A DNA stretch of 64,000 bases from positions 286,868 through 350,867 of the forward strand of contig NZ_CP059563.1 of NCBI RefSeq assembly GCF_014054725.1, given 5' to 3'. This stretch comes from Conchiformibius steedae (GTDB lineage Bacteria > Pseudomonadota > Gammaproteobacteria > Burkholderiales > Neisseriaceae). How positions within the stretch are numbered: the first letter of the stretch is position 1; the number at the start of each line of letters is the position of its first letter. The position numbers and the translations under genes are program-made. The notes under the pieces are model-generated. The model searched no databases and was not told where the DNA came from. It was given only the letters and a program-made list of their open reading frames with translations. Shown here one piece after another: positions 1 to 64,000 of this stretch.

Positions 1-167
1 ATGGCATTACGGGGAATAGACTGCAATTTCAGGCGGGCTTCGAAACGCGCTTCGTCAGTTGCATTCGCGTCATTGATGACGGCAAAAATCGCAGCACGTT
101 TGGCAGCGTATTTTTTCGCCAAAGCAACACGCTTTGCTTCACGATTAATAAGTGCTTTTTTAGCCAT
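1..167 (-). CDS. rpsN: 30S ribosomal protein S14 (partial, N-terminal part)
   Basis: S14 of the small subunit head. The visible N-terminus reads [13 protein letters not shown] and continues to the window edge, where the gene is cut. No CxxC zinc knuckle is seen in the visible part, which fits the long zinc-independent S14 of proteobacteria. The start ATG is at 165-167, two bases after the rplE stop, so the genes are translationally linked. It lies in the usual spc order rplN-rplX-rplE-rpsN. The assignment is secure although only about 55 codons are present. Confidence 0.96.
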
Positions 168-169
168 GA

Positions 170-709
170 TTAACCTTTAAAGGGAAACTTGAACAGAGAC
201 AGCAAAGCCTTGGCTTCTTCATCGGTTTTGGCGGTGGTGGTAATAGTAATATTCAAACCGCGCAAAGCATCGATTTTATCGTACTCAATTTCAGGGAAAA
301 TAATTTGCTCGCGCACACCCATATTGTAGTTACCGCGTCCGTCAAATGATTTGCCGCTTACACCACGGAAGTCGCGCACACGGGGCAGCGCGATGGTTAC
401 CAAACGGTCGAGAAACTCAAACATGCGCTCGCGGCGCAGGGTTACTTTGCAGCCTACGGGGTAGTTGTCGCGGATTTTAAAGCCCGCAATGGATTTACGC
501 GCCACAGTTACTACCGGTTTTTGACCGGCAATTTTTTGCAAATCGGCAACAGCGTGCTCCATTACTTTTTTATCGGCAACGGCTTCACCCACACCCATAT
601 TCAGGGTGATTTTTTCAATACGGGGTACTTCCATAATGGATTTGTAACCGAATTGTTTCATCAATTCAGGCACTACCACGTTTTTATAATGCTCACTTAA
701 ACGCGCCAT
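170..709 (-). CDS. rplE: 50S ribosomal protein L5
   Basis: L5 (179 aa) binds 5S rRNA and sits in the central protuberance of the large subunit. The protein starts [17 protein letters not shown] and has the full family length, with the typical [13 protein letters not shown] segment near residue 32 and the C-terminal [18 protein letters not shown] segment. It follows rplX by only two bases and precedes rpsN by two bases, as expected in a tightly coupled spc operon. In E. coli the S8 repressor acts at the start of this gene; I did not verify an equivalent fold here. Confidence 0.98.
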
Positions 710-711
710 GT

Positions 712-1050
712 TTATTTACCTCGCTGGGGGGTGGGCACTTCCGCGCCGTTGGATTTGAACACGCGGACACGTTTGACTTTGCCTTCGCCTTCCACCAGTT
801 TGATGCCGACACGGTCGGCTTTACCGGTAGCAGGATTTACCAAAGCCACATTAGAAATGGCCAAAGGCATGTTTTTCAAAACAATACCGCCTTCAATACC
901 GCGCATTTGATTGGGTTTTTGATGGCGTTTGGCAACATTTACACCCTCTACTACCACTTTTTCGCCCAAAACACGCAATACTTCGCCCTGTTTGCCTTTG
1001 TCTTTACCGGCAATCACGACCACGCGGTCGCCTTTAATGATTTTATTCAT
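712..1050 (-). CDS. rplX: 50S ribosomal protein L24
   Basis: L24 (112 aa) is an assembly initiator protein of the large subunit. The N-terminal KOW motif is visible ([19 protein letters not shown], residues 4-22), followed by the [10 protein letters not shown] segment. Length and position between rplN and rplE are standard. The gap to rplN is 15 bases and to rplE two bases, so it is part of one transcript. Confidence 0.98.
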
Positions 1051-1065
1051 TAGTCTTTGCCTTTC

Positions 1066-1434
1066 TTACAACACTTCAGGTGCCAGCGAAACAATTTTCA
1101 TAAAGCGTTCGCCACGCAGTTCGCGGGTTACCGGGCCGAAAATACGGGTACCCATCGGCTCAAGTTTGTTGTTCAACAATACGGCAGCATTGTTGTCAAA
1201 CTTAATCAGCGCACCGTCCGGACGACGGATGCCCTTGGCAGTACGCACCACCACGGCATTGTACACATCGCCTTTTTTCACACGACCGCGCGGCGCAGCG
1301 TCTTTTACCGCCACCTTAATAATGTCGCCCACATTCGCGTAGCGACGCTTGGACCCGCCCAACACTTTGATGCACATCACACGACGCGCACCAGAGTTGT
1401 CAGCCACATCCAAGATGGTCTGCATTTGAATCAT
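1066..1434 (-). CDS. rplN: 50S ribosomal protein L14
   Basis: L14 (122 aa) lies at the subunit interface and forms bridge B8. The sequence begins [24 protein letters not shown], the L14 signature, and ends in the conserved [14 protein letters not shown]. This is the first gene of the spc operon. Here it is separated from rpsQ by about 1.2 kb and has its own promoter (1601-1629) and a leader of about 160 nt, instead of following rpsQ directly. Confidence 0.98.
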
Positions 1435-1600
1435 GTCTGTATAACCTTAAACAAAAAATCCAACTTAATTTACCATTTTCAGCCAAATTCCCAGCATATT
1501 TGCTAGGGCTCATGCCTGAAACCTTACGGTTCGAGTAAACCAGTCTTGGCCCCGAAGGGAAGACACCCCGTATGAAGCCGAGGTCAAAATGAAGAATGAA
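1435..1600 (-). promoter_or_regulatory. structured 5' leader of the rplN (spc) operon
   Basis: About 160 nt lie between the predicted start of transcription and rplN. On the minus strand two adjacent stem-loops can be drawn: GTCTT..AAGAC enclosing CCC-TTC-GGG, and GAACC-GTAA-GGTTTC with a GNRA-type loop. The compact hairpins suggest an autoregulatory leader, as is common in ribosomal protein operons. I do not recognise the family. Folding was done by eye. Confidence 0.45.
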
Positions 1601-1629
1601 ATTCTACAACAAAATTTATCCAAACGCAA
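1601..1629 (-). promoter_or_regulatory. predicted sigma70 promoter for rplN-rplX-rplE-rpsN
   Basis: On the minus strand TTGCGT (1624-1629) and TAGAAT (1601-1606) are separated by exactly 17 bases. This sits just downstream of the stop codon of the solute-binding protein gene and explains how the spc genes are transcribed after the break from the S10 operon. Confidence 0.55.
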
Positions 1630-1632
1630 TTT

Positions 1633-2424
1633 TTATTTTTCCAGCCATTTATGTTTGATTCCATCCAATGTACCATCTGCCTGAATCGCCGCCAAACCCG
1701 CATTCACAGTTGCCAACAACTCACGGTTACCCTTGCTGATTAAAAAGACAAATTGATGTTTTTCTGCATGTGCATCAACACTTAATCTCACCCCTTGCGC
1801 CTGAAACTGATTGGCATAATATTTCAATACCACCCCATCACCATAGACCACATCCGCCTCACCCGCCAACACAGCTTTTACCCCCTCATAAACACTTTTA
1901 ATAGGCACTAAACTGATTTCTTTGGCATAAGGCAAACTCAAAATCTCTCGCTCTGCCATTGAATTCACAAAGACCGCCAAACGTTTCCCACGCAAATCCG
2001 CCAAACCATTTACCATTACCCCCTTACCCGCTAAAAGCATAAAACGGGTATCCATATACGGCTCGCTAATTTCAAAACGAGCAGCACGCTCAGGATTAGG
2101 ATACATCGCAGCCGAAAGTAAATCATTTTGTTGATTTTCAATACTTTTAAATAGCATTTCCCAATTGGTTAGCATTGGCACAAATTCAAATCGAATATTT
2201 TGATTTTTGGCGATTGCCTGCAAAATTTCGATTTCAAAACCACCCACTTCACCCTTACCATCACGAATCACAAACGGCATATAAGGATAGGCAGTCACTT
2301 TATAGGTTTTCAACGATGCAATTTGCTTATTTTCATTTATTTTTTTACTTCCCTGACTACCATCTTCCTGCATACAAGCAAGCAACATTACCACACACAT
2401 AAGCATGCAAAACCATTTGTTCAT
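1633..2424 (-). CDS. extracellular solute-binding lipoprotein (polar amino acid type)
   Basis: Predicted periplasmic substrate-binding lipoprotein of an ABC transporter (263 aa, SBP family 3). A short signal peptide ends in the lipobox LLAC, with lipid-accepting Cys at residue 17. Motifs of the family follow: PFVIRDGKGEVGGFEIEI, the WEMLFKSIENQQNDLL segment, and LRGKRLAVFVNS at the hinge. The start ATG at 2424 was chosen because the stretch AAAGGGG lies seven bases upstream; a TTG further out would overlap that site. No permease or ATPase gene is adjacent, so the partner and ligand are unknown. The gene is visibly more AT-rich than the ribosomal genes around it and sits exactly at the S10/spc junction, which suggests insertion. 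Confidence 0.85.
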   Translation of the reverse strand: MNKWFCMLMCVVMLLACMQEDGSQGSKKINENKQIASLKTYKVTAYPYMPFVIRDGKGEVGGFEIEILQAIAKNQNIRFEFVPMLTNWEMLFKSIENQQNDLLSAAMYPNPERAARFEISEPYMDTRFMLLAGKGVMVNGLADLRGKRLAVFVNSMAEREILSLPYAKEISLVPIKSVYEGVKAVLAGEADVVYGDGVVLKYYANQFQAQGVRLSVDAHAEKHQFVFLISKGNRELLATVNAGLAAIQADGTLDGIKHKWLEK

Positions 2425-2550
2425 TTTGTCCCCTTTCAATTTAAATCTTTCCGTTTTAGTGCTTTATATACAAACTTTTGAATTAAAAAATTAAAGCGCC
2501 ATTTTGACTGAATGAAATTATTTTAGTGGCACAATCTACCACAGTCATAA

Positions 2551-2594
2551 AGCAAAAGAAGTGAAGTTTTGCGTATAACACAATTCTTCACTTC
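2551..2594 (-). terminator. terminator of the S10 operon after rpsQ
   Basis: A perfect 9-bp inverted repeat (GAAGTGAAG / CTTCACTTC, 2558-2566 and 2586-2594) is followed on the minus strand by TTTTGCTTT. It lies 25 bases beyond the rpsQ stop, so S10 transcription probably ends here rather than running into rplN. Confidence 0.7.
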
Positions 2595-2619
2595 TGTTTC
2601 AGTTAAAGCCTACCACTAA

Positions 2620-2883
2620 TTATACGGTACGTGCTTTTTCAACCAGCTCTTTTACTACCCAAGATTTGGTTTTTGACAAAGGACGGGATTCCTGAATCAC
2701 CACCACATCGCCGATACCATATTGGTTTTGCTCGTCGTGGGCATGGATTTTGGTGGAACGGCGCACGATTTTGCCATACAAGGGGTGTTTTACCTTGCGC
2801 TCTACCAGTACGGTTACCGTTTTGTCCATTTTGTCGCTTACCACTTTGCCTTGCAGGGTGCGGACAGTTTTTTCAGTACTCAT
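2620..2883 (-). CDS. rpsQ: 30S ribosomal protein S17
   Basis: S17 (87 aa) is a primary 16S rRNA binder. The sequence contains the family stretch [20 protein letters not shown] near residue 10 and [17 protein letters not shown] near residue 60. It overlaps rpmC by four bases (ATGA), showing translational coupling. It is the last gene of the S10 operon here and is followed by an intrinsic terminator. Confidence 0.98.
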
Positions 2884-3074
2884 TGCTTGCTGCCTTTTTC
2901 AGTAATAACTGTTTTGATGCGGGCAATGTTGCGGCGTACTTTTTTCAGTTCGCTGCTGTTACCCAACTGGCCGGTAGCATGCTGCATACGCAGGCTGAAT
3001 TGCTGTTTCAGTTGAGCCAGCAGGTCTTGGTTCAGCTGCTCGACTGATTTTTCTTTCAATTCTTTGGCTTTCAT
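2880..3074 (-). CDS. rpmC: 50S ribosomal protein L29
   Basis: L29 (64 aa) lies near the nascent peptide exit tunnel and helps dock trigger factor and SRP. The sequence [19 protein letters not shown] with the later [11 protein letters not shown] is typical. The start codon shares a base with the rplP stop and its end overlaps rpsQ, as in a tightly packed S10 operon. Confidence 0.97.
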
Positions 3075-3490
3075 TATTTACCCACCTGTCTTATTACAAA
3101 TGTGGTTGCGATGGGCAGCTTGGCTGCTGCCAATGCAAATGCCTCACGCGCCAGAGACTCGGCGACACCGTCCATTTCGTACAATACTTTGCCGGGTTGG
3201 ATTTCGGCAACATAGTATTCTACCGAACCTTTACCGCCACCCATACGCACTTGAATGGGTTTCTCAGTAATCGGTTTGTCGGGGAATACACGAATCCAAA
3301 TACGGCCGCCACGTTTAATATGACGGGTCATGGCACGACGTGCCGCTTCAATTTGACGCGCAGTCAAACGACCGCGACCCACAGCTTTCAGACCAAAATC
3401 GCCAAAAGCAACAGTGTTGCCACGGGTAGCGATACCGGTGTTACGGCCTTTGTGCTGTTTGCGGTATTTCATTCTAGTTGGTTGCAGCAT
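3074..3490 (-). CDS. rplP: 50S ribosomal protein L16
   Basis: L16 (138 aa) organises the A site and the elbow-binding region for tRNA. The chosen start gives [17 protein letters not shown], the exact family N-terminus, and AAAGGGTGG lies just upstream inside rpsC; codons further out have no family support. The conserved [18 protein letters not shown] segment is near residue 74. It overlaps the end of rpsC by 17 bases. Confidence 0.97.
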
Positions 3491-4166
3491 GACGACCACC
3501 CTTTCTACGACGGTTTTCCTGCTCAGGTTTCGCTTGAACCTGACCCGCTTCGCCTTTATACACCCAAACTTTCAAACCAATCACACCATAAGTGGTGTGG
3601 GCTTCGCTGGTTGCATAATCCACATCGGCACGCAGAGTGTGCAAAGGCACACGACCCTCGCGGTACCACTCGCTACGCGCGATGTCCGCACCATTCAAAC
3701 GACCAGAAGTCATGATTTTGATGCCTTTAGCACCCGCACGCATGGCATTTTGCATGGCACGTTTCATGGCACGACGGAACTGTACGCGTTTTTCCAATTG
3801 CTGAGCAATGCCATCAGCAATAATTTGCGCGTCCAATTCAGGCTTGCGGATTTCTTCAATATTCACGTGAACGGAAACACCCATCAGCTTTTCCAAATCA
3901 CGCTTCAGAATTTCAATGTCTTCGCCTTTTTTACCAATAACCACACCCGGACGTGCAGAATGAATGGTAATGCGGGCAGATTTGGCAGGACGCTCAATAA
4001 CCACACGACCTACAGAAGCATTTGCCAAACGTTTGCTCAAATATTCACGCACGTCAATGTCTTGTTTCAGAACATCGGCAAAGTCAGTGCTTTTGGCAAA
4101 CCATTTAGAAGACCAGTCTTTATTTACAGCCAAGCGGAAGCCAACCGGATGAATTTTTTGTCCCAT
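3474..4166 (-). CDS. rpsC: 30S ribosomal protein S3
   Basis: S3 (230 aa) forms part of the mRNA entry tunnel. It begins [18 protein letters not shown] and carries a KH domain around residues 38-110, with the GXXG-type loop in [10 protein letters not shown]. The C-terminal half has the [26 protein letters not shown] signature region. Standard position between rplV and rplP, with a 3' overlap into rplP. Confidence 0.98.
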
Positions 4167-4175
4167 TGTTGTTCC

Positions 4176-4505
4176 TTAGTTGCCTACCGTCACATTGATA
4201 TGACAAGTTTGTTTTTCAATACGGTTGCCACGACCTTTGGCACGGGCTTGAAAGCGTTTCAACGATGCGGCTTTATCCACATAAATGGTAACGACTTTCA
4301 GCTCATCAATATCAGCACCTTCGTTGTGTTCTGCGTTGGCAATAGCAGACTCCAGTACTTTTTTAATCAATTCAGCACCTTTTTTGGGGCTGAATGCCAA
4401 AATATTCAATGCTTGGGCAACGTCTTTGCCACGAATCAAATCTGCAACCAAACGGGCTTTTTGTGCAGAGATACGGGCATTTTTATGCGATGCAGATACT
4501 CTCAT
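4176..4505 (-). CDS. rplV: 50S ribosomal protein L22
   Basis: L22 (109 aa) lines the exit tunnel with its long beta hairpin. The start [26 protein letters not shown] and the C-terminal [20 protein letters not shown] are typical. The tunnel hairpin tip shows no deletion of the kind associated with macrolide resistance. Gaps of about ten bases to rpsS and rpsC show co-transcription. Confidence 0.98.
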
Positions 4506-4515
4506 GTTTTATCCC

Positions 4516-4794
4516 TTATTTTTTCTTAGCCTTTTTATCAGCCAAGTGGCCTTTAAAGGTACGGGTCAATGAGAACTCGCCCAATTTGTGACCAACCATG
4601 TTGTCGCTAATGAATACGGGCACATGGGTGCGACCGTTGTGTACAGCGATGGTTAAGCCGATAAAATCGGGCAGAATGGTAGAACGGCGAGACCAAGTTT
4701 TAATCGGACGTTTGTCATTGGTCGCACGAGCCGCATCAACCTTTTTCAACAAATGCAGGTCTACGTATGGACCTTTTTTCAGTGAACGAGCCAT
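4516..4794 (-). CDS. rpsS: 30S ribosomal protein S19
   Basis: S19 (92 aa) sits in the small subunit head and contacts L5. It reads [18 protein letters not shown], with the conserved [25 protein letters not shown] motif around residues 31-55 and the [11 protein letters not shown] signature near residue 70. Order rplB-rpsS-rplV is standard. Confidence 0.98.
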
Positions 4795-4799
4795 ATCAA

Positions 4800-5633
4800 T
4801 TAACCTTTATTTGAATAACGGCGGCGGACAATCATATTATCCGTACGTTTGTTGTTGCGTGTACGGTAACCTTTAGACGGTGTACCCCATGGGCTAACAG
4901 GTTCGCGAGCCTCACCAGTACGACCTTCACCACCACCGTGCGGGTGGTCTACAGGGTTCATTACCACACCTCGAACAGTCGGGCGAATACCGCGCCAACG
5001 ATTGGCACCCGCTTTACCGATTTTTTTCAGGCTTTGCTCTTCGTTACCCACTTCGCCGACAGTAGCACGGCAATTTACATGGATACGACGCACCTCGCCA
5101 GAACGCAGACGAACTTGTGCATAAGAGCCTTCTTTTGCCAACAACACTGCAGAAGCACCGGCAGAACGGGCGATTTGTGCGCCTTTACCGGGTTTCATTT
5201 CAATACAGTGAATGGTGGTACCCACAGGGATATTGCGGATAGGCAAAGTGTTACCTGCTTTAATCGCTGCTTCTGAGCCAGAAACCAGCACCGCACCTGC
5301 TTTAATACCGCGCGGGGCAATAATGTAGCGGCGTTCGCCGTCAGCATAGCACAGCAAAGCGATGTGTGCGGTACGGTTGGGGTCGTATTCAATACGCTCT
5401 ACTTTGGCGGGAATACCGTCTTTATTGCGTTTGAAATCAATCACACGGTAATGGTGCTTATGACCACCGCCTTTATGACGGGTGGTAATATGACCATTGT
5501 TGTTGCGACCAGCAGTAGAATTTTTCTTTTCCAACAGCGGCGCGTAGGGCGCACCCTTGTGCAGACCTTCGGTAACGACACGCACCATGCCGCGACGGCC
5601 GGCGGAAGTCGGTTTCATTTTTACGATAGCCAT
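4800..5633 (-). CDS. rplB: 50S ribosomal protein L2
   Basis: L2 (277 aa) is needed for subunit joining and for the peptidyl transferase centre fold. The C-terminal motif [17 protein letters not shown] (about residues 223-239) includes the catalytically discussed histidine, and [17 protein letters not shown] is present near residue 48. Full length, five bases before rpsS. Confidence 0.98.
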
Positions 5634-5635
5634 GC

Positions 5636-5956
5636 TTACTCCTTATCCGCAGTAGCAGCTGCGGCTTCCAAATCCAGCTCCTGACCGGCAGCCAAGCTGA
5701 CATAGGCTTTTTTCACATCGCTGCGGCGACCCAAAGTACGACCGAAACGCTTGGTTTTGCCTTTGGTGGTGGTGGTGGTAACAGCAGCTACTTCCACACC
5801 AAACAGCAGTTCCACAGCCGCTTTGATTTCGGGCTTGGTTGCATCGGGCAACACTTTGAAAGCCATTTGGTTACGTTTTTCAGCCAGCAGATTGCTCTTT
5901 TCAGAAACAATAGGAGCCAAAATTACTTTCATCAGGCGTTGTTGGTTCATACCCAT
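5636..5956 (-). CDS. rplW: 50S ribosomal protein L23
   Basis: L23 (106 aa) forms the docking site for trigger factor and SRP at the tunnel exit. The first ATG ([20 protein letters not shown]) has GGAGG just upstream, and neisserial L23 is known to begin MGMNQQ, so that start was preferred over the next ATG. It overlaps the rplD end by ten bases and is two bases from rplB. Confidence 0.97.
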
Positions 5957-6567
5957 TGTTCCTCCAATTGTGCCACCGCGTCTTTAGTCAGCACGACTTT
6001 TTTGTAACGCAGCAGGCTGTAAGGGTCGGCTTGCGTGGCTTCCAGCACCAATACATTGGGCAGGTTGCGTGAAGACAGGTATACGTTTTCATCTAACTGC
6101 TTGGTAACAAACAGTACATTTTCCATACCCAAATTTTTTACCTGTTCAGCAAACTCTTTGGTTTTGGGTGTAGCAGCAGACAAATCTTCAATCACAAACA
6201 AACGCTCATCGCGCACCAGTTGCGACAAAATCGCCGCCATACCGGCACGGTACATTTTACGATTTACTTTATGGCTGAAGTTTTCATCGGGTTTGTTCGG
6301 GAACGCACGTCCACCTTTACGCCACAGCGGAGAAGAAGTCATACCAGAACGCGCACGACCTGTACCTTTTTGACGCCACGGTTTTTTAGTGGAGTGTTTT
6401 ACTTCCGCACGGGTTTTTTGAGCGCGGTTGCCGGAACGGGCATTTGCCAAATAGGCAGTAACCAGCTGGTGCACCAAGGCTTCGTTGTATTCGCGGGCGA
6501 ACAGGACATCGGAAGCGTTTACGCTGCCGGCTACCTGACCCTTCGCATCAATCAATTTCAATTCCAT
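5947..6567 (-). CDS. rplD: 50S ribosomal protein L4
   Basis: L4 (206 aa) reaches into the exit tunnel and in E. coli also represses the S10 operon. The long loop is intact: [26 protein letters not shown], about residues 62-87, with the [10 protein letters not shown] motif. No change suggestive of macrolide resistance is evident. The start shares a base with the rplC stop. Confidence 0.98.
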
Positions 6568-7211
6568 TACGCACCTACTTTCACAGCATGACGGACAATC
6601 ACATTGCTGTTTACAGCACCGGGAACAGCACCTTTTACCAACAGCAAATTGCGTTCGGTATCAACACGCACGATTTCCAGATTTTGCACGGTGGACTTGG
6701 TATTACCGTATTGTCCTGCCATGCGTTTACCGGGGAATACGCGACCGGGGTCTTGCGCCATACCGATAGAACCCGGCACGCGGTGCGAACGCGAGTTACC
6801 GTGAGAAGTGCGCTGTGCGCCAAAGTTGTGGCGCTTGATGGTACCGGAGAAACCTTTACCTTTAGAAGTGCCGGTTACATCCACCAACTGACCTGCTTCA
6901 AAAATGGCAACGGTTACTTCGTCGCCCGCTTTGAGTTCGGCGGCTTTTTCTGCAGAAACCGCAAATTCATGCAAACCACGACCTGCTTCCACACCTGCTT
7001 TCGCAAAGTGTCCAGCTTCGGCTTGATTTACACGGTTTGCCTTTTTCTGACCGAAAGTCACTTGAACAGCGTTATAACCGTCAGTGGCTTCGGATTTGAT
7101 TTGGGTAACGCGGTTGGCAGACAATTCCAGCACGGTTACGGGGATGGAAGCACCCTGATCCGTAAACACGCGGGTCATGCCCACTTTGCGTCCAACCAGA
7201 CCTAAAGTCAT
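6567..7211 (-). CDS. rplC: 50S ribosomal protein L3
   Basis: L3 (214 aa) is an assembly initiator near the peptidyl transferase centre. The start at 7211 gives [16 protein letters not shown], with AAGGA seven bases upstream; earlier in-frame codons are unsupported. The segment [32 protein letters not shown] (about residues 116-147) contains the Gln that is methylated in other bacteria. It is the first gene of the S10 operon here because rpsJ is missing from its usual place and lies at 9840 on the other strand. Confidence 0.97.
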
Positions 7212-7235
7212 GATTTTTTCCTTGTATAACAAAGG

Positions 7236-7291
7236 GGTCAGCTACGATTGGCTGACCTGTGGCAAAAATAAACACTTGGCGCAATGCCAAG
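7236..7291 (-). promoter_or_regulatory. two leader hairpins upstream of rplC
   Basis: Within the leader of about 80 nt two stem-loops are evident: CTTGGC-ATTGC-GCCAAG (7275-7291) and GGTCAGC..GCTGACC (7236-7257). They could be a new or remodelled regulatory leader for the S10 operon after loss of rpsJ from its head. Function is inferred from position only. Confidence 0.4.
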
Positions 7292-7297
7292 CCCGAC

Positions 7298-7327
7298 ACT
7301 ATAGCACAGTTTTTGCAAGGGTTTCAA
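7298..7327 (-). promoter_or_regulatory. predicted promoter for the rplC (S10) operon
   Basis: On the minus strand TTGAAA (7322-7327) and TATAGT (7298-7303) are separated by 18 bases. The site faces rplC and lies in the divergent gap with orn. Confidence 0.5.
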
Positions 7328-7422
7328 GGAAATTTTTGAACACAACGTTTGTCTGTGGTTTTGCTGCAGCGCCTTCCACTATAATTAATTGCCCCTTTAT
7401 TATTTTTTTTTAAGGAAACCGC

Positions 7423-7971
7423 ATGAAATCCCCCCATAATCTGTGCTGGCTGGATATGGAAATGACGGGTTTAAACCCCGACACCGACAAAATCATTGAA
7501 ATCGCCATGATTATTACCGACAGCAACTTAAACGTATTGGCGCAATCGCCCGTATATGCCGTTCACCAAAGCGATGAAATTTTAAACGCGATGGACAAAT
7601 GGTGTACCGACACCCACACCCGCACAGGTTTGGTGGAACGTGTGCGCCAATCTGCGTTTAACGAAGCACAGGTAGAGCGCGAACTGATTGCCTTTATGGA
7701 ACAATGGTTGCCGAAAAACAGTACGCCCATGTGCGGTAACACCATTCATCAGGACCGCCGTTTTATGGTACGCCACATGCCTGAGTTGGAAGCCTATTTC
7801 CATTACCGAAATTTAGATGTTTCCACTTTAAAAGAATTGGCAAAACGCTGGCATCCCGAAGTTTATCGCGGGGTAACGAAAAAAGGTTCGCACAAGGCTT
7901 TAGATGATATTTTGGAAAGTATTGAAGAATTAAAATATTACCGCGAACATTTTTTAAAACTGCCTGCCTGA
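7423..7971 (+). CDS. orn: oligoribonuclease
   Basis: Orn (182 aa) degrades two- to five-nucleotide RNAs, including pGpG, to mononucleotides in the cytoplasm. It is a DEDDh exonuclease: WLDMEMTGL (DxE) near residue 9, a middle Asp in [11 protein letters not shown] near residue 106, and HKALDDI with the catalytic His and Asp near residue 158. AAGGA lies seven bases before the ATG, and a TATAAT (7380-7385) is upstream. It opens the plus-strand block that interrupts the ribosomal clusters. Confidence 0.97.
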
Positions 7972-8002
7972 CGCCACTCGTCCCTTGCCAAATTTTTCAC
8001 AG

Positions 8003-8017
8003 TGTTATAACATAACA
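8003..8017 (+). promoter_or_regulatory. Zur-type zinc operator upstream of rpmE2-rpmJ2
   Basis: TGTTAT-AAC-ATAACA is a perfect 6-bp inverted repeat with a 3-bp centre. It fits the meningococcal Zur consensus TGTTATDNHATAACA as I recall it. It lies 33 bases before the type B L31 start and overlaps a TATAAC that could be the -10 element, so Zur with zinc would block transcription. Zur control of zinc-free L31/L36 paralogs is known in other bacteria. Confidence 0.8.
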
Positions 8018-8049
8018 ACACCCCTTAAATTTGGAAAGGAATCGCGATT

Positions 8050-8322
8050 ATGAAGGCAGGCATTCACCCTGAAAATTACCGCACCGTTTTGTTTTACGAC
8101 AGCAGCGCCGAAACAGGCTGGCTGATTCGCTCGTGTGCGCCCACCAACCGCACCATGAAGTGGACGGACGGCGAGGAATATCCTGTATTTATGTTGGATA
8201 CTTCATCGGCATCCCACCCCGTTTATACCGGCAAACAGCGCGAACACAATAAAGAAGGTCGTGCCAGCCAGTTTAACCAACGCTATGCGGGTATGATGAG
8301 CGCATTGAAAAAAGGAAAATAA
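8050..8322 (+). CDS. rpmE2: 50S ribosomal protein L31 type B (zinc-independent)
   Basis: Type B L31 (90 aa), the paralog that replaces zinc-binding L31 when zinc is scarce and so frees zinc from ribosomes. It reads [20 protein letters not shown] and lacks the CxxC pairs of type A; only one Cys is visible. The length is typical of type B. AAGGA lies upstream of the ATG. It is followed two bases later by the type B L36 gene and preceded by a Zur-like operator, which together strongly support zinc-regulated expression. Confidence 0.96.
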
Positions 8323-8324
8323 TT

Positions 8325-8450
8325 ATGCAAGTATTGTCTTCTTTAAAAGCTGCCAAACAACGCCACCGCGATTGCCAAGTGGTGCGCCGCAAAGGTAAGG
8401 TGTATGTGATTTGTAAATCCAATCCGCGCTTTAAGGCACGTCAGCGTTAA
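8325..8450 (+). CDS. rpmJ2: 50S ribosomal protein L36 type B
   Basis: A 41-aa protein beginning [17 protein letters not shown] and ending [11 protein letters not shown]. This is the longer type B L36, in which the four-ligand zinc site of type A (CxxC..C..H) is incomplete; only Cys17 and Cys30 are seen. The ATG follows the L31 stop after two bases, so the pair is one transcript under the same Zur-like operator. Confidence 0.95.
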
Positions 8451-8469
8451 AACGGCAGTTTACATCGGC

Positions 8470-8491
8470 AGCAGGCAAAATATTTGCCTGC
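8470..8491 (+). terminator. terminator after rpmJ2
   Basis: GCAGGCAAA-ATA-TTTGCCTGC is a 9-bp stem with a tiny loop, 20 bases past the rpmJ2 stop. The following bases (CTGCTTGCTTTTG) are only partly T-rich, so termination may be incomplete. Confidence 0.5.
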
Positions 8492-8495
8492 CTGC

Positions 8496-8524
8496 TTGCT
8501 TTTGTGCAGCTAAAACCGTAAAAT
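8496..8524 (+). promoter_or_regulatory. predicted promoter for tuf-rpsJ
   Basis: TTGCTT (8496-8501) and TAAAAT (8519-8524) with a 17-base spacer lie about 120 bases before tuf. The elements are moderate matches to consensus. Confidence 0.5.
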
Positions 8525-8544
8525 ACTCGGATATTTATTTGTTG

Positions 8545-8603
8545 CGGGCGGATACCCTTTCTGCCCGTATTTTTGCGATAAGGCATCTGATGCCTTGTTT
8601 TTT
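8545..8603 (+). promoter_or_regulatory. tuf leader with terminator-like hairpin
   Basis: Two hairpins occupy the leader. CGGGC..GCCCG (8545-8567) is followed by GTATTTTT, and AAGGCAT-CTG-ATGCCTT (8580-8596) is followed by G and six Ts. Both resemble intrinsic terminators, yet they lie between the promoter and the tuf start, which suggests attenuation or readthrough control. Alternatively the second could terminate read-through from the L31/L36 genes if the real promoter lies further downstream. Confidence 0.45.
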
Positions 8604-8642
8604 GTTCTTTATCATTCGCTCTTTTATTGAAGGAATTGCCTC

Positions 8643-9827
<1,185 letters not shown>

Positions 9828-9839
9828 GGATAGGACGAC

Positions 9840-10151
9840 ATGGCTAACCAAAAAATCCGTATCCGCCTGAAAGCCTACGACTACAGCCTGATTGACAAAT
9901 CTGCACAAGAAATCGTGGAAACCGCCAAGCGCACCGGCGCAGTGGTAAAAGGTCCGATTCCTTTGCCGACTAAAATCGAGCGTTTCAACATCCTGCGTTC
10001 GCCGCACGTAAACAAAACTTCACGCGAACAGTTGGAAATCCGTACCCACTTGCGCCTGATGGACATTGTGGATTGGACCGACAAAACCACCGATGCGCTG
10101 ATGAAGCTGGATTTGCCCGCTGGTGTAGATGTGGAAATTAAAGTTCAATAA
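9840..10151 (+). CDS. rpsJ: 30S ribosomal protein S10 (NusE)
   Basis: S10 (103 aa) is a small subunit head protein that also acts as NusE in antitermination with NusB and NusG. It reads [34 protein letters not shown] with the conserved [19 protein letters not shown] segment near residue 40. It normally heads the S10 operon directly before rplC; here it is co-transcribed with tuf and ends at a strong terminator. Confidence 0.98.
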
Positions 10152-10174
10152 TCATTGGCTTAATTAAAGCACCA

Positions 10175-10208
10175 TCCCCTTAAATCTTATGGTTTAAGGG
10201 GATTTTTG
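10175..10208 (+). terminator. terminator after rpsJ
   Basis: ATCCCCTTAAA..TTTAAGGGGAT (10175-10185, 10194-10204) is an 11-bp stem followed by a run of Ts, about 25 bases past the rpsJ stop. The 200 bases from here to 10407 hold no gene that I can see; a TATAAT at 10381-10386 is a probable -10 element for the next transporter. Confidence 0.85.
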
Positions 10209-10407
10209 ATGTATGGAATTTTATTGCTGATTGCCTAGCTATCTTATTTTGCCCGTGCGCCAATTCTCTATATCCAGCCCGCTTATGGTTCACATAGACA
10301 TAAATCTGCCATTTTCTACCTTTTATTCCTGAAAAAATCCATTTCACTCTCGCAGAAACAATATTAGCGCAACAATAATTTATAATCCGCCCTTTTGGAG
10401 AAAATTT

Positions 10408-11745
10408 ATGGCGGCTCAAGCGCATTGGTCGTCCAAAATCGGTTTTATTTTGTCGGCGGCAGGCTCGGCAATCGGTTTGGGCGCGATTTGGAAATTTCCT
10501 TACACAGCAGGCAACAACGGCGGTGCGGTTTTCTTTTTGATTTTTTTGGTGTTTACCCTGCTGATTGGTTTGCCTGTGTTATTGGCGGAATTTTATGTTG
10601 GGCGTAAATCCCAACGCAACGCCCTAGACGCATTCGGCGAACTCGCCCCCAAGACCCCCGCATGGAAAGCCGTAGGCATCGCAGGCGTACTTGCCTGTTT
10701 TCTGCTGCTGTCGTTTTACAGCGTGGTAGGCGGTTGGGTGCTTGCCTATGTGTGGCACGCCTTTAGCGGCGCAGTGGGCGCGGGAACAGATTTTGGCGCA
10801 TTATTCGGCAGCACCATTTCTAATCCGTGGTCGGCAATCTTTTGGCAAATGCTGTTTATGCTGATTACCGTAGCTGTGGTGCAAAACGGTATTTCACAAG
10901 GCATTGAACGCGCCAGCCGTTACCTGATGCCCTTATTGTTCTTAATGTTTTTGGTATTGGCAGTGCGCTCGCTCACCTTGCCAGGGGCAATGGCAGGCGT
11001 ATCTTTTCTGCTTGCGCCCGATTTTAGCAAAATCGGCGGAGAAACCCTGCTCACTGCCTTGGGACAAGCCTTTTTCGCGCTTAGTTTGGGTGTGTCTGCC
11101 ATGCTCACTTACGCCGCTTATCTGGATAAAAACCAAGATTTATTCCGCTCGGCAAACAGCGTGATGTGGCTGAATATGCTGGTTTCGCTGCTGGCGGGTT
11201 TGGTAATTTTTCCTGCCGTATTTGCCTTTGGTATGAAACCCGATGCAGGTCCGGGATTGATTTTTATCGTTTTACCCGAAGTTTTTCAAAAAATCCCTTT
11301 CGGTACGGCATTGTTTGCCCTGTTTATGGTATTGATTGCCTTTGCCACGCTCACATCAGCCTTTGCCATGCTGGAAACCGTGGTCGCTGCCCTGATTCGC
11401 GGCAACGAAGCCAAACGCCGCAGCATCACCATCAGCACAGGCGCAGTGATTTTATTGGTAGGCATTCCGTCTGCCTTATCGTTTGGCGTATTGGGCGAAT
11501 GGAAAATTATGGGTAAAACTGTATTTGATTTATGGGATTACCTGATTACCTCGTGGATTATGCCCTTGGGCGCACTCGCCACCGCCGCATTTGTCGGCTG
11601 GGCGCAACCGCGCGAAACCGTATTGGCACACATGCGCGAAGGCAGCAATATTTCTGACAAACTGATTGGATTGTGGTATTTGGCATTGCGCTGGCTCGCA
11701 CCTGTTGCCATTTTACTGGTGTTTTGGCATACCTTAAGCAAATAA
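10408..11745 (+). CDS. sodium-dependent transporter, SNF (neurotransmitter:sodium symporter) family
   Basis: Inner-membrane Na+-coupled symporter of the LeuT-fold NSS/SNF family (445 aa, about eleven or twelve membrane segments). The first segment has the family hallmark IGFILSAAGSAIGLGAIWKFPYTAGNNGG (residues 10-38), with the unwound GLGxxWxFP region that binds sodium and substrate. Bacterial members carry amino acids such as Trp, Leu or Tyr; the substrate here cannot be told. GGAG lies before the ATG. It stands alone after the rpsJ terminator. Confidence 0.92.
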   Translation: MAAQAHWSSKIGFILSAAGSAIGLGAIWKFPYTAGNNGGAVFFLIFLVFTLLIGLPVLLAEFYVGRKSQRNALDAFGELAPKTPAWKAVGIAGVLACFLLLSFYSVVGGWVLAYVWHAFSGAVGAGTDFGALFGSTISNPWSAIFWQMLFMLITVAVVQNGISQGIERASRYLMPLLFLMFLVLAVRSLTLPGAMAGVSFLLAPDFSKIGGETLLTALGQAFFALSLGVSAMLTYAAYLDKNQDLFRSANSVMWLNMLVSLLAGLVIFPAVFAFGMKPDAGPGLIFIVLPEVFQKIPFGTALFALFMVLIAFATLTSAFAMLETVVAALIRGNEAKRRSITISTGAVILLVGIPSALSFGVLGEWKIMGKTVFDLWDYLITSWIMPLGALATAAFVGWAQPRETVLAHMREGSNISDKLIGLWYLALRWLAPVAILLVFWHTLSK

Positions 11746-11830
11746 TCGCGTTTGATTCCCATTATCATTTGCCTATGCCTGAGAAAATATGATAACCTTA
11801 CATTTTATCAGGTTTTACAGGTATGGATAA

Positions 11831-12640
11831 ATGGATGCTTTTTTTAGCTACAACGTTTTGGTTGCATTCGGCATCACGGTTGCCGCAGGTTTGGCAACCG
11901 TATTAGGCAGTGCATTGGTGTTTTTTTCCAAAACGCCCAACCCGCGCATTTTGGCATTTGGTTTGGCATTTGCAGGCGGGGCAATGGTTTATGTGTCGCT
12001 TACCGAGATTTTTACCAAATCCAGCGAAGCCTTCGCCGAAGTATCAGGCGAAAAAATGGGCATGGCGTATGCCACATTCGCGTTTTTAGGCGGTTTGCTG
12101 CTTACCGTGCTGATTGACTACCTCGTCCCCAATCCCCACGAAACTCTTGATCCCAACGACCCCATGTTTCAGGAAAAAAACCGTCATGCCGTGGCGCGTG
12201 TGGGGATTTTAGCAGCATTGGCGATTACCGCACACAATTTCCCTGAAGGCTTGGCAACCTTTTTTGCCACGCTCGACAGCCCCACTGTAGGCTTGCCCTT
12301 AGCGTTGGCGATTGCCATTCACAATATTCCCGAAGGCATTTCCATTGCTGCACCCGTATATTTTGCCACACGCAAAAAAGGACTGACGATTTTAGCGTGT
12401 TTGGCATCGGGTTTGGCAGAGCCTTTGGGTGCATTGCTGGGTTATGCCGTATTACAGCCGTTTTTATCGCCCACCGTATTTGGTGCCGTATTTGGTGTCA
12501 TTGCAGGGGTAATGGTGTTTTTGGCGCTGGATGAGCTGTTGCCTGCTGCCAAACGCTATGCCACAGGGCATGAAACCGTATATGGATTGTGTATCGGTAT
12601 GTCGGTAATGGCATTAAGTTTGGTATTATTTAATTTTTAA
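11831..12640 (+). CDS. zupT: ZIP-family zinc transporter (ZupT type)
   Basis: Inner-membrane divalent metal importer (269 aa, about eight membrane segments). Two metal-site motifs are seen, HNFPEG (about residues 136-141) and HNIPEG (about 165-170), the ZupT signature in transmembrane segments 4 and 5. The start ATG at 11831 lies in a different frame from another ATG eight bases upstream, which gives only a short peptide. Its location in the same block as the zinc-regulated L31/L36 pair is suggestive, but no clear Zur box precedes it. Confidence 0.9.
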   Translation: MDAFFSYNVLVAFGITVAAGLATVLGSALVFFSKTPNPRILAFGLAFAGGAMVYVSLTEIFTKSSEAFAEVSGEKMGMAYATFAFLGGLLLTVLIDYLVPNPHETLDPNDPMFQEKNRHAVARVGILAALAITAHNFPEGLATFFATLDSPTVGLPLALAIAIHNIPEGISIAAPVYFATRKKGLTILACLASGLAEPLGALLGYAVLQPFLSPTVFGAVFGVIAGVMVFLALDELLPAAKRYATGHETVYGLCIGMSVMALSLVLFNF

Positions 12641-12656
12641 GCCGATTCAATATATA

Positions 12657-12700
12657 ACAAACCCAATGGTTCAAATAAAATTGTGAATTCTTGGGTTTGT
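12657..12700 (+). terminator. probable terminator after zupT
   Basis: ACAAACCCAA (12657-12666) pairs with TTGGGTTTGT (12691-12700) across a 24-base loop, followed by an AT-rich tail. It lies 16 bases past the zupT stop. Confidence 0.45.
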
Positions 12701-12752
12701 ATTATATTGTGAATAACATAACTTCATACAACTTACTTGCTATGTATTTATT

Positions 12753-13352
12753 ATGCTTTTAAATTTTCTAAAAAATATTGAAAAAACAATTTTTAATCGA
12801 AAGCCTATAGATTTTTATGTAATGATATTAATTCTGTCTTTGTCACTGATATTTTTTGTGACATTACCCATTTATTTAACGGTAGAAGTGGTTGAACAGG
12901 AGATAGCCCTACCAGATGGTTTGGTTTATACCAGACATCTCGATGCACCTAGATTCGTTGGCGGGGCATTGACTGTTGAATATAATGGTGAATTATATAG
13001 TTCAGATGTATGCAAATTTTATGAAACCGATATATGTGATCCCAATCTTAAAGGTCATCAGTTTATTGGTTCTAATGTAAAAATATTTGTTTTAGAACGG
13101 CGTATAAGCTTAAGAAAGAATAGAAAAGCTTCCCTATATATTACTTTTTTGAACGGTAGCTTTAAGCAAGTCAATGCAAATGAAAATAGAGTTTACACTC
13201 TCCCTGATAAGGATGTCGTTGGAAAAGGTAAATCCTTGAATGAGTTAATTAAGAATTGGTCAATAATATTAAGTGGATTGGGAATGCTATTCTCTATTTT
13301 GGGAATTAGGTTTCATATACATAAAAAATCAAACAGTAGCAGCTCAGATTAG
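12753..13352 (+). CDS. hypothetical membrane protein, AT-rich orphan
   Basis: A 199-aa protein I do not recognise. It has a membrane segment near residues 22-45, a presumably extracytoplasmic central domain with two Cys (in SSDVCKFYETDICDP), a second membrane segment near residues 168-186 and a basic, serine-rich tail. No good ribosome binding site precedes the ATG. Codon use is AT-rich compared with the surrounding conserved genes, which suggests recent acquisition. The central residues could form a disulfide. Confidence 0.6.
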   Translation: MLLNFLKNIEKTIFNRKPIDFYVMILILSLSLIFFVTLPIYLTVEVVEQEIALPDGLVYTRHLDAPRFVGGALTVEYNGELYSSDVCKFYETDICDPNLKGHQFIGSNVKIFVLERRISLRKNRKASLYITFLNGSFKQVNANENRVYTLPDKDVVGKGKSLNELIKNWSIILSGLGMLFSILGIRFHIHKKSNSSSSD

Positions 13353-13386
13353 GCATATCTATTATCTATAACCCAACATTACTAAA

Positions 13387-13424
13387 AAATACCGTTTAGG
13401 CACAAACCCAAACGGTATTTTCTA
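13387..13424. terminator. convergent terminator between the 12753 gene and fusA
   Basis: AATACCGTTT and AAACGGTATT form a stem flanked by A-rich and T-rich runs, able to work in both directions. It is followed by a second inverted repeat built from DNA uptake sequences. Confidence 0.65.
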
Positions 13425-13428
13425 TTCG

Positions 13429-13458
13429 CGGCTGCCTGAAAAACATTTCAGGCAGCCT
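13429..13458. repeat. inverted pair of DNA uptake sequences (simDUS dialect)
   Basis: TTCAGGCAGCCT (13447-13458) is the exact reverse complement of AGGCTGCCTGAA, the AG-simDUS 12-mer as I recall it. Its partner CGGCTGCCTGAA (13429-13440) has one mismatch. Together they form a stem-loop just past the end of fusA. Neisseriaceae often place inverted uptake-sequence pairs as terminators. Confidence 0.75.
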
Positions 13459-13475
13459 GTTTCAATCAGCAGCCA

Positions 13476-15578
13476 TTAACCTTTGCGGTCAGCAACTACT
13501 TTTTCAGCAACGTGAGACGGTGCTTCAGCGTATTTGGCAAACTCCATAGAGTAGGTAGCGCGACCTTGGGTAGCAGAACGCAAATCGGTTGAGTAACCGA
13601 ACATTTCTGCCAAAGGCACTTCGGCGCGGACTTTTTTGCCGCCGATGCCGTCATCGTCCATACCCAGCACGATGCCGCGGCGACGGTTCAAGTCGCCCAT
13701 CACATCGCCCATATACTCTTCGGGGGTTTCCACTTCTACCGCCATAATCGGCTCCAGCAATACGGGGCTGGCTTTCTTCATGCCTTCTTTAAATGCCATG
13801 GAAGCAGCCAACTCAAACGCGATTTGCGAAGAGTCCACATCGTGGTAAGAACCGAAAATCAGGCGTACACGCACGTCTACTACGGGGTAGCCGGCAACGA
13901 TACCGTTAGGCAGGGTGTCGCGGATACCTTTGTCACAAGACGGGATAAATTCGCGCGGAATCACACCGCCTTTAATCTCGTCAATAAACTCGTAGCCTGC
14001 GCCGCCCGGTTCCATAGGTTCCATTTTGATGACCACATGACCGTACTGACCTTTACCACCAGACTGTTTAACGTGTTTGGCTTCGGATTCCACTTCTTTG
14101 CGGATGGTTTCGCGGTAGGCTACCTGCGGTGCTCCCACATTGGCTTCTACGCCAAATTCGCGTTTCATACGGTCCACAATAATTTCCAAGTGCAATTCGC
14201 CCATACCGGAAATAATGGTTTGACCGGATTCTTCATCGGTACGCACGCGGAAAGAGGGGTCTTCTTTTGCCAAGCGGTTCAGGGCAATACCCATTTTCTC
14301 TTGGTCGGCTTTGGTTTTCGGCTCAACGGCAACGTGAATCACGGGCTCGGGGAATTCCATGCGTTCCAAGATAATCGGGCTGTCTTCGGCGCACAGGGTT
14401 TCGCCTGTGGTTACGTCTTTCAAGCCGATGGCGGCAGCGATGTCGCCTGCGCGTACTTCTTCAATTTCGGTACGGTCGGCGGCAGTCATTTGTACCAAAC
14501 GACCAATACGCTCGCGCGTGCCTTTAACGGAGTTAATCACGCTGTCGCCTGATTTCACCACGCCTGAATACACGCGGATAAAGGTCAGCTGACCAACGTA
14601 TTTGTCGTTCAACATTTTGAACGCCAAAGCCGAGAATTTCTCGTTGTCGTCTGCCTGACGGCTTTGTTTTTCGCCATCAGGAGTTTCGCCTTGTACGGGC
14701 GGAATGTCGGTCGGGGCGGGCAGGAACTCTACCACCGCGTCCAACATACGTTGTACACCCTTGTTCTTAAAGGCAGAACCGCACAACATCGGTTGAATTT
14801 CGCCGTCCAAAGTACGTTGGCGCAAAGCAGAGATGATTTCGTCTTCAGACAGCTCTTCGCCGCCCAAATATTTGTCCATCAGCTCTTCGTTGGCTTCGGC
14901 AGCGGCTTCAATCATGTTTTGACGCCATTCTTCGGCAGTGGCCACCAAATCAGCGGGGATGTCGCCGTATTCAAAGGTGGTACCTTTGTCGGCTTCATTC
15001 CAAATAATCGCTTTCATTTTCAGCAGGTCAACCACGCCTTCAAAGCCGTCTTCCGCGCCCACAGGAATCACCACGGGAACGGGGTTCGCGCGCAAACGGG
15101 TACGCATTTGCTCAACCACGCGGAAGAAATTGGCACCTTGACGGTCCATTTTATTTACAAACGCCAAACGCGGCACTTTGTATTTGTTTGCCTGACGCCA
15201 TACGGTTTCAGACTGGGGCTGTACGCCGCCTACTGCGCAGTAAACCATTACCGCACCGTCCAAAACGCGCATAGAACGCTCTACCTCTACGGTAAAGTCC
15301 ACGTGTCCGGGGGTGTCGATGATGTTGAAGCGGTGTTCGGGGAACTGACCCGCCATACCTTTCCAGTAGGAAGTTACGGCGGCGGAAGTAATGGTAATAC
15401 CGCGTTCTTGTTCCTGTTCCATGTAGTCGGTGGTGGCGGCACCGTCGTGCACTTCGCCCAGCTTGTGAGTCAGACCGGTATAAAACAGGATACGTTCGGT
15501 GGTGGTGGTTTTACCTGCGTCAATATGGGCGGAAATACCGATATTGCGGTACAGGTTAATCGGGGTTTTGCGAGCCAT
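13476..15578 (-). CDS. fusA: elongation factor G
   Basis: EF-G (700 aa) is the GTPase that drives translocation and, with RRF, ribosome recycling. G motifs: [13 protein letters not shown] (about residues 17-29), DTPGHVDF (about 88-95) and NKMDRQG (about 142-148). Domain V is complete. It follows rpsG by 21 bases. In the usual order tuf comes next on the same strand; here fusA is the end of the transcript, closed by the inverted uptake-sequence pair. Confidence 0.99.
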
Positions 15579-15599
15579 TTTTTAAGCCTTTCCAAAAAA

Positions 15600-16073
15600 T
15601 TAGAAACGGAAATGTGAGAAGGCTTTGTTGGCTTCCGCCATGCGGTGTACTTCTTCGCGTTTTTTCAACGCGCCGCCGCGGCCTTCGGAAGCATCAATCA
15701 GCTCGCCTGCCAAACGCAAATCCATGGATTTTTCGCCACGTTTGCGGGCAGCGTCGCGCACCCAGCGCATCGCCAGCGCCAAACGGCGTGAAGCGCGTAC
15801 CTCAACAGGAACTTGGTAGTTGGCACCACCCACACGGCGGCTTTTCACTTCAACTACGGGTTTGGCGTTGGCAATGGCTTCGTTGAAAACTTCAATTGCT
15901 TCTTTGCCTTGTACTTTTTTGGCAATGTGTTCCAATGCGCCGTACACGATGCGTTCGGCAACGGCTTTTTTGCCGTCAATCATCAGTACGTTCATGAACT
16001 TGGTCAGTTCTACGCTGCCGAATTTCGGATCGGGCAGTACGTCGCGCTTGGGGACTTCTCTACGTCTTGGCAT
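15600..16073 (-). CDS. rpsG: 30S ribosomal protein S7
   Basis: S7 (157 aa) is a primary binder of the 16S 3' domain and contacts E-site tRNA. It reads [20 protein letters not shown] with the conserved [22 protein letters not shown] stretch. In E. coli S7 represses the str operon at the rpsL-rpsG junction; here that junction is 107 bases long (16074-16180) and could hold such a site, but I did not resolve its fold. Confidence 0.98.
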
Positions 16074-16180
16074 GTTAATTCCTTAGTGTCTTCAGTTGGG
16101 GGCAATCCCATGAATACCCAATGGGGCATTCACTTACTCCGACTGTGTTTTCGGGCAGTCGGCGATGCCGTGTCAATGGA

Positions 16181-16555
16181 TTATTTTTTCGGGCGTTTTG
16201 CACCGTATTTAGAACGTGCTTGTTTGCGGTCTTTCACGCCTGCGGTATCCAAAGAACCGCGAACGGTGTGGTAACGTACACCCGGCAAGTCTTTTACACG
16301 ACCGCCGCGAATCAGTACCACGCTGTGTTCTTGCAGGTTGTGACCTTCACCGCCGATGTATGAAATCACTTCAAAGCCGTTAGTCAAACGTACTTTGCAG
16401 ACTTTACGCAAGGCAGAGTTCGGTTTTTTCGGAGTGGTGGTGTACACGCGGGTGCATACGCCGCGTTTTTGCGGGCAGGCTTCCAGTGCGGGTACTTTAT
16501 TGACGTACACGGGTTTTTGACGACCCTTGCGTACCAATTGGTTAATCGTTGGCAT
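16181..16555 (-). CDS. rpsL: 30S ribosomal protein S12
   Basis: S12 (124 aa) controls decoding accuracy. It starts [13 protein letters not shown], with [18 protein letters not shown] around residue 40 and [17 protein letters not shown] around residue 85. The lysines that change in streptomycin resistance are present in both motifs, so the wild-type sensitive state is expected. First gene of the shortened str operon. Confidence 0.98.
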
Positions 16556-16586
16556 ATTTTACTTTGTCCTGTTGAGTGAAAATATT

Positions 16587-16644
16587 TTGTCAGCACCATG
16601 CCGACAAGCTTTCTATTATATTTGTTTTTTCTGCCATTGGTCAA
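16587..16644 (-). promoter_or_regulatory. rpsL promoter and leader hairpin
   Basis: On the minus strand TTGACC (16639-16644) and a perfect TATAAT (16615-16620) are 18 bases apart. Just downstream TTGTCGGCA-TGG-TGCTGACAA (16587-16607) forms a stem-loop with one internal mismatch. A strong promoter fits a ribosomal operon. Confidence 0.75.
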
Positions 16645-16831
16645 TGTTTTGCGTGTGAAAGGCAGGGTTTTGCGGCATTTACAGCGCACGGGCTGTTCAA
16701 AATACCCGTTTTTTACCCCACAGGACGTATATGGCAAAGCCTTTGCCGCAGCGGTATAATTTGACTACGGACTGCGCCCCAAGTGCAGCGCCGCCTTTCC
16801 CGTTCCACTACTAACAATAAGGAATCGCACC

Positions 16832-17248
16832 ATGATGAAAACGGTTTTGCGCGGTGTCGCCGCATTGACTTTGTGTACCGCATTAAGTGCCTGCCATTTG
16901 CCCGCGCCGCCGCCTGCAGTGCTTACCCCGCCCGCAGGTGCGCCGCTACTGTCGCTCAACGTCAAAATTACCCCTGCCAATCCCGTTTCCCAACGCTATT
17001 ACAGCAGCGGACAAGGACACATCATCACCACCCAAAACGGACAAAGCCTGTTCCGTGTCGGTTTGCGTAACGAACTGTTTCAAGGTGGTGCCACACGCAT
17101 TGGCACAGCGCGTTACGGACAAGCCGAAGCCTCATCCATTAGCGGACGCTATATTGCCTGCCGCTACGAAATGGTGTCTGCCTATTCGGGAAGGGGCAGT
17201 TGCCGTTTGTCTGACGGCGCATTGTTCGCCATGCAGATTTACCGCTAA
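16832..17248 (+). CDS. hypothetical lipoprotein
   Basis: A 138-aa protein with a lipoprotein signal: MMKTVLRGVAALTLCTALSAC, lipobox LSAC with Cys21. The mature part begins with a Pro-rich stretch (HLPAPPPAVLTPPAGAP), then a small domain with two further Cys (CRYEMVSAYSGRGSC) that may form a disulfide. AAGGAA lies before the first ATG, and a TATAAT at 16755-16760 may be the -10. I do not recognise the family. Confidence 0.7.
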   Translation: MMKTVLRGVAALTLCTALSACHLPAPPPAVLTPPAGAPLLSLNVKITPANPVSQRYYSSGQGHIITTQNGQSLFRVGLRNELFQGGATRIGTARYGQAEASSISGRYIACRYEMVSAYSGRGSCRLSDGALFAMQIYR

Positions 17249-17257
17249 ACCACACAA

Positions 17258-17294
17258 ACAAAAAAGCGCAACCTTTTATCAGGTTGCGCTTTGT
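17258..17294. terminator. bidirectional terminator between the lipoprotein and ftsX
   Basis: AAAGCGCAACC and GGTTGCGCTTT flank an 8-base loop, with As before and Ts after. It serves the two convergent genes. Confidence 0.8.
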
Positions 17295-17304
17295 TTATGC
17301 TGAT

Positions 17305-18219
17305 TTAGTTGCGTCGTGCCTTAAAGCCCAACAAATGCTGGGTAGAAGCCATCCACGCCCCCACAATCCCCAACAGGCACACGCCGCCAAACACCGCCGC
17401 GATTTCCCACGGCAAAAAGCTGCGCCATTGCAAAGTAATGCCGTAAGGCTGAAAAATCTGATTGACCAAAGGACGCGCCACGTGCAACACCCACGCGCTC
17501 AACACCAGACTTAATACCACCGATACCACACTTTGCCATACTGCCTGATACAGAAACGGACGGCGCACAAATGAAGACGGCGCACCCAATAATTTGGTGA
17601 TTTCAATTTCTTCTTTGTGGCTGAGGATTTGCAAACGGATGGTATTGTGTGCCACCAGCACATACGCCACACTTAATGTAGCTGCCAAAAACCAAAAGGC
17701 TTTTTTTACCAAATCATTGATTTGGTAAAGTGTCTGCATCCACTCTTGGTCCATTTGCGCTTGTTCTACCATCGGATACTGCGCCAATGCCTGTTGCACT
17801 GCCAACACGGATTGGGGATTGGCATTGTCGGGGGTAACCACAAATACATCGGGCAAGGGGTTTTCATCGAGCATGGAAACGGCATCTTGTGTGCCCATGG
17901 CTTCTTTTAATTCGTCCAAGCCCTGTTCTTTGCCAACAAATTTAAAGTCTTTAACTTGTTTGTTGTCTGACAATAATTTACGCACGGCTTCAATGTCGTT
18001 TTGCTGTGCGCCTTGTTCAAAATACAGGGTAATTTGTGGCACTTCGCTGAGTTTGTCGAGTACGTTTTGACTGCTTTGTACGCCCAAATACAGGGTAAGC
18101 GGCAGTGCCATGGCAATCGACAGCATCGCCAAAATCAGTAAGGTAGCAAAGGGCTGTTTGAGAAAATAGCCTGCGGCGCGGCGTGCGCTTTCGGCGTGGT
18201 GGGAAAAGTATTGAATCAT
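17305..18219 (-). CDS. ftsX: cell division ABC transporter permease FtsX
   Basis: FtsX (304 aa) is the membrane half of the FtsEX complex, which activates peptidoglycan hydrolases at the septum. It has an N-terminal membrane segment (about 25-45), a periplasmic loop, and three more segments near the C-terminus (about 170-190, 222-245, 270-292). The cytoplasmic motif HKEEIEITKLLGAPSSFVRRPFL (about 200-222) is the FtsX coupling region. It overlaps ftsE by four bases. Confidence 0.95.
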   Translation of the reverse strand: MIQYFSHHAESARRAAGYFLKQPFATLLILAMLSIAMALPLTLYLGVQSSQNVLDKLSEVPQITLYFEQGAQQNDIEAVRKLLSDNKQVKDFKFVGKEQGLDELKEAMGTQDAVSMLDENPLPDVFVVTPDNANPQSVLAVQQALAQYPMVEQAQMDQEWMQTLYQINDLVKKAFWFLAATLSVAYVLVAHNTIRLQILSHKEEIEITKLLGAPSSFVRRPFLYQAVWQSVVSVVLSLVLSAWVLHVARPLVNQIFQPYGITLQWRSFLPWEIAAVFGGVCLLGIVGAWMASTQHLLGFKARRN

Positions 18220-18869
18220 GCTGAAAACCTGCCTTCCTGAAAACGCAAAATCCGATGTCCGTAATTTTGCATCAGTGTTTCGTCGTGTGCCGCCACAATC
18301 ACGGTGGTGCCGACTTCGTGAAATGTTTTAAACAGTTCCATAATGTCTAAAGCATAGGCACGGTCTAGGTTGGCAGACGGTTCGTCAGCAATCAGCAGGC
18401 TGGGCTGGTGTACCACGGCACGGGCAATGCACAAACGCTGCTGTTCGCCGCCTGATAAGCTCATGGGGTCTGCCAGCTCGCGCCCGCCCAAACCGACTTT
18501 TTCAATCGCCATACGCGCACGGCGTTCGGCGTTTTTGCGGTCGTAACCGATAATGCGTAAGGGCAGCAGCACATTTTGCAGCACATTGCGGTCAAACAGG
18601 ATCTTATGGTCTTGAAACACAATGCCGACGTGCTGGCGCAGATAGCCCAGCTCGTTGTCAGACAACGAACCCAAATCGTTTTGGTTGATGAATACTTTGC
18701 CAGTGGTGGGCTTGGTGATGCCCGCAATCAGTTTGAGAATGGTGGATTTGCCTGCGCCCGAATGGCCGGCAACAAAAATCATTTCGCCTTTTTCGATGGT
18801 GAAACTGACATTGTTCAAAGCCCGAAATCCGCCCGGATAAATTTTGGAAACCGATTCAAAACGTATCAT
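18216..18869 (-). CDS. ftsE: cell division ATP-binding protein FtsE
   Basis: FtsE (217 aa) is the ATPase of FtsEX. Walker A GHSGAGKST (about residues 35-43), ABC signature LSGGEQQR (about 138-145), Walker B LLIADEPSANLD (about 157-168) and the H-loop His in AAHD are all present. It starts MIRFESVSKIYPGG, typical of FtsE. It is followed directly by ftsX; no rpoH is adjacent in this window. Confidence 0.96.
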   Translation of the reverse strand: MIRFESVSKIYPGGFRALNNVSFTIEKGEMIFVAGHSGAGKSTILKLIAGITKPTTGKVFINQNDLGSLSDNELGYLRQHVGIVFQDHKILFDRNVLQNVLLPLRIIGYDRKNAERRARMAIEKVGLGGRELADPMSLSGGEQQRLCIARAVVHQPSLLIADEPSANLDRAYALDIMELFKTFHEVGTTVIVAAHDETLMQNYGHRILRFQEGRFSA

Positions 18870-19071
18870 AAATATTGGCGCCTGTGGTAAAAATACTCGT
18901 ATGGGGTAAACAGGGCAATATCACGGCAGACACTGCCCCTGCAAATGCTACGATTATACGCGATTTTACCGCCGCAAAAGCAAAAGCCGCCGTAAAAGCC
19001 CGTCTTGTGTTACGCGAAAAAAACACCATGCTATAATTTCCGTCCGATTTTCCAACCCGAATTGAGCCCAG

Positions 19072-21111
19072 ATGCCCAAGCATTTGAACGAACAAACCCT
19101 GCACGCCCTGATTAGCGAACGCGTGGAAAACAACGCCCCTTTCGGACTGCTGCTTGCCCTTACCCGCTGGCTGCGCCACGGCAAAGCCAAACACGCAGCC
19201 GAACGCGTGCGCCTGCTGCGCCGCACACTGGAAGCCGATGCCGAATTATGCGGCAAAACCGCCGTTTTACTCAGCCGTTGGCTGTGCCATTTGCGCCTGT
19301 ATCCGCTGTTTATCAGTGCGGGTATTTTTTCCCGCGAAGGCTTTGCCCGCGAACTGATGGGGCGTTGGTACGAAAAGTTCAATCCCGCCTACAAAGACCT
19401 TTCCGATTTGCGCGATATTTTCTCGCAACTTTTTAAAGAAGAACGCGATGTAGAGTGGCTGGAAGCCGTGCCGATGCGCGAATGGCTGGTGTTGCTCAAC
19501 CTGTTGCGCCGCCACACGCCCGAACAAAACCGCGAAACCGCCCGCCGCTATATGCGTCAGGAAGGTTTATATGCGGTGGAAATGCTGGCGATTTGGGTGG
19601 CAGCCGAAGAATTGGAACCCGACTTAATCCGCCTAGACCCCAAGCTGCTGGACCGCGATTCGCCCTTTGTGGCATTGGAACGGGAAGTAGCACGCTGGGT
19701 AGAAGCCCGTTTTGCCGATGCCCCGTTTGACGACAGCCATTTGTATGTAATGCTTGACCAATGCCGCCGTCAGGTAGAAAACCTGCGTAAAAAAGGCACT
19801 TTGGCGGGTGCAGGTTCGTCTTTGGGCGTGGCACACCTGTTGGAACGTCTTGACCAAACCCTTGGGCGCATGACCATGCTGATGGACGTTTTCTCGCCCG
19901 TTGCCATTGCCCCACGCCGCGTTTTGGCACTGACCGGCACGTTGGCACGCGCCGCTGCTGAACAACACAGTCTGTCGTGGCTGTGGAAACGCAGCGTTAA
20001 AATGCTTGCCCGCAGCATTACCCAAAATTCCAGCGACCACGGCGAACACTACATCACCCGCAATACCGCCGAATACCGCAGTATGTTTTATTCGGCGGCG
20101 GGCGGCGGGGTGGTGATTGCGCTGATGTCGCTGTTTAAAATCCACTTGGGTATGGTGATTCAAAACCAATTTTGGTTAAGTTTAGCAGAAGGCTTAAACT
20201 ACGGCATCGGTTTTGCGCTGATTTATATGCTGGGCTTTACCGTTGCCACCAAACAGCCCGCCATGACCGCATCACGTTTTGCCGCCGCAGTAGAACGTAA
20301 CGATAAAGGTCATGCCGTGGACATGAAGCTGGCGCAATTATTGGTAGATGTGCTGCGTTCGCAAACCGCCGCCGCGTTTGGCAACGTGTTTGCCGCCATC
20401 AGTTTGGCTGCCGTGATTGCCGGTGTCTATTGGCTGACCAACCTCAGTCCGCTATTAGACCCGTCCCAAGTTGCCTATCAGGTTCACGCCGTTGACCCGA
20501 TGGCAGGAACATTATGGTTTGCCGCCATTGCGGGTGTGTGGCTGTTTTGTTCGGGCATTATTTCGGGCTTTTTTGACAACCGCTGCGATTACTTAAATTT
20601 AAGAATGCGCCTGCGCCATCATCCGCTGCTCAGCCCCCTGCCCGAAAAAACCCGCGCCCGTTTTGCCGATTATGTGCATAACCACTACGGCTCGATTATG
20701 GGCAACCTCTGCTTCGGTATGCTATTGGGGATGACGGGCTTTGTCGGACACGTTACCGGCTTGCCTTTGGATATCCGCCATGTGGCGTTTTCGTCTGCCA
20801 ATATCGGTTATGCTTCCGTCAGCGGCATGGCGGGTTTGGGCGAATTTTTGAAAAACCTGATTTTTGTGCTGCTGATTGGCGGTGTCAATTTATGGGTCAG
20901 CTTTTCCATTACCCTGTGGGTGGCACTACGCTCGCGCGAAACCCGCATTGACAGCTGGTGGCGCATTTTCCGCTGCGTGTGGCAAATTGCCAAAGAGCGT
21001 CCGTGGAGTCTGTTTTTCCCGTGGCAACTGCCCCAAGATGCCATCGCCGCTGCCGTAAAAGAAAATAAAGACGGCAAGGAAAGCAAAGAAAGCGACCATA
21101 CGCCCCACTAA
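19072..21111 (+). CDS. PF10136-family multi-spanning membrane protein (annotated elsewhere as site-specific recombinase)
   Basis: A 679-aa protein of the family usually named site-specific recombinase (PF10136) in beta-proteobacteria. The N-terminal 340 residues are soluble, helical and charged. The C-terminal half has about six hydrophobic segments (near 350-370, 375-395, 440-460, 485-505, 545-570 and 600-625). I see neither a tyrosine- nor a serine-recombinase catalytic motif, so the recombinase name is doubtful; a membrane role is more likely. A TATAAT at 19032-19037 lies upstream. It stands alone between ftsEX and the XRE regulator. Confidence 0.85.
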   Translation: MPKHLNEQTLHALISERVENNAPFGLLLALTRWLRHGKAKHAAERVRLLRRTLEADAELCGKTAVLLSRWLCHLRLYPLFISAGIFSREGFARELMGRWYEKFNPAYKDLSDLRDIFSQLFKEERDVEWLEAVPMREWLVLLNLLRRHTPEQNRETARRYMRQEGLYAVEMLAIWVAAEELEPDLIRLDPKLLDRDSPFVALEREVARWVEARFADAPFDDSHLYVMLDQCRRQVENLRKKGTLAGAGSSLGVAHLLERLDQTLGRMTMLMDVFSPVAIAPRRVLALTGTLARAAAEQHSLSWLWKRSVKMLARSITQNSSDHGEHYITRNTAEYRSMFYSAAGGGVVIALMSLFKIHLGMVIQNQFWLSLAEGLNYGIGFALIYMLGFTVATKQPAMTASRFAAAVERNDKGHAVDMKLAQLLVDVLRSQTAAAFGNVFAAISLAAVIAGVYWLTNLSPLLDPSQVAYQVHAVDPMAGTLWFAAIAGVWLFCSGIISGFFDNRCDYLNLRMRLRHHPLLSPLPEKTRARFADYVHNHYGSIMGNLCFGMLLGMTGFVGHVTGLPLDIRHVAFSSANIGYASVSGMAGLGEFLKNLIFVLLIGGVNLWVSFSITLWVALRSRETRIDSWWRIFRCVWQIAKERPWSLFFPWQLPQDAIAAAVKENKDGKESKESDHTPH

Positions 21112-21153
21112 AACCCAAAACAGGCAGATGTATTTTTTCATCTGCCTGTTGTT

Positions 21154-21396
21154 TTAAGTATTCTCAAACTGCCGCAGCATTTTTTCTGTTTCATCAATCA
21201 GTACGGCAGGCGAACAATTCAAACCTTCCGCCAGTTTAAACACCGTAACCAATGATGGCTGTTGCCTGCCTAATTCCAGCAAGCTGATATACACACGCTG
21301 CAAATCCGCCTCAAATGCCAACTGTTCTTGTGTCAGTTTCAGGTTTTTTCTTCTTGTACGCAAGACTTTACCAAATGCACGGGTAAGTGTTTCCAT
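21154..21396 (-). CDS. small XRE-family helix-turn-helix regulator
   Basis: An 80-aa DNA-binding protein. Residues about 10-66 match the Cro/C1-type HTH: LRTRRKNLKLTQEQLAFEADLQRVYISLLELGRQQPSL, with the recognition helix near VYISLLE. There is no additional domain. It is divergent from the small gene at 21509, and the gap between them contains two palindromes close to its start, as expected for an autorepressor. Its partner genes could include restriction or toxin modules, but none is adjacent. Confidence 0.85.
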   Translation of the reverse strand: METLTRAFGKVLRTRRKNLKLTQEQLAFEADLQRVYISLLELGRQQPSLVTVFKLAEGLNCSPAVLIDETEKMLRQFENT

Positions 21397-21420
21397 AATC
21401 TAGCCAATGAATACATTTGC

Positions 21421-21469
21421 ATGAATTTCATCAGCCTGTTATGATTATGTCTTCATACAATAGTATGAA
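21421..21469. promoter_or_regulatory. palindromic operators between the XRE regulator and the 21509 gene
   Basis: TTCATAC-AATA-GTATGAA (21452-21469) is a perfect 7-bp inverted repeat, and ATGAA-T-TTCAT (21421-21431) shares the ATGAA/TTCAT half-site. Two copies of a common half-site in the divergent promoter gap suggest binding by the adjacent XRE protein. Confidence 0.6.
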
Positions 21470-21508
21470 TTTAACCCACATCTTTTTCACTTAAAGGAAG
21501 TAAACACC

Positions 21509-21736
21509 ATGAACGTAAGAGACTTCATTTTACTGATGGCAAATAGTGCCGCACAAACCCAGCCCAATTATGTTAATCCCGTTGAGTTAGCTGAAATTTA
21601 CAACCGAAAACACGGCAATACCAATGAGCAAACCATGTTTCAAGAATGTGAAAATCTGGTTCAAGAAGGAAGTTTAAAACGTCAAAATATCAATCCTGAC
21701 AATAATCAGCTCAACAATAACCTATATTTTCAATAA
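21509..21736 (+). CDS. small hypothetical protein
   Basis: A 75-aa soluble protein, MNVRDFILLMANSAAQTQPNYV at the start and Asn/Gln-rich at the end. AAGGAAG lies nine bases before the ATG, a good translation signal. No membrane segment or Cys. It is divergent from an XRE regulator that shares its promoter region, so it may be the regulated target. The PVELAEIYNRKHGNTNEQTMFQECENLVQEG stretch could form a small winged-helix-like fold, but I do not recognise it. Confidence 0.6.
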   Translation: MNVRDFILLMANSAAQTQPNYVNPVELAEIYNRKHGNTNEQTMFQECENLVQEGSLKRQNINPDNNQLNNNLYFQ

Positions 21737-21766
21737 AATACTGATTTTTTAAATCCTTAAAATCAA

Positions 21767-21799
21767 AACAGCCTGAAACAGAAACCGTTTCAGGCTGTT
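21767..21799. terminator. bidirectional terminator, uptake-sequence-like, before rpoC end
   Basis: AACAGCCTGAAAC and GTTTCAGGCTGTT form a perfect 13-bp stem with a 7-base loop between two convergent genes. The arms contain CAGCCTGAA, related to but not an exact uptake sequence. Confidence 0.75.
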
Positions 21800-21817
21800 G
21801 CTTAATAGCATTTAGAC

Positions 21818-24800
21818 TTATTCGGCAGCTTCTGCCGCTTCGCTATCGGACGTGTCTGCCGTACGCTGCAGCTGCTGCCATGCGGCACGGCGGCTGCGGT
21901 GGTAGCTCAAGCCCGTACCCGCAGGAATCAGACGGCCCACAATCACGTTTTCTTTCAAACCGCGCAAATCGTCTTTTTTGCCCATAATTGCCGCTTCGGT
22001 CAACACGCGTGTGGTTTCTTGGAACGATGCCGCCGAAATAAAGCTGTCGGTAGACAAAGACGCTTTGGTAATACCCAACAACACGTTTTCAAAACGCGCA
22101 GGCTCTTTGCCTTCGGCTTCGGCGTGTTCGTTGGCAATCATCACTTCGGCACGCTCTACCTGTTCGCCCGTAATAAAGCCTGTATCACCGGGGTCGGTAA
22201 TGGTTACGCGGCGCAGCATCTGGCGGATAATCACTTCAATGTGCTTGTCAGAAATCTTCACGCCCTGTAAGCGGTAAACTTCCTGAACTTCCTGCACAAT
22301 ATAACGCGCCAAGGCTTCAATACCTTGCAAACGCAGAATATCATGCGGATCTACCGCGCCATCAACTACGGTTTCGCCCTTATTCACCACCTGACCGTCA
22401 TGCACCAGCAGCTGTTTCTCTTTAGACACCAGCGTTTCGGTGGCAACACCGTCCAAATCGGTAATAATCAGGCGTTGTTTGCCCTTGGTTTCCTTACCGA
22501 ACGATACTGTACCCGTTACTTCTGCCAGCATGCCCGCATCTTTGGGAATGCGTGCCTCAAACAGTTCCGCCACACGCGGCAGACCACCCGTAATATCGCG
22601 GGTTTTGGTAGAAGCCTGCGGCATACGCGCAATCACCACGCCTTTGCCCACTTCCTGACCTTCACGCACGGCAATCACTGCACCCGTTTGGAACGCCACC
22701 GATACGGGCGTGCTGGTTCCGGGAATCACCACATATTCGCCGTTTTCGTCCAACAGGCGCACGGTGGGGCGCAGCAGCTTGCTGGTGGAAGATGAAGAAG
22801 CACGACGTTTACCGTCAATCACCACCAAGGTAGACAAACCTGTGTTTTCATCGGTTTGCTTGGTAACGGTTACGCCTTCTTCTACGTTTTCAAATTCCAC
22901 ACGCCCTGCGTATTCGGTGATAATCGGGTGGGTATGCGGGTCCCAAGTCGCCAACAGTGCGCCTGCCTGCAATTCTTCGCCGTCATACACTTTCAAAGTC
23001 GCACCGTAAGGCACTTTGTGGCGTTCGCGCTCACGTCCCATCTGGTCGTGAATCACGATTTCGGCAGAACGGGTAATCACAATCAGCTCGCCTTTGGGAT
23101 TGGCGATGTAACGCATTTGGCTAGAGAAACGCACCGTACCGTTGGATTTGGCTTCTACTTGGCTGGCAGCCGCCGCACGCGATGCCGCACCACCGATGTG
23201 GAAGGTACGCATGGTCAGCTGTGTACCCGGTTCGCCGATGGATTGCGCGGCAATCACGCCCACGGCTTCGCCCGAATTCACCAATTTACCACGCGCCAAG
23301 TCGCGCCCGTAACATTTGGCACACAAGCCGTAACGGGTTTGACAGGTAATCGGGGTGCGTACTTTTACTTCATCGACACCTGAAGCATCAATCAAATCCA
23401 CCAAACGCTCGTCTAACAAAGTGCCTGCTTCTACCAAAGTCGCGCCGCTGGACGGGTCCACCACATCAGCAGCCGCCACACGTCCCAAAATACGCTCACG
23501 CAAGGATTCGATAATATCGCCACCTTGTACCACGGCTTTCATGGAGAAGCCTTCATCGGTACCGCAATCGTCTTCCACCACCACCAAATCTTGGGTCACG
23601 TCCACCAAACGGCGGGTCAGGTAACCAGAGTTCGCGGTTTTCAAAGCGGTATCCGCCAAACCTTTACGCGCACCGTGTGTCGCAATAAAGTATTGCAATA
23701 CTGTCAAACCTTCACGGAAGTTGGCAGTAATCGGCGTTTCAATAATGGAGCCGTCAGGTTTCGCCATCAAACCGCGCATACCGGAAAGCTGTTTAATCTG
23801 CGCTGCCGAACCACGCGCCCCCGAATCCGCCATCATGTAGATAGAGTTAAACGATTCTTGGAACACTTCATTGCCTTCACGGTCAATCACAGGTTCTTTA
23901 GACAGATTGTCCATCATCGCTTTGGCGATTTTATCGCCTGCCGCGCCCCAAATATCCACCACTTTATTGTAACGCTCGCCGTTGGTTACCAAGCCTTTTT
24001 GGTATTGCTCTTCAATTTCTTTCACTTCAGCATTGGCAGCAGCCAGCAGCGCGGGTTTTTCTTTAGGCACTTCCATATCGTCCACGCAAATGGAAATACC
24101 GCCTTTGGCTGCCAAAGCAAAGCCCGTGTACATCAGGTGGTCGGCAAAAATCACGGTATCGCGCAAACCGCACAAGCGGAACGAAGCATTAATCAGCTTG
24201 GAGATTTCTTTTTTCTTCAGTGCTTTGTTTACATATTCAAACGGCAAACCTTTAGGCAGGATTTCAGACAGCAGCGCACGACCAACCGTGGTTTCATAAC
24301 GGTTCAACACCGCTTCAAACTCGCCTGATTCGTTTTTCACCCATTCGCGCAGACGCACGGTGATTTTGCTGCCTAACTCCACCTGTTTGGTGTGGTAGGC
24401 GCGGTGCACTTCTTTGACATCGGCAAACAAAGTGCCTTCGCCCTTGCCGTTGATGCGCTCGCGGGTCATGTAGTACAAACCCAATACGATGTCTTGAGAC
24501 GGTACGATAATCGGCTCGCCGTTGGCAGGGGCTAACACGTTGTTAGACGCCAGCATCAGCGTACGCGCTTCCATTTGCGCTTCCAAGCTCAAGGGAACGT
24601 GTACTGCCATTTGGTCGCCGTCAAAGTCGGCGTTAAACGCAGCACACACCAAGGGGTGCAGCTGAATGGCTTTACCTTCAATCAAAATCGGCTCAAACGC
24701 TTGAATACCCAGACGGTGCAAGGTAGGCGCACGGTTCAGCAAAATCGGGTGTTCGCGGATAACTTCTTCCAAAATATCCCAAACTTCCGCCACTTCCTGC

Positions 24801-26008
24801 TCAACCAATTTTTTCGCCGCTTTAACGGTGGTTGCCAACTCGCGCTGTTCCAGCTTGTGGAAAATAAACGGTTTGAACAATTCCAGAGCCATTTTTTTCG
24901 GCAAACCGCATTGATGCAGGCGCAGGTAAGGACCTACGGTAATCACGGAACGACCAGAGTAGTCCACCCGTTTACCCAGCAGGTTTTGGCGGAAACGACC
25001 GCTTTTACCCTTAATCATATCGGACAGGGATTTTAAGGGACGTTTGTTCGCACCCGTCATCGCCTTACCGCGACGACCGTTGTCCAGCAGCGAATCCACT
25101 GCTTCTTGCAACATACGTTTTTCATTACGCACGATAATATCGGGCGCGCGCAGTTCCAGCAGGCGTTTTAAACGGTTGTTACGGTTAATCACGCGGCGGT
25201 ACAAATCGTTCAAATCGGAAGTGGCAAAACGTCCGCCGTCCAAAGGCACGAGGGGACGCAAATCAGGCGGCAGCACGGGCAGCACGTCCATAATCATCCA
25301 TTCCAGCTTCATACCCGAACGCTGGAAGGCTTCCAATACTTTCAAACGCTTGGCAAGTTTTTTGATTTTGGTGTCCGAACCCGTGCTTTGCAGCTCTTGG
25401 CGCAACATCTCGATTTCTTTCTCGATGTCCATGGTACGCAACAGCTCGCGTACGCCTTCCGCGCCCATGTGTGCGTCAAACTCTTCGCCAAACTCTTCAA
25501 TTTTGGCGTAATAGTCTTCTTCGCTCAACAATTGGCGGCGTTGCAAAGTGGTCAAACCGGGGTCGGTAACGACAAAGGCTTCAAAATACAGCACGCGCTC
25601 AATATCGCGCAGGGTCATGTCCAATACCATGCCCAAGCGTGAAGGCAGCGATTTCAAAAACCAAATATGGGCAACAGGCGCAGCCAGTTCCAAGTGACCC
25701 ATGCGCTCGCGGCGCACTTTGGTCAGTGTCACTTCCACACCGCATTTTTCGCAGGTTACACCTTTAAATTTCAGGCGTTTGTATTTACCACACAAACATT
25801 CGTAGTCTTTTACCGGTCCGAAGATTTTGGCGCAAAACAAGCCGTCGCGCTCGGGCTTGAAGGTGCGGTAGTTAATGGTTTCGGGTTTTTTCACTTCGCC
25901 ATACGACCACGAACGAATCGTGTCGGGCGAGGCAATGCCGATTTTAATGGCATCAAATTCTTCCGACCCTGCCTGCTGCAGGGGGCTGAATAAGTCTGTC
26001 AAGTTCAT
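21818..26008 (-). CDS. rpoC: DNA-directed RNA polymerase beta' subunit
   Basis: Beta' (1396 aa) holds the catalytic Mg2+ of RNA polymerase. The active site motif [12 protein letters not shown] is present (about residues 458-469). The N-terminal zinc ribbon is [20 protein letters not shown] (from about residue 70), and the second zinc site includes DDCGTDEG and [16 protein letters not shown] (about residues 813-905). It is full length. Unlike almost all bacteria it does not follow rpoB directly; five genes or gene remnants occupy 2.8 kb between the two. The 88-base gap before it has a strong hairpin but no convincing promoter. Confidence 0.99.
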
Positions 26009-26045
26009 AATGGCTCCTTCGGGTCAAGCCCGTGATGGGGTACAC

Positions 26046-26072
26046 GCGCCCGTGTGTGCGACACAAGGGCGC
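26046..26072 (-). promoter_or_regulatory. strong hairpin in the rpoC leader
   Basis: On the minus strand GCGCCC-T-TGTGT-CGC-ACACA-C-GGGCGC folds into a stem with one mismatch. No T-run follows, so it is not an intrinsic terminator. It lies 38 bases before the rpoC start and could protect or regulate a processed rpoC transcript. A TAAGAT further upstream may be a -10 box, but the -35 is weak. Confidence 0.4.
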
Positions 26073-26096
26073 AAAAATCTTATTTGACCAAGCACA

Positions 26097-26420
26097 TCAG
26101 TAGGCTTCGCAGCTTACTTGTTCGGCTTTGCAAAACATTTCACTGTGTTTGGTGCGGCATTGTTTTAACACATCCAGCTTTGCCTGTCCGCGATGGCTGT
26201 TTTCACTGCGGAAAGTATCGGTAAACGCTTTTAAACGGCACACATACACCGTATTTTGACGCGGCGTAAACTGCGCCCGTTCTGCCAGCAAAAGGTTTAC
26301 CTGCTCGGTTAAACGCGCCACTTGGCGTTCCAAAGCCGCAATGCGCTCCGCATCAGACGGCTGCGCCTGTGCTGTCAGCGATACACCCAAACACAACACA
26401 AACAGATATTTTTTCAACAT
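26097..26420 (-). CDS. hypothetical secreted coiled-coil protein
   Basis: A 107-aa protein with a signal peptide (MLKKYLFVLCLGVSLTAQAQ, cleavage near AQA-Q), a short coiled coil (AERIAALERQVARLTEQVNLLLAERAQ) and a C-terminal domain with four Cys (VCRLK, KQCRTK, MFCKAE, VSCEAY), probably two disulfides in the periplasm. The ATG at 26420 lies four bases after the stop of the NlpE-like gene, so translation is coupled. Role unknown. Confidence 0.75.
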   Translation of the reverse strand: MLKKYLFVLCLGVSLTAQAQPSDAERIAALERQVARLTEQVNLLLAERAQFTPRQNTVYVCRLKAFTDTFRSENSHRGQAKLDVLKQCRTKHSEMFCKAEQVSCEAY

Positions 26421-26423
26421 CAA

Positions 26424-26960
26424 TTATTGCTTTTTCAAATTATAGTGGCTGTCTTTTTGGTATTGGTTTTGGTCTTTTGCCAACTGCTGCAAATGTCCTT
26501 CCGCCACAAAAAAGCGCAAATCTTCTTCATTGTCCAAGTCCAGCTCCACAATACTGCCCTTGTCTTCCCACTCAAATTTGCCCTGTTTTTCTACTTTCAA
26601 AGGCTGTTTGCCGCCTTGATAATCGGCAATATAGTGGTAAGTGCCGTCTTGTTTCAGCTCAACAGTAGCCAAAATATGGTCGCAATCGCCACAGGGCAAT
26701 TGACCCACATATTTGCCCGCCCAATCCAAAGCATTCATGGCACTGTGGTCTTTATCGTGGCTGTGGTCGTGTCCGTCGCCCTCAAAATGCCCTGAAGCCA
26801 TTGATCCGCTTTCGGGCTGTTCGTTCGGCAACACTTGCGAAGCGGCAGCGGATGCAGCTTCAGGCACAGACGGTGCGGGCGCAGCAGATTCACCGCCGCC
26901 ACAAGCAGCCAACACAGCAGCCAATGCAGAAATACCCAGTAATTTTTTAATGTTCAACAT
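26424..26960 (-). CDS. NlpE-like envelope lipoprotein
   Basis: A 178-aa lipoprotein with lipobox LAAC (Cys20). An Ala/Pro/Ser-rich linker and a histidine-rich stretch GDGHDHSHDKDHS (about residues 62-74) precede an NlpE N-terminal domain (about 79-175) with the hallmark GKYVGQLPCGDCDHI, the redox-active CxxC also seen in E. coli NlpE. NlpE senses envelope and copper stress; the His-rich segment suggests metal binding. AAAGGAAAC precedes the ATG. It is co-directional with rpoC downstream and probably co-transcribed with the 26097 gene. Confidence 0.82.
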   Translation of the reverse strand: MLNIKKLLGISALAAVLAACGGGESAAPAPSVPEAASAAASQVLPNEQPESGSMASGHFEGDGHDHSHDKDHSAMNALDWAGKYVGQLPCGDCDHILATVELKQDGTYHYIADYQGGKQPLKVEKQGKFEWEDKGSIVELDLDNEEDLRFFVAEGHLQQLAKDQNQYQKDSHYNLKKQ

Positions 26961-27023
26961 TTTGTTTCCTTTAAATAAAAAAGTAAGTTAAAAAATAATT
27001 TCAAGCAGCCTAAAAATCTGCCG

Positions 27024-27884
27024 TTATGAAGATTTTGCCTTTTCAGGCAGCATAGACAGACCCGCCGCCAACACCACCAATACAATGCCCAACGCAGTCG
27101 TCATATCCAATTGTTCGCCCAACAAACCCATCGCCAGCACCACACCAAACACAGGCTCTAATGCCAAAAAGATACCGCTAGTTGCCGCACCTGTTTGCAC
27201 CAAGCCTTTATTCCACAACCAAGCCGCACCCAAACTACAAGCAATCCCCAAATACACCAACGCCGCCACGCCCTGCCATGTAAAGCGTATCTGCCAATCT
27301 TGCACCAAAGCCGCCATCAAGGGCATGCCAAATAAAGTCCCCAACTGCAAAGACAACGCCGTATAACTTTGCGTGTCCATGTTTTGCATGACACTTTTTG
27401 ACCAGCGCAACCAAAACGCCACCAACACCGTAGAAGCCAGCACCAACAAACAGCCGAATAAAGAAATCTGCTCGTTTTGCGACACGCCCGCCACCAATAC
27501 CACACCGCACAATGCCATCAGCGACAACAACCATGTTTTGGCACTCACTTTCTCTTTAAAAAAGAAATATCCTGCCAATACCACCATCACAGGTTCAAAA
27601 CCCAGCATCGCCGCCGCGCTGGCAGCAGACGTATGTTTCAAGCCCTCAAACTGTAATAAAAACGTGAGCGGATAGGTTAAAACCCCCAAGCCTGCCAATT
27701 GTAAAAACTGTTGCTTATCCAAACGATGCTGCCTGAAAAAACGCAGGGTAAGCGGCAGCAGCAATACCGCCGCCAACAGCAGTCGCAACAGCACCACCAA
27801 CGCGGGTTCGGCGCTTTGATAAGCGATTTTTCCTGCAATAAAAGACGTTCCCCATAAAAAGGCGGCAAGTAGTAAATAGTGCAT
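27024..27884 (-). CDS. DMT-superfamily transporter (EamA)
   Basis: Inner-membrane transporter of 286 aa with about ten hydrophobic segments and two EamA repeats: residues 1-135 beginning MHYLLLAAFLWGTSFIAGKIA, and about 145-280, with LEPVFGVVLAMGLLGEQLDMTTALGIVLVVLAAGLSM. Members export metabolites or amino acids; the substrate cannot be told. It sits in the cargo between rpoB and rpoC. A near-match uptake sequence (ATGCTGCCTGAA) lies inside the gene at 27727-27738. Confidence 0.9.
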   Translation of the reverse strand: MHYLLLAAFLWGTSFIAGKIAYQSAEPALVVLLRLLLAAVLLLPLTLRFFRQHRLDKQQFLQLAGLGVLTYPLTFLLQFEGLKHTSAASAAAMLGFEPVMVVLAGYFFFKEKVSAKTWLLSLMALCGVVLVAGVSQNEQISLFGCLLVLASTVLVAFWLRWSKSVMQNMDTQSYTALSLQLGTLFGMPLMAALVQDWQIRFTWQGVAALVYLGIACSLGAAWLWNKGLVQTGAATSGIFLALEPVFGVVLAMGLLGEQLDMTTALGIVLVVLAAGLSMLPEKAKSS

Positions 27885-27949
27885 TACGGTATTTTGGATT
27901 CCTTTTCAGTGATTACGGCATAGCAGCGATGTTGGGTTTTCGCTGCGCT

Positions 27950-28243
27950 TCAATCCAAGCTACGGTTACTACAAACCAGCCGATACAGCCAACCGCCTAA
28001 ACCCAACAGCAGCAAGGGCAAATATCCGATAACAATACAAGCCAACAGCACATAAAAATTGTCCCAATTGACAAAAAAATCCCAATGCGCCTGCCAGCTA
28101 TAATCATTTTGCAACAAAATATGATGGCTAACGGTATCTGTATATCTAACAAATTGCAAAAAGATAAATAACGCTATGACCAATAGCGGACAGATGATTT
28201 TTAAATAGCCATAAATCTTATCAGCTAGCATAAATAAAATCAT
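27950..28243 (-). CDS. small two-segment membrane protein, candidate immunity protein
   Basis: A 97-aa AT-rich protein with membrane segments near residues 14-32 and 63-85, joined by a periplasmic-looking loop rich in aromatic residues (DYSWQAHWDFFVNWDNFY). The start overlaps by four bases the stop of the broken toxin-like gene upstream. A small membrane protein immediately after a secreted peptidoglycan-acting toxin is the usual layout of an immunity protein. That is inference from position and size; the family is not recognised. Confidence 0.55.
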   Translation of the reverse strand: MILFMLADKIYGYLKIICPLLVIALFIFLQFVRYTDTVSHHILLQNDYSWQAHWDFFVNWDNFYVLLACIVIGYLPLLLLGLGGWLYRLVCSNRSLD

Positions 28244-28744
28244 TCCTCTAAAATTTTGGTAGGTATATACTGAGTATTTGATAACCTTGGTCTTAATAGA
28301 ATTTGAATTTCTCTCTTACTACTACCAAAAGCTAAATTAACAATATCTTGGCAGACTTTTTTCCATGGCTCATTAGACAAATTATCATCATAGCTATCTG
28401 ACACAGAAGCCCTTTCTGCGGAGTATTGTGTTTTATGAACATTTCCTTTCGGAATAAAACCAAAACAACCAAATGATCCTCCCAAATGATCAAAAGAAAG
28501 AATACTATAAGTACCACCAATATGAATCATAATATCTTTAGCTAAATTTTGATTTATTCTAGCACCAGCTATCTCTGTACCATCAAGATGTTTTTGGGTA
28601 GGCACTAAAAGTAGGAACAACAACTGCTGGATCAGAAAACAAAAAGTTATGTTTAAAATCATCACGCGTTTTTAATGCCTGAATTGTATAACCTGTTACA
28701 TCCGATGTGATTTCCAATAAAACAATTTATTTTTTATTACTCAT
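28240..28744 (-). pseudogene. broken toxin-like gene (HxGG..SxGC motif)
   Basis: Reading from an ATG at 28742-28744 with AGAGGTG upstream gives MSNKK, then a TAA stop at codon 6, then an open frame (IVLLEITSDVTGYTIQALK..) to SAYPK. The frame is then lost at a run of five As near 28591-28595; removing one A restores PKHLDGTEIAGARINQ and the rest of a protein of about 167 aa. So one nonsense and one frameshift mutation. The restored protein contains MIHIGGTY and, twelve residues later, GGSFGCFGF, resembling the His and Cys motifs of L,D-transpeptidase-like or related peptidoglycan-acting effectors. Family not certain. Very AT-rich. Confidence 0.6.
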
Positions 28745-28788
28745 AATATAGACACCTCTTCAAATAAGTACATTACTTGTATCTCCTG

Positions 28789-28812
28789 AAAGCTGATAAC
28801 AGCTTTCAGGAA
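28789..28812. repeat. perfect 10-bp inverted repeat after rpoB
   Basis: CTGAAAGCTG-ATAA-CAGCTTTCAG lies 12 bases past the rpoB stop. It has no T-run on the rpoB strand, so it is a hairpin that may slow exonucleases or act as a weak terminator. Confidence 0.5.
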
Positions 28813-28823
28813 GTCTCTAGATA

Positions 28824-31800
28824 TTAATTCTGTTCCAAATCAATATCCAAGCCCAGCGAACGGATTTCTTTCACAATCACATTAAACGATTCGGGCATGC
28901 CCGCATCAATTTTGTGTTCGCCTTTCACAATGTTTTCATACATTTTGGTACGGCCGGTTACATCGTCCGATTTCACCGTCAGCATTTCCTGCAAGGTGTA
29001 GGCCGCGCCGTAGGCTTCCAGCGCCCACACCTCCATCTCACCGAAACGCTGACCACCGAACTGCGCTTTACCGCCCAAAGGCTGCTGCGTTACCAAGCTG
29101 TACGGACCGGTAGAACGGGCGTGCATTTTTTCATCAACCAAGTGGTGCAGCTTCAGATAATGCATCACGCCCACGGTTACGCGGCGGTCAAATGCTTCGC
29201 CCGAACGTCCGTCATACAGCGTGATTTGGGTTTTGGTGTCGTTAAAGCCCAATTTCTGTACTTCGGGGTCATCGCTGGGGTAAGCCAAATCCAGCATTTG
29301 ATAGATTTCCGCTTCTTTCGCGCCGTCAAATACGGGCGAAGCAAAGGTGGCACCGCGTTTCAGATTGTGCGCCAATGCCAGAATTTCATCGTCGCTCAAA
29401 GACTTCAGGTCTTCTTTCTTGCCGCTGCCGTTATACAGCTCTTCCAAGAAGGCGCGGATTTCTTTGACTTTACGTTGTTCTTCCAGCATTTTTTCAATGC
29501 GCTGACCGATGCCTTTTGCAGCCCAGCCCAAATGCACTTCCAAAATCTGTCCGATATTCATCCGCGACGGTACACCCAAGGGATTCAGCACGATATCTAC
29601 AGTACGACCGTCTGCCATATAGGGCATGTCTTCCACAGGCAGAATGCGCGATACCACACCTTTATTACCATGGCGACCCGCCATTTTGTCGCCTGCCTGC
29701 AAACGGCGTTTGATGGCGATAAACACTTTCACCATTTTTTGTACACCGGGAGGCAGTTCGTCGCCTTGAGTCATTTTTTTCTTTTTGACTTCATACAGCT
29801 CTTCGGCTTCTTCGCGTTTTTGTTGCAGCGACAGCTTGGTCAGTTCCAGTTGTTTCGCCAAATCTTCGTCTGCCAAACGCACGTCAAACCAGTCGTGGCG
29901 GCTGGGCAGCGAATGCAGGTATTCGGTGGTAATTTCCTTGCCTTTTGCCAGCTTCAAGGGTCCGCCGTTGGCTTTTTGACCCACCATCATGCGTTCCAAA
30001 CGGTCAAATGCGTCGTTGTCAAAAATACGGATTTGGTCGTTCAAGTCTTGGCGGTAGCGTTTCAGCTCGGCTTCAATAATGGATTGGGCGCGTTTGTCGC
30101 GTTGAATGCCTTCGCGGGTAAACACTTGCACGTCAATCACGGTACCGCTCATGCCTGTGGGCATACGCAAAGAAGTGTCTTTTACATCAGAGGCTTTTTC
30201 ACCGAAGATGGCACGCAGCAGTTTTTCTTCGGGGGTCAGCTGGGTTTCGCCTTTGGGGGTCACTTTACCCACCAACACGTCGCCTGCTTCCACTTCCGCA
30301 CCGATATAAACAATGCCCGATTCGTCCAAACGGTTTTGCATGCGCTCGGACAAGTTAGGAATATCGCGGGTAATGTCTTCCGCGCCCAGCTTGGTATCAC
30401 GCGCCACCACATTCAGCTCTTCAATGTGAATGGAGGTGTAGCGGTCTTCTGCGGCGACACGCTCGGAAATCAAAATGGAGTCTTCATAGTTGTAACCGTT
30501 CCACGGCATAAAGGCGATGGTCATGTTTTGACCGAGCGCCAACTCGCCCAAATCGGTGGATGCGCCGTCGGCAATCAAATCGCCGCGCTGCAACACGTCG
30601 CCCGCTTTCACGGCAGGGCGTTGGTTGATGTTGGTGGATTGGTTGGAACGGGTAAATTTCACCAAATTGTAAATATCTACACCCACTTCGCCTGCGGTGG
30701 CTTCGTCGTCGTGTACGCGCACCACCACGCGGTTGGCGTCCACATATTCCACCACGCCGCCGCGACGTGCCACAATCGCAGTCGCGCTGTCCACGGCTAC
30801 GGAACGTTCAATGCCCGTGCCGACCATTGGTTTTTCGGGGCGCAGGCAAGGCACAGCCTGACGTTGCATGTTAGCACCCATCAAGGCGCGGTTGGCATCA
30901 TCGTGTTCCAAGAAGGGAATCAGTGAAGCGGCAACGGAAACAATCTGACCGGTGGCAATATCCATGTATTGCACGCGGTCGGGCGTTGCCAAAATGGTTT
31001 CGCCTTTTTCGCGGCAGGTAATCAAATCGCCTTTCAAGCAGCCTTGTTCGTCCAAATCCGAGTTCGCCTGTGCAATCACATAACGACCTTCTTCAATGGC
31101 AGACAAGTATTCCACTTCATCGGTAACTTTACCGTCCACCACACGGCGGTAGGGCGTTTCCAAAAAGCCGTATTCATTGGTGCGGGCAAATACGGACAGC
31201 GAGTTAATCAAACCAATGTTCGGACCTTCAGGCGTTTCAATCGGGCAAACACGACCGTAGTGAGTGGGGTGTACGTCGCGCACCTCAAAGCCTGCGCGTT
31301 CGCGGGTCAAACCGCCCGGACCCAATGCCGATACACGACGTTTGTGGGTAATTTCCGACAGCGGATTGGTCTGGTCCATAAACTGCGACAGCTGGCTAGA
31401 ACCGAAAAATTCTTTAATCGCCGCAGAAACGGGTTTGGCGTTAATCAAATCGGTAGGCATCAGGTTTTCCGATTCTGCCTGATTCAAACGCTCTTTTACC
31501 GCGCGTTCCACACGCGCCAAGCCACTGCGGAATTGGTTTTCCACCAATTCGCCTACAGAACGCACACGGCGGTTGCCCAAGTGGTCAATATCATCTACTT
31601 CGCCATGACCGTTACGCAGTTCCACCAGCGTGGCAATGGTGACAACAATATCATCAACCGTCAGAATATATTTGCCTTTTTCTACCGCATCTGCCAAAGT
31701 TTCATTCAACAAACGCTCATACCAGCCGCCGCTTTGTTCGGGCAACAGTTTTTGCTGATAAGTGCGGGTATTGAACTTCATGCGTCCCACACGCGACAAA

Positions 31801-33011
31801 TCATAGCTTTCTTCTTGAAAGAACAAACGGTTAAATAAAGCTTCTACCGCTTCATCGGTAGGCGGTTCACCGGGGCGCATCATGCGGTAAATGGCAACAC
31901 GCGCCGCGTATTGGTCGGCGGTTTCATCGGTACGCAAAGTAGCGGAAATATAGCTGCCGTGGTCTGTTTCGTTGGTAAACAGGGTTTCAATTTGGGTGAT
32001 GCCGCTGATGTCAAATTGTGCCAGCAGTTCTTCGGTGATTTCGCTGTTGGCAGCGGCAATCACTTCGCCTGTGGCGGTATCCAACACGGCTTTTGCCAAA
32101 GTTTTGCCTACCAAGGCTTCGGCATCAATTTTCAAACGGGTTAAGCCTGCTTTTTCAATGGTGCGGATGTCTTTGGCATTCACACGTTTGCCCGCAGCCA
32201 CCAAAACATTGCCTTCTTGGTCGGTAATATCGGCTTTAGCGGTTTCGCCTTTTAAGCGCGACAGCACCAAATCGGTTTCCACGCCGTCTTTGCTCAAATA
32301 ATAGCTCTCGCGCTCGTAGAACATATCCAGCATTTGTTCATCGCTGAAGCCCAAAGCGCGTAACAGAATGGTAACGGGCATTTTGCGGCGGCGGTCAATA
32401 CGGAAATACAGCAGGTCTTTCGGGTCAAACTCAAAGTCCAACCACGAACCGCGGTAGGGAATAATCCGCGCCGAAAACAATAATTTGCCTGAAGAATGGG
32501 TTTTGCCGCGGTCGTGCTCAAAGAATACACCGGGCGAACGGTGCAACTGCGACACAATCACGCGTTCGGTACCGTTAATCACAAACGAACCGCTGGGGGT
32601 CATCAGCGGAATTTCGCCCATATACACTTCGTTTTCGCGTACTTCTTTAATCACTTTGGCAGAAGCAGCAGAATCTTTATCGTAAATTTTCAAACGGATA
32701 CGCGCACGCAAAGGGGCTGCGTAGGTAATACCGCGCAATTGGCACTCAGGAATATCAAACAAAGGCTCGCCCAAAATATAATGGACAAAATCCAGCTCGG
32801 CATAGCCGTTGTTGCTCAGAATCGGAAAAATCGAGGTAAACGCAGCTTGCAGCCCTTCTTCGTCTTTGCGCTCATTAAACGCGCGGTTTTGCTGCAGGAA
32901 TTTACCGTAAGATTCCAACTGCGTGGTCAGCAGATACGGCACATCCAATACGGTATCGCGCTTGGCAAAACTCTTACGGATGCGTTTTTTCTCGGTAAAG
33001 GTGTAACTCAT
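28824..33011 (-). CDS. rpoB: DNA-directed RNA polymerase beta subunit
   Basis: Beta (1395 aa) of RNA polymerase. The start at 33011 gives [15 protein letters not shown] with CAGGAG upstream; longer readings lack family support. The rifampicin region is wild type: [32 protein letters not shown] keeps the Asp, His and Ser residues whose change gives resistance. The C-terminal [24 protein letters not shown] is intact. It follows rplL after a long, AT-rich leader. rpoC does not follow directly. Confidence 0.99.
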
Positions 33012-33122
33012 GGTCAATACTCCTGAGGGGCAACGGTTATTTGTAAAAACGGTACAGGCTGACACCAAAATGCAGGCAGCGTGCAGAAAAGATTTGTAGA
33101 AAAATGGAAAACAATGCGACAA

Positions 33123-33203
33123 TCAAAGACTGACGGCAAAGCGGCGGCAAGACGTGCAATATAAGACGCGTAGGGGCGCAAAAGAAAGAGGCAACATCAT
33201 CAT
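33123..33203 (-). CDS. possible 26-residue leader peptide before rpoB
   Basis: An ATG preceded by GGCAGGAGTATCCC opens a 26-codon frame (MMMLPLSFAPLRVLYC...) with two Cys, ending 111 bases before rpoB. The upstream sequence CAGGAGTAT also precedes the rpoB start, so the Shine-Dalgarno context seems duplicated. There is no homology support; it may be chance. Confidence 0.25.
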   Translation of the reverse strand: MMMLPLSFAPLRVLYCTSCRRFAVSL

Positions 33204-33345
33204 GGGATACTCCTGCCGCTGTTTTCAGGCAAGCTGAAAACTTATCGGAATGAATTTTATATAAATTTATAAAATTTTTCTAATTTTTAACAGAAAAACA
33301 GTAAAATTTTGTAAATTTACATTTTAAACAGATTGAAAGCGCAAC
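33204..33345 (-). promoter_or_regulatory. AT-rich rpoB leader, possible promoter
   Basis: The 385 bases between rplL and rpoB hold no conserved gene. About 100 bases here are almost pure A and T, with TATAAA and TATATA stretches, flanked by an inverted repeat GTTTTCAG..CTGAAAAC (33229-33243). It could hold an rpoB promoter or UP-like element, but no clear -35 was found. Confidence 0.3.
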
Positions 33346-33372
33346 AAGGCTGGCAGTAAAACTGCCAGCCTT
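33346..33372 (-). terminator. hairpin in the rplL-rpoB gap (attenuator)
   Basis: AAGGCTGGCAGT-AAA-ACTGCCAGCCTT is a perfect 12-bp stem with a 3-base loop, 24 bases past the rplL stop. In many bacteria a partial terminator at this place lowers rpoBC relative to rplJL. The following bases on the minus strand are G-T mixed rather than a pure T-run, consistent with partial readthrough. Confidence 0.6.
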
Positions 33373-33396
33373 TTGCCTCAAATTGTCAAAAGCAGA

Positions 33397-33765
33397 TTAT
33401 TTGATTTCCACTTTCGCGCCGGCTTCTTCCAATTGTTTCTTGATGTCGTCGGCTTCAGCTTGAGATACGCCCTCTTTCAGGGTTTTGGGAGCGCCGTCAA
33501 CCAAGTCTTTGGCTTCTTTCAAGCCCAAACCGGTAATGGCACGAACCACTTTAATCACGCCTACTTTTTGGTCGCCGGCAGAAGCCAGAACCACGTCAAA
33601 CTCGGTTTTCGCTTCTTCAGCAACACCAGTAGCAGGACCAGCAGATACGGCAACCGCAGCAGCAGAAACGCCAAATTTTTCTTCAAAAGCTTTAACCAGC
33701 TCGTTCAATTCCATAACGGTCAGGTTGCTTACCGCTTCCAAAATGTCTTCTTTAGTAATAGCCAT
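33397..33765 (-). CDS. rplL: 50S ribosomal protein L7/L12
   Basis: L7/L12 (122 aa) forms the flexible stalk that recruits translation GTPases. N-terminal dimerisation part [33 protein letters not shown], an Ala-rich hinge around residues 36-50, and the C-terminal domain with [32 protein letters not shown] lies nine bases before the ATG. It follows rplJ. Confidence 0.98.
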
Positions 33766-33840
33766 GCTATTAAGCTCCTAAATATTGAGTGAAATAATAA
33801 AATGTTGGTTTAAATCGGACAAAATACGAAACCGTGCGGA

Positions 33841-34338
33841 TTAAGCCGCTTCGCTTTCTTTTTTCTCTGCCAAAGCAGCCAAACCGCGTGCAAAGCCTGA
33901 TACGGGCGCTTGCATAACGAAAAGCAGTTTGGACAGCAATTCTTCGCGGCTCGGAATGGATGCCAACTCAGTAACTTGAGCAGCATTCAACACATCGCCA
34001 TTGTAAGAACCGGCTTTGATAATAATTTTGTCGTCTTTTTTCGCGAATTGGTGCAGCACTTTTGCGGCGGCAACGGCATCTTCAGATGCGGCATATACCA
34101 AAGGACCAACCATTTGGTCAGCCAAACCGGCAAAAGAAGTTCCTTCAACCGCACGACGAGCCAAAGTGTTTTTCAGAACGCGCAAGTAAACGCCTTCTTT
34201 ACGCGCATTGGCACGCAGTTCGGTCATGCTGGCAACACTGATACCGCGATATTCGGCAATCACCATAGTTTGCGCACCGTTAATACCGGCCACAATCTCT
34301 TCTACGGCTGCTTTCTTGGTTTCAATATTGAGACTCAA
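33841..34338 (-). CDS. rplJ: 50S ribosomal protein L10 (TTG start)
   Basis: L10 (165 aa) anchors L7/L12 to the ribosome and, with it, represses its own mRNA. The sequence [14 protein letters not shown] matches the neisserial N-terminus when the TTG at 34336-34338 is used as start; GGGAGG lies about seven bases upstream, and no ATG is close by. A structured L10-type leader precedes it. A TTG start would lower initiation and could be part of the control. Confidence 0.96.
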
Positions 34339-34364
34339 GGTCTACCTCCCACTGTTTGTCAAAA

Positions 34365-34497
34365 GAACACCGCCAAGCGGTATTCCACCAGCGCGGCAAC
34401 CCGAAAAGACATTTTGCAAGCAGTTAGCTTGCGCATACCTTGTGGACCACCGTCTGCGTAGGGTTGAAAGATTAAAGCTTGCGCTCCCTACGGTCTT
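34365..34497 (-). promoter_or_regulatory. ribosomal L10 leader
   Basis: On the minus strand ACCGTAGGG..CCCTACGCAGACGGT (core 34446-34497) forms the two-part stem typical of the L10 leader, the site where L10-(L12) binds to repress rplJL. Downstream GAATACCGC-TTG-GCGGTGTTC followed by TTTT (34361-34385) looks like an intrinsic terminator, so attenuation may also operate. Confidence 0.75.
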
Positions 34498-34530
34498 GGA
34501 CATCTGCTTATTGTTATCAAGCAGTCCCAT

Positions 34531-34566
34531 TTCAGGCAGCCAAAACAGCTTTTCAGGCTGCCTGAA
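34531..34566. repeat. inverted uptake-sequence pair between rplA and rplJ
   Basis: AGGCTGCCTGAA (34555-34566) is an exact simDUS. TTCAGGCAGCC (34531-34541) is its inverted partner with one end mismatch; together they make an 11-bp stem. The sequence TTCAGGCTGCCT at 34553-34564 also equals the reverse of the kingDUS 12-mer, so the dialect assignment from this copy alone is ambiguous. Confidence 0.7.
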
Positions 34567-34580
34567 AAATTTTTCAGCAC

Positions 34581-35279
34581 TTATTTTGCGGTTACGCTGG
34601 CAACGTCAACGCGTACACCCAAACCCATGGTGCTGGATACCGCAATCTTTTTCAGATACTGACCTTTGGCGGCGGCGGGTTTGGCTTTTACCAAAGCATC
34701 CAACAGCGCGTCAAAGTTTTCTTTCAAATCGGCTTCGGAAAAAGATGCGCGACCGATGGTGGCGTGAATAATACCTGCTTTGTCGGTACGGTATTGAACC
34801 TGACCCGCTTTAGCGTTTTTCACCGCTTCGGCAACATTCGGGGTAACGGTGCCGACTTTCGGATTCGGCATCAAACCGCGCGGACCCAAAATCGTACCCA
34901 ACTGACCCACGATACGCATTGCATCGGGAGAAGCAATTACCACGTCAAAATCCAGATTGCCTTTTTTCACTTCTTCGGCTAAATCTTCAAAACCAACTAC
35001 GTCTGCACCAGCAGCTTTAGCGGCTTCGGCATTCGCGCCTTGCGTAAACACAGCCACACGGGTGGTTTTACCTGTACCTTTGGGCAGAACCACAGAACCG
35101 CGAATCACTTGGTCGGATTTACGCGGGTCTACGCCCAAGTTGAAAGACACGTCTACAGACTCGTCAAATTTGGCAGTCGCGGCTTTTTTAACCAAAGCAA
35201 TCGCTTCTTCTACCGCATACAGCTTGTTGGCTTCAACAGAAGCACGCAAGGCTTTCAAACGTTTGGATACTTTTGCCAT
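34581..35279 (-). CDS. rplA: 50S ribosomal protein L1
   Basis: L1 (232 aa) forms the mobile stalk at the E site and represses the rplK-rplA mRNA. It starts [16 protein letters not shown]; in-frame codons further upstream lie inside rplK and are unsupported. The family motif [16 protein letters not shown] is near residue 127. It lies one base after the rplK stop, as in most bacteria. Confidence 0.98.
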
Positions 35280-35280
35280 G

Positions 35281-35712
35281 TTACACGCCCTCCACATTCA
35301 AGCCCATAGAACGGGCAGAACCCGCGATGGTACGCACAGCCGCATCCAAATCCGCAGCAGTCAAATCAGGCTGTTTGGTTTTGGCGATTTCTTCCAACTG
35401 GGCACGGGTAACCGTGCCGACTTTGTTGGTCAAGGGATTGGCGCTGCCTTTTTGCAAACCAACTGCTTTTTTCAGCAGAATGGTAGCAGGCGGCGTTTTC
35501 ATCACAAAAGTGAAGGATTTATCAGCGTAAGCGGTAATCACAACAGGAATGGGCAAGCCCGGTTCCATGCTTTGAGTGGCCGCGTTAAACGCTTTACAAA
35601 ATTCCATAATGTTCAAACCGCGCTGACCCAATGCAGGACCTACAGGCGGCGAGGGATTGGCTTTACCTGCAGGAATCTGCAGTTTGATGTAGCCGACAAC
35701 TTTTTTTGCCAT
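35281..35712 (-). CDS. rplK: 50S ribosomal protein L11
   Basis: L11 (143 aa) is part of the GTPase-associated centre and the thiostrepton site, and is needed for RelA activation. [32 protein letters not shown] shows the N-terminal Pro-rich signature; [27 protein letters not shown] is the C-terminal rRNA-binding part. It heads the rplKA unit behind its own promoter. Confidence 0.98.
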
Positions 35713-35809
35713 GAATTAAACTCCAAAACGGGTCATACGCAGAATAATTCTGCTCCCCAGATTTCAAAACGGATTAGAGCGAAACGCCGCTCTCAAAATA
35801 AAACGGGCA

Positions 35810-35838
35810 ATTATAAATCCCGCTGCTTGATTTTGCAA
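35810..35838 (-). promoter_or_regulatory. predicted promoter for rplK-rplA
   Basis: On the minus strand TTGCAA (35833-35838) and a perfect TATAAT (35810-35815) are separated by 17 bases, between nusG and rplK. A small hairpin AGAGCG..CGCTCT follows in the leader, where L1 autoregulation could act. Confidence 0.65.
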
Positions 35839-35859
35839 ATTATTTTTTCATCTGCACAA

Positions 35860-36402
35860 TCACAGTTTTTCCACCTGCCCAAATTCCAACTCAACAGGAG
35901 TTTCGCGCCCAAAAATTTGCACGGTAACACGCAGTTTGTTGCGCTCGTAATCCACAAACTCCACCGCACCGTTGAAATCGGCAAAAGGTCCTTCGTTTAC
36001 ACGGACTTGCTGTCCCACTTCAAATTCTACACGCGGTTTGGGTTTTTTCTCGCCACTTGCACCGCCACCCACCTGTGCCATAATATTGTCCACTTCGCGT
36101 TGCGAAATCGGCAAAGGACGGTGCGCAGTACCGCCGATAAAGCCGTTGATGCGCGGGGTACTTTTTACCAGATGCCACGAACTGTCGGTCATTTCCATTT
36201 CAATCAGCACATAACCCGGAAAAAACTTGCGCTCGGCAACGGTTTTACGTCCGTTTTTAATATCCACCACTTCTTCAACAGGCACCAAAATCTGCCCGAA
36301 ATAATCTTCCATGCCTTCACGGGCAATGCGCTCTTTCAAGGTTTTTTGTACATTTTTTTCAAAACCAGAATAAGCCTGTACCACATACCAACGTTTCGAC
36401 AT
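35860..36402 (-). CDS. nusG: transcription elongation/antitermination factor NusG
   Basis: NusG (180 aa) links RNA polymerase to Rho or to S10 of the ribosome. The NGN domain begins [26 protein letters not shown] and includes [12 protein letters not shown]; the C-terminal KOW motif is [25 protein letters not shown] (about 126-150). It lies two bases after secE. Confidence 0.98.
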
Positions 36403-36404
36403 TC

Positions 36405-36788
36405 TTAACCTTTCAACAAAACGGCGTTAAACAGCAGACTGATTAAAGTGTCCACACCATAAATAAACACGGCAAATACCGCCACAAACAACACCACAAA
36501 CATGGTCATGCGTACCGCATCGGGGCGTTTGGGCCAAACTACTTTTTTGACTTCGGCAGTGGATTCTTTAATATAGCGCAACAGATTGCGCCCCATATCA
36601 CACCAAAAAAACACAATCAGCAGCGCAATCAGCACCCCGCCAATCGGAAAAACCAAATTGGTATAAGGAGGCAAACCTTTTACGCCGTCATACGCCCACA
36701 CGCCCCCGCCTACAAATGCGGCAGCAATCAATAATTTAAACGTATCTGCGCCTTTATTGGTGTTTTGTTGCGGCATTTCATGATTCAT
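36405..36788 (-). CDS. secE: preprotein translocase subunit SecE
   Basis: SecE (127 aa) stabilises SecY in the Sec translocon. Three membrane segments near residues 18-37, 44-61 and 94-120; the conserved cytoplasmic helix and hinge [25 protein letters not shown] (about 70-94) precede the last one. The start ATG at 36788 has AAGGA seven bases upstream. The three-segment form is typical of proteobacteria. Confidence 0.96.
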
Positions 36789-36814
36789 TTGAATTCCTTT
36801 CAATACCATACGAT

Positions 36815-36850
36815 AAAAAACTAACCGGTTGTTAGACCGGTTAGTTTTTT
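36815..36850. terminator. terminator between tRNA-Trp and secE
   Basis: AAAAAACTAACCGG and CCGGTTAGTTTTTT make a perfect 14-bp stem with an 8-base loop and a T-run on the minus strand. It would separate the tRNA-tuf transcript from secE-nusG, so secE needs its own promoter in the 26 bases downstream, or readthrough. Confidence 0.8.
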
Positions 36851-36855
36851 CTATT

Positions 36856-36931
36856 TGGCAGGCCAGGAGGGTCTCGAACCCCCAACCCTCGGTTTTGGAG
36901 ACCGATACTCTACCAATTGAGCTACTGGCCT
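36856..36931 (-). tRNA. tRNA-Trp (CCA anticodon)
   Basis: A 76-base cloverleaf with acceptor AGGCCAG/CTGGCCT, D arm GCTC..GAGT, anticodon loop reading CTCCAAA (anticodon CCA), T arm GGGGTTCGAGACCCT, and 3' CCA encoded. It lies just after tuf, the common beta-proteobacterial position before secE. Confidence 0.96.
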
Positions 36932-36938
36932 CTAAAAC

Positions 36939-38123
<1,185 letters not shown>

Positions 38124-38168
38124 GGCAAAATATCCTTGTAAAAACAGTAAAATCGGAAAAAAGAGATA

Positions 38169-38243
<75 letters not shown>

Positions 38244-38254
38244 CTAAAAGTTTG

Positions 38255-38328
38255 TGGAGCGGGTGAAGGGAATCGAACCCTCACCGTAAGCTTGGAAGGC
38301 TTCTGCTCTACCATTGAGCTACACCCGC
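38255..38328 (-). tRNA. tRNA-Gly (TCC anticodon)
   Basis: Acceptor GCGGGTG/CACCCGC, D arm GCTCAATGGTAGAGC, anticodon loop CTTCCAA (anticodon TCC), T arm GAGGGTTCGATTCCCTT and encoded CCA. The outermost anticodon-stem pair looks mismatched. Confidence 0.94.
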
Positions 38329-38360
38329 AACTTAATCTCTACACTCCAACTGGGGAAATC

Positions 38361-38444
38361 TGGTGGTGGGAGAAGGATTCGAACCTTCGAAGCTTACGCG
38401 GCAGATTTACAGTCTGCTCCCTTTGACCGCTCGGGAATCCCACC
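38361..38444 (-). tRNA. tRNA-Tyr (GTA anticodon)
   Basis: An 84-base class II tRNA with long variable arm: acceptor GGTGGGA/TCCCACC, anticodon stem-loop GCAGACTGTAAATCTGC (GTA), T arm GAAGGTTCGAATCCTTC and encoded CCA. It heads the tRNA-tuf transcript. Confidence 0.96.
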
Positions 38445-38459
38445 GAAAAGAGAAACGAA

Positions 38460-38489
38460 ACTATAACGCTTCCCGCATAGGCTTGTCAA
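38460..38489 (-). promoter_or_regulatory. promoter of the tRNA-Tyr-Gly-Thr-tuf unit
   Basis: On the minus strand a perfect TTGACA (38484-38489) and TATAGT (38460-38465) are 18 bases apart, 16 bases before tRNA-Tyr. It is one of the best promoters in the window, as expected for a stable-RNA operon. Confidence 0.8.
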
Positions 38490-38550
38490 ACAAAATTGGT
38501 GCTTGGTGTGTGTGTTTTTTCCAAGTCAATTATTTTTCGGATTTTTATTT

Positions 38551-38829
<279 letters not shown>

Positions 38830-39093
38830 TTATTATAGCATGTTTTACCGATACGTCTGCATGGAAAGTTTTTAGTTAAGATATTGAGTATAATTATTTT
38901 TTACAAACAAACAGCCCATTGGTAAAACGCTGCGCGGACACAAATACAACAAAACAGGGGTTTTGTCCCGTTATGGCTTGACGGACAACGCACCCTGCCA
39001 TCATTTTCATGGTATAGTCTTTATCAGGAACTGTCCGATGCCATCAGGCGCGGCAGACCGATTTTGAGAACTGTTTTTTTTGAATGGAATACC

Positions 39094-39711
39094 ATGAAGC
39101 AATTACATAAAGTGATGATTGCCGCAGCGGGTATGCTGATGGCAGGCACGGTAGCCGCCGAAAACGGCGCGGGTTTTTATGTTCAAGGCGATGTGGGCTT
39201 GGCAAACCTGAACACCAACACCGAAAAATTTAAGGTCAAAAACACCTTTAAAAGCCTGAAAAACTCTTATAAAGAGTCGGGTTTTATGCCCCGCATCAGC
39301 GCAGGCTACGATTTTGGCAACAATTTGCGCGTGGCAGGCGATTACACCCATTACAAAGATGCCGACAATTCGGCACGGGAAGGCGACACCAGCCTGCACG
39401 TTAAAACCCAAGCCCGCAGCATGGGGGTTTCTGCCGTTTACGATTTTCCGATTGAAGGCACGGCAATCAAGCCTTATGCGGGTGCTCGGGTGGGTTTGAA
39501 CAAAACCAAATTGCAGGCACGTTTGCAAAACGGCGGCAATACCCAAAGCTCGTCTGACAGCAAAACCAAAGTAGGCATGGGCGTATTACTGGGTGCCAGC
39601 TACGAAATCAGCCCGAATATTTCTACCGATGTGGGCTACCGCTACAACCACATGGGTTCGGAAATCAAGGCACATGAAGTCACAGCAGGTGTGCGCTACA
39701 CCTTCCGTTAA
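39094..39711 (+). CDS. Opa-like outer membrane beta-barrel protein
   Basis: A 205-aa outer membrane protein of the opacity/NspA type. Signal peptide MKQLHKVMIAAAGMLMAGTVAA (cleavage AAA-E-like, near residue 23), then alternating beta strands such as GFYVQGDVGLANL, MPRISAGYDFGNNLRVAGDYTHY and VGMGVLLGASYEISPNISTDVGYRYN, ending in the outer-membrane signature VTAGVRYTFR with terminal aromatic. Length fits an eight-stranded barrel. No pentamer repeat of the neisserial opa phase-variation type is present; a run of eight Ts lies 13 bases before the ATG. In Neisseria such proteins bind host receptors; here the function is unknown. Confidence 0.88.
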   Translation: MKQLHKVMIAAAGMLMAGTVAAENGAGFYVQGDVGLANLNTNTEKFKVKNTFKSLKNSYKESGFMPRISAGYDFGNNLRVAGDYTHYKDADNSAREGDTSLHVKTQARSMGVSAVYDFPIEGTAIKPYAGARVGLNKTKLQARLQNGGNTQSSSDSKTKVGMGVLLGASYEISPNISTDVGYRYNHMGSEIKAHEVTAGVRYTFR

Positions 39712-39736
39712 CATATAGATTTTAATCAATAAAAAA

Positions 39737-39766
39737 AACAGCACCTTGTTTCAATAAGGTGCTGTT
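39737..39766. terminator. bidirectional terminator between the Opa-like gene and glmS
   Basis: AACAGCACCTT and AAGGTGCTGTT (11 bp) around an 8-base loop, with an A-run before and T-rich after, between convergent genes. Confidence 0.85.
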
Positions 39767-39785
39767 TGGTTTTGACGGCTTGCGT

Positions 39786-41627
39786 TTATTCTACGGTAAC
39801 GGATTTTGCCAGATTGCGCGGTTTATCAACATCCGTACCGCGTGCCAATGCAGCATGATAAGACAGCAACTGCACGGGAACGGTATGGATAATCGGCGAT
39901 AACGCCCCTGTATGGCGCGGGGTGCGAATCAGATGGATTTCGTCTGTGGCTTCAAAATGGCTGTCCAAATCGGTAAACACAAACAATTCGCCACCGCGTG
40001 CGCCTACTTCCTGCATATTGGCTTTGACTTTGTCCAACAGGGCATCGTTGGGGGCAATCACGACAACAGGCATATTTTCATCTACCAATGCCAAAGGTCC
40101 GTGTTTTAATTCACCGGCAGGATAGGCTTCGGCGTGAATATAGGTGATTTCTTTGAGTTTGAGCGCGCCTTCCAAGGCAATCGGGTAATGAATCCCACGC
40201 CCTAAAAACAAGGCACTGCTTTTTTTGGCAAATTTTTGCGCCCATGCGGCGATTTGCGGTTCAAGGTTTAAAGCGTGTTGAATACTGCCCGGAAGTTGGC
40301 GCAGTTCTTCGGTGTAGGTGTGTTCCTGCTCTGTGGAAACGCTGCCGCGCAGTTTCCCCAAAGTAACGGCTAATCCAAACAAAACAACCAATTGTGTGGT
40401 AAAGGCTTTAGTGGAAGCCACGCCGATTTCCGCACCTGCACGGGTATAAAGCACCAAACTGCTGGCACGGGGCAGGGCAGATTCCATTACGTTGCAAATG
40501 GACAGTGAATGGCGGTTGCCTAAAGATTGGGCGTATTTAAGCGCTTCCATGGTGTCAAGCGTTTCTCCCGATTGGGAAATGGTTACCACCAATTGTTGCG
40601 GGTCAGCAATCACGTCGCGGTAACGGTATTCGCTGGCAATTTCTACATCGGTAGGGATTTTGGCAATGGATTCCAGCCAGTATTTGGCGGTCAGCGCGGC
40701 ATAGTGAGACGTACCACACGCCAGAATTTTAATGCTGTTGATGTTTTGGAACACTTCGCGGGCAGTTTCGCCAAAGTTTTCAGGCTCAAATCCGCCGTCT
40801 AAAAACACTTCGGCGGTGCTGGCAACGGCTTGGGGCTGCTCGTGGATTTCTTTTTGCATAAAGTGGCTGTACGGTCCCAACTCCAGCGATGCCAAGGATA
40901 AGGCAGAAGTTTTCACGGGGCGTTCAACGGCATTGCCGTTTTTGTCTGCCAATTTTACGATGCCTGTGGCGTTTAATAATCCGATGTCGCCGTCTTCCAA
41001 ATAGGCGATGTGGCGGGTAAAGGCAATCACGGCAGACACATCGGAAGCGATAAAGGTTTCGTTTTCGCCAAATGCCACCAGCAGCGGACACCCCATGCGG
41101 GCAACTGCCATGTATTCGGGCTGGTCGGCGGCAATCACGCCAATGGCATACGCGCCGTGAAAGCGCGCACAAGCGGCTTGCACGGCAGCAAACAAATCTC
41201 TGCCATTATGGATGTATTCATAATGCACGCTGTGGGCGATAACTTCGGTATCGGTTTGCGATTCAAACACATAGCCCAATGCTTGCAAACGGCTGCGCTC
41301 GGACTCAAAGTTTTCGATAATGCCGTTATGCACCACAGCAATCAGTTGGTCGGAAATATGCGGGTGGGCGTTGGGTTCGGTAACACCGCCATGCGTTGCC
41401 CAACGGGTGTGTCCAATGCCTGTTTGTCCGCGCAAGTTTTGTTCCTGTGCGGCTTGGCGCATATTGGCAACACGCCCGACACGGCGCACACGCTCAATGC
41501 CGTTGGCGGTATGCACGGCAATACCCGATGAATCGTAACCGCGGTATTCCAAGCGTTGCAGTCCGTCTGTTAAAAAATCAACCACATTATTTTCGGGTGC
41601 GCGTACCGCACCGACAATTCCGCACAT
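39786..41627 (-). CDS. glmS: glutamine--fructose-6-phosphate aminotransferase (isomerizing)
   Basis: GlmS (613 aa) makes glucosamine-6-phosphate from fructose-6-phosphate and glutamine, the first step to UDP-GlcNAc. The amidase nucleophile Cys follows Met1 (MCGIVGAV). Two SIS domains (about 290-420 and 460-600) include [16 protein letters not shown] and the C-terminal [12 protein letters not shown] with the catalytic Lys. glmU, which acts later in the pathway, is at 55111 rather than adjacent. No ribozyme leader is evident. Confidence 0.98.
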
Positions 41628-41705
41628 AATGCTATTCCTTACAATAAGCGAAACAGGGGCGCAGTCGCCCCATTAAAATAGGATGTCGGGAATTGTAACA
41701 GAATA

Positions 41706-42593
41706 TCACGCTGCCTGACGCATCGCCTGCGCCGCTGCCACTACACCCGTACCGAACAGCGCATCGGCATCGGCTTCATCAAAGGTATAGCGTTCATTAC
41801 AAAAATCGCAATCCACGCTAATGCTGCCTTCTTCAGCCACCACTTCGCCCACTTCTTTACAGCCCAGCAGCAACAGCATATCCGCCACTTTTCCACGCGA
41901 ACAGCTACAGGCAAATTCCAAGGCTTCGGCAGGAAACACACGCGGCGGATGTTCATGAAACAAACGGTACAGCAAAGCATCGGCAGGCAAACCGCTCAAT
42001 TCTTCCGCCGATAAAGTTTGTGCGGGCAACGCCACTTGCGCCCACGCTTCATCATCGGCTTCGCTTTCGGGCAAACGTTGCAGCAAAAATCCGCATGCCT
42101 GTTGTTCATCGGCACTCAATACGATATGGGTTTGAATTTGTTGGGAACGCTGCATATAGTCTGCCAACATCGCCGCAATACCACCACTGTGCAAAGGCAC
42201 AATGCCCTGCCACGGCTCGCCGTTGCGCGGTTGCACGGTAATGGCAAATATCCCTTCCCCACCCAATAATTGATGCAAATCCGCATCATCGGCAACGGCG
42301 ACACTTTCGTCCCAACGTGCCGTGGCGCGACACGTTCCACTCACAGCCTCTGCCACCAGCATTTTCAACACGCCTTTGCCCTGCACCTGAATGGTTAAAG
42401 TGTGGTCAGATTTTAAATCTTCGGACAACAAGGCTGCAGCAGCCAACACTTCCCCCAAAGCGCGGCGGATGGCTGGCGGATAGTTTTTGCGTTGCAGAAT
42501 GTGTTGCCACACTTCGCTTAAACGCACATACAAACCGCGTGCAGGGTGTTCGTCAAATAAAAAACGGCTACGGTAATCGGAATCGGCATTCAT
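41706..42593 (-). CDS. hslO: 33 kDa chaperonin Hsp33 (redox-activated)
   Basis: Hsp33 (295 aa) is a cytoplasmic holdase switched on by oxidation. The C-terminal zinc switch is visible as CSCSRGK (about residues 230-236) and CDFCNERY (about 263-270), the CxC..CxxC pattern. N-terminal DYRSRFLFDEHPARGLYVRL is typical. It lies 77 bases after murB on the same strand and may be co-transcribed with it. Confidence 0.95.
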   Translation of the reverse strand: MNADSDYRSRFLFDEHPARGLYVRLSEVWQHILQRKNYPPAIRRALGEVLAAAALLSEDLKSDHTLTIQVQGKGVLKMLVAEAVSGTCRATARWDESVAVADDADLHQLLGGEGIFAITVQPRNGEPWQGIVPLHSGGIAAMLADYMQRSQQIQTHIVLSADEQQACGFLLQRLPESEADDEAWAQVALPAQTLSAEELSGLPADALLYRLFHEHPPRVFPAEALEFACSCSRGKVADMLLLLGCKEVGEVVAEEGSISVDCDFCNERYTFDEADADALFGTGVVAAAQAMRQAA

Positions 42594-42670
42594 GCTGTGA
42601 AATCCTTTCTTTCAATTTTAAACATCACCGCAAAATAATGCCGAAACGCCATAATGCAAGGGCAAAGCAT

Positions 42671-43696
42671 TTATAGAATATTCGGTTCAGGCACCAACAC
42701 CACCCCAAAACGCTGCAAAACTTCTTCGCAGACCATTTGCGACAATGCCAAAACGTCTGCTGCACTTGCCTTGCCATCACGGTTAATCAACACCAATGCC
42801 TGTTTGTCGTGTACCGCTGCACCGCCAATCTGCTTGCCTTTTAATCCACAACGCTCAATCAGCCAACCCGCTGCCAGTTTTACCGTTCCATCGGGCTGCG
42901 GATAAACGGGCATATCGCCATATTGTTCGCGCAAACGCTGGGCGTGCGCCGCATCTACCACAGGATTTTTATAAAAACTGCCTACATTGCCCGTTGCATC
43001 GGGATTAGGCAATTTACTGCGGCGGATTTGGCACACCGCTGCCGATACATCTGCTGCGGTGGCTTCGCGTTCCCCGCAGTTTTGCGCCAACACCGCCGCC
43101 AAATCGCCATAACCTACCCGCGCCTGAAACACTGTATCCAGCACAAAACCCACCGCCACAATCACATAACGCCCTTTACCAGCCTGTTTAAACAGGCTTT
43201 CGCGGTAGGCAAACGCACACTCGTCCCGCTGCAAACGCACAAATTCGCGGCTGTCTAAATCAAAACAATCCACATAATCAATGCGGTCTTTTACTTCCAC
43301 GCCATACGCACCGATATTTTGCACAGGCGCAGCGCCCACCGTCCCTGGAATCAGGCTTAAGTTTTCCAAACCGCTTAAACCCGCGTTTACCGTATATTGC
43401 ACAAAATCATGCCACACTTCGCCTGCCTGCACTGCCAAACGCACCTGTGCGCCATCGCGGGCGTATTCGCGAATACCTTTATTTGCCATCTGCACCACCA
43501 AGCCCTGATGGTCGCGGCTAAATAAAATATTGCTGCCCCCACCCAACCACAGCACCGTGTCGCGCCGAAACTGTGGCAAAACACAAATTTCAGGCAATTC
43601 TGAAGCATGGTTTAACACGCAAAAATACGCAGCGCGGGCAGGCAGATGAAAAGTAGAACAGCCCGATAAATCATAATCAGAAAAAACGGCAACCAT
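42671..43696 (-). CDS. murB: UDP-N-acetylenolpyruvoylglucosamine reductase
   Basis: MurB (341 aa) reduces UDP-GlcNAc-enolpyruvate to UDP-MurNAc with FAD and NADPH. Motifs: LGGGSNILF (FAD binding), GLSGLENLSLIPGTVGAAPVQNIGAYG (about 100-126), catalytic region RRSKLPNPDATGNVGSFYKNP with the active-site Ser, and the C-terminal Glu in VLVPEPNIL. Type I MurB. The start at 43696 has AGGGGG upstream; the earlier in-frame codon does not. Confidence 0.97.
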   Translation of the reverse strand: MVAVFSDYDLSGCSTFHLPARAAYFCVLNHASELPEICVLPQFRRDTVLWLGGGSNILFSRDHQGLVVQMANKGIREYARDGAQVRLAVQAGEVWHDFVQYTVNAGLSGLENLSLIPGTVGAAPVQNIGAYGVEVKDRIDYVDCFDLDSREFVRLQRDECAFAYRESLFKQAGKGRYVIVAVGFVLDTVFQARVGYGDLAAVLAQNCGEREATAADVSAAVCQIRRSKLPNPDATGNVGSFYKNPVVDAAHAQRLREQYGDMPVYPQPDGTVKLAAGWLIERCGLKGKQIGGAAVHDKQALVLINRDGKASAADVLALSQMVCEEVLQRFGVVLVPEPNIL

Positions 43697-43723
43697 AAAT
43701 CCCCCTACGGACAAACAAAAACA

Positions 43724-43765
43724 GATTATCCCATCTGCACCCGATACGGTACAGACGGGATAATC
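43724..43765 (-). terminator. hairpin between the 43798 lipoprotein gene and murB
   Basis: GATTATCCC-A-TCTG and CAGA-C-GGGATAATC pair with one mismatch. It follows the lipoprotein stop by about 30 bases. A clear T-run is lacking, so efficiency is uncertain. Confidence 0.5.
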
Positions 43766-43797
43766 ATTTACAGTTTAATGCGTTTTACAGCAGGGGT

Positions 43798-45006
43798 TTA
43801 TTTTTCTTGGGCTGCGCCAAATGTGCCGTAGCTGCTGCCGTAAATATAAGCACCTGTCATCTCTTCAGCATTATCGCCGTGGAACGTGCCTTCCATTGTT
43901 GCAGCCACTTTACCTGCTGCTGTTGCTGCCGAATCCAATCCACCAAAACGGTACAGTTCCGTATCGCTTCCATCGGGTTTTTTACCAAATGTACCTTTCA
44001 GATTAATTTTAAAATCAGGATTATTCTCATCCGTAATGCTTCCCACCACTGTTCTATTGCCAAAACTTACCACAAATTCAGATTGCACGGGAATGGGTTT
44101 TTCTGCCAAAGTAGCTTTTACCCCTTCTTGCGCCAGCTTCACATGACGGCGGGCATCCGACAAATCACTGACGGCAGTCCGTACCGCACTTTGTGCTTCA
44201 TCGTATTTGGCTTGTGCTTCGCTGCTGCCACCTGAATTCGCCAATTCCGTACGGGCTTTTTCACGGTTTTCAGTAGCGGTTTTTAATTTTGCTTCGGCAG
44301 CAGTCAGATTGGTATTCGCCACACCGGCAACCGCAGCGGCATTAAAATACGGAAGTGCTTCAAAATGTAAGCCTTTACCTTTATATTTAATTTCTTTATC
44401 GTGCGCATCTTTACCAAGCGCTTCAATTTTTTCTACAGGTGTTGCCTTACCTACGGTAAACACATGGCGTTTTTCGTATTCGTCATATACCTCGCCATAA
44501 CGGGCATGCTTCAGATGCGTGCCAATCATGCGCCATGAGTTACTGGGGTTTTGATGGTAGGGTGCAGTACTGGTACCCGTATAGATTTTTTCGTTGCTGC
44601 CCGAATAAAATCCATCTTCTTTACCATCTGACGCATCATTTTTGCCTGTGGGAATCAGCAAAATGGAACGTCCATCAATCTCCAATGTGCTGATGTCTTT
44701 CATTTTCCAATCGGTTTGTTCAGAGACAAATTTACCGCTGTCTTTGGAAGTGGGATTCACATCCAGCGAACCGTACAAACCAAATAGAGTTTCTGATGTA
44801 ACGGTATTGTTGGCTGCAGAAGAACCACCTGATGAAGAACCGCCACTGCTACTGCTGCTACTGCCCGAACCGCCTGATGAAGCACCTCCGCTGCCTGTTC
44901 CGCCACCGCTACCGGTAACAATCGTACCGCTGCCGCCACCACCGCTGCCGCAGGCTGCCAATCCGAATACTGCCGTTACCAATACGGCGGTCAATTTTTT
45001 ATCCAT
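43798..45006 (-). CDS. TbpB-like surface lipoprotein with helical insertion
   Basis: A 402-aa lipoprotein (lipobox LAAC, Cys19). A low-complexity Gly/Ser tether of about 45 residues follows the Cys. The rest is beta-rich, and the end, MEGTFHGDNAEEMTGAYIYGSSYGTFGAAQ, matches the closing beta-barrel motif of TbpB-like (Slam-dependent) lipoproteins, which are displayed on the cell surface and bind host iron or haem proteins. About residues 229-303 are instead helical and charged (LTAAEAKLKTATENREKARTEL.., SEAQAKYDEAQSAVRTAV..), an apparent coiled-coil insertion in the beta domain. AAGGAG precedes the ATG at 45006. No partner receptor or Slam gene is nearby. Ligand unknown. Confidence 0.8.
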   Translation of the reverse strand: MDKKLTAVLVTAVFGLAACGSGGGGSGTIVTGSGGGTGSGGASSGGSGSSSSSSGGSSSGGSSAANNTVTSETLFGLYGSLDVNPTSKDSGKFVSEQTDWKMKDISTLEIDGRSILLIPTGKNDASDGKEDGFYSGSNEKIYTGTSTAPYHQNPSNSWRMIGTHLKHARYGEVYDEYEKRHVFTVGKATPVEKIEALGKDAHDKEIKYKGKGLHFEALPYFNAAAVAGVANTNLTAAEAKLKTATENREKARTELANSGGSSEAQAKYDEAQSAVRTAVSDLSDARRHVKLAQEGVKATLAEKPIPVQSEFVVSFGNRTVVGSITDENNPDFKINLKGTFGKKPDGSDTELYRFGGLDSAATAAGKVAATMEGTFHGDNAEEMTGAYIYGSSYGTFGAAQEK

Positions 45007-45159
45007 ACTGCACACTCCTTAAAGTTTTTGTTTGGGAAGCCGCTGTAACGGCCTTGCGAAATGTTGCCGATTCTAACACAGCTGGTTTGTTGTAAAGCAT
45101 TTTTTGCACACGCTGCACCGCAAACGGGCAGGGTTGTTGCGTTTGCGGCGCAACAGCGT

Positions 45160-46035
45160 TTACTGCTGTGCGTAACGTTGCAGCAGTTCGCGGAAAGCTG
45201 CGCCCGTTTCGGGGTGTTTCAAACCATACGCCAAGGTGGCTTCCAAATAACCGATTTTGCTGCCGCAGTCGTAACGCGTGCCGTTAAAAGCATGCGCCAA
45301 CACAGGTTCGTATTCCAATAATTTGGCAATACCGTCCGTTAATTGGATTTCGTTGCCTGCGCCGCGCTCCAAGTTTGCCAACAGTTCAAAAATACGCGGG
45401 GTTAAAATATAACGCCCCACCACCGCCAAATTAGACGGCGCATCTTCGGGCTTGGGTTTTTCCACAATGCTGCGGATGCGTTGAAAATCCTGCCAATCAT
45501 GGGTTTCCACAATACCGTAAGACGCGGTTTGGCTGGGTTCAACCGTTTCCACACCCAACACGCTTGCGCCCGTTGCCTGATACACGTCCACCATCTGTTT
45601 TAATGCACCCTGTGGCGCATCAATCAAATCATCTGCCAAAATCACGGCAAAGGGTTCGTTATTCACCGCTGCTTTGGCACACAATACCGCATGCCCCAAG
45701 CCTAAAGCTTCTGCCTGACGGATATACAGACAGGTAATGCCTGCGGGCAAGACGTTTTGCACGGTATTCAGCAAAGCGTGTTTTTCGCGCAATGCCAATT
45801 CGGTTTCCAGCTCGTAAGCCTTGTCAAAGTGGTCTTCAATGCTGCGCTTGCTGCGCCCCGTCACAAAAATAATTTCATCACAACCTGCTGCCACGGCTTC
45901 TTCTACGGCGTATTGAATCAGGGGTTTGTCCACAATTGGCAACATTTCTTTGGGACTGGCTTTGGTAGCTGGCAAAAAACGGGTTCCCATTCCGGCTACG
46001 GGAAATACGGCTTTTTTAATGGCGCGGTGCTGCAT
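45160..46035 (-). CDS. galU: UTP--glucose-1-phosphate uridylyltransferase
   Basis: GalU (291 aa) makes UDP-glucose for surface polysaccharide and LOS synthesis. It starts with the nucleotide-binding loop [25 protein letters not shown] (about residues 11-35) and carries the conserved [20 protein letters not shown] segment near residue 190. Family length. It is divergent from bfd. Confidence 0.97.
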
Positions 46036-46187
46036 ATTCTGTCTTCCTAAACAAAAAATGTGATTGTACCAGCATTACTTGCCACAACAAAAATCCGCCA
46101 CCTGCTTGCGATTACAAATAAACAGTATTATCATTACGCACACACCAAATCTCTAAACCGACACACCATCGGGGAAAGGAAAACGCT

Positions 46188-46394
46188 ATGTATGTTTGCA
46201 TTTGCAATGCGGTTACCGACCGCCAAATTCAAGATACCGTTGCTGCGGGCGCGTCTTCGTTAAACGATTTGCAAGACAGCCTAGGCGTGGCAAGCTGTTG
46301 TGGCTGTTGCGCCGATTTGGCAAGCTCGTTTTTAAATGCTGCCAATGGTGCAGGACAAAACGTCAATCACATCAGTTGCGCCGAAGCTGCGTAA
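46188..46394 (+). CDS. bfd: bacterioferritin-associated ferredoxin-like protein
   Basis: A 68-aa [2Fe-2S] protein. Cluster ligands C4-x-C6 and C38-x2-C41 match the Bfd pattern; two extra Cys (37 and 40) give an unusual CCGCC. Bfd reduces iron cores in bacterioferritin to release iron. AGGAAA lies before the ATG. The upstream region contains ATTATCATTA, which resembles half of a Fur site, but a full operator is not evident. No bfr gene is adjacent. Confidence 0.9.
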   Translation: MYVCICNAVTDRQIQDTVAAGASSLNDLQDSLGVASCCGCCADLASSFLNAANGAGQNVNHISCAEAA

Positions 46395-46408
46395 TTTCAG
46401 AATAGCCA

Positions 46409-46440
46409 AAACCCCGTATGTGTTTCATCATACGGGGTTT
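46409..46440. terminator. bidirectional terminator between bfd and ileS
   Basis: AAACCCCGTATG and CATACGGGGTTT, a perfect 12-bp stem with an 8-base loop, followed by GTTT. Serves convergent genes. Confidence 0.85.
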
Positions 46441-46457
46441 GTTTATCCAATCAAGCT

Positions 46458-49238
46458 TTAGGCATAATCGCGCTGTTCGCCCTGTCCGCCCAAATTATCG
46501 GCGCAACGTCCGCACAGTTCGGGATAATCGGCGTTTTCACCGATATCCGCTACATAATGCCAACAACGCGGGCATTTTTCGGCATGGCTGGGCGATACCT
46601 GCGCTGTCAGCTCTGTTCCTTCCTGCAAACTTACTTGCGACACCAGCAACACAAAACGCAGTTCTTCTCCCAAGGCTTCCAATGCGGCGAAATACGGCTC
46701 GGGCGCAGTCAGCACCACTTCCGCCTGCAAAGACGAACCGATGGTTTTGTCGGCACGCAAAGGCTCAATCGCCGCATTGACAGCAGCACGGGCTTCACGC
46801 ACGGCAGTCCATTTGTTCAACAATTCCATTTCGCTGGCTGCGGGCATAGACGGAAAATCATGCAAAGTATGATACAGCACGCTGTCGTCTTCGCCGCCGC
46901 CAATCAGTTCCCATGCTTCTTCGGCGGTAAAGCATAAAATCGGCGACAGCAGCAGCACCAAGCTGCGGGTAATGTGATACAGCGCAGTTTGTGCGGAACG
47001 GCGGGCATGTCCGTCCGCTTTGGTGGTGTACAGACGGTCTTTCAACACGTCCAAATAAAACGCACCCAAGTCTTCCGAACAGAAATGCACAATGTCCTTA
47101 ACCGCCAAATGGAAGGCATAACGCGGATAGTGTTCGCCCGCCACTTTTTCTTGCAGCTTACGCGCCAACACCAGCGCATAACGGTCCATTTCCACCATAT
47201 CGGCTTGCGGAACGGCGTGTTCAATGGGGCTAAAATCGGTTAAGTTGGCAAACAGAAAGCTCAAAGTATTGCGGATACGGCGGTAGGATTCGGTAACGCG
47301 CTTCAAGATTTCTTTGGAAATTGCCAATTCGCCCGAATAATCGGTTGCCGCCGTCCACAGGCGCAAAATATCCGCGCCAAATTCGTTATACACTTCTTGC
47401 GGCGCAACCACATTGCCGATGGATTTGGACATTTTGCGTCCGTTTTGGTCCACCACAAAACCATGCGTTAACAGCTGTTTGTACGGCGCACGCCCTAAAG
47501 TGGCACAGCCTGTCAGCATGGACGATTGAAACCAACCACGGTGCTGGTCGCTGCCTTCCAAATACAAATCGGCGGGCCAAGCCAGTTCTTCACGTTGTTT
47601 TAATACGGAAAAATGGGTGCTGCCTGAATCAAACCACACGTCCATGGTATCGGGCAGTTTGTCGTATTGTTCGCAATCTTCGGGCGACAACAGCTCGGCT
47701 TTATCCAATTCAAACCAAGCGTTAATCCCTTTTTGCTCGATTTTTTGCGCGACTTTTTCCAATAAATCGGCGGAATCGGGGTGCAACTCGCCCGTTTCTT
47801 TGTGGGCGAAAAAGGTCATCGGCGTACCCCAATAACGCTGGCGCGACACCACCCAGTCGGGGCGGTCTTCAATCATCGCCTGCAAACGGGCACGTCCCCA
47901 TGCGGGGAAAAATTCGGTATCGTCCACCGCTTTTAAGGCGGTATTGCGCAAGGTTTTACCTGCCACGCCTGCCTTGTCCATGCCGATAAACCATTGCGGG
48001 GTCGCGCGGTAAATCAGCGGGGTTTTGTGCCGCCAACAGTGGGCGTAGCTGTGTTCAATCTTGGCATTGGACAGCAACACTTGATTTTCTGCCAACCAAT
48101 CAATAATCACGGGATTGGCTTCCCACACGCTTAATCCGCCCACGCGTTCCACAGACGGAAAATAACGCCCTTGCGCGTCCACAGGGTTATACAGGGTAAT
48201 ACCATATTTCAAGCAGACAAAATAGTCTTCCAAACCATGTGCGGGTGCAGTATGTACCAAACCCGTACCCGCATCGGTGGTCACATGCTCACCGTTTAAA
48301 ACGGGAATATCGCGTTTTAAGAAGGGGTGGGCGAACAACAGGTTTTCCAGTTTCGCGCCTGTGGTTTCCGCCAAAACAGGGCTTTCGGCAAATCCGTAAC
48401 GCGCCAACGCGGCTTCTGCCAAATCTTTTGCCAGTACCAGCTTGCCTTTGGGGGTGTCAATCAGTTGGTAAACAATGTCCGCACCGGCGGAAACGGCTTG
48501 GCTGGCGGGCAAAGTCCACGGTGTGGTCGTCCAAATCACGGCAAAGGCAGCGCCGATGTCCTGATTCAAACCAAAGGCTTTTGCCAGTGCTGCGCTGTCT
48601 TGAGCAGGATACATCACATCAATGGCGTGGGACACCTTGTCTTTGTATTCCACTTCGGCTTCAGCGAGGGAAGAGGCGCAGTTTAAACAGTATTGCACAG
48701 GCTTTTCGCCACGGTACAGATAACCTGCTTTGTAGATTTCGCCCAGAGTACGCACGGTGTCAGCTTCGGTGCGGTAATCCATCGTCAGATAAGGCTTATC
48801 CCAATCGCCAATCACGCCCAAACGGATAAAGTCTTTTTTCTGACGGGCGATTTGTTCGGCGGCGTATTCGCGGCACAGTTCGCGGAACTTGGCATCGGGC
48901 ATGTCTTTGCTGTGCAGTTTTTCCACCATTACTTCAATCGGCAAGCCGTGGCAGTCCCAACCCGGTACATAGGGCGCGTCAAAACCCGCCAAGGTTTTAC
49001 TGCGGATAATAATGTCTTTTAAGATTTTATTGACGGCGTGTCCGATGTGGATGTCGCCATTGGCATAGGGCGGACCATCGTGCAAAATAAATTTGGGACG
49101 CCCTGCGGCTTTTTCGCGCAGCTTGTGATAACGCTGCTGTTGTTGCCACTGCGCCACCCATGCGGGTTCGCGCTTGGCAAGGTTGCCGCGCATGGGAAAG
49201 GGCGATTCGTACAGATTGACTTGCTGATTGTTACTCAT
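46458..49238 (-). CDS. ileS: isoleucyl-tRNA synthetase
   Basis: IleRS (926 aa), class I synthetase with editing domain. HIGH motif in [17 protein letters not shown] (about residues 55-71), KMSKS in [11 protein letters not shown] (about 600), and the C-terminal zinc ribbon [24 protein letters not shown]. The bacterial housekeeping type; mupirocin-resistance features were not assessed. It follows the purine permease on the same strand at a distance of 34 bases, a plausible two-gene unit. Confidence 0.98.
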
Positions 49239-49272
49239 AATAGTGTGTTCCCAAAAATAAAATTAAACGGCA

Positions 49273-50613
49273 TTACGCGCCCAAAAACCAAAATTTTGCC
49301 AGCCAGCACAGTGCCACTACCCACACCATCACGGGTACTTCGCGATGACGCGCACACAGCAGTTTGATTGCTGCATAGCTGATAAAGCCCATGGCAATAC
49401 CGTCAGCAATAGAATAGGTAAACGGCATAAACGCCATGGTTAAAAAGGCAGGCGCGGCTTCGGTTAGGTCGTCCCAATCGATTTCAGTAGCAGAACGCAT
49501 CATCTGCACGCCGATATACAGCAGCGCGGGCGCAGTGGCAAACGCAGGCACCAATTTTGCCAAAGGCGAAAACCACAAACACGCCAGCATCAGCACGCCC
49601 ACGGTAACGGCAGTCAAACCCGTGCGCCCGCCCGCCGCCACGCCTGTCGCGCTTTCAATATAGGGCGTGGTGGAAGACGTACCCAATGCCGCGCCTGCCA
49701 CAATCGCAGTGGAATCGGCAAACAAGGCTTTTTTCAAACGCGGCAGTTTGCCGTTTTCCAACAAGCCCGCACGGTGCGACACGCCCACCAGCGTGCCCGT
49801 GCTGTCAAACAAATCCACCAGAAAAAACACAAACACCACCGCAATCAGGCTTCCGTTGAGCAAACCCGAAAAATCCATCTGCATCAGCGTAGGGGCAAGC
49901 GACGGCGGCGGCGCAACAATGCCTTCAAATTTTGCCAAACCCAAAGGCAGCGACAGCAGCGTAACCGCCGCGATGCCGATAATCATTGCCCCGCGCACTT
50001 TAAAATAATCCAGCGCCACCGTAACAAACAAACCCAACAACACCAGCCACACCGTCCAATTCGGGCTTTTGACACCATTATCACCCACACTATACAGCTG
50101 ACCCATTTTCACAAAAGTGGTTTCGCTTGCCACAATCAAGCCTGCGTTTTTCAGCGCAATCAACGCCAAAAACAAACCAATGCCCGCCGCAATGGCCATT
50201 TTCAAACCCATAGGCAGCGCATTAACCAGCATTTCGCGTATTTTAAAAAAGCTGAACAGGATAAAAATCACGCCCGACACAAACACCGCCGCCAACGCCA
50301 CCTGCCACGATACGCCCATGCCCAATACCACCGAATAGGTGAAATACGCATTCAAACCCATACCGGGGGCAAGCGCAATCGGATAGTTTGCCAGCAAGCC
50401 CATCACAAAACAGCCAATGGCAGCAGAAATACAGGTTGCCACAAATACCGCGCCAAAATCCATACCTGTATTAGACAAAATCAGCGGATTGACAATCACG
50501 ATGTAACACATCGTTAAAAAAGTGGTTAATCCCGCCAGCAGTTCGGTGCGGATGCTGGTGTGATGTTCAGACAGCCGAAACAGGCGTTCGACAAGTGGCT
50601 GGGGTGCTTCCAT
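49273..50613 (-). CDS. NCS2-family purine permease (AzgA-like)
   Basis: Inner-membrane nucleobase:proton symporter (446 aa, about 12-14 segments). Family motifs: GLTTFLTMCYIVIVNPLIL, ALAPGMGLNAYFTYSVV (about 80-96), FVFFLVDLFDSTGTLVGV (about 260-278) and TSSTTPYIESATGVAAGGRTGLTAV (about 315-340). These mark the AzgA/GhxP branch that imports adenine, guanine or hypoxanthine. No purine riboswitch is seen upstream. Confidence 0.93.
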   Translation of the reverse strand: MEAPQPLVERLFRLSEHHTSIRTELLAGLTTFLTMCYIVIVNPLILSNTGMDFGAVFVATCISAAIGCFVMGLLANYPIALAPGMGLNAYFTYSVVLGMGVSWQVALAAVFVSGVIFILFSFFKIREMLVNALPMGLKMAIAAGIGLFLALIALKNAGLIVASETTFVKMGQLYSVGDNGVKSPNWTVWLVLLGLFVTVALDYFKVRGAMIIGIAAVTLLSLPLGLAKFEGIVAPPPSLAPTLMQMDFSGLLNGSLIAVVFVFFLVDLFDSTGTLVGVSHRAGLLENGKLPRLKKALFADSTAIVAGAALGTSSTTPYIESATGVAAGGRTGLTAVTVGVLMLACLWFSPLAKLVPAFATAPALLYIGVQMMRSATEIDWDDLTEAAPAFLTMAFMPFTYSIADGIAMGFISYAAIKLLCARHREVPVMVWVVALCWLAKFWFLGA

Positions 50614-50698
50614 AACAAATCCGAAACAAAGCTACAAAATCGGATTATAACAATTTTCTACACGCCTAATGGCGCAACATGGGAAAACAGGCAGAGAA

Positions 50699-50742
50699 AA
50701 GCGCAAAAACAAAATCTTTCCGATGGTTTTGTTTTTGCGCTT
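50699..50742 (-). terminator. terminator after the DUF218 gene
   Basis: AAGCGCAAAAACAAAA and TTTTGTTTTTGCGCTT form a perfect 16-bp stem with a 12-base loop just past the stop of the 50751 gene. Confidence 0.8.
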
Positions 50743-50750
50743 ATATGATA

Positions 50751-51371
50751 TTAAGCCGCCACGCCCAGCCATTTGCCTAACTGCCACAGCCGAAACAGGC
50801 TTAAATACAGGGTTTCGCGGATAAAAAAATCATCGGCTTGGCTGCTTTCAGCATAACGGCTGCTGGGGGTAGCGGAATAAGCGGCGGTGATGCCCAAATC
50901 TTCTGCCATGGCACGGGCACGCGCCATGTGGGCGGGGTCGCTGATAATGATAATGCTGCCGATTTTGTGGCGGCGCATCAGCTGACGGGTGTTTTTCAGA
51001 TTTTCATAGGTATTGCGCGACAACGGCTCGATTAAAATATCGCGCTCGGGTACGCCTTGTTTTTGGGCAAAACGTTTGCCTACTTCGGCTTCGGTGGGAT
51101 AACCTGCTTTGGGCGTGCCACCCGTAAACACCAGCTTGCGTACCGTGCCGTTGCGGTACAGGTCTATGCCGTGAACAATGCGTTCGCGGAACACGGGGGA
51201 AGGTTTGTTGCCCCACGCTGCCGCGCCCAAAATCACCGCAGCATCGGCTTTGACACGGGCAGCAGAATAGGCATCGCGGCGCACCTGCCACATACTCACG
51301 CAGCCCAACAACACCGCCGCCAACACCAGCAGCAGGCTTATTCCCAAACAAAAATTAAATATTCTTTTCAT
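50751..51371 (-). CDS. DUF218 (YdcF/SanA-type) membrane-anchored protein
   Basis: A 206-aa protein with one N-terminal membrane segment (about residues 8-28) and a DUF218 domain: ADAAVILGAAAWGNKPSPVFRERIVHGIDLY, VFTGGTPKAGYPTEAEVGKRFA, SRNTYENLKNTRQLM and IIISDPAHMARARAMAEDLG. This is the SanA branch, linked in E. coli to envelope barrier function. The ATG at 51371 (MKRIFNFCLG) was chosen because it gives a normal membrane anchor; a longer TTG start is possible. Confidence 0.88.
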   Translation of the reverse strand: MKRIFNFCLGISLLLVLAAVLLGCVSMWQVRRDAYSAARVKADAAVILGAAAWGNKPSPVFRERIVHGIDLYRNGTVRKLVFTGGTPKAGYPTEAEVGKRFAQKQGVPERDILIEPLSRNTYENLKNTRQLMRRHKIGSIIIISDPAHMARARAMAEDLGITAAYSATPSSRYAESSQADDFFIRETLYLSLFRLWQLGKWLGVAA

Positions 51372-51522
51372 AGATAACGGCTTGCTGCATACGGAATCCA
51401 CCGCAACCGTAAACCGCAATTTATCCTAAACGGGTAAATAAAGTGTTTATTTTAACCGCGATTGGCGTGGTTCGGTCAATAACTTGGCTATAATCTGCCA
51501 TTATTTAGCCAAAGTACAACGC

Positions 51523-52200
51523 ATGACTGCTTATACCGTCCGTCCCATTGCTTATGTCCGTTCGCCCTACACGCAAAAATTCGGCATTCCGCGCCAGCCG
51601 CAGTTGGTGCCTGCCGCCCGTGCCGATATTGTGTTTGAAGCCGATTTTCCTGCCGACTGCGTACGCGGTTTGGAACAGTTTGGCTGCGTGTGGGTGCAAT
51701 TTGTGTTCCACGATGCCCTGAATGAAGGCTGGCAGACCACCGTGCGTCCGCCGCGTTTGGGCGGAAAAGCCAAAATGGGCGTGTTTGCCACGCGCAGCCC
51801 GCACCGTCCCAATCATTTGGGTTTGTCGCTGCTGGTGTTGGACAGCATCGGCAACGAAAACGGGCGCATAGTGCTGCATTGCAGTGGCGCAGATTTATTG
51901 GATGGTACGCCCGTGTTAGATGTGAAACCCTATATCCCTTTTGTGGAAGCCCGTGCCGATGCCGCTGCCGGTTTTGCCCCCGCACCGCCGCCGCGTTTGG
52001 CGGTGTGTTGGCTGGATACGCCCCCACCCGAACCCGTCCGCGCCCTGATTGAACAAAGCCTGTCGCAAGACCCCCGCCCCGCCTACCACCACGACCCCCA
52101 ACGCCGCTATCGTGCCGTGATGGCACAATGGGAAACCACCTTCCGCATCGCCGAACACACCGTTATCATCGAAAGCTGCCAAACACTTCAGTCAAACTGA
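51523..52200 (+). CDS. trmO: tRNA m6t6A37 methyltransferase TrmO
   Basis: TrmO (225 aa, formerly TsaA/YaeB) methylates t6A at position 37 of tRNA-Thr using SAM. N-terminal beta-barrel domain VRPIAYVRSPYTQKFGIPRQPQLVP (about residues 4-28), VFATRSPHRPNHLGLS (about 87-102) and DLLDGTPVLDVKPYIPF (about 126-142) are the family motifs. Start MTAYTVRP at 51523 matches the family. It stands divergent from the DUF218 gene, with TATAAT at 51490-51495. Confidence 0.94.
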   Translation: MTAYTVRPIAYVRSPYTQKFGIPRQPQLVPAARADIVFEADFPADCVRGLEQFGCVWVQFVFHDALNEGWQTTVRPPRLGGKAKMGVFATRSPHRPNHLGLSLLVLDSIGNENGRIVLHCSGADLLDGTPVLDVKPYIPFVEARADAAAGFAPAPPPRLAVCWLDTPPPEPVRALIEQSLSQDPRPAYHHDPQRRYRAVMAQWETTFRIAEHTVIIESCQTLQSN

Positions 52201-52280
52201 TGTCCGCCATACAAAAAACCGATTAGTCCGCGCCGCCGCCTTGCCCCACAATCCCCTTTTTCCCTAACGCAAAGCCCATC

Positions 52281-54083
52281 ATGCAAGCATTTGATTTCTC
52301 GTGCGCCCCTTTCAGCTACCTCAGCCCGCAAGAGCGCCTGCGCGTGCAACAGTCCATCAACATCGCCTATTACAACAACCACGAAACCATTATTGCCGCC
52401 AAAGCCCCGATAGAATTTCTGTATGTGGTACTGAAAGGGCTGGTTCGCGAAACAGGCAACGACGGCGAAGTTTTGTCGCTGTACCACCCCCACGACACCT
52501 TTGAAGCACGCGGATTGCTGGAGGGTTCGTGCGAATACCCCTTTATCGCCGAAGAACAAACACTGGTTTACACCATTCCCAAAGCCGTGATACAGGAAAT
52601 CATCGCTGCCAATCCCCGTTTTGCTGCTTACTGCTATGCCAGCGTTGCCGACAAATTCGCCAGCTTGGCACAAATCAAAAACGAAAGCGAATTTGAAAGC
52701 CTGTTTACCGCCAAAGTGCGCGATGCCTACCACCCCGACCCCGCATGGTTAGACGGCGATGCCAGCGTTTTAGACGCCGCCCAAACCATGAAAACCCGCA
52801 AAACCAAATCCCTGCTGGTGCGCCATCAGGACAAAGTGGGCGTACTGACCGAATCGTTTTTCCGCGATATGCTGATTAACGGCACACCTGCCGATACCCG
52901 TGTTGGCGACGTGGCGACTTACGCACTCATCAGCACCGATATTGACGATTTTGTGTTTACCGCACTGCTACAAATGATGCGCCACCGCATTCAGCGCGTG
53001 GTCGTTACCGAGCAGGGCAAGCCTGTCGGCACATTGGAACAGATTGATGTATTGGCGTATTTTTCCAATCACAGCCATTTAATCGCCCAACGCCTTGACC
53101 GCGCTTCCGATATTGACGAACTGGTGGAACTGGCCAATCAGATGACCCGTTCCATTCAATTATTGCGCAACAACGGCGTACGCGCCCCACAATTGGCACA
53201 ACTGATGCAAGTGTTAAACACAGGTTTATTTGAAAAAGTGTGGCGCATTATCGCCCCTGAAGCCCTCTACCGCGAATCCTGCCTGATTGTGATGGGTTCG
53301 GAAGGGCGCGGCGAACAAATTTTAAAAACCGACCAAGACAACGCCCTGATTATCCGCCGCGCCGAAGATGCCGAAATGGCACAAGCCGCCGCCGAGCAGT
53401 TTTCCGCCACCCTTGCCCGTTTGGGCTATCCGCCTTGCGCGGGCAACATCATGGTCAGCAATCCCGATTGGCGCAAACCCCTGCCCGAATTTAAAGACAC
53501 CGTATTGGGCTGGTGTCGTTCGCCCTCGCCCGCTGCCATGATGAACTTGGCGATTTTTATTGATGCCAAAGTGGTGGCAGGCGATGCCACACTATTAAGC
53601 GAAGTCAAAGACCACCTGTACCGCCATATGGTTAATGATGCGGGTATGTTGATGGGCTTTGCGCGTGCTGTTGAGCAATTTGACAGCCACAGCCACGGTT
53701 TTTTCGCACAACTGTTGCACCGTCAGCCCGAACGTTTGGACATCAAAAAAATGGGACAGTTCCCGATTGTTCACGGCATCCGTGCTTTGAGCTTGGAAGC
53801 GCGTTTGGAAGAAACCAATACCTTTGAGCGCATTCACAAGTTAGTGCAATTAAATGTTTTAAATGAAAGTTTGGGGCGCGACATTGCCGAAGCCTTGGGC
53901 TATTTGATGGATTTGCGCCTGAAAGCGAATTTGGCGATTTTTTCAGGGCAAACCCAACACCAGCCCAACCAATTGGATTTTAAAGATTTATCCACTTTGG
54001 AACGCGATTTGTTAAAAGATGCGCTGGCAGTGGTCAAACGCTTTAAGGGTGTGATTCGCCATCATTTTCATTTAAATGCCTGA
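52281..54083 (+). CDS. cNMP-binding/CBS/DUF294 nucleotidyltransferase-like protein
   Basis: A 600-aa cytoplasmic protein of four parts: a cyclic-nucleotide-binding-like domain (about 10-135), a CBS pair (about 155-275), a DUF294 nucleotidyltransferase domain with GSEGRGEQILKTDQDNALI (about 350-369, the GS..DxD pattern of the pol beta fold), and a C-terminal helical DUF294 domain. This resembles the N-terminal part of GlnD. The signal sensed and the target are unknown. It is followed 12 bases later by a DnaQ-like exonuclease, a neighbour also seen in other proteobacteria. Confidence 0.88.
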   Translation: MQAFDFSCAPFSYLSPQERLRVQQSINIAYYNNHETIIAAKAPIEFLYVVLKGLVRETGNDGEVLSLYHPHDTFEARGLLEGSCEYPFIAEEQTLVYTIPKAVIQEIIAANPRFAAYCYASVADKFASLAQIKNESEFESLFTAKVRDAYHPDPAWLDGDASVLDAAQTMKTRKTKSLLVRHQDKVGVLTESFFRDMLINGTPADTRVGDVATYALISTDIDDFVFTALLQMMRHRIQRVVVTEQGKPVGTLEQIDVLAYFSNHSHLIAQRLDRASDIDELVELANQMTRSIQLLRNNGVRAPQLAQLMQVLNTGLFEKVWRIIAPEALYRESCLIVMGSEGRGEQILKTDQDNALIIRRAEDAEMAQAAAEQFSATLARLGYPPCAGNIMVSNPDWRKPLPEFKDTVLGWCRSPSPAAMMNLAIFIDAKVVAGDATLLSEVKDHLYRHMVNDAGMLMGFARAVEQFDSHSHGFFAQLLHRQPERLDIKKMGQFPIVHGIRALSLEARLEETNTFERIHKLVQLNVLNESLGRDIAEALGYLMDLRLKANLAIFSGQTQHQPNQLDFKDLSTLERDLLKDALAVVKRFKGVIRHHFHLNA

Positions 54084-54095
54084 TGAGGAAAGAAG

Positions 54096-54707
54096 ATGTT
54101 GAGAAAACTGCGCCTGCATTGGGAACAGAAAAAACTCGCCGACCCGAAATTTGCTTTTTTGTATGACGAAGCGGCTGGCGGCGGCGAAATGGTGAGCATT
54201 GATTGCGAAACCACAGGTTTGGACGTGAAAACGGCGGAAATTATTTCCATCGGCGCGGTGAAAATCCGCGAAAACCGCGTCTTGGCGGGCGAGCCGTTTT
54301 ATGTGCTAATTAAGCCCGAAGGCGAAATGGCAGCGGAAAACATCAGCGTACACGGTTTGCGCCCGCAGGATTTGTCGGGTGGTTTGCCGATTCAGGAAGC
54401 CTTGTTGCAACTGCTGGACTTTATCGGTGGCAGACCCTTGGTGGGTTATTATTTGGAATTTGACGTGGCGATGTTAAACAAATTCTTAAAACCGCTGATT
54501 GGGGTCAAACTGCCCAACCGCCAAATCGAAATTTCCTCTATTTATTACCGTCAGGAAATGAAAACGCTGCAAGACGGTTTTGTGGATTTGCGTTTAGAAG
54601 CCATCAATAAAAAACTGCGCCTGCCCGTTACCACACGCCACAATGCCTTAAACGATGCGGTACACGCAGCCGTGATGTATTTGTGCTTGCAAGGGCGCGA
54701 ACGCTAA
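54096..54707 (+). CDS. DnaQ-like 3'-5' exonuclease (DEDDh)
   Basis: A 203-aa exonuclease. ExoI motif SIDCETTGLD (about residues 34-43), ExoII near LVGYYLEFDVAMLNKFL (Asp at about 126) and ExoIII HNALNDAVHAA (about 182-192). It resembles DNA polymerase III epsilon but lacks its polymerase-binding tail, so it is probably an accessory nuclease. GAGGAAAG precedes the ATG. It forms an operon with the DUF294 gene and ends at a strong terminator. Confidence 0.88.
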   Translation: MLRKLRLHWEQKKLADPKFAFLYDEAAGGGEMVSIDCETTGLDVKTAEIISIGAVKIRENRVLAGEPFYVLIKPEGEMAAENISVHGLRPQDLSGGLPIQEALLQLLDFIGGRPLVGYYLEFDVAMLNKFLKPLIGVKLPNRQIEISSIYYRQEMKTLQDGFVDLRLEAINKKLRLPVTTRHNALNDAVHAAVMYLCLQGRER

Positions 54708-54753
54708 ATACACCGCTGTTAAAGCAGGGAGAAACCCATTACAATACCGCATG

Positions 54754-54796
54754 GCGAAGCGGGCGGAAAACCACCGTTTCGCTTTTTTTATTTTTT
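54754..54796 (+). terminator. terminator after the exonuclease gene
   Basis: GCGAAGCGGGCGG-AAAA-CCACCGTTTCGC forms an imperfect G+C-rich stem followed by a T-rich run at 54783-54796. Confidence 0.85.
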
Positions 54797-54808
54797 CAAC
54801 AGCTGGTT

Positions 54809-54872
54809 GTATGGTTGATAAAAACAAGACAAGGCGATAACGCCGTATCGTTGCAATTTTAATCAACCATAC
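54809..54872. mobile_element. short Correia-like miniature inverted-repeat element
   Basis: GTATGGTTGAT (54809-54819) and ATCAACCATAC (54862-54872) are a perfect 11-bp terminal inverted repeat with TA inside each end. The interior contains ACAAGGCGA directly followed by TAACGCCGTA, the same inner words that flank the ends of neisserial Correia elements (AGGACAAGGCGA.. and ..AACGCCGTA) as I remember them. It looks like an internally deleted, diverged relative. It ends 17 bases before the next start codon. Confidence 0.6.
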
Positions 54873-54888
54873 CGAAAAAGGAATACCG

Positions 54889-55095
54889 ATGAAAACCACC
54901 TTGGCTCTGCTGTGCGTGCTGGCGTTGGGCGCATGCACTTGGGAAACCTACCAAAACGCGCAGGGGCAAACTCGTTTGCGCCAAAAATACCCCGCAGGCA
55001 GCGGCATTGTTTACACCCAAGGCGCAGCCTCGCAAAATCCGCATTACCACGGTTTGCGCCCCGAACCCCATGTTTTAACCCCCAATCAAAAATAA
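54889..55095 (+). CDS. small hypothetical lipoprotein
   Basis: A 68-aa protein with signal and lipobox LGAC (Cys16), leaving a mature part of 53 residues rich in Tyr, Gln, His and Pro (TWETYQNAQGQTRLRQKYPAG..). AAAAAGGAA lies before the ATG. The Correia-like element lies immediately upstream, so its promoter or leader may come from that element. It precedes glmU by 15 bases and could be co-transcribed. Family not recognised. Confidence 0.7.
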   Translation: MKTTLALLCVLALGACTWETYQNAQGQTRLRQKYPAGSGIVYTQGAASQNPHYHGLRPEPHVLTPNQK

Positions 55096-55110
55096 ACGAA
55101 AGGCACGGCA

Positions 55111-56478
55111 ATGGATTTGAATATTGTGATTTTGGCAGCGGGCAAAGGCACGCGCATGTATTCGGCACTGCCCAAAGTGTTGCACCGCATCGGCGGCAAA
55201 AGCATGCTGGCACGGGTCATTGAAACCGCACAAAGCCTGAATCCGCAAGGCATTCATGTGGTGGTGGGACACGGTAAAGACACCGTTTTGGCACAGTTGG
55301 CGCAGTATGATGTCAATTGGGTGGAACAAACCGAACAGCTTGGCACAGGACACGCCCTTAAAACCGCGCTGCCGCACCTGCCCGCACACGGGCGCACCTT
55401 GGTGCTGTACGGCGACGTCCCTTTAACCGACAGCGACACCCTGCGCCAACTGCTTGACACTGCAGGTGAAGACGTTGCCCTGCTCACCGATACCGCCGAC
55501 AACCCCACAGGCTACGGGCGCATTATCCGCGATGCCCAAGGCGCAGTTTCCGCCATTGTGGAAGAAAAAGATGCCGATGCCGAACAAAAACGCATCAAAG
55601 AAATCAACACGGGTATGTTTGTGTTGCCCAACAAACCTTTAGCCGCATGGCTGAACGCCCTGCAAAGCAACAACGCCCAAGGCGAATATTATCTGACCGA
55701 TGTCGTTGCCCTTGCCAAACAGGACAATATTCCCGTACGTCCCTTGCCCGTGCGTGCTTCCCATTTGGCAGCAGGCGTAAACAATAAAGTCCAATTGGCA
55801 GAACTGGAACGCATTTACCAACAAGAACAAGCACACGCCCTCTTAACCGCAGGTGTCACCCTTGCCGACCCCGCCCGTTTTGACCTGCGCGGCACGCTTA
55901 GCCACGGGCGCGACGTACACATTCATGCCAACTGCATTTTTGAAGGCGAATGCCAATTGGGCGACAACGTGATTATCGGCGCAAACTGTGTCTTGATTAA
56001 CGCCCGTATCGGCGCAGGCACAGTGATTGCCCCGTTCAGCCATTTGGAAAACTGCACGGTAGGCGCAGATGCTCGCATCGGACCGTATGCCCGTTTGCGC
56101 CCGAATGCCGTGCTGGCAGACGGCGTACACATTGGCAATTTTGTGGAAGTGAAAAACAGCAGCATCGGGCGTGGCAGCAAAGCCAACCACTTAAGCTATA
56201 TCGGCGATGCCACCATTGGCGAAAGCAGCAATATTGGTGCAGGCACGATTACCTGCAATTATGACGGCGTAAACAAACATCATACCCAGATTGGCAACGA
56301 TGTCCGCATTGGTTCGGGAACGATGATTGTTGCGCCCGTAACTGTGGAAGACCGTGCCACCACAGGCGCAGGCAGCGTGATTACCAAAACCTGCCCTGCC
56401 AACAAACTCACGCTGGGACGGGCGCGTCAGCACACGGTAGAACACTGGGTTCGCCCCGAAAAACCGAAAAAATCCTAA
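55111..56478 (+). CDS. glmU: bifunctional GlcNAc-1-P uridylyltransferase / GlcN-1-P acetyltransferase
   Basis: GlmU (455 aa) makes UDP-GlcNAc from glucosamine-1-P in two steps. N-terminal pyrophosphorylase domain begins VILAAGKGTRMYSALPKVLH (residues 6-25), with YGDVPL at about 103. The C-terminal left-handed beta-helix (about 250-440) holds hexapeptide repeats and the catalytic region NFVEVKNSSIGRGSKANHLSYIGDATIG. It is separated from glmS by 14 kb. Confidence 0.98.
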   Translation: MDLNIVILAAGKGTRMYSALPKVLHRIGGKSMLARVIETAQSLNPQGIHVVVGHGKDTVLAQLAQYDVNWVEQTEQLGTGHALKTALPHLPAHGRTLVLYGDVPLTDSDTLRQLLDTAGEDVALLTDTADNPTGYGRIIRDAQGAVSAIVEEKDADAEQKRIKEINTGMFVLPNKPLAAWLNALQSNNAQGEYYLTDVVALAKQDNIPVRPLPVRASHLAAGVNNKVQLAELERIYQQEQAHALLTAGVTLADPARFDLRGTLSHGRDVHIHANCIFEGECQLGDNVIIGANCVLINARIGAGTVIAPFSHLENCTVGADARIGPYARLRPNAVLADGVHIGNFVEVKNSSIGRGSKANHLSYIGDATIGESSNIGAGTITCNYDGVNKHHTQIGNDVRIGSGTMIVAPVTVEDRATTGAGSVITKTCPANKLTLGRARQHTVEHWVRPEKPKKS

Positions 56479-56492
56479 TATTTAAACCATTT

Positions 56493-56541
56493 GCGCAGCT
56501 TGACATCAAACACAGCGTTTCTGTTTAAGCTGCGCTTTTTT
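56493..56541 (+). terminator. terminator after glmU
   Basis: GCGCAGCTT (56493-56501) and AAGCTGCGC (56527-56535) with a T-run after. It may also serve the convergent 56573 gene in reverse. Confidence 0.8.
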
Positions 56542-56572
56542 ACGCAAGGCGAGCCAATAAAATCAGACCTAT

Positions 56573-58075
56573 TCAACTGCTGCCCAGCACCCGTCCGTCA
56601 CTTAATTTGACTTTTACATTGATACAGCTGCCTGCAGCGGCGGTTTCAATGCGGATGCTTTCGGCTTGCAGTTGCCCTGATTGCCATGCTTCCACATCGT
56701 TGCTGTCTAAAGGCAGGGAAACAGCGCCGCATTCAACAGGTTTTAAATCTTCGCCGCGAAACAGTTTCACATACAGTCGGTTATCCACGGCATTGCCTGC
56801 CAGATGGGCTTGCGGATGCGGCGATAAGTGAGCAACGCCGACATGGGTTTTGGAACAGAAATTTTCAGGGCGTAACAGGGCTTGTCCGCGCCAGTTGATG
56901 CGTCCCGTTCCCCATTGGTAGGTATTGGGACGACCGTTTACAGGCTTCCACGCGCAGCCGCGCATCAGGATATCTGCCTGAGCAGGCATGGCGGCTTTGG
57001 AAAAGACGTATTCGCCGTCTAACAGCTGATTGGGGGTGGGATTGTCCACCATTTTGGCAAAGCCTTGATTTAATGTTTCAATATAGGCGGTATCGGTTAC
57101 ACCGCCGCTGTCGGGGGTAAAGGTGTGTGTGTAGAGTTCATTGCCTTTTTGATTGACCAGCAGCAGATAGGTGTTGTTGCGGTGGTCTTGGGCGATGCGG
57201 TAATCCAAATCGGGTTTTTTCGATAAACCGGGGGTGCCGACATATAACAGGGTATTGCACGCGGCATCGCTGTGCTGGTAGTTGCGCCATTCATAGCCGT
57301 CTTCGCTAAAACGCGGCGGCAGCAAAACGGGATAGTCGCGGCGGATGGCGGTTTCGCAGGTGGCTTCAGCGTCTTTTTCTGCCCAAGGGTTGTACAGATT
57401 ACGGTCGCGGTTTACCGCAATCAGGGTTTGACGATTCAGTGCGCCCAAGCTGGCAGCGGGGACGTTTTGACGGGCAGGCGCGGGGGCTTCGGGCGCGGTT
57501 TTGGCAGATGGCAGCATGGAATCATCGGGGGTTTGTCCGCGTGAATTCCAGATATGTCCGCCGTTGCCGCCTTGAAACACTCCCTGCATCCAAATACTTA
57601 ATACAATCGCCAACACCAGCGAAGACAAACTCGTTTTTAAACCGCCACGCGGATAACGCCAGCGCATGGCAGCGGCAAACAGCATATAGCCCGATGCCAG
57701 CCAAAACGCCACGCCTATGCCTACCGCGATACCGTTGCGGTCAAAATACAGGTTAATTACCGCCAACAGCATCAAAACGCCCACCAGTAGGGCTTTAAAA
57801 ATCGGCAGACGGGTTTCGTGCAAACGGAACAAAACGGGCACAAACGCCAGCGTACAAATCGGAAACAGCCAATACAGCAGCTCAAACGGATGCCCCAACA
57901 CGGTAAACACCGCCCACAGCCCTGGTTTGTCGTCTTGAAACGGCAAAACCATAGATGCGCCGAAAAAACCCACAGCAGAACCCAACAGCATCTTTTGCAA
58001 AGGACGGTTGCATTGAGCAGGTTCGGCGGGCGGCGGCGCGGCAGAACGGCGGCGCGGGTCGGAGCGGTAGGACAT
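56573..58075 (-). CDS. hypothetical membrane protein with large periplasmic domain
   Basis: A 500-aa protein I do not recognise. A basic, Pro-rich N-terminus (SDPRRRSAAPPP) precedes about five membrane segments (near residues 30-48, 55-85, 92-110, 115-138 and 148-165). The remaining 330 residues look soluble, with paired Cys (residues near 245, 275, 350, 382, 427 and 482) and end in VKVKLSDGRVLGSS. The disulfide pattern suggests periplasmic location. It lies downstream of uppS on the same strand (gap 46 bases). Confidence 0.7.
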   Translation of the reverse strand: MSYRSDPRRRSAAPPPAEPAQCNRPLQKMLLGSAVGFFGASMVLPFQDDKPGLWAVFTVLGHPFELLYWLFPICTLAFVPVLFRLHETRLPIFKALLVGVLMLLAVINLYFDRNGIAVGIGVAFWLASGYMLFAAAMRWRYPRGGLKTSLSSLVLAIVLSIWMQGVFQGGNGGHIWNSRGQTPDDSMLPSAKTAPEAPAPARQNVPAASLGALNRQTLIAVNRDRNLYNPWAEKDAEATCETAIRRDYPVLLPPRFSEDGYEWRNYQHSDAACNTLLYVGTPGLSKKPDLDYRIAQDHRNNTYLLLVNQKGNELYTHTFTPDSGGVTDTAYIETLNQGFAKMVDNPTPNQLLDGEYVFSKAAMPAQADILMRGCAWKPVNGRPNTYQWGTGRINWRGQALLRPENFCSKTHVGVAHLSPHPQAHLAGNAVDNRLYVKLFRGEDLKPVECGAVSLPLDSNDVEAWQSGQLQAESIRIETAAAGSCINVKVKLSDGRVLGSS

Positions 58076-58121
58076 AGGCAGTTATTCTGTCAAGGAAAAA
58101 TAAACGGTGCAGATGGGAAAA

Positions 58122-58871
58122 TCAAGGACGCTGCTGTTCGGGCGGTAATTGTTCAGACGTGCGCCCGAAACGCCGTTCGCGCTGCTTAAACGAAGCAAAC
58201 GCCTGTAAAATCTCCGCTTCGTTGAAATCAGGCCACAGCGCATCGGTAAAATAAAATTCGGCGTACGCCATTTGCCACAACATAAAATTGCTGATGCGCG
58301 TTTCGCCACCCGTGCGGATAAACAAATCGGGTTCGGGTGCATCACCCAACATCAGTTTGGCGGTTAAATCCTGCTCGCTGATTTCGGTTTTGCCTTCGCG
58401 CAACAGCGCATTCGCCGCTTGCAAAATATCCCAACGTCCGCCGTAATCCGCCGCAATGGTCAGCGTTAGCCCCGTATTGGCGGCGGTCAGCGTTTCGGCA
58501 TGTTCAATACCTTGGCGGATGGCATCACTGAAGCGGCTGCGGTCGCCGATGATTTTCAGGCGCAAACCGTTTTCGTGCATTTTGCCAACCCGCTTGTTTA
58601 AAGCGTTTAAAAACAAATCCATCAAAAACGAGACTTCATCTTGCGGACGCCGCCAGTTTTCGGTGGAAAAGGCAAACACGGTCAAATATTCCACGCCCGT
58701 ACTCGCACACACACGACACATTTCTTCCAAGGCTTCCAAGCCCTGACGGTGTCCCATCACCCGTGGCAAAAAGCGTTTTTTCGCCCAACGACCGTTACCG
58801 TCCATAATCACGGCCACATGGCGCGGCGTATCGCGGTGTTCGAGAATGGTTTGGGTGCTGCTGGCGGCCAT
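58122..58871 (-). CDS. uppS: undecaprenyl diphosphate synthase
   Basis: UppS (249 aa) makes C55-PP, the lipid carrier for peptidoglycan and O-glycan units. Motifs: HVAVIMDGNGRWAKKR (about residues 17-32, catalytic Asp), FAFSTENWRRP (about 71-81) and DLFIRTGGETRISNFMLWQMAYAEFYF (about 194-220). The start MAASSTQTI at 58871 matches the family; longer readings run into the promoter. Unlike many proteobacteria it is not followed by cdsA and dxr. Confidence 0.97.
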   Translation of the reverse strand: MAASSTQTILEHRDTPRHVAVIMDGNGRWAKKRFLPRVMGHRQGLEALEEMCRVCASTGVEYLTVFAFSTENWRRPQDEVSFLMDLFLNALNKRVGKMHENGLRLKIIGDRSRFSDAIRQGIEHAETLTAANTGLTLTIAADYGGRWDILQAANALLREGKTEISEQDLTAKLMLGDAPEPDLFIRTGGETRISNFMLWQMAYAEFYFTDALWPDFNEAEILQAFASFKQRERRFGRTSEQLPPEQQRP

Positions 58872-59030
58872 CGGCAAATCTTTCGCAAAAAGAATAAAGA
58901 CGCCATTATATAGCAAACCGATACAACTGTTTGCAAACCGACACCGCGAAAGCCTGTCCGTTGCGGCAGACACACACGCCAATGCGCCCGCAAGCGTTTG
59001 AGCTGCGGGCGCATATTTGGGGCAAAAGGC

Positions 59031-59537
59031 TTATGGGCGGCTGCGTTTGCCTGCTTTTTCATTTTGCATCTGACGGTACTGGCGTTGCTGTTCGGGGGTC
59101 AGCACCTGAAAAATCGCGTGGCGTTTTTTCAACATCTGCAATTCGCGTTCCGCGTGCTGCTGCTGCATCGCCAAACGTTCCTGTTGGCGTTCGTTAATCA
59201 GCTTTTGCGCTGCCTGTTCGTCAAAATGACGGGCATCTAACAAACGGCGTTCCTGTTCGCGGCGGTGTTGCATTTTTTGTTTTGCGGCATCGCGGCGGGC
59301 AGATTTATCTGTGGCGGGACGGGCTGCGCGGTCAGATTGCGCGATGGCACGGATTTTGGCTTTTTGTTCTTCCGACAAATTCAATTGCTCAAAACCACGC
59401 GGCAAACCATCACGTTTACCCTGTTGATGATGATTTTGGGCAGGTGCACCCTGATAGTTGCGTGCCACAGGGTCGGCGGCAGTGGCAAAATTCGCACCAA
59501 TCAATAAAGCCAGTGCCAAAGTGGTAATTTTTTTCAT
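59031..59537 (-). CDS. Spy/CpxP-like periplasmic protein
   Basis: A 168-aa protein with signal peptide (MKKITTLALALLIGANFATA-A) and a highly charged, all-helical mature part. It carries the LTXXQ-type motifs LNLSEEQKAKIRAI (about residues 52-65) and VLTPEQQRQYRQM (about 144-156), as in Spy and CpxP, periplasmic chaperones of envelope stress responses. No Cpx sensor/regulator gene is in the window, but an NlpE-like lipoprotein lies at 26424. Confidence 0.87.
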   Translation of the reverse strand: MKKITTLALALLIGANFATAADPVARNYQGAPAQNHHQQGKRDGLPRGFEQLNLSEEQKAKIRAIAQSDRAARPATDKSARRDAAKQKMQHRREQERRLLDARHFDEQAAQKLINERQQERLAMQQQHAERELQMLKKRHAIFQVLTPEQQRQYRQMQNEKAGKRSRP

Positions 59538-59739
59538 TTTTCAATCCTTTCAATCCATACATATCGCAAAAACCGAATCATAGCCTGTTTGTGTGTAAAC
59601 CGCCGTTGGCACGGGTAAAATTGACGCATGGCGCGTAAAGACATTTTGGCACGAAATACCGCGCCTGCCCTATACAGATGATGGCGCAAGCATTACAATC
59701 TGCGCCCATATTTTCTAACCCTTGGTGATTAGCGCAGCC

Positions 59740-60408
59740 GTGAACCAACTGAGTCTGGATTTCGCCGAACCGCTTTATCCGCGCTTCGACAAACTGCTCG
59801 GCAACGAAAATGCCGAACTGATTTATATTTTGCAGCAAGAACACGACCAATTCATTTATTTGTGGGGCGAGCGTGGTTCGGGCAAAAGCCACATTCTGCA
59901 ATCGTGGGTGGGTCAGGCGCTGCAAAACGGACATCAGGCAGTGTATATTGATGCTGCTGCGCACACCTTGAGCGAGCAGCTGATTGGCGATGCCTGCTAT
60001 GTTGCCATTGACCAGATTGAAAAACTGCGCAGCCGCGAACAAACTGCATTATTTAATGTTTTCAACCGCTTCCGCAATTCCCGTCAGGGCTATCTGCTGC
60101 TCAGTTCCGATTTGCACCCCAGCCGTCTCAATTTGCGCGAAGATTTGCGTACCCGCGTTGCCTACTGCCTGCCTTACGAAGTCAAACCGCTGAGCGTTCA
60201 AGAAAAAATAGACGCCCTAACCAATATGGCGGACACCCGCCGTCTCAATATTGACCCACGCATTTATCCCTATCTGCTTGCCAACTGGAAACAAGACATG
60301 AACAGCCTGCTGCAAATGTTTGACGATTTGGCAAATTATTCCATTCATTCGGGCAAGCCGATGACGCTGGCACTGCTCAAACAACTATTAAAAGAACATA
60401 AAAACTAG
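59740..60408 (+). CDS. hda: DnaA regulatory inactivator Hda
   Basis: Hda (222 aa) is a DnaA-related AAA+ protein that, with the sliding clamp, stimulates ATP hydrolysis by DnaA and prevents over-initiation. N-terminal clamp-binding motif NQLSLDF, Walker A WGERGSGKSH (about 44-53), Walker B CYVAIDQIEKL (about 87-97) and arginine finger region LREDLRTRVAYCL. The GTG at 59740 was taken as start because it places the clamp motif at the very N-terminus; an upstream TTG or GTG is possible. Confidence 0.92.
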   Translation: MNQLSLDFAEPLYPRFDKLLGNENAELIYILQQEHDQFIYLWGERGSGKSHILQSWVGQALQNGHQAVYIDAAAHTLSEQLIGDACYVAIDQIEKLRSREQTALFNVFNRFRNSRQGYLLLSSDLHPSRLNLREDLRTRVAYCLPYEVKPLSVQEKIDALTNMADTRRLNIDPRIYPYLLANWKQDMNSLLQMFDDLANYSIHSGKPMTLALLKQLLKEHKN

Positions 60409-60448
60409 GTTGGATTCCCATAACGGGACAGGTTGTCGCCATCGCTTG

Positions 60449-60841
60449 TCACATCGTATATTTGGGGGAATTGTAAACAAAACCCTTTGTGCACGGTTCA
60501 TAGAGTATGCTTGAGTAATATCCCTTAACGACAAAAACATAGTCGTTTTGAAATAGCCCATAATAGCAATACCCCCAACCAGGTAGGGCAGAATCTGAAA
60601 ATGCACACCAAGACTCTCTTTCCAAGTCCTTTTTTTCCAATTTCTTTTTATGCGGGATAAAATCAATATTGGCAGGTAAGGTGTGGTGTGTTAATTGATA
60701 TTGGTTAATTTGTGCGGTGATAAACGCTATCCGCTGTTTGATGAAAAACCTGTCAAGCATAATCAAAACGGCAAATAAGGTCAGGATAACCATCAAAAAA
60801 TAAGCCGTTATTTTGAATCTGTCACTCTTTGACCATGCCAT
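60449..60841 (-). CDS. hypothetical single-span membrane protein
   Basis: A 130-aa AT-rich protein. A basic N-terminus (MAWSKSDRFK) and one membrane segment at about 11-32 are followed by a soluble domain with Cys in SWCAF, YCYYG and EPCTKG. The arrangement (short head, long hydrophobic helix, then helix with ITAQINQYQLTHHTLPAN) is reminiscent of minor pseudopilins, but no prepilin peptidase site is present. Convergent with hda. Family not recognised. Confidence 0.6.
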   Translation of the reverse strand: MAWSKSDRFKITAYFLMVILTLFAVLIMLDRFFIKQRIAFITAQINQYQLTHHTLPANIDFIPHKKKLEKKDLERESWCAFSDSALPGWGYCYYGLFQNDYVFVVKGYYSSILYEPCTKGFVYNSPKYTM

Positions 60842-60884
60842 TTTATTGTTCCATAGTAAGATTATTCGCTTTTTTATGCTTGGT

Positions 60885-61169
60885 TTAACGGCGGTAAGGA
60901 CTGTCGTTGTGCAGCCGTTCACGCTCAAAATGCTCAAAAAAACGCAGGGTTTCGTCTTCATCAATAGCATGATGGCTTAATTGTTCGGGCGAAATATCGG
61001 CAGCGTATTCGCGCACAGGTTCAGACGAGCGTTGTCGGCGTTCGTTTTGAAACTGTGTCCATGTTTCGTTGAATAAAGCCAGTAAAGTACCGTGTTGTTG
61101 AATAAATTCGGCTAATTCGTCATCGGTGGCGTGCTGAAAGCAGTGGCGCAGCTGTTCGGGATTCATCAT
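60885..61169 (-). CDS. small hypothetical soluble protein
   Basis: A 94-aa acidic protein, MMNPEQLRHCFQHATDDELAEFIQQHG..., helical, with no membrane segment. Its ATG overlaps the stop of the upstream membrane protein by four bases (ATGA), so the two are translationally coupled and probably work together. Family not recognised; similar short genes exist in Neisseriaceae by my recollection. Confidence 0.7.
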   Translation of the reverse strand: MMNPEQLRHCFQHATDDELAEFIQQHGTLLALFNETWTQFQNERRQRSSEPVREYAADISPEQLSHHAIDEDETLRFFEHFERERLHNDSPYRR

Positions 61170-61711
61170 CGGCGCAGTTTCCAAGGTTTCCAAGTGCGGG
61201 TGGGGGGAATGTAAACGGTGTTGGGGGCAAAAGCAGTGGCGCGGGCGTGGCGCAAACGGCGGATTAAATGCCATTGTCGCCACAATGCGCCCACACAGGC
61301 AGCTAACAATAAAGGTTGGCACAAAGCTGCCAATAAATACGAAAACGGTGCAAACGCGATATGGCTTTGCCCCACTGTAAACCACTGCCAAGCTGCGCGC
61401 GCCCACAAGGGCAACGAAGGCAGGGTAAACGCGAAGATCAGCAGCATACCCAAGACACGCGCTGCGTTCCACGAACGGATTTGTCCGCGTTTATTGTGGG
61501 TTTGCAATTGCAGCAGCGCCGCTGTGCCAAACGCCAGCAACAGCCACATACCGCCATTGGCAAACAGTTGCAGCCAAGCCGACAGCTTATCATCAGCGGG
61601 CGCGGCAAAAGCATCAGCGGCGTTGTCTAGCACCCCAAACAGCAAATGCCCCAATAGATACAGTGCCACAGGCAGGGTAACGATACGGCTCACACCTTTT
61701 CCTTGAATCAT
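61166..61711 (-). CDS. hypothetical four-span membrane protein
   Basis: A 181-aa inner-membrane protein with about four segments (near residues 11-30, 50-66, 84-102 and 118-140) and a basic C-terminal tail. The ATG at 61711 (MIQGKGVSRIV) was preferred over an upstream TTG. It overlaps the 60885 gene by four bases. Divergent from the ABC exporter. Function unknown. Confidence 0.7.
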   Translation of the reverse strand: MIQGKGVSRIVTLPVALYLLGHLLFGVLDNAADAFAAPADDKLSAWLQLFANGGMWLLLAFGTAALLQLQTHNKRGQIRSWNAARVLGMLLIFAFTLPSLPLWARAAWQWFTVGQSHIAFAPFSYLLAALCQPLLLAACVGALWRQWHLIRRLRHARATAFAPNTVYIPPTRTWKPWKLRR

Positions 61712-61802
61712 TTCAGTTAAAATCAACTATATCGTTTCTGCAAGAGTCCGTCAAACAGCGGGCTTTGCGTTATAATAAACGGTTTTTGCCCTGCGAGTCC
61801 GT

Positions 61803-63647
61803 ATGCTGCGACCTTTGTTCCGCTGGTTTGAAACCCGCATTGAAACCTACCCCGATTCCGTTTCCCCGCCCCCGCAAGGCGGGATTGCTGCATTTGTTTG
61901 GACATCTACCCAAGGACTGCGCGGCTGGCTGTTGCTGTTGGTGCTGCTCACGGCAACGGCAGGTTTGTTGGAAGCCATGATGTTCCGTTTTATGGGCATG
62001 ATTGTGGATTGGTTGGGACAATACGCCCCCGATGCGTTGTGGCAGGAAAAAGGCAGCAGCTTGGCGGGCATGGCCTTGCTGATGGGACTGCTGGTGCTGG
62101 TGCGCTTCTCTGCCAACACCGTGCGCCTGCAAACCTTGCAGGGTGTGTTTCCCATGCGTTTGCGCTGGCAGTTTCACCGACACATGCTCAATCAGTCCTT
62201 GGCGTTTTATCACAATGAATTTGCGGGACGTATCGCCGCCAAAGTGATGCAAACGGCTTTGTCGGTGCGCGATACGGTGATGATTCTGATTGAAATGCTG
62301 GTGCATACGGGCGTGTATCTGCTGACAGCAGGGGCGATTTTGGCGGCTTTGGACTGGCGTTTGGTGCTGCCGTTTATCCTGTGGGTGCTGGTGTTCGGTA
62401 CGCTGATGAAAGTGTCCATTCCGCGCGTGGGACGCGCCGCCAAAGCCCAAGCCGATGCCCGCAGCATGATGACGGGGCGCATTACCGATGCCTATTCCAA
62501 TATCGCCATTGTGAAACTGTTTTCACACGGCACGCGCGAAGCCGATTATGCTAAAGATTCTATGCAGGAATTTATGCATACCGTTCACCGTCAGATGCGC
62601 TTGGCAACGCTGATGGGTACGGCATCGGCAGCCGCAGGCATCGGACTGATTACCTTAACCACTGCTTTGGGGCTGGTGTTGTGGCAACAAGGCGCGGTGG
62701 GCGCGGGTACGGTGGCAACCGCGATTGCCGTGGCATTGCGTGTGCGCGATTTTTCCAACCACATTATGTGGGAATCGGCGCATTTGTTTGAACACATCGG
62801 CACGGTGGCAGACGGTATGGCAACCCTATCGCGCCCGCACACGGTATTAGACGCGCCCGATGCGCCGCCCTTGCAGGTTAAACAAGGCGAAATCCGTTTT
62901 GAAAACGTCTCGTTTCATTACGATGCTGCCCGTCCCCTATTGGAAAACTTTAATTTAACGGTAAAAAGTGGCGAAAAAGTTGGTTTAATCGGGCGCAGCG
63001 GCGCAGGCAAATCCACTTTGGTCAATCTGCTGCTGCGTTTTTACGATGCCCAAAACGGGCGCATTACCATTGATGGTCAAAACATCGCCGCCGTGCGTCA
63101 AGAAAGCCTGCGCGAACACATTGGTTTGGTCACACAGGACACGGGATTACTGCACCGTTCCGTGCGCGACAATATTGTTTACGGTCGCCCCGATGCCGAT
63201 GAAGACGATATGCGCCGCGCCGCCGAACAAGCCGAAGCCGCCGAATTTATCGCCCGTTTGTCTGACCCGCAAGGGCGCATTGGCTATGATGCTCAAGTGG
63301 GCGACCGTGGTGTGAAGCTGTCCGGCGGACAACGCCAACGCATTGCCATTGCCCGCGTGATGCTGAAAAACGCCCCGATTTTGGTGTTGGACGAAGCCAC
63401 CAGCGCGCTAGATTCCGAAGTGGAAAACGCCATTCAAAGCAGCTTGGACAAAATGATGGACGGTAAAACCGTGATTGCCATCGCCCACCGTTTATCTACC
63501 GTAGCAGCCATGGACAGGCTGGTGGTTTTGGACGAAGGGCGCATTGTCGAAGAAGGCACACACGCGCAATTGTTGGAACAGAACGGTTTGTATGCCAAGC
63601 TGTGGGCGCACCAAAGCGGCGGTTTTTTGCCCGAACAAATTGAATAA
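61803..63647 (+). CDS. ABC exporter, fused permease-ATPase (MsbA/multidrug type)
   Basis: A 614-aa half-transporter that should act as a homodimer in the inner membrane. Six membrane segments lie in residues 35-330. The ATPase domain has Walker [10 protein letters not shown] (about 397-405), Q-loop VTQDTGLL, signature LSGGQRQR (about 503-510), Walker [13 protein letters not shown] (about 524-535) and H-loop AHRLS (about 560). The substrate (lipid, drug or peptide) cannot be told. It stands just before the glycine riboswitch of gcvT but is a separate unit. Confidence 0.93.
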
Positions 63648-63682
63648 GTTTGCCAAAACCCTGCCTTTCTGCAACAATCGCC

Positions 63683-63836
63683 CAGCTAGGCAGGAGAGCC
63701 CGCCAACACGCGGCACCGAAGGCGCAGACACCCTTAAATCGCTCAGGTAAACGGACTGCACAGCATCACTCACATCTGGAGAGCGGCGCACACGCGCCCA
63801 CCGAAGGGGCAAAACTCTCAGGTAAACGGACAGATA
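63683..63836 (+). ncRNA. tandem glycine riboswitch
   Basis: Two consecutive aptamers are visible. The first has GGAGAG, CACCGAAGG and CTCAGGTAAACGGAC (about 63692-63756); the second has CTGGAGAG, CACCGAAGGGG and CTCTCAGGTAAACGGACAG (about 63776-63833). The duplicated GGAGAG..CCGAAGG..CAGGTAAACGGAC core is the gcvT/glycine element. It lies 63 bases before gcvT and should switch expression on when glycine is abundant. Confidence 0.95.
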
Positions 63837-63837
63837 G

Positions 63838-63881
63838 GGTTGCCGACAAAATCAAACTTTGTTGGCAACCTTGTTTTGTTT
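63838..63881 (+). terminator. expression-platform terminator of the glycine riboswitch
   Basis: GGTTGCCGACAAA (63838-63850) pairs with TTTGTTGGCAACC (63858-63870) with one G-T wobble, followed by TTGTTTTGTTT. It abuts the second aptamer, so ligand binding can prevent its formation. Confidence 0.8.
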
Positions 63882-63898
63882 ATTGTTTGGAGAACCCC

Positions 63899-64000
63899 AT
63901 GTCTGTCAAAACCACCCCCTTTAACCAAGCCCACAAAGACGCAGGCGGCAAACTCGTTGATTTTGCCGGCTGGGAATTGCCCGTTAATTACGGTTCGCAA
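63899..64000 (+). CDS. gcvT: aminomethyltransferase, glycine cleavage T protein (partial)
   Basis: The first 34 codons of GcvT, the tetrahydrofolate-dependent aminomethyltransferase of the glycine cleavage system. [32 protein letters not shown] matches the family N-terminus, including the [13 protein letters not shown] stretch. TTTGGAGAACCCC precedes the ATG. The gene runs off the window. Glycine riboswitch control upstream confirms the assignment. Confidence 0.95.

Follow-up and report, generated by a model that had tools for sequence, protein, structure and literature searches.

TbpB-type lipoproteins customarily carry anchor peptides, as stated in parts of PMC4475390 and PMC12080921. PmSLP-1, as described in the latter's available part, consists of a handle and a barrel with two short loop helices and binds complement factor I, and the same source proposes that the barrel is the signal for Slam, with ligand and function set by the N-terminal domain and the loops. 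According to parts of PMC12282271, T11SS cargo barrels are decorated with loops that contain disordered segments, strands, and alpha-helices, and helix-bearing barrel loops may carry function; the legend of its Fig. 8 places an alpha-helix in a barrel loop of five predicted cargo proteins from marine Rhodobacteraceae/Roseobacteraceae loci. The literature match for TbpB, coiled-coil, Slam, and lipoprotein combined was PMC5472700. In the literature searched, a helical hairpin with TbpB and lipoprotein gave no match, and titles and abstract openings revealed nothing on topic for T11SS with coiled-coil and no Conchiformibius surface lipoproteins. The available part of the main text of PMC5449769 contained none of the words "helical," "coiled," Conchiformibius, or Alysiella.

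The window is the whole 64,000-nucleotide stretch of Conchiformibius steedae DNA presented above, from a genome of 2.2 Mb in 3 contigs. Conchiformibius is an inhabitant of animal mouths. The initial annotation placed a TbpB-like lipoprotein at 43798-45006; these coordinates were correct, and the strand, which it did not give, is minus. The open frame, read from the sequence, runs from 45006 to 43798 on that strand and encodes 402 residues plus a stop, and frame 1 of the plus strand shows several stops across the same interval. The start codon is the ATG at 45006-45004; a longer alternative start, GTG at 45015, shares one base with the AGGAG site. The ortholog group among 83 Neisseriaceae genomes (the own genome included) comprises three proteins: that of the window, one from the MAG Conchiformibius sp. 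S35M_Sa_14 (G001), of the same genus, and one from Alysiella crassa. The features of the gene and its surroundings are the following:

43798..45006, minus strand: complete gene of a putative surface lipoprotein (open frame, ATG at 45006)
45015..45019, minus strand: likely ribosome binding site AGGAG, 8 bases 5' of the ATG (direct reading of the sequence)
44953..45006, minus strand: signal peptide, residues 1-18, ending in the lipobox LAA-C (direct reading of the sequence)
44950..44952, minus strand: Cys19, expected lipidation site (invariant in 3/3 orthologs in the alignment)
44818..44949, minus strand: Gly/Ser-rich tether, residues 20-63 (44 residues; sequence composition)
44395..44817, minus strand: N-terminal region, residues 64-204, at the position of a handle domain (conserved in the ortholog alignment; fold left open by the model)
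44362..44394, minus strand: barrel strand 1, residues 205-215, with the KYKG motif (strand 139-149 of a low-confidence model and family alignment)
44104..44343, minus strand: extra helical stretch, residues 222-301, in the loop between strands 1 and 2 (missing from both orthologs in the alignment)
44236..44340, minus strand: predicted hairpin helix 1, residues 223-257 (AlphaFold2)
44113..44223, minus strand: predicted hairpin helix 2, residues 262-298 (AlphaFold2; last dozen residues not confident)
43801..44094, minus strand: remaining C-terminal barrel, residues 305-402 (Pfam TbpB_B_D at 298-399; profile match to solved TbpB barrels)
43724..43765, minus strand: terminator-like stem of 18 pairs with a T tail, between the lipoprotein gene and murB (pattern scan)

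The terminator-like pattern occurred at 2 sites in the region versus 2.5 in shuffled sequences, so that the count is uninformative and the long stem is the sole support for this feature. On the minus strand, the same pattern scan of the region gave no site resembling a promoter. The lipobox reported in the initial annotation was read in the sequence as LAAC with Cys19. Its tether of about 45 Gly/Ser residues corresponds to residues 20-63, and G or S makes up 84% of the 45 residues following Cys19. This tether was the richest in Gly/Ser among 82 distinct post-Cys stretches (median of 24%), in a comparison that applied a lipobox pattern to 109 sampled ORFs, dropped the 24 without a match, and picked a point ahead of the true Cys in at least three ORFs (L032, L033, and L036). 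The tethers of both orthologs differ from it in composition in the alignment. The suggestion that repeats of Ser codons could change the tether length found little support, since the tether DNA holds only one 9-base repeat unit, in 2.1 copies; whole-codon repeats could alter this length but never the reading frame.

The TbpB-type C-terminal barrel of the initial annotation was recovered by Pfam. The model TbpB_B_D (PF01298) matched residues 298-399 with 33.9 bits (E = 5e-8), above its cut-off of 26 bits, and the match covers profile positions 27-125 only, because the extra stretch separates strand 1 from the rest. Both orthologs scored higher on this domain (70.0 and 67.3 bits), and a profile of the three orthologs matched solved TbpB chains (best E value of 2.3e-15). 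The NCBIfam model of Slam-dependent surface lipoproteins (NF041636, slam_lipo) gave 24.2 bits, far under its 80-bit cut-off; the orthologs (48.1 and 69.8 bits) and a paralog of the own genome (60.9 bits) also stayed below it. FHBP_C (factor H binding protein) was not passed either (18.3 bits; cut-off, 28.1). With one barrel stretch in 402 residues, the protein differs from TbpB proper, which has two lobes, each with a handle and a barrel, and goes with TbpA. The wider definition of Slam/T11SS cargo (lipobox, barrel, and Slam in the genome) fits through Cys19, the PF01298 match, and four PF04575 proteins. The protein most likely belongs with the surface lipoproteins of the TbpB/Slam-cargo type, as a new variant with a two-helix arm in a barrel loop.

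The search for Slam homologs proposed with the initial annotation yielded these four PF04575 (Slam-type) proteins, all over the cut-off, and 0 of 14 control genomes had any. The own genome also encodes 13 TbpB_B_D domains over the cut-off, in 11 reading frames, that of the window included, and the Conchiformibius MAG showed five PF04575 matches, two of them adjoining on one contig. No Slam gene is adjacent to the lipoprotein gene, the nearest PF04575 match being about 31 kb away; a Slam gene next to its cargo is common, not obligatory. Elsewhere in the own genome (contig C3, 361-404 kb), TbpB_B_D proteins at 361, 371, and 393 kb have three PF04575 genes in their vicinity (363, 372, and 404 kb). 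A 287-residue paralog (L017, 946-1809; C3 near 1578 kb) has the same order of parts, no helical stretch, and a His/Asn-rich tether.

Across the 83 genomes, the ortholog profile matched three proteins over the full length of the profile with 480 to 564 bits, these being the same three used to build it, and the next best match had 46 bits. The contig scan with the window protein as single query gave no relative, and that with the three-row alignment gave two. The plasmid search produced no match, and the class-wide search of 369 genomes had matches in 8, the own genome included. The neighbors of the lipoprotein gene in the window encode MurB, IleS, and a nucleotidyl transferase that looks like GalU. 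The order murB, lipoprotein, ileS is common to the window and the Conchiformibius MAG, in which a frame of TetR-like appearance takes the place of the window's galU-like gene; the Alysiella crassa ortholog has different neighbor genes. Positions 39064-39711 of the window (plus strand) encode an outer membrane barrel protein of the Opacity family (PF02462, E = 7.9e-32, with the scan beginning at 39106). Visual inspection of the ORFs listed for 36000-53000 of the window, 3.1 kb of the MAG contig, and 12.9 kb of the Alysiella contig showed no TonB-receptor gene beside the lipoprotein gene. Between window and MAG, the identity is about 78% for IleS (over the C-terminal 140-151 residues) and about 60% for MurB (over 196 residues), and the lipoproteins share 32% and 27% in two BLASTP pieces, or 36% over the MAFFT columns. 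The identity of the lipoproteins is thus far under that of IleS and MurB, which is the pattern of a fast-diversifying surface protein. On these comparisons, the gene is a settled and fast-changing resident of the murB-ileS locus in the genus.

The N-terminal region (residues 64-204) is conserved with the orthologs in the alignment, and the 309-residue MAG protein and the Alysiella protein both lack residues 222-301. The distance from the strand 1 motif (KYKG) to the strand 2 motif (FVVSFGNRTVVG) is 100 residues in the window protein, 24 in Alysiella crassa, and 29 in the Conchiformibius MAG. For Alysiella, the absence rests on the alignment because the structure model of this ortholog had a mean pLDDT of 29.5. 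The most plausible reading of the arm, drawn from three proteins, is a gain in the lineage of the window protein, with loss in the other two as the alternative. Its GC3 (0.41) is within that of the rest of the gene (0.35 to 0.46; five other window genes, 0.50 to 0.58), and its overall GC content is 0.525, versus 0.417 and 0.446 in the flanking parts. Since GC3 does not differ and the 20 Ala codons explain some of the excess, we did not count the stretch as foreign. No donor was found among the matches listed by protein or by DNA in the 83 family genomes. At the protein level, 15 genomes besides the own matched the stretch at E ≤ 0.1, and the best match (9e-4), a 97-residue frame, was taken for chance. 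At the DNA level, 80 of the 83 genomes matched at E ≤ 1, apart from the own gene only in short pieces (best non-own match, E = 0.0016 over 23 bases, among the matches listed).

The initial annotation had described some 75 mid-protein residues as helical, charged, and heptad-like, and structure prediction, the check that it proposed, agreed on the first point. From a three-row alignment, AlphaFold2 predicted two helices (residues 223-257 and 262-298), with pLDDT of 70 to 95 in blocks spanning residues 227-286. Confidence was low at the outer ends, in the opening residues of helix 1 (block mean of 40) and the final dozen of helix 2 (block means of 56 and then 37). The model was poor as a whole (mean pLDDT of 44.3 and pTM of 0.30, with nearly everything outside the helices below 50), and it does not fix the seating of the hairpin on the barrel. 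K, R, D, and E account for 21 of the 80 residues of the stretch, and Ala for 20. The heptads held for helix 2 only: its hydrophobic moment exceeded that of shuffled sequences (P about 0.02, uncorrected and with helix boundaries set by us), with Ala, Val, Leu, and Tyr at the a/d positions, and no heptad signal over shuffles was found in helix 1 (P about 0.82) or the whole stretch (P about 0.26). Helicity is well supported, the coiled coil less so, and the position of the arm within the barrel is one read from sequence alone. At 1.5 Å per residue, a straight hairpin would measure about 5 nm. A Foldseek search with the model gave no PDB match at E ≤ 0.001; the top matches, mainly efflux adaptor proteins, were taken as matched through their helices. 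The single-sequence search of the PDB had 22 matches at E ≤ 1, 21 in the Gly/Ser stretch and one over the helical part (apolipophorin-III, E = 0.27). FliJ (Pfam, stretch alone; 16.2 bits, below the cut-off of 28.4) and a PgrA-type match (17.5 bits; 70 required) were taken as coiled-coil likeness.

We compared the loop with those of other family members. An HMM built from a paralog and the two orthologs without the arm delineated 141 barrel domains in 109 ORFs from 159 sequences. One domain without a motif column was dropped; the other 140 include genes represented more than once because their loci overlap. At 100 residues, the window protein had the longest of the 122 distinct strand 1-2 loops (range, 12 to 100; median, 26.5; next longest, 82, 68, and 66), in a sample that is no census and holds the better-scoring part of the family matches listed plus loci from other searches. 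Like the window protein, first barrels of the sampled two-barrel ORFs have long strand 1-2 loops, mostly of 46 to 82 residues, with shorter ones in L049 (34) and in the repeat-bearing L032, L033, and L036 (41). The second-longest loop (82 residues) belongs to the first barrel of a two-barrel TbpB-like ORF (L046, genome G075) and contains a charged run that is helix-like by its letters. L032, L033, and L036 (genomes G030, G093, and G081) are lipoprotein-like ORFs that have two barrels and carry AKKAEE repeats close to the N terminus, not in the barrel. The earlier view that a helical arm is unusual for this family thus stands in part: the arm is rare in the sample and missing in both orthologs, but not foreign to the family, given the variable loop length, the charged loop of L046, and the loop helices reported in parts of PMC12282271.

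We read the protein, with the anatomy listed above, as a surface lipoprotein of the TbpB/fHbp superfamily and cargo of a Slam-type system (T11SS), with a probability of about 0.7. After export by Sec and lipidation on Cys19, it would reach the outer membrane, where one of the four Slam-like proteins would flip it to the cell surface. The Gly/Ser tether would space the handle-like N-terminal region and a barrel of presumably eight strands from the membrane, and the hairpin in the strand 1-2 loop may be an added contact surface for a host protein. That no TonB-receptor gene was seen alongside in the stretches listed mildly favors binding of a host regulator, as by fHbp or PmSLP-1, over nutrient piracy. 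The slam_lipo score below the cut-off, together with a Slam dependence that is only presumed, would be compatible with a plain periplasmic lipoprotein whose domain is barrel-like; the four Slam-type proteins of the genome speak against this. To our knowledge, the characterized TbpB_B_D proteins are surface or secreted cargo. TbpB_B_D is also treated as a cargo domain in parts of PMC12282271, and a periplasmic location seems very improbable.

For the hairpin itself, contact with a host protein is our tentative preference, held at slightly under even odds, the rest being shared by loop expansion and self-association. The hairpin could be a neutral or antigenically variable expansion of the loop that binds no ligand itself; binding would then fall to the barrel and the N-terminal region, and the arm would only shield or decorate. 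The wide range of loop lengths in the sample, the absence of the arm from both orthologs, and third codon positions that mark no separate module all agree with this explanation and make it a real possibility, but Pro-free helices of 35 and 37 residues would be hard to keep without selection, and the heptad pattern of helix 2 also speaks against it. Two-helix hairpins can pack as four-helix bundles, and the Ala, Val, Leu, and Tyr residues at the a/d positions of helix 2 would suit lipoprotein dimers or bundles at the cell surface; both helices can nevertheless satisfy each other inside one chain, and we regard self-association as unlikely. A bolder extension of the host-contact reading, with the strand 1-2 loop as an insertion site for whole helical modules and the rigid arm alone binding the host ligand, is doubtful; ligand binding through an inserted helical arm in a Slam-cargo barrel was not found described in the literature searched.

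The arm shows how far the elaboration of barrel loops in Slam cargo extends within one genus, and orthologs with and without it at the same locus offer a natural comparison. If it binds a ligand, a loop insertion would be tied to a change of specificity in a family of vaccine antigens and iron-piracy proteins.

The window protein has the lipoprotein nature, the anchor peptide, and the C-terminal barrel in common with TbpB and differs from it in having one barrel instead of two lobes, a helical hairpin in a loop, and no TbpA-like receptor gene alongside (by eye, among the ORFs listed). With the Slam-dependent (T11SS) single-barrel proteins PmSLP-1, hemophilins, and fHbp it shares the order of lipobox, tether, N-terminal region, and barrel; it stays below the slam_lipo and FHBP_C cut-offs, and the available parts of the sources mention no helical hairpin in the barrels of these proteins. 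The Pls-like cargo of PMC12282271 (in part) also has a long charged helical stretch, but its repeats, which the AKKAEE repeats of L032, L033, and L036 resemble, precede the handle. The T11SS cargo of Rhodobacteraceae/Roseobacteraceae shares the alpha-helix in a barrel loop, with one helix, as far as the same partial source goes, where the window protein has a hairpin. Since helices in cargo barrel loops are already in print there, the arm is an extreme version, specific to this lineage, of a variable loop already known; this kind of feature is known, and as far as our literature searches go, its size and two-helix form are new.
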